From Chloroflexia bacterium (GTDB taxonomy: Bacteria > Chloroflexota > Chloroflexia > Thermomicrobiales > JALYUS01): a DNA stretch of 10,612 nucleotides. Positions 1 to 10,612 of this stretch are shown piece by piece. How positions within the stretch are numbered: the stretch's first letter is position 1; each line of letters starts with the position of its first letter. A program made the position numbers and the translations under genes. The notes under the pieces are model-generated. The model was not told the DNA's origin. It made no database searches and saw nothing but the letters and a program-made list of their open reading frames with translations. Location of the stretch: contig JAICIL010000147.1 of NCBI GenBank assembly GCA_025924435.1, positions 1 to 10,612 on the forward strand. The letters are read 5' to 3'.

Positions 1-126
1 CACTACGCCGACGCGGCGGACGGCCTCGTCGCGGGCGTCTTCGACCCGAAGCCCAGCGAGCGCATCTGCCCGCGCTGTCCCTATTACTTCATCTGCCCCG
101 GCGCGGCCCGCGCGGATGGGGAATAA
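1..126 (+). CDS. PD-(D/E)XK nuclease / helicase-nuclease C-terminus (partial)
   Basis: This is the last 41 codons of a gene that enters from the left edge, in frame from base 1 and ending at TAA 124-126. The tail contains DPKPSERICPRCPYYFICP, with cysteines at visible residues 23, 26 and 32 (CxxC-x5-C). This is the C-terminal Fe-S cluster signature of RecB/AddB/Cas4-type PD-(D/E)XK nucleases, often found at the end of UvrD-like helicase-nuclease fusions. In that family these cysteines, together with one far upstream, hold a 4Fe-4S cluster that staples the nuclease domain. The catalytic D/E/K residues lie outside the window, so it cannot be decided whether this is a stand-alone nuclease, a helicase fusion for double-strand break repair, or Cas4-like. 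The CxxC-x5-C spacing and the phrase before it fit the helicase-nuclease type best. No CRISPR array or cas gene is visible nearby. Confidence 0.75.
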   Translation, partial: HYADAADGLVAGVFDPKPSERICPRCPYYFICPGAARADGE

Positions 127-212
127 CCACTCCTCGCCGCCGCCCTGAAAGCGTCCCCGTGCCGTTCCAGGGGCCGACGACCAGCATTACGACCGCCCGG
201 CCGTTTCGTTAT

Positions 213-240
213 TTCGCGAGCGATCGCTACACTGTAATAC
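213..240 (+). promoter_or_regulatory. possible promoter/operator of the toxin-antitoxin pair
   Basis: The AT-richer stretch before the antitoxin gene holds a TTTCGC hexamer (213-218), a 16-base gap (219-234) and TAATAC (235-240), a weak sigma-70-like pair. A perfect 10-bp palindrome, AGCGATCGCT (219-228), lies in the spacer. AbrB/VapB antitoxins commonly repress their own promoter through short palindromes, so it could be the operator. Both assignments rest on motif appearance only. Confidence 0.25.
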
Positions 241-295
241 GCCAAGAGAGTGTATGACGACACACGAATGTACGACTTATCGAAGAGGTGCGGCG

Positions 296-559
296 GTGAA
301 GGAGTTCGAGAGCAGAATGACCCAGAAGGGGCAGGTCACGATCCCGGCGGAGAGCTGTCAACCACTCGGTTTGAAGCCGAGGGATAAGGTGCGCTTTGTC
401 GCGGACGTGGATGGGGTGAAGGTGCAACCGGCGGCATCGAAATTGGCGAAGCATTTTGGTTCGGTCAAGCCGATCAATCGGCCCGAGGATTGGACAGCGG
501 TGCGGCGAGAGTTCGAGGAACTCGTGGCGGAAGATGCGATGACGCGCGGGCAGCAATAG
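296..559 (+). CDS. AbrB/MazE/VapB-family antitoxin
   Basis: An 87-aa SpoVT-AbrB swapped-hairpin protein. Residues 7-17 (RMTQKGQVTIP) and LGLKPRDKVRF with the following strand are the hallmark of this DNA-binding antitoxin fold. The C-terminal half (roughly residues 50-80) is acidic and would wrap the toxin. I choose GTG 296 because AGAGG (284-288) lies 7 bases upstream and the protein then opens directly with the conserved ESRMTQKGQVTIP block. An in-frame ATG at 254 would add 14 residues that do not resemble the family and has a poorly spaced AGAGAG. The gene ends 4 bases before the toxin start at 564, the usual antitoxin-first operon. Oddity: the position normally read as EIR(K/Q) is E-S-C-Q, two single-base changes from I-R, suggesting relaxed selection alongside the broken toxin. 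In the family it neutralises the toxin and autoregulates the operon. Confidence 0.8.
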   Translation: MKEFESRMTQKGQVTIPAESCQPLGLKPRDKVRFVADVDGVKVQPAASKLAKHFGSVKPINRPEDWTAVRREFEELVAEDAMTRGQQ

Positions 560-563
560 CGGT

Positions 564-962
564 ATGGCGCGATTCCTCGACACAACGTTCTCCTCCGCTA
601 CTTCACCAACGACGATCCGGTAAAAGCGGACGCGGCCCTCGCGCTCTTGCAACGCGTGGAGCGCGGTGAAGAACGGGTAATCGTCTCCCCCATTGTCGTG
701 TTTGAGGTTGTCTCCACACTCGGGTGTGGATACAAAATGCCAAAGGAAGATATCCGCCGCCTCTTCTGGCGTATCCTCTCGCTGCGCGACGTGCAACTGG
801 CGGACAAAGCGCTCTTCGCGCGCGTTTGACCACTTCGTTGAGAAGAACATCGCCTTCGCGGACGCATATCACGCCGCGTGGATGCAACAGCGCGGCGTGA
901 CGGAGATCTATCGTTGGAATCGGGAGTTCGACCAGATTCCCGCGCTCACCCGGATCGAACCC
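564..962 (+). pseudogene. VapC-like PIN-domain toxin, broken by two deletions
   Basis: Read with two frame changes, this is a PIN-domain ribonuclease of about 133 aa. It begins MARFLDT at 564-584. One missing base near 584-586 then breaks the motif that should read LDTNVLLRYF. The protein continues in a second frame from 587 through IVSPIVVFEVVSTL to KALFAR and stops at TGA 827-829. Shifting frame at the GC-dinucleotide run 818-824 restores AFDHFVEKNIAFADAYHAAW through FDQIPALTRIEP, ending near 962. A 1-base and a 2-base deletion sum to three, so the outer segments share a frame. The PIN acidic residues (D of LDT, E of VFE, D of FADAYH, D of FDQIP) all survive, so the damage is recent or is an assembly indel. 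VapC toxins cleave RNA with Mg2+. As read, no active toxin is made. No stop follows IEP in the final frame, so the exact 3' end is uncertain. Confidence 0.8.
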
Positions 963-972
963 CGACGGTGCG

Positions 973-1407
973 TCATCCGCGTGATCCGCCCGGAGCGGGT
1001 TCGGCGACGACCTGAACGGCAACGGTGGTCGCGACCGCGACCGTGCGATAGAGCGGTCAGCCATCCTTGTAGCGCCCGACCAGCCATTCCGCCTGCTCCT
1101 CGCTCACGCCGACGAGCCGGAAGCGCAGATCAATCCGCGCGAACGACGTGGGCGACTGCCGGTCGCGCAGCCCCTCGATGGTCACGTCCATGCTGTGCAG
1201 GGGAATGTTCGCGCCCTGGGCGGCCCGCTCGACCAGCGTGACGCCGCACGACGAGACACCGGCGAGGAAGGCGTCGCCCGATGTGATCTCCTCGCCAATT
1301 GTCGGGCTGTCAATGATGAAGTGGTGATTGCGCACCGTGTTCATGCTGCGGCCGACGGTGCCGCTGCTGTAGGAGCGCACCGTATTGACGAGATACTGCT
1401 CGCTCAT
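973..1407 (-). CDS. OsmC-family protein, probable selenoprotein (Sec at TGA 1059-1057)
   Basis: An OsmC/Ohr-like protein read from ATG 1407, preceded by GAGGGGGTGGAGC. A conventional reading stops at TGA 1059-1057 after 116 residues (ending GRYKDG), too short for the family and without its second cysteine. Translating the TGA as selenocysteine gives U-PLYRTVAVATTVAVQVV and 27 further codons to TGA 975-973, 144 aa in all, the normal family length. OsmC proteins have a first Cys in a helix (here C54 in GVSSCGVTLVE) and a second in a CPxY/S-type motif before the last beta strand. U117-P-L-Y falls exactly on that motif, and the strand with alternating V/A follows it. The extension keeps high G/C at third codon positions (20 of 27) and ends next to the convergent VapC remnant. 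A SECIS-like hairpin follows the TGA. In the family these proteins reduce organic hydroperoxides or handle reactive thiols in the cytoplasm. Alternatives: a C-to-A mutation of TGC, or a truncated protein. Decoding needs selA/B/C/D elsewhere in the genome. Confidence 0.8.
1021..1059 (-). promoter_or_regulatory. putative bacterial SECIS element of the OsmC gene
   Basis: On the minus strand, directly after TGA 1059-1057, GGTCGC (1042-1037) pairs perfectly with GCGACC (1032-1027) around the tetraloop GGTC (1036-1033). An alternative outer pairing, ACGGT (1044-1040) with ACCGT (1026-1022), could lengthen the stem if three bases bulge. The loop begins 21 bases after the A of TGA. From general knowledge, bacterial SECIS hairpins sit immediately 3' of the UGA, inside the coding region, with a G in the first two positions of the apical loop. 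The E. coli fdhF element carries a GGUC core between GC pairs at nearly the same distance. SelB charged with Sec-tRNA would bind this loop. The match is good, but short GC stems are common in DNA of this composition, so the protein evidence carries most of the weight. Confidence 0.65.
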
Positions 1408-1458
1408 GCTCCACCCCCTCTGGCGTCCATCGCGACCCGCCCGATGCGGCGATGCACT

Positions 1459-1484
1459 ATCTTACCCGAATTCCGCCACGGCGG
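1459..1484 (-). promoter_or_regulatory. possible promoter/operator of the OsmC gene
   Basis: On the minus strand TAAGAT (1464-1459) resembles a -10 box about 52 bases before the OsmC ATG. No clear -35 hexamer is present at 16-18 bases, but a perfect palindrome CCGCC-AC-GGCGG (1473-1484) occupies the region between -10 and -35, where a regulator could bind. Appearance only. Confidence 0.22.
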
Positions 1485-1509
1485 TTCGCGTGTGGCCCCG
1501 CGCGATAAA

Positions 1510-1541
1510 CGGGCCGCCCGGAAACGAATCCGGGCGGCCCG
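1510..1541 (-). terminator. intrinsic-type terminator after the DoxX gene
   Basis: A perfect 13-bp inverted repeat (1510-1522 with 1529-1541) surrounds the 6-base loop AACGAA. On the minus strand the stem is followed by TTTATC, a short T-rich tract; on the plus strand no T tract follows. It lies 37 bases beyond the DoxX stop and ahead of the OsmC promoter region, so it should end DoxX transcription and separate the two minus-strand genes. The T tract is short, so termination may be partial. Confidence 0.65.
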
Positions 1542-1578
1542 TGGCGACCGATCTCGCGCTATTGCCGGTTGCGCCGCA

Positions 1579-2088
1579 TCACATCGCGGGCATCGCGCGC
1601 GGGCCTTCCTTCCCGCCGCCCGTCAGCCAGTTCAGCGCGGGGACCCGCCCCGCCGCATCCCGTAGGACGCCGTCCAATCCCCACACCAGCCCCGCCGCCG
1701 CCGCGAAGAAGACCACTTCCCCGACGAGGAAGAGCCGGTCAACCGAGCCGCCGCCCTGCGTCAACCCCTTGCAGAGCATGTAGTTCAGGTTGAGGATGAT
1801 CCCGACGACCGCCCCGACCCGCGTGAAGAGGCCGGGGACCAGAGAAATACCGGCCACCAGTTCGCCGATGAAGACGAGTTGCGAGAACACGCCCGCGTGC
1901 GGGATGACCGTCCCCGAGAGGAAGTTCTTGTAGATGTGGGCGGAATGCGGGAGGTTGCCCTGGATGAACTTGGTCATCGCGTCGGCGGAGGTGAACCAGT
2001 GCTGCTCGATCTTGCCGTAGACCTGACTGAGGAAGTAGAGGCCGAAGGCGATCCGAATCAGGGCGAGACCACGGGCTGCCGCGAGCAT
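1579..2088 (-). CDS. DoxX-family membrane protein
   Basis: A 169-aa integral membrane protein with four hydrophobic segments at about residues 7-24, 66-85, 88-106 and 118-137. The N-terminal RIAFGLYFLSQVYGKIEQHW and the central GELVAGISLVPGLFTRVGA block are typical of the DoxX family (quinol-oxidase DoxD/DoxX-like). I start at ATG 2088, because AAGGAGG lies upstream at ideal spacing; an ATG at 2094, two codons earlier, sits almost on the Shine-Dalgarno. The open frame extends back to 2199, but that part lacks a ribosome site and is rich in Arg/Ala. DoxX proteins are associated with redox homeostasis, thiosulfate:quinone oxidoreduction in archaea, and the SseA/SodA complex in mycobacteria; here only membrane location and family can be stated. 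It lies upstream of, and parallel to, the OsmC gene and diverges from the LLM oxidoreductase. Confidence 0.88.
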   Translation of the reverse strand: MLAAARGLALIRIAFGLYFLSQVYGKIEQHWFTSADAMTKFIQGNLPHSAHIYKNFLSGTVIPHAGVFSQLVFIGELVAGISLVPGLFTRVGAVVGIILNLNYMLCKGLTQGGGSVDRLFLVGEVVFFAAAAGLVWGLDGVLRDAAGRVPALNWLTGGGKEGPRAMPAM

Positions 2089-2192
2089 ATGCATTACCTC
2101 CTTATCCAACTGGTCGCGATGGTCATCTATTGAAGTGTTACGTCGGCGGCGGACAAATTGGATTGCCGCCGCTGCCGCGTTTCGCAACGCGG

Positions 2193-2219
2193 TTGCCATG
2201 CGCGCCGCCGCGCTATACT
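2193..2219 (+). promoter_or_regulatory. probable sigma-70-type promoter of the LLM-TPP operon
   Basis: TTGCCA (2193-2198) and TATACT (2214-2219) resemble -35 and -10 boxes with a 15-base spacer, slightly short. The -10 box is the most AT-rich hexamer of the intergenic region and lies about 50 bases ahead of the ATG at 2270. It lies in the gap between divergent genes (2089-2269). For the opposite DoxX gene I see no convincing promoter in that gap. Confidence 0.45.
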
Positions 2220-2269
2220 AGCCGCCGACGCACGCCAACCGTGGCCGAGTCCGCGAAGGGGGAAAGGGC

Positions 2270-3211
2270 ATGGAGTTCTGCCTGTCAATCGAGATCCAGG
2301 AGGGCCTGGACTACGCGGCGACGCTCGCCCTGGCCCAGGCCGGCGAGGCGGCCGGCTTCGACGCCGCCCTGCTCGCCGAGCACTACTACGCCTCGTCCGG
2401 CCATTTCGAGCGCATGGCCGCCGATGCGTGGGTCTTCCTCGGCGCCCTGGCGCGGGATACCGGGCGGATCCGCCTCGGCACCCTGGTCAGCCCCGTCACC
2501 TTCCGCCACCCGGCGGTCTTGGCGAAGATGGCCGCCTCGCTCGACCATCTCAGCGGCGGCCGCGCGGAGTTGGGCCTCGGCGCGGGCTGGCTGGCGGCGG
2601 AGCACGCCGCCTATGGCTTCCCCTTCCCGCCCGGCCCCGCCCGCGTGGACCTGCTCGAGGAGCAATTGCGGGTGATTACCGGGCTGTGGAGCGAGGACCC
2701 ATTCAGCCACACCGGGCCGCACTACCGCATCGAGGAGTGCCACTTCACGCCCCGACCCGTCCAGCGGCCGCGCCCGCCCCTGCTGATCGGCGGCACGCCC
2801 ACGGCGACCCGCCTGCCCCGGCTGGCGGCGCGCTACGCCGACGAGTACGTGCTCGGGCTGGGCACCCCGGCGCAGTGCCGGGCGACGCGCGAGCGGCTCG
2901 ACCGCGACTGCGAAGCGGCCGGGCGCGAGCCGGGCGCGGTGTCGCTGGCACTCTTCGCCGGGGTCTGCGTCGGGGAGACGGAGGGGGCGGTGGAGCGCAA
3001 CCTGGCGCGGCTGCAAGAGGGTGCCCGCCCGCACATGCAGAATCTCGACACCTGGATACTCGGCACGCCGGAGCGGGCGGCCAAGCGGCTGCGCGAACTC
3101 GCCGCCGCCGGTGTGCGACGGCTGATGTTCTCGGTGGACCACGACCTGCACCGGGAGATGGTGGCGCTGCTCGGCGAGCGTGTCGCCCCGCTGGTCCGCG
3201 CGGGCGCGTGA
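2270..3211 (+). CDS. LLM class flavin-dependent oxidoreductase
   Basis: A 313-aa luciferase-like (bacterial luciferase / F420-dependent) TIM-barrel oxidoreductase. Signatures are LLAEHYYASSGHF near residues 34-46, the strand-loop block RIRLGTLVSPVTFRHP (66-81), LDHLSGGRAELGLGAGW (91-107), and PPLLIGG (169-175), where the flavin phosphate is usually bound. Length and motif order are normal for a complete protein. ATG 2270 is preceded by GGGGGAAAGGG at 3-13 bases. Family members use FMN or F420 to oxidise or oxygenate small organic substrates; the sequence alone does not choose between cofactors or give the substrate. A TPP-dependent enzyme gene begins 45 bases downstream and probably shares the transcript, hinting at a short catabolic or detoxification route in which a C-C bond is cleaved or formed next to a flavin step. 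Confidence 0.9.
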   Translation: MEFCLSIEIQEGLDYAATLALAQAGEAAGFDAALLAEHYYASSGHFERMAADAWVFLGALARDTGRIRLGTLVSPVTFRHPAVLAKMAASLDHLSGGRAELGLGAGWLAAEHAAYGFPFPPGPARVDLLEEQLRVITGLWSEDPFSHTGPHYRIEECHFTPRPVQRPRPPLLIGGTPTATRLPRLAARYADEYVLGLGTPAQCRATRERLDRDCEAAGREPGAVSLALFAGVCVGETEGAVERNLARLQEGARPHMQNLDTWILGTPERAAKRLRELAAAGVRRLMFSVDHDLHREMVALLGERVAPLVRAGA

Positions 3212-3256
3212 CCGGCGCGCGGCGCGCATGGATTTGACAGGGGAGGAGCACGGGCG

Positions 3257-4936
3257 ATGGCAGGGATGAGTCCGAGTCAGGCGGTCGTCGCGGGGTTGCG
3301 GGCGCAGGGGGTGGATACGGTCTTCGGGCTGGACGGCGACCACGTCATCTACCTCTTCGACGCGCTGGCGGACGCGCCGGAGATCCGCCCGATCACCGTC
3401 AAGCACGAGAACAACGCCGCCATCGCCGCCGAGGTCTACGGCCGCCTGACGGGCAGGCCCGGCGTCTGCCTGACGACGGCGGGGCCGGGGGCGACCAACT
3501 CGCTCTCCGGCGTCGCGGGGGCGTACGCGGCGGGCGCGCCGCTCGTCCACATCTCCGGCGGCGTGCCGGAAGGCGCATTCAAGGAGGCGTTCCACGGCGT
3601 GGACACGACGGATTTCCTGCAAGCCGCCTTCGCGCCGGTGACGAAATGGTCCGTGCGCGTCGAGGATGCGGCGGAGATTCCCGCCGTCCTCAACCGCGCC
3701 TTCGCGCTCGCCACGAGTGGCAGGCCGGGGCCGGTGCATGTCGAAATCCCGCTCAGCACGCTCCAATCGGGGCCGATCGGCGTCGCTGCGGACGCGCTCG
3801 CGCCCGCCCCGCGCGAAACCGCGCCCGCCACCGGGATTGACAACGCCGTTGAACGGATCGAGGGGGCGCCGCGGGTCGCGATTGTCGTCGGCAAGAATGC
3901 GTGGTGGCCGTCGGTGAGCGGGCAGGTCGTCCGGCTCGCGGAGCGGCTGTGCGCGCCCGTCGCCCACAGTTGGGACGGCCACGCCGCGATGCCGACCGTC
4001 CATCCGCTCTCCATCGGCGTCTATCGGGGGGCGGGCGGCAGCCATCCGACGGCGTATCGGTCGGTTGCGGAGGCCGATCTCGTCCTCGGCATCGGCGTGC
4101 GCCCCGGCACGGAGACCGCCGCGCAACTCGCCGACCAAGCCGGCGATCGGTTGCTGCTCATTGATGCCGCCGACGAGCCGGACGGCGCGCTGGCCGTCGC
4201 CGCGCCCTCGATCGTCGCGCTCGCCGAGGCGGTCGGCGCGCTGGCGGAGGAGTGCCGCCCGCGCCCGGAAGACGCGGCGACGCTCGCCCGCTGCGCCCGC
4301 GCGCGGGAGTCGCAGCAGCGCGGCGTTGACATCGAGTTGGAGCGCTACCGGGATCGCCGCCCGTGGCACATCGGCGTCGCCCTCGACGCATTGGCGAAGC
4401 GCATGACGCCCGATATCCTCGTCGTCAGCGATGTCAGCCAGGTGAAACTGTGGACGCCGATCCAGACGCCCGCCTTCAACCCGGAATCGCACCTCCAACC
4501 CGGCTCGTGGGGCGCGATGGGCTACGCCGTGCCGGGCGTGCTCGCCGCCGGGCTGCTGCGGCCCGACAAGAAGGTCGTCGGCGTGACGGGCGACGCCTCG
4601 TTCCAGATGGCATGCAGCGATTTCGGCACGATCTGCAACCTCGGCCTGCCCGTCGTGATCGCCGTCCACGCGGACGAGCAGATCGGCATGATCCACCACG
4701 CCCTGCGCACGACCTTCGGGCGGACCCACGCGACGGAGATCGGCCACGTGGATTTCGTGCGCTACGCCGAGGCGTTCGGGGCGCGCGGCATCCGCGTCAC
4801 CGAGCCGTCCGAGGTCGGCGCGGCGTGGGACGACGCGCTCGCCGCCGATGGCCCGGTGCTGCTCGAACTGCGCGCCGGGCACGACTTCCCCTTCCCCTGG
4901 CCCGTCCAGCGCCTGGTCGAGCAGGCGGAAGCGTGA
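3257..4936 (+). CDS. thiamine-pyrophosphate enzyme, acetolactate-synthase/benzoylformate-decarboxylase-like
   Basis: A 559-aa member of the POX/ALS/BFD family with three domains: PYR (about 1-170), central (about 190-320) and PP (about 365-540). The catalytic Glu that activates the thiamine ring is E51 in TVKHENNAA, followed by AAEVYGRLTGRPGVCLTTAGPG, typical of the family. The PP domain holds VTGDASFQM, with D446 as a Mg2+ ligand. The partner Asn of the GDG-x-NN motif, expected 27 residues later, is D473 in VHADEQIGMI, a non-canonical ligand. ATG 3257 follows GGGGAGGAG by about 8 bases; a second ATG three codons later is less well placed. It lies 45 bases after the LLM oxidoreductase, probably in the same operon. 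It is likely a soluble cytoplasmic 2-oxo-acid decarboxylase or carboligase; the substrate is unknown. True acetolactate synthase for branched-chain synthesis is less likely, since no ilvN or ilvC is adjacent. Confidence 0.85.
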   Translation: MAGMSPSQAVVAGLRAQGVDTVFGLDGDHVIYLFDALADAPEIRPITVKHENNAAIAAEVYGRLTGRPGVCLTTAGPGATNSLSGVAGAYAAGAPLVHISGGVPEGAFKEAFHGVDTTDFLQAAFAPVTKWSVRVEDAAEIPAVLNRAFALATSGRPGPVHVEIPLSTLQSGPIGVAADALAPAPRETAPATGIDNAVERIEGAPRVAIVVGKNAWWPSVSGQVVRLAERLCAPVAHSWDGHAAMPTVHPLSIGVYRGAGGSHPTAYRSVAEADLVLGIGVRPGTETAAQLADQAGDRLLLIDAADEPDGALAVAAPSIVALAEAVGALAEECRPRPEDAATLARCARARESQQRGVDIELERYRDRRPWHIGVALDALAKRMTPDILVVSDVSQVKLWTPIQTPAFNPESHLQPGSWGAMGYAVPGVLAAGLLRPDKKVVGVTGDASFQMACSDFGTICNLGLPVVIAVHADEQIGMIHHALRTTFGRTHATEIGHVDFVRYAEAFGARGIRVTEPSEVGAAWDDALAADGPVLLELRAGHDFPFPWPVQRLVEQAEA

Positions 4937-5115
4937 GGGGCGGTGAGCGGGCGGCTGTTGAACCGGCAAGACGCTCTGTGCAAGAGGTAGGGATCGAGTG
5001 ATTTGACAGCGGCCATGCCCGTCCGGGCCTCCGCATCGCACCACCGATGAGTTTCCGTGGTCGCCGACGTTTCACCCCAGAGAACATCGGCGACTGCGAA
5101 ACAAAGGAGGCGGAC
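4937..5115. other. intergenic region between TPP and SDR genes, with an inverted repeat
   Basis: This 179-base gap has no credible gene. A TTGACA (5003-5008) has no -10 partner at 16-18 bases. A short GC hairpin GCCC-GTCC-GGGC lies near 5017-5028 without a T tract. A perfect 8-bp inverted repeat, GTCGCCGA (5060-5067) and TCGGCGAC (5087-5094), flanks 19 bases just before the SDR Shine-Dalgarno (AAAGGAGG, about 5103-5110). It could be an operator or a leader hairpin. Confidence 0.35.
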
Positions 5116-5904
5116 ATGACGGGGATTCTGGAGGGCAAGACCGCGATCATCTACGGCGGGGGCGGCGGGATCGGGGGCGGCGTGGCGCGCGCCTTCGCCC
5201 GCGAGGGGGCGAAGGTCTTCCTCGCGGGGCGCACGCGGGAGCGGCTCGACGCGGTGGCGAAGGAGATCACATCCGCCGGCGGGTCGGCGGCGGTGGCCGT
5301 GCTCGACGCCCTGGACGAGCAGGCCGTGGACGGCCACATCCGGGATGTGGTCGCGACAGCAGGCAGCGTTGATGTTTCCTTCAATCTCATCAGCCGCGGG
5401 GATGTCCAGGGCACGCCGCTGGTCGAGATGACGACGGACGATCTCCTGCGCGCCGTGGTCAACGGCCTCTGTAGCGCCTTCCTCACCGCCCGCGCCGCAG
5501 CGCGGCGCATGATCGCGCAGGGTTCCGGCGTGATCCTCCACCTGAACAGCGCGTCGGGCGCGGGGGCGATGCCCGGCATGGGCAGCACCGGGCCGGCCGA
5601 CGCGGCGACGGAGGCGTTCATGCGGTATCTGGCGGCCGAGGTGGGGCCGCACGGCGTCCGCGTCTGCGGCATCTGGACGGCGGGCGTCGCCGAGACGCTC
5701 ACCAGGGAGAAACTCACCGGGGTTGGAGGCGAGAATGCGCCGGAGCCGCGGACCGCGGAGGAGATGATCGCGGGGATGTCCGCGTTGCGCCGCGCCCCCA
5801 GGCTGTCCGACGTCGCCGAGGTGGCGGCGTTCCTCGCGTCCGACCGAGGGGCCGGCATGACCGGGACGATGGCGAACGTGACGTGCGGACTCGTGCTCAG
5901 GTGA
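5116..5904 (+). CDS. SDR-fold protein lacking the catalytic Tyr and Lys
   Basis: A 262-aa short-chain dehydrogenase/reductase-like Rossmann protein. The N-terminal dinucleotide loop is IIYGGGGGIGGGVARAF (residues 11-27), and LAGRT (36-40) marks the second strand, whose Arg suggests NADP(H) preference. The usual NNAG is replaced by FNLIS (89-93). The catalytic Ser is kept in HLNSASG (S145), but the YxxxK motif is absent: T158 and D162 stand at the aligned Tyr and Lys positions in GSTGPADAATEAF. The rest of the fold (LAAEVGPHGVRVCGIW and the C-terminal MTGTMANVTCG) is intact and full length, so this looks like a stable atypical SDR subfamily rather than a decayed gene. It may bind a nucleotide without classical dehydrogenase chemistry. 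ATG 5116 follows AAAGGAGG at ideal spacing, ahead of which the frame is open only by chance (from 5047). A VOC gene follows after 36 bases. Confidence 0.85.
   Translation: MTGILEGKTAIIYGGGGGIGGGVARAFAREGAKVFLAGRTRERLDAVAKEITSAGGSAAVAVLDALDEQAVDGHIRDVVATAGSVDVSFNLISRGDVQGTPLVEMTTDDLLRAVVNGLCSAFLTARAAARRMIAQGSGVILHLNSASGAGAMPGMGSTGPADAATEAFMRYLAAEVGPHGVRVCGIWTAGVAETLTREKLTGVGGENAPEPRTAEEMIAGMSALRRAPRLSDVAEVAAFLASDRGAGMTGTMANVTCGLVLR
5855..5904 (+). repeat. direct repeat copy A (3' end of the SDR gene)
   Basis: The last 50 bases of the SDR gene match 6358-6407 at 44 of 50 positions by direct comparison, without gaps. Both copies begin GCATGACCGGGACGAT and end in TGA. The two copies flank the VOC gene. 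Confidence 0.9.
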
Positions 5905-5940
5905 TCGGGGCCGAACCGACAAAACCCAGGAGGTTGCATC

Positions 5941-6363
5941 GTGGATTGGAAACTGGAACTCATTGTGCTTCCCGTCGCGGACGTGGACCGCGCCAAGACC
6001 TTCTATATCGAAAAGGTCGGCTTTCATCTGGACGTTGACCACCGCGCCGGCGACGAATTTCGCGTCGTCCAGCTGACGCCGCCGGGCTCGGCGTGCTCGA
6101 TCAGCATCGGGACGGGGATTACCGACGCTGCGCCAGGTTCCGTCCGGGGCTTGCACCTCGTCGTCTCCGACATCCTCGCGGCGCGTGCCGAACTCGTTGA
6201 ACGGGGAACCAACATCGGCGAGATCTTCCACTTCGGGGAGGGCGGTCAGGCGCCGGGGCCGGATCCCGAACGCCGCGACTACAACTCATTTCTCCCCTTC
6301 AGTGATCCCGACGGCAACAGTTGGCTGATCCAGGAGATCAAGCGAACGGAGCCTAAAGCATGA
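5941..6363 (+). CDS. VOC-superfamily (glyoxalase/bleomycin-resistance-like) protein
   Basis: A 140-aa single-module vicinal oxygen chelate protein starting at GTG 5941, with AGGAGG about 8 bases upstream. The first beta-alpha unit reads LELIVLPVADVDRAKTFY; GSVRGLHLVVSDI opens the second beta-alpha half; FSDPDGNSWLIQEI is the classic closing strand. VQLTPPGSACSISIGTGI is common in the actinobacterial and chloroflexal relatives. The first-strand metal-ligand His is replaced by a hydrophobic residue, so metal use is uncertain. Family members include glyoxalases, extradiol dioxygenases and antibiotic-binding proteins; the exact role cannot be read here. Its stop overlaps the ATG of a short SDR-tail frame (ATGA at 6360-6363), and 50-bp direct repeats bracket the gene, suggesting it arrived by duplication or insertion between the SDR and sigma genes. 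Confidence 0.88.
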   Translation: MDWKLELIVLPVADVDRAKTFYIEKVGFHLDVDHRAGDEFRVVQLTPPGSACSISIGTGITDAAPGSVRGLHLVVSDILAARAELVERGTNIGEIFHFGEGGQAPGPDPERRDYNSFLPFSDPDGNSWLIQEIKRTEPKA

Positions 6364-6407
6364 CCGGGACGATCGCGAACGTGACATGCGGACCGGTGCT
6401 CGGATGA
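6358..6407 (+). repeat. direct repeat copy B (downstream of the VOC gene)
   Basis: Second copy of the 50-base SDR 3' end, 503 bases from copy A. The differences are one base each in two codons and two bases each in two others. Similarity does not visibly extend beyond either side. Confidence 0.9.
6360..6407 (+). pseudogene. SDR C-terminal remnant / 15-residue coupling frame
   Basis: A 16-codon open frame, ATG 6360 to TGA 6407, encodes MTGTIANVTCGPVLG. It matches the final 15 residues of the SDR (MTGTMANVTCGLVLR) at 12 of 15. It overlaps the VOC stop by ATGA at its start and the sigma factor ATG by ATGA at its end, so ribosomes leaving the VOC gene could pass through it to the sigma start. 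It is most likely the relic of a second SDR gene, or of the original SDR end before the VOC gene was inserted. Whether the peptide is made is unknown. Confidence 0.7.
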
Positions 6408-7384
6408 CGACGGATCGCTCCGACGCGATCGCGGCGGCGATCGCCGGTGAGCAGTCGGCGTTTGCGGCGCTCGCCGAGCGCCATCGGCGCGAATTGCACG
6501 TCCACTGCTATCGGATGCTCGCCTCGTTCGACGAGGCGGAGGACGCCGTGCAGGAGACGTTCCTGCGCGCGTGGCGCGGCCGCGACCGCTTCGACGGCGG
6601 CGCATTGTTCCGCGCGTGGCTCTACCGCATCGCCACGAATGTCTGTCTCGACCTGCTCCGGCGGCAATCCCGCCGCCTGACGACGGTGCACTCCTTCGCC
6701 GACGTGCCGTGGCTCCAGCCGTACCCGGACCGATTGCTGGACGAGATTGCGCCGAGCGACGACCAGCCGGACGCGGTCGTCGTCGAGCGGGAGACGATCG
6801 CGCTCGCTTTCCTCGCCACCATGCAGGCCCTGCCGCCGAGGCAGCGCGCGGCGTTGATCGCCCGCGACGTGCTCGGCTGGCCGGCCAGCGAGACGGCGTC
6901 CCTGCTCGAGACGAGCGTCGCCGCGGCGAACAGTGCGCTCCAGCGCGCGCGCGCGACGATGCAGGGGTACCTGCCGGCGCGGCGCGCGGAGTGGACCGCC
7001 GGGGAACCGAACGCCGAGGAGCGGGCGCTGCTCGCGCGGTTCATCGCCGCGCACGAGCGGTGCGACGCCGCCGCCGCCATCGCCATCGCGGCGGAGGAGA
7101 TCCGCGTCACGATGCCGCCGAACCCGTTCCGCTTCGAGGGGATCGCGGCGATCGCGGCGCTCCTCGAGCGCGCGTTCGGGGAGGAGAGGGACGGCGATTG
7201 GCGCCTCATGCCGACACGCGCCAACCGGATGCCGGCGGCGGCGAGCTATCTCCGGCGACCGGGCGATTCGGCGTTCCGGGCGTTCAAGCTCGATGTCCTG
7301 CGCATCGAGGGCGGCGCCATCGCGGAGATCACGACATTCGGCGCCGGGCTGTTCCCGGCCTTCGGCCTGCCCCCGACACGCTGA
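6404..7384 (+). CDS. ECF sigma factor, SigX5/TIGR02960-like, with SnoaL-like C-terminal domain
   Basis: A 326-aa ECF-type RNA polymerase sigma factor. Region 2 spans about residues 18-90 (HRRELHVHCYRMLASFDEAE, DAVQETFLRAWR, FRAWLYRIATNVCLD), and PWLQPYPDRLLDE (102-114) is characteristic of the TIGR02960/SigX5-type group. Region 4 (about 135-190) has LPPRQRAALIARDVLGW and SVAAANSALQRARA, the promoter-recognition helix-turn-helix. Residues about 205-320 form a SnoaL/NTF2-like domain, which in such sigma factors replaces or supplements an anti-sigma factor and may sense a ligand. No anti-sigma gene is next to it. I start at ATG 6404, which overlaps the remnant stop (ATGA) and lacks its own Shine-Dalgarno, pointing to translational coupling; ATG 6386 is also in frame but without a ribosome site. 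It probably directs a small regulon that may include its own operon. Confidence 0.9.
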   Translation: MTTDRSDAIAAAIAGEQSAFAALAERHRRELHVHCYRMLASFDEAEDAVQETFLRAWRGRDRFDGGALFRAWLYRIATNVCLDLLRRQSRRLTTVHSFADVPWLQPYPDRLLDEIAPSDDQPDAVVVERETIALAFLATMQALPPRQRAALIARDVLGWPASETASLLETSVAAANSALQRARATMQGYLPARRAEWTAGEPNAEERALLARFIAAHERCDAAAAIAIAAEEIRVTMPPNPFRFEGIAAIAALLERAFGEERDGDWRLMPTRANRMPAAASYLRRPGDSAFRAFKLDVLRIEGGAIAEITTFGAGLFPAFGLPPTR

Positions 7385-7432
7385 ATACGAGCGGCCGGCG
7401 GACCCGATAGAAGCCTACGCGCGACATTCGCA

Positions 7433-7453
7433 CCCCGCCGCAATCCGACGGGG
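7433..7453. terminator. possible bidirectional terminator hairpin
   Basis: Between the convergent sigma factor and histidine kinase genes, CCCCG (7433-7437) pairs with CGGGG (7449-7453), then a C/A mismatch and two further pairs enclose the loop CAATC. No clear T tract follows on either strand, so function is uncertain; the position between convergent genes is the main support. The remainder of 7385-7464 shows nothing else. Confidence 0.35.
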
Positions 7454-7464
7454 CAAAATTGCGA

Positions 7465-10400
7465 TCATGCGGACGCGCACATGGCGGCGGGGGCGGGGGC
7501 GATCAGGCGGCGCATGGCGCGCTCGACATCCGCGTAGGCGTCTCGGATGCCGTCAACGCGCACCGGCGCGCCGTCCAGCAGGCCCGCCGCGCTCCGCTGT
7601 TCCAGCGCCTCGCACAGCCCGGCGAGGGCGGTCGCGCCGAAGAGGGCACTGGTGGATTTCATCGTGTGCGCGGCGGCCTGGAGCGCGCCCGCGTTCCCCC
7701 GGTCGAGGGCGTCGCGCATCGCGACCAGGAGGCGCGGCGCGTCGTCGAGGTAGCAGGCGATCAGGCCCGCCAAGCCGTCCTCCCCCTCATCGCCGACGAT
7801 CGCGCGGATATCGTCGAGCGTCGCGGCATCGAGGGGCGTGTCGAGCGAGTCGCCGCCCGCCGCATCCGGCATCCGCTCGACGCCGCTTGCGGCGGGAATT
7901 GGGCGCGCGCGCGTCAGGGCCTCCACCAACACGGCGACCTGCACCGGCTTGGTGACGTAGTCGTCCATCCCCGCGTTCAGGCACTTCTCGCGGTCGCCCT
8001 GCATCGCGTCGGCGGTCATCGCGATGATGAAGGGGCGCGCGGCGCGCGGCCAGCGCCGGCAGATGCGGCGCGTCGCCTCGAGGCCGTCCATCTCCGGCAT
8101 CTGCACGTCCATCAGGATGACATCATACGGTTGCCGTTCGAGCGCCTGGATCGCCTCCAGGCCATTCCCCGCGACATCGGGGCGGTAGCCCATCTTCGTC
8201 AGCAACTGGACGGCGAGTTTCTGGTTCACCATGTTGTCTTCGGCGATCAGGATGCGCAGCGGCAGGCGCTCCGCGAGATGCATGTCGAGGCGTTGCGCCG
8301 GGGCGAGCGGGGCCGAATTCCGCGGCAGGGCGTCGAAGATGCCCATCAGCACGTCGTGCAACTGCGATTGCTTGATCGGCTTGGCGAGGAAGGCGGCGAA
8401 ATGCGCCTGATCGCCCTGCTCCCGCCGCCCCATCGAGGTGAGCATGACGAGCGGGAGCGCCGCCGCGTCGCGGTGGGCGCGGATCGCCGCCGCGAGCGCG
8501 ACGCCGTCCATGTCGGGCATCTGCATGTCGAGGATCGCGATATCGAAGGGGTCGCCGCGCCGGATCCACTCCAGCGCCGTCGCGCCCTCCGCCGCGCTCC
8601 TGGCCCGCATGCCCCAGTTCTGCGCCTGCACGGTGAGGATGCGGCGGTTCGTCTCGTTGTCGTCCACGATCAGGATGCGCCGGCCGGCGAGCGACGGCTG
8701 CGCGCTCCGCTGCCAGACGCGCGCCTGCGTCGGCATGGAGGCGGCGGTGATCGTGAAGAAGAAGGTCGAGCCCGCGCCCGGCGTGCTCTCCACCCACATC
8801 GTGCCGTCCATCAACTCCGCGAGCCGCTTCGAGATCGCCAGGCCGAGGCCAGTGCCGCCGTACATGCGCGTCGTCGAGGAATCTACCTGGCTGAAGGATT
8901 TGAAGAGGCGGTCCGTCCGCTCCGCCGGGATGCCGATGCCGGTGTCTCGCACGGCGAAACGCACCTCATGCCGCCGATCCATCACCACACGGGAGGAGAC
9001 GGAGACGACGACCTCGCCCGTCGCGGTGAACTTGATCGCGTTGCCGATCAGGTTGACGAGCACCTGCCGCAGCCGCGTCACATCGCCGACGAGCGTCCCC
9101 GGTACACCGTCGTCAATGAGGTAGGCGAGATCGAGATTCTTCTCGGCGGCGCGCGTGGCGAGCAGATCGAGCGCGTCCTCCACGCAGTCGCGCAGGTCGA
9201 AGGGTTGCTCCTCCAGATCGAGGCTGCCCGATTCGATCTTCGAGAAGTCGAGGATGTCGTTGATGATCGTCAGCAAGGCGTCGCCGCTGGTGCGGATCGT
9301 CTCGGCATACTCCTGCTGCTCGGGCGTCAGCGGCGTGTCGAGCAGCAGGCCGGTCATGCCGATCACGCCATTCATCGGCGTGCGGATTTCGTGGCTCATG
9401 TTGGCGAGGAACTGGCTCTTGGCGCGGTTGGCGGCGTCCGCCGCTTCCTTCGCGGCGCGCAGTTCGGCCTCCGCCCGCTTCTCCTCCGTGATGTCGCGGA
9501 TGATGTTGAGGGCCGCCGTGCGCCCGTCGTACTCGACCACGGACGTGCTGACGACGATGTTAATCAGCCGCCCGTCCTTGCAGCGATGCACCGTCTCGAA
9601 GACGCGGAGATCCTCGAGCACCCGCTGGACGCGCTGCGCGGTTGCCGCCGGGTCGAGCGAGAGGCGAAGGAGGCTCATGCCCACGAATTCATCGGCGCTG
9701 TATCCGTATGCGTCGCACGCCTTCGGGTTGACCGCGAGAATATCGAGGGAGTGCGCGTCGAAGATCATAATCACGTCGTTCGCGCTCTCGAACAGCGCCC
9801 GATAACTCGATTCCGAGGCGCGCAGCGCCTCTTCCATCCGCTTGCGCTCGGTGATGTCCCGGACGATGGCGCTGTAGAAGATCGCGCCCCCGGATTGCCA
9901 GGTGCCGAGGGAAAGTTCCAGCGGGAACTCGCTGCCGTCCTGCCGCAGCCCGTGCAACTCGACGGTGCGCCCGATGACGCGGGCTTCGCCGGTGGCGGTC
10001 ATCCGCGCGATCCCCTGCCGGTGGGCGTCTTGGTAGCGCGCCGGCATGAGGGTGGTGAGCGATGCGCCGAGAATGTCCTCTTTTCCATAGCCGAACATCG
10101 TCTGCGCGGCGGTATTCCAGAAGGTGATCGTGCCGCTACTGTCCGTCGTGATGATCGCGTCGTTCGCGGACTGCGTGAGCGAGCGGTAGCGCAACTCCGA
10201 CACGCGCAGGGCATCTTCCGTCCGATTGCGCTCCGTCACATCATTGGCGAGGACGAGCCGGGCCGGCCGGCCGCCGAAGACGATGCTACTGGCGACCGTC
10301 TCCACCGCGATCAGCGTCCCGTCCTTCTTGCGGTGCTGCCATTCGCTGACCGCGCGATCGTCCGCGCGCGCCGGCAACTGCGCGAGGAGGCGCGCGAAGT

Positions 10401-10612
10401 CGTCCGGCGGGCGGATATCCGCGAGCGTCATCCGCAGGAACTCGTCGCGGCGGTAGCCGTAATGCGCGACCGCCGCGGCATTGACGGCGAGAAAGGCGAG
10501 CGTTTCGCGGTCGTAGACCCACATCGGGTTCGGGTTGCCCTCGAACAGGAGGCGGTATTGCTCCGCCGCTTCCTGCAGGGCGCTCGCGGCGTTGCGCCGC
10601 TCGGTGATGTCC
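7465..10612 (-). CDS. hybrid sensor histidine kinase, multi-PAS/HisKA/HATPase/REC/REC/HPt (N-terminus outside window)
   Basis: 1048 visible residues read from 10611 down to TGA 7467-7465; the frame is open to the window edge and begins in DITER, the end of an earlier PAS/PAC unit, so an internal Met at 10524 is not the start. Order (visible numbering): three PAS domains (about 20-130, 135-258, 262-378), each ending in D(V/I)TE; HisKA with H407 in [14 protein letters not shown]; HATPase (about 510-625) with [17 protein letters not shown] and [12 protein letters not shown]1 with D695 in [11 protein letters not shown] and K744; REC2 with D835 in [11 protein letters not shown] and K888; HPt with H982 in [13 protein letters not shown]. 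All phosphotransfer residues are present, so a four-step His-Asp-His-Asp relay is possible, with two receivers. No transmembrane segment is visible in the part seen, so it may be cytoplasmic and sense redox, light or a ligand by PAS. A separate output regulator must lie elsewhere. It is convergent with the sigma factor gene. Confidence 0.95.

Follow-up and report, generated by a model that had tools for sequence, protein, structure and literature searches.

The question raised by this locus is whether a UGA codon lying inside an OsmC-family gene is read as selenocysteine (Sec) and, if so, what such a residue would do in the active site. The window, by which we mean the whole stretch of 10,612 nucleotides that was analysed, contains on its minus strand a frame that starts at ATG 1407, runs through ...GRYKDG to a TGA at 1059-1057 (reached after 116 codons), goes on for 27 codons as PLYRTVAVATTVAVQVVAEPAPGGSRG and ends at the TGA at 975-973. 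A preliminary description of this DNA had laid out the same frame, from the GRYKDG before the first TGA to the stop 27 codons later, and it was confirmed on the sequence. From sequence comparison we conclude that this is very probably the gene of an OsmC-family selenoprotein, with the UGA at 1059-1057 recoded as Sec. Its two principal features are as follows.

973..1407, minus strand: predicted OsmC-family selenoprotein gene, ATG 1407, end TGA 975-973; 144 residues with Sec at 117; identified through its homologs
1057..1059, minus strand: predicted Sec codon (U117), an in-frame TGA aligned with the second redox Cys; based on the conserved TGA and on the aligned solved Ohr/OsmC chains

The product and the place of its second redox residue

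Membership in the OsmC/Ohr family is indicated by both profile score and fold. The read-through product scores 41.4 bits against the Pfam OsmC model (PF02566), over the gathering cut-off of 27.5, and the PDB lists obtained with its AlphaFold model (pLDDT 84.5) are headed by OsmC/Ohr entries, with modest Foldseek TM-scores of 0.43-0.64 and an identity of 12-21% to the 50 solved chains among the Foldseek matches listed. No NCBIfam model matched the product at E 1e-3, and PHROGs gave no match.

In the profile alignment to solved chains, the U column falls on the CP cysteine of the Ohr/OsmC proteins, and the first Cys of the pair is kept throughout the Sec forms, which agrees with the preliminary placement of Sec at the second, resolving Cys.

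1246..1248, minus strand: codon of C54, the first (peroxidatic) Cys of the OsmC/Ohr pair; Cys in 73/73 Sec rows and in 18/18 Cys rows with a residue there

According to the accessible part of the report on XfOhr from Xylella, Cys61 is the peroxidatic residue (Cp) of that enzyme and Cys125 the resolving one (Cr) (PMC5962072), and stepping from the family alignment the U column would correspond to Cys125. An Arg (R20) is found at position 20 in 70 of 72 Sec rows and an acidic residue at position 45 in 72 of 73; these two probably correspond to the residues by which Ohr enzymes activate Cp, and residue 45 may match Glu51 of Ohr, with a spacing that is off by one. The peroxidatic Cys and the activating Arg by which OsmC/Ohr character was judged were both found.

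Given this arrangement, the product is a probable peroxide-detoxifying enzyme, that is, a thiol peroxidase of the OsmC/Ohr fold. Comparison shows that the UGA is kept as a sense codon together with a SECIS hairpin 15-30 nt downstream; following the known pathway, SelB with Sec-tRNA-Sec would bind this hairpin and Sec would be placed at position 117. If the chemistry follows that of Ohr, R20 and the acidic residue 45 would activate C54, which would reduce an organic or lipid hydroperoxide and be converted to a sulfenic acid, Sec117 would attack this sulfenic acid to give an Se-S bond, and a lipoylated or other thiol reductant would open that bond again. Placing Sec here could provide a faster resolving step and a guard against over-oxidation.

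The role of resolver is thus the one that Sec117 probably plays, in our judgement. The roles could also be swapped, with Sec117 attacking the peroxide and C54 resolving, which would still make the protein a selenoprotein; a selenolate is the stronger nucleophile, and with C54 in all 73 Sec rows both partners are there, but R20 and the acidic residue 45, the likely activators of Cp, are still conserved in the Sec forms, and we consider the exchange rather unlikely.

Conservation of the in-frame UGA

Relatives were gathered by a protein search (n = 254) and by a profile search (n = 1971 among 7997 scored candidates), and the two together list 175 clusters. Among those listed, 151 stop at the residue just before the UGA column, 19 have Cys at this column followed by PLY, and 5 end elsewhere. 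It had been anticipated that ordinary gene callers would truncate the gene, and the 151 listed database proteins indeed lack the second active-site residue only because the gene caller stopped at UGA. At the DNA level, TGA is present at the homologous codon in 31 of 31 genome loci, whose record titles name Thermomicrobiales, Sphaerobacteraceae, other Chloroflexi, Rokuibacteriota, Methylomirabilota and ANGP1. Relatives from several uncultured bacterial groups appear to share the recoding.

A survey of 538 whole genomes from three bacterial groups returned 81 family matches, 77 of them with an in-frame TGA and 4 without. The family was found in 28 of 400 genomes of the first group (24 matches with TGA and 4 with Cys), in 39 of 95 of the second (40 matches, all with in-frame TGA) and in 13 of 43 of the third (13 matches with TGA), a distribution that does not fit the earlier characterization of the class as rare. 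The codon itself was seen in a fetched locus for 74 of the 81 matches (70 TGA, 4 Cys), and counts of the codon column and of the hairpin cover these and not the remaining seven (six from the second group and one from the third). Over all 78 distinct sites, the codon at this column is TGA in 74, TGC in 3 and TGT in 1. In-frame UGA is thereby conserved among homologs, with Cys at the same column in others; when relatives are inspected for C or U at this column, as the preliminary description had proposed, TGA dominates and Cys appears in the 19 listed clusters and the 4 genome loci.

These counts bear on the reading in which translation really ends at the UGA, leaving a functional protein of 116 residues with decayed sequence behind it. 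Databases do carry the 116-residue form, and this piece still passes the OsmC gathering score, if narrowly (29.5 against 27.5 bits). The distinct sites, however, contain neither TAA nor TAG at the codon, the 27-residue tail is conserved behind the UGA in every UGA locus read except the frameshifted L030 and contains the final helix and strand of the model, and the RNA hairpin described below covaries, all of which makes a true stop highly improbable.

The exceptional locus L030, a Rokuibacteriota copy from the second group, keeps the UGA and loses both frame and hairpin right behind it (L030:6337-6378); besides the in-frame TGA it has a TAA further on. This suggests a decayed gene or an assembly error.

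The hairpin behind the UGA and the selenocysteine machinery

Within the coding sequence, 15-30 nt downstream of the UGA, lies a hairpin of the form GGTCGC-N4-GCGACC, a feature on which the preliminary description is silent.

1027..1042, minus strand: predicted bacterial SECIS hairpin, arms 1042-1037 and 1032-1027, loop 1036-1033 (GGTC), the loop ends forming a covarying seventh pair

All seven pairs (six plus the loop-closing one) form in 73 of the 74 distinct UGA genes, the exception being L030, whereas the full hairpin is present in none of the four Cys genes with DNA, in which 3 or 4 of the 7 pairs form. Covariation was assessed on an alignment of 62 UGA rows (58 distinct; alignment A3), outside which stand L030 (frameshifted), L065 (missed by a pattern) and L098-L107 (added later), all of them within the counts of 74 and 4. 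In this alignment 100% of cells pair, four of the seven pairs have changed on both sides, and all 62 rows have G as the second base of the loop. The covariation score was reached by 0 of 500 shuffles and the count of further pair types by 6 of 500, and in slid versions of the hairpin pairing falls to 22-66%, numbers that are not probabilities, since neither the shuffle nor the slid control keeps both column make-up and relatedness.

The bacterial SECIS model, as given in the accessible text of a 2026 review, asks for an upper stem of 4-16 bp located 16-37 nt from the UGA, a minimum free energy of at most -7.5, and a loop of 3-9 nt that has G in its first two positions and is in most cases closed by an N1-N2 pair (PMC13188914). 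The window hairpin agrees with each of these clauses as printed there, having 6 bp and the N1-N2 pair, a GGUC loop, a spacing of 20 nt and -11.1 kcal/mol in a short stretch. The outcome of free folding depends on the stretch that is folded. When 53 nt are taken (3 nt, the UGA and 47 nt), another structure is preferred and its stability is no better than that of shuffles (z 0.67); in two shorter stretches that start beyond the 11 or 12 nt next to the UGA, the hairpin is the best fold, with z -1.86 (matched by 8 of 200 shuffles) in one and z -3.35 in the other. The ribosome would presumably cover those 11-12 nt directly after the UGA. The SECIS of E. coli fdhF likewise has a short stem just behind the UGA and a GGUC loop, and probably differs from the window hairpin in stem sequence and spacing. 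Rfam gave nothing over threshold on the window. One of the Cys genes, L057, folds better than its own shuffles, yet not as the SECIS hairpin.

Alternatively, there might be no SECIS, and the hairpin would simply follow from the conservation of the peptide TVAVAT in genomes of high GC content. In GC-rich DNA this peptide tends to be written in palindromic codons, free folding of the 53-nt stretch shows nothing unusual, and the Cys clusters P0125 and P0100 retain much of the peptide, at the protein level only. Codon choice speaks against it, as third positions deviate from the genes' own usage and paired third positions covary. In a codon table of 73 Sec genes (L030 left out), Thr+5 is ACG in 57 of 57 and Thr+10 is ACC in 70 of 70, compared with 48% ACG and 46% ACC upstream in the same genes, and Val+6 is GTG in 0 of 72, compared with 40% upstream; these genes are related sequences, so the counts give no probability. 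The hairpin is, in addition, missing in all four Cys genes with DNA. That the hairpin is a mere by-product of the peptide is very unlikely.

Genes for Sec insertion were sought in the 31 genomes that carry the first loci. In these drafts, SelA was over the cut-off in 29, SelB in 29, SelD in 30 and tRNA-Sec in 24, leaving 7 of the 31 drafts with no tRNA-Sec over the cut-off; ARAGORN assigned the anticodon TCA in both tRNA loci that were fetched (n = 2). With all four components found among relatives, and with the conserved UGA, Cys in homologs and the covarying SECIS, the initial assessment of the gene as a probable selenoprotein is strengthened. Co-occurrence alone proves little, since SelA is common in the first group (321 of 400 genomes) and in the second (83 of 95): in the first it is found in 28 of 28 genomes with the OsmC family against the 321 of 400 overall, and in the second there is no enrichment, with SelA in 34 of 39 genomes with the family and in 49 of 56 without it.

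In 30 of the 31 genomes (G001-G031) an in-frame UGA is also found within a SelD gene, which points to a probable minimum of two selenoproteins in these lineages; in G029 only a UGA-bearing SelD was found. One draft genome, G013 (loci L013 and L096), contains two full SelA, two SelB and two SelD genes (one with UGA), together with two strong tRNA-Sec matches and one just over the cut-off, which suggests that either this genome has two Sec machineries or the bin is mixed.

A sequencing error, or a reassignment of UGA in this lineage (e.g., to Trp or Cys), is very improbable: TGA is one base away from TGC, TGT and TGG, but it occurs at the same column in separate assemblies from several groups, and UGA is the stop codon of osmC (975-973) and also, at 1581-1579, of the DoxX gene just upstream, so it is still a stop in the DNA of the window.

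Relation to described OsmC proteins, evolution and surroundings

An OsmC-like selenoprotein was reported in the Sargasso Sea and GOS surveys with the motif UxxT, from 3 and 5 marine sequences (PMC1088965, PMC2398784), and in the accessible part of a 2026 table the only OsmC entry is OsmC-like UxxT, other Sec positions being counted there as separate subfamilies (PMC13188914). As far as the accessible text of these sources goes, the present proteins share with the published form the OsmC domain (PF02566), a single Sec and a bacterial SECIS, which is in print for that form. They differ from it in having UPLY, with Sec at the second Cys, and in occurring in records of Chloroflexota, Rokubacteria/Methylomirabilota and ANGP1 instead of marine sequences. 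At the third position after Sec, 71 of 74 rows have Y, and the others W, F or, once, a stop. The preliminary statement that surveys list OsmC-like selenoproteins was right, but the printed motif, UxxT, occurs in 0 of 74 Sec rows here, and the proteins lie outside the published subfamily. The first Cys reads CxxT in 49 of 73 Sec rows, so the Sec of the published UxxT form may sit at the first Cys.

With the Ohr/OsmC Cys peroxidases the family shares the fold, the Cp cysteine, a second redox position in the CP motif and the conserved Arg, judging from the accessible part of the XfOhr report (PMC5962072); the second redox residue is Sec here and Cys in enzymes such as XfOhr. The literature searched, mostly without subscription papers or any supplements, yielded no UxxY or resolving-Cys OsmC selenoprotein, and given that the printed OsmC entry is UxxT only, we regard this as a new variant within the known kind of OsmC selenoprotein. 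It is apparently a large, uncatalogued subfamily with Sec at the resolving position, and Sec at the resolving step would be, as far as the literature searched shows, an arrangement that has not been published for OsmC/Ohr. A selenoprotein subfamily found across three groups is thereby added to a printed entry that rests on few marine sequences, along with a covarying SECIS that retains its stem in 73 of 74 genes. Near relatives with Cys offer a natural test of why the resolving residue, rather than the attacking one, would be Sec.

A weakly resolved, unrooted tree of 92 rows and 138 columns, in which 14 of the 19 Cys clusters were used, changes the Sec/Cys label at least 8 times, only one change being forced by starred branches. 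The Cys forms lie dispersed between Sec forms, a pattern in keeping with Cys having repeatedly taken the place of Sec, the root not being fixed. Whether Sec is the ruling and possibly ancestral state of the clade, in an old family that spans at least three bacterial phyla, uses selenium for resolving and has given rise to Cys forms several times, is to us an evenly balanced matter; the same reading would explain why the family was overlooked, its proteins being stored cut at about 116 residues. The Cys clusters P0125 and P0100 retain most of the SECIS-type peptide (RTVAGAT and RTAAVAT) and are placed among Sec rows in the tree; they are possible recent changes from Sec to Cys.

Around osmC, no partner gene was recognised in the 31 loci. 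DoxX was not found near osmC in any of them, and relatives of other window genes were near it in few (the TPP enzyme in 4, LLM in 2 and SigX5 in 1). When SigX5 of the window was compared with five genomes, it matched at 33-39% in 4 of 5 and had no match in the fifth, so none of them is close to the window. ORF clusters recur in up to 14 loci, the two largest being frames that overlap osmC on the other strand. A plasmid search with the OsmC protein gave no match, and among viral contigs 50 stretches fit a pattern, none of them a relative of the OsmC selenoprotein. Elsewhere in the window, a further reading was noted.

254-559, plus strand: MazE/AbrB-like antitoxin reading, 24.6 bits, just below the Pfam cut-off of 24.7

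Behind it lie two overlapping plus-strand frames, 647-829 and 693-980; neither has a Pfam match at 0.1, and together they may resemble a PIN-type toxin split by a frameshift.
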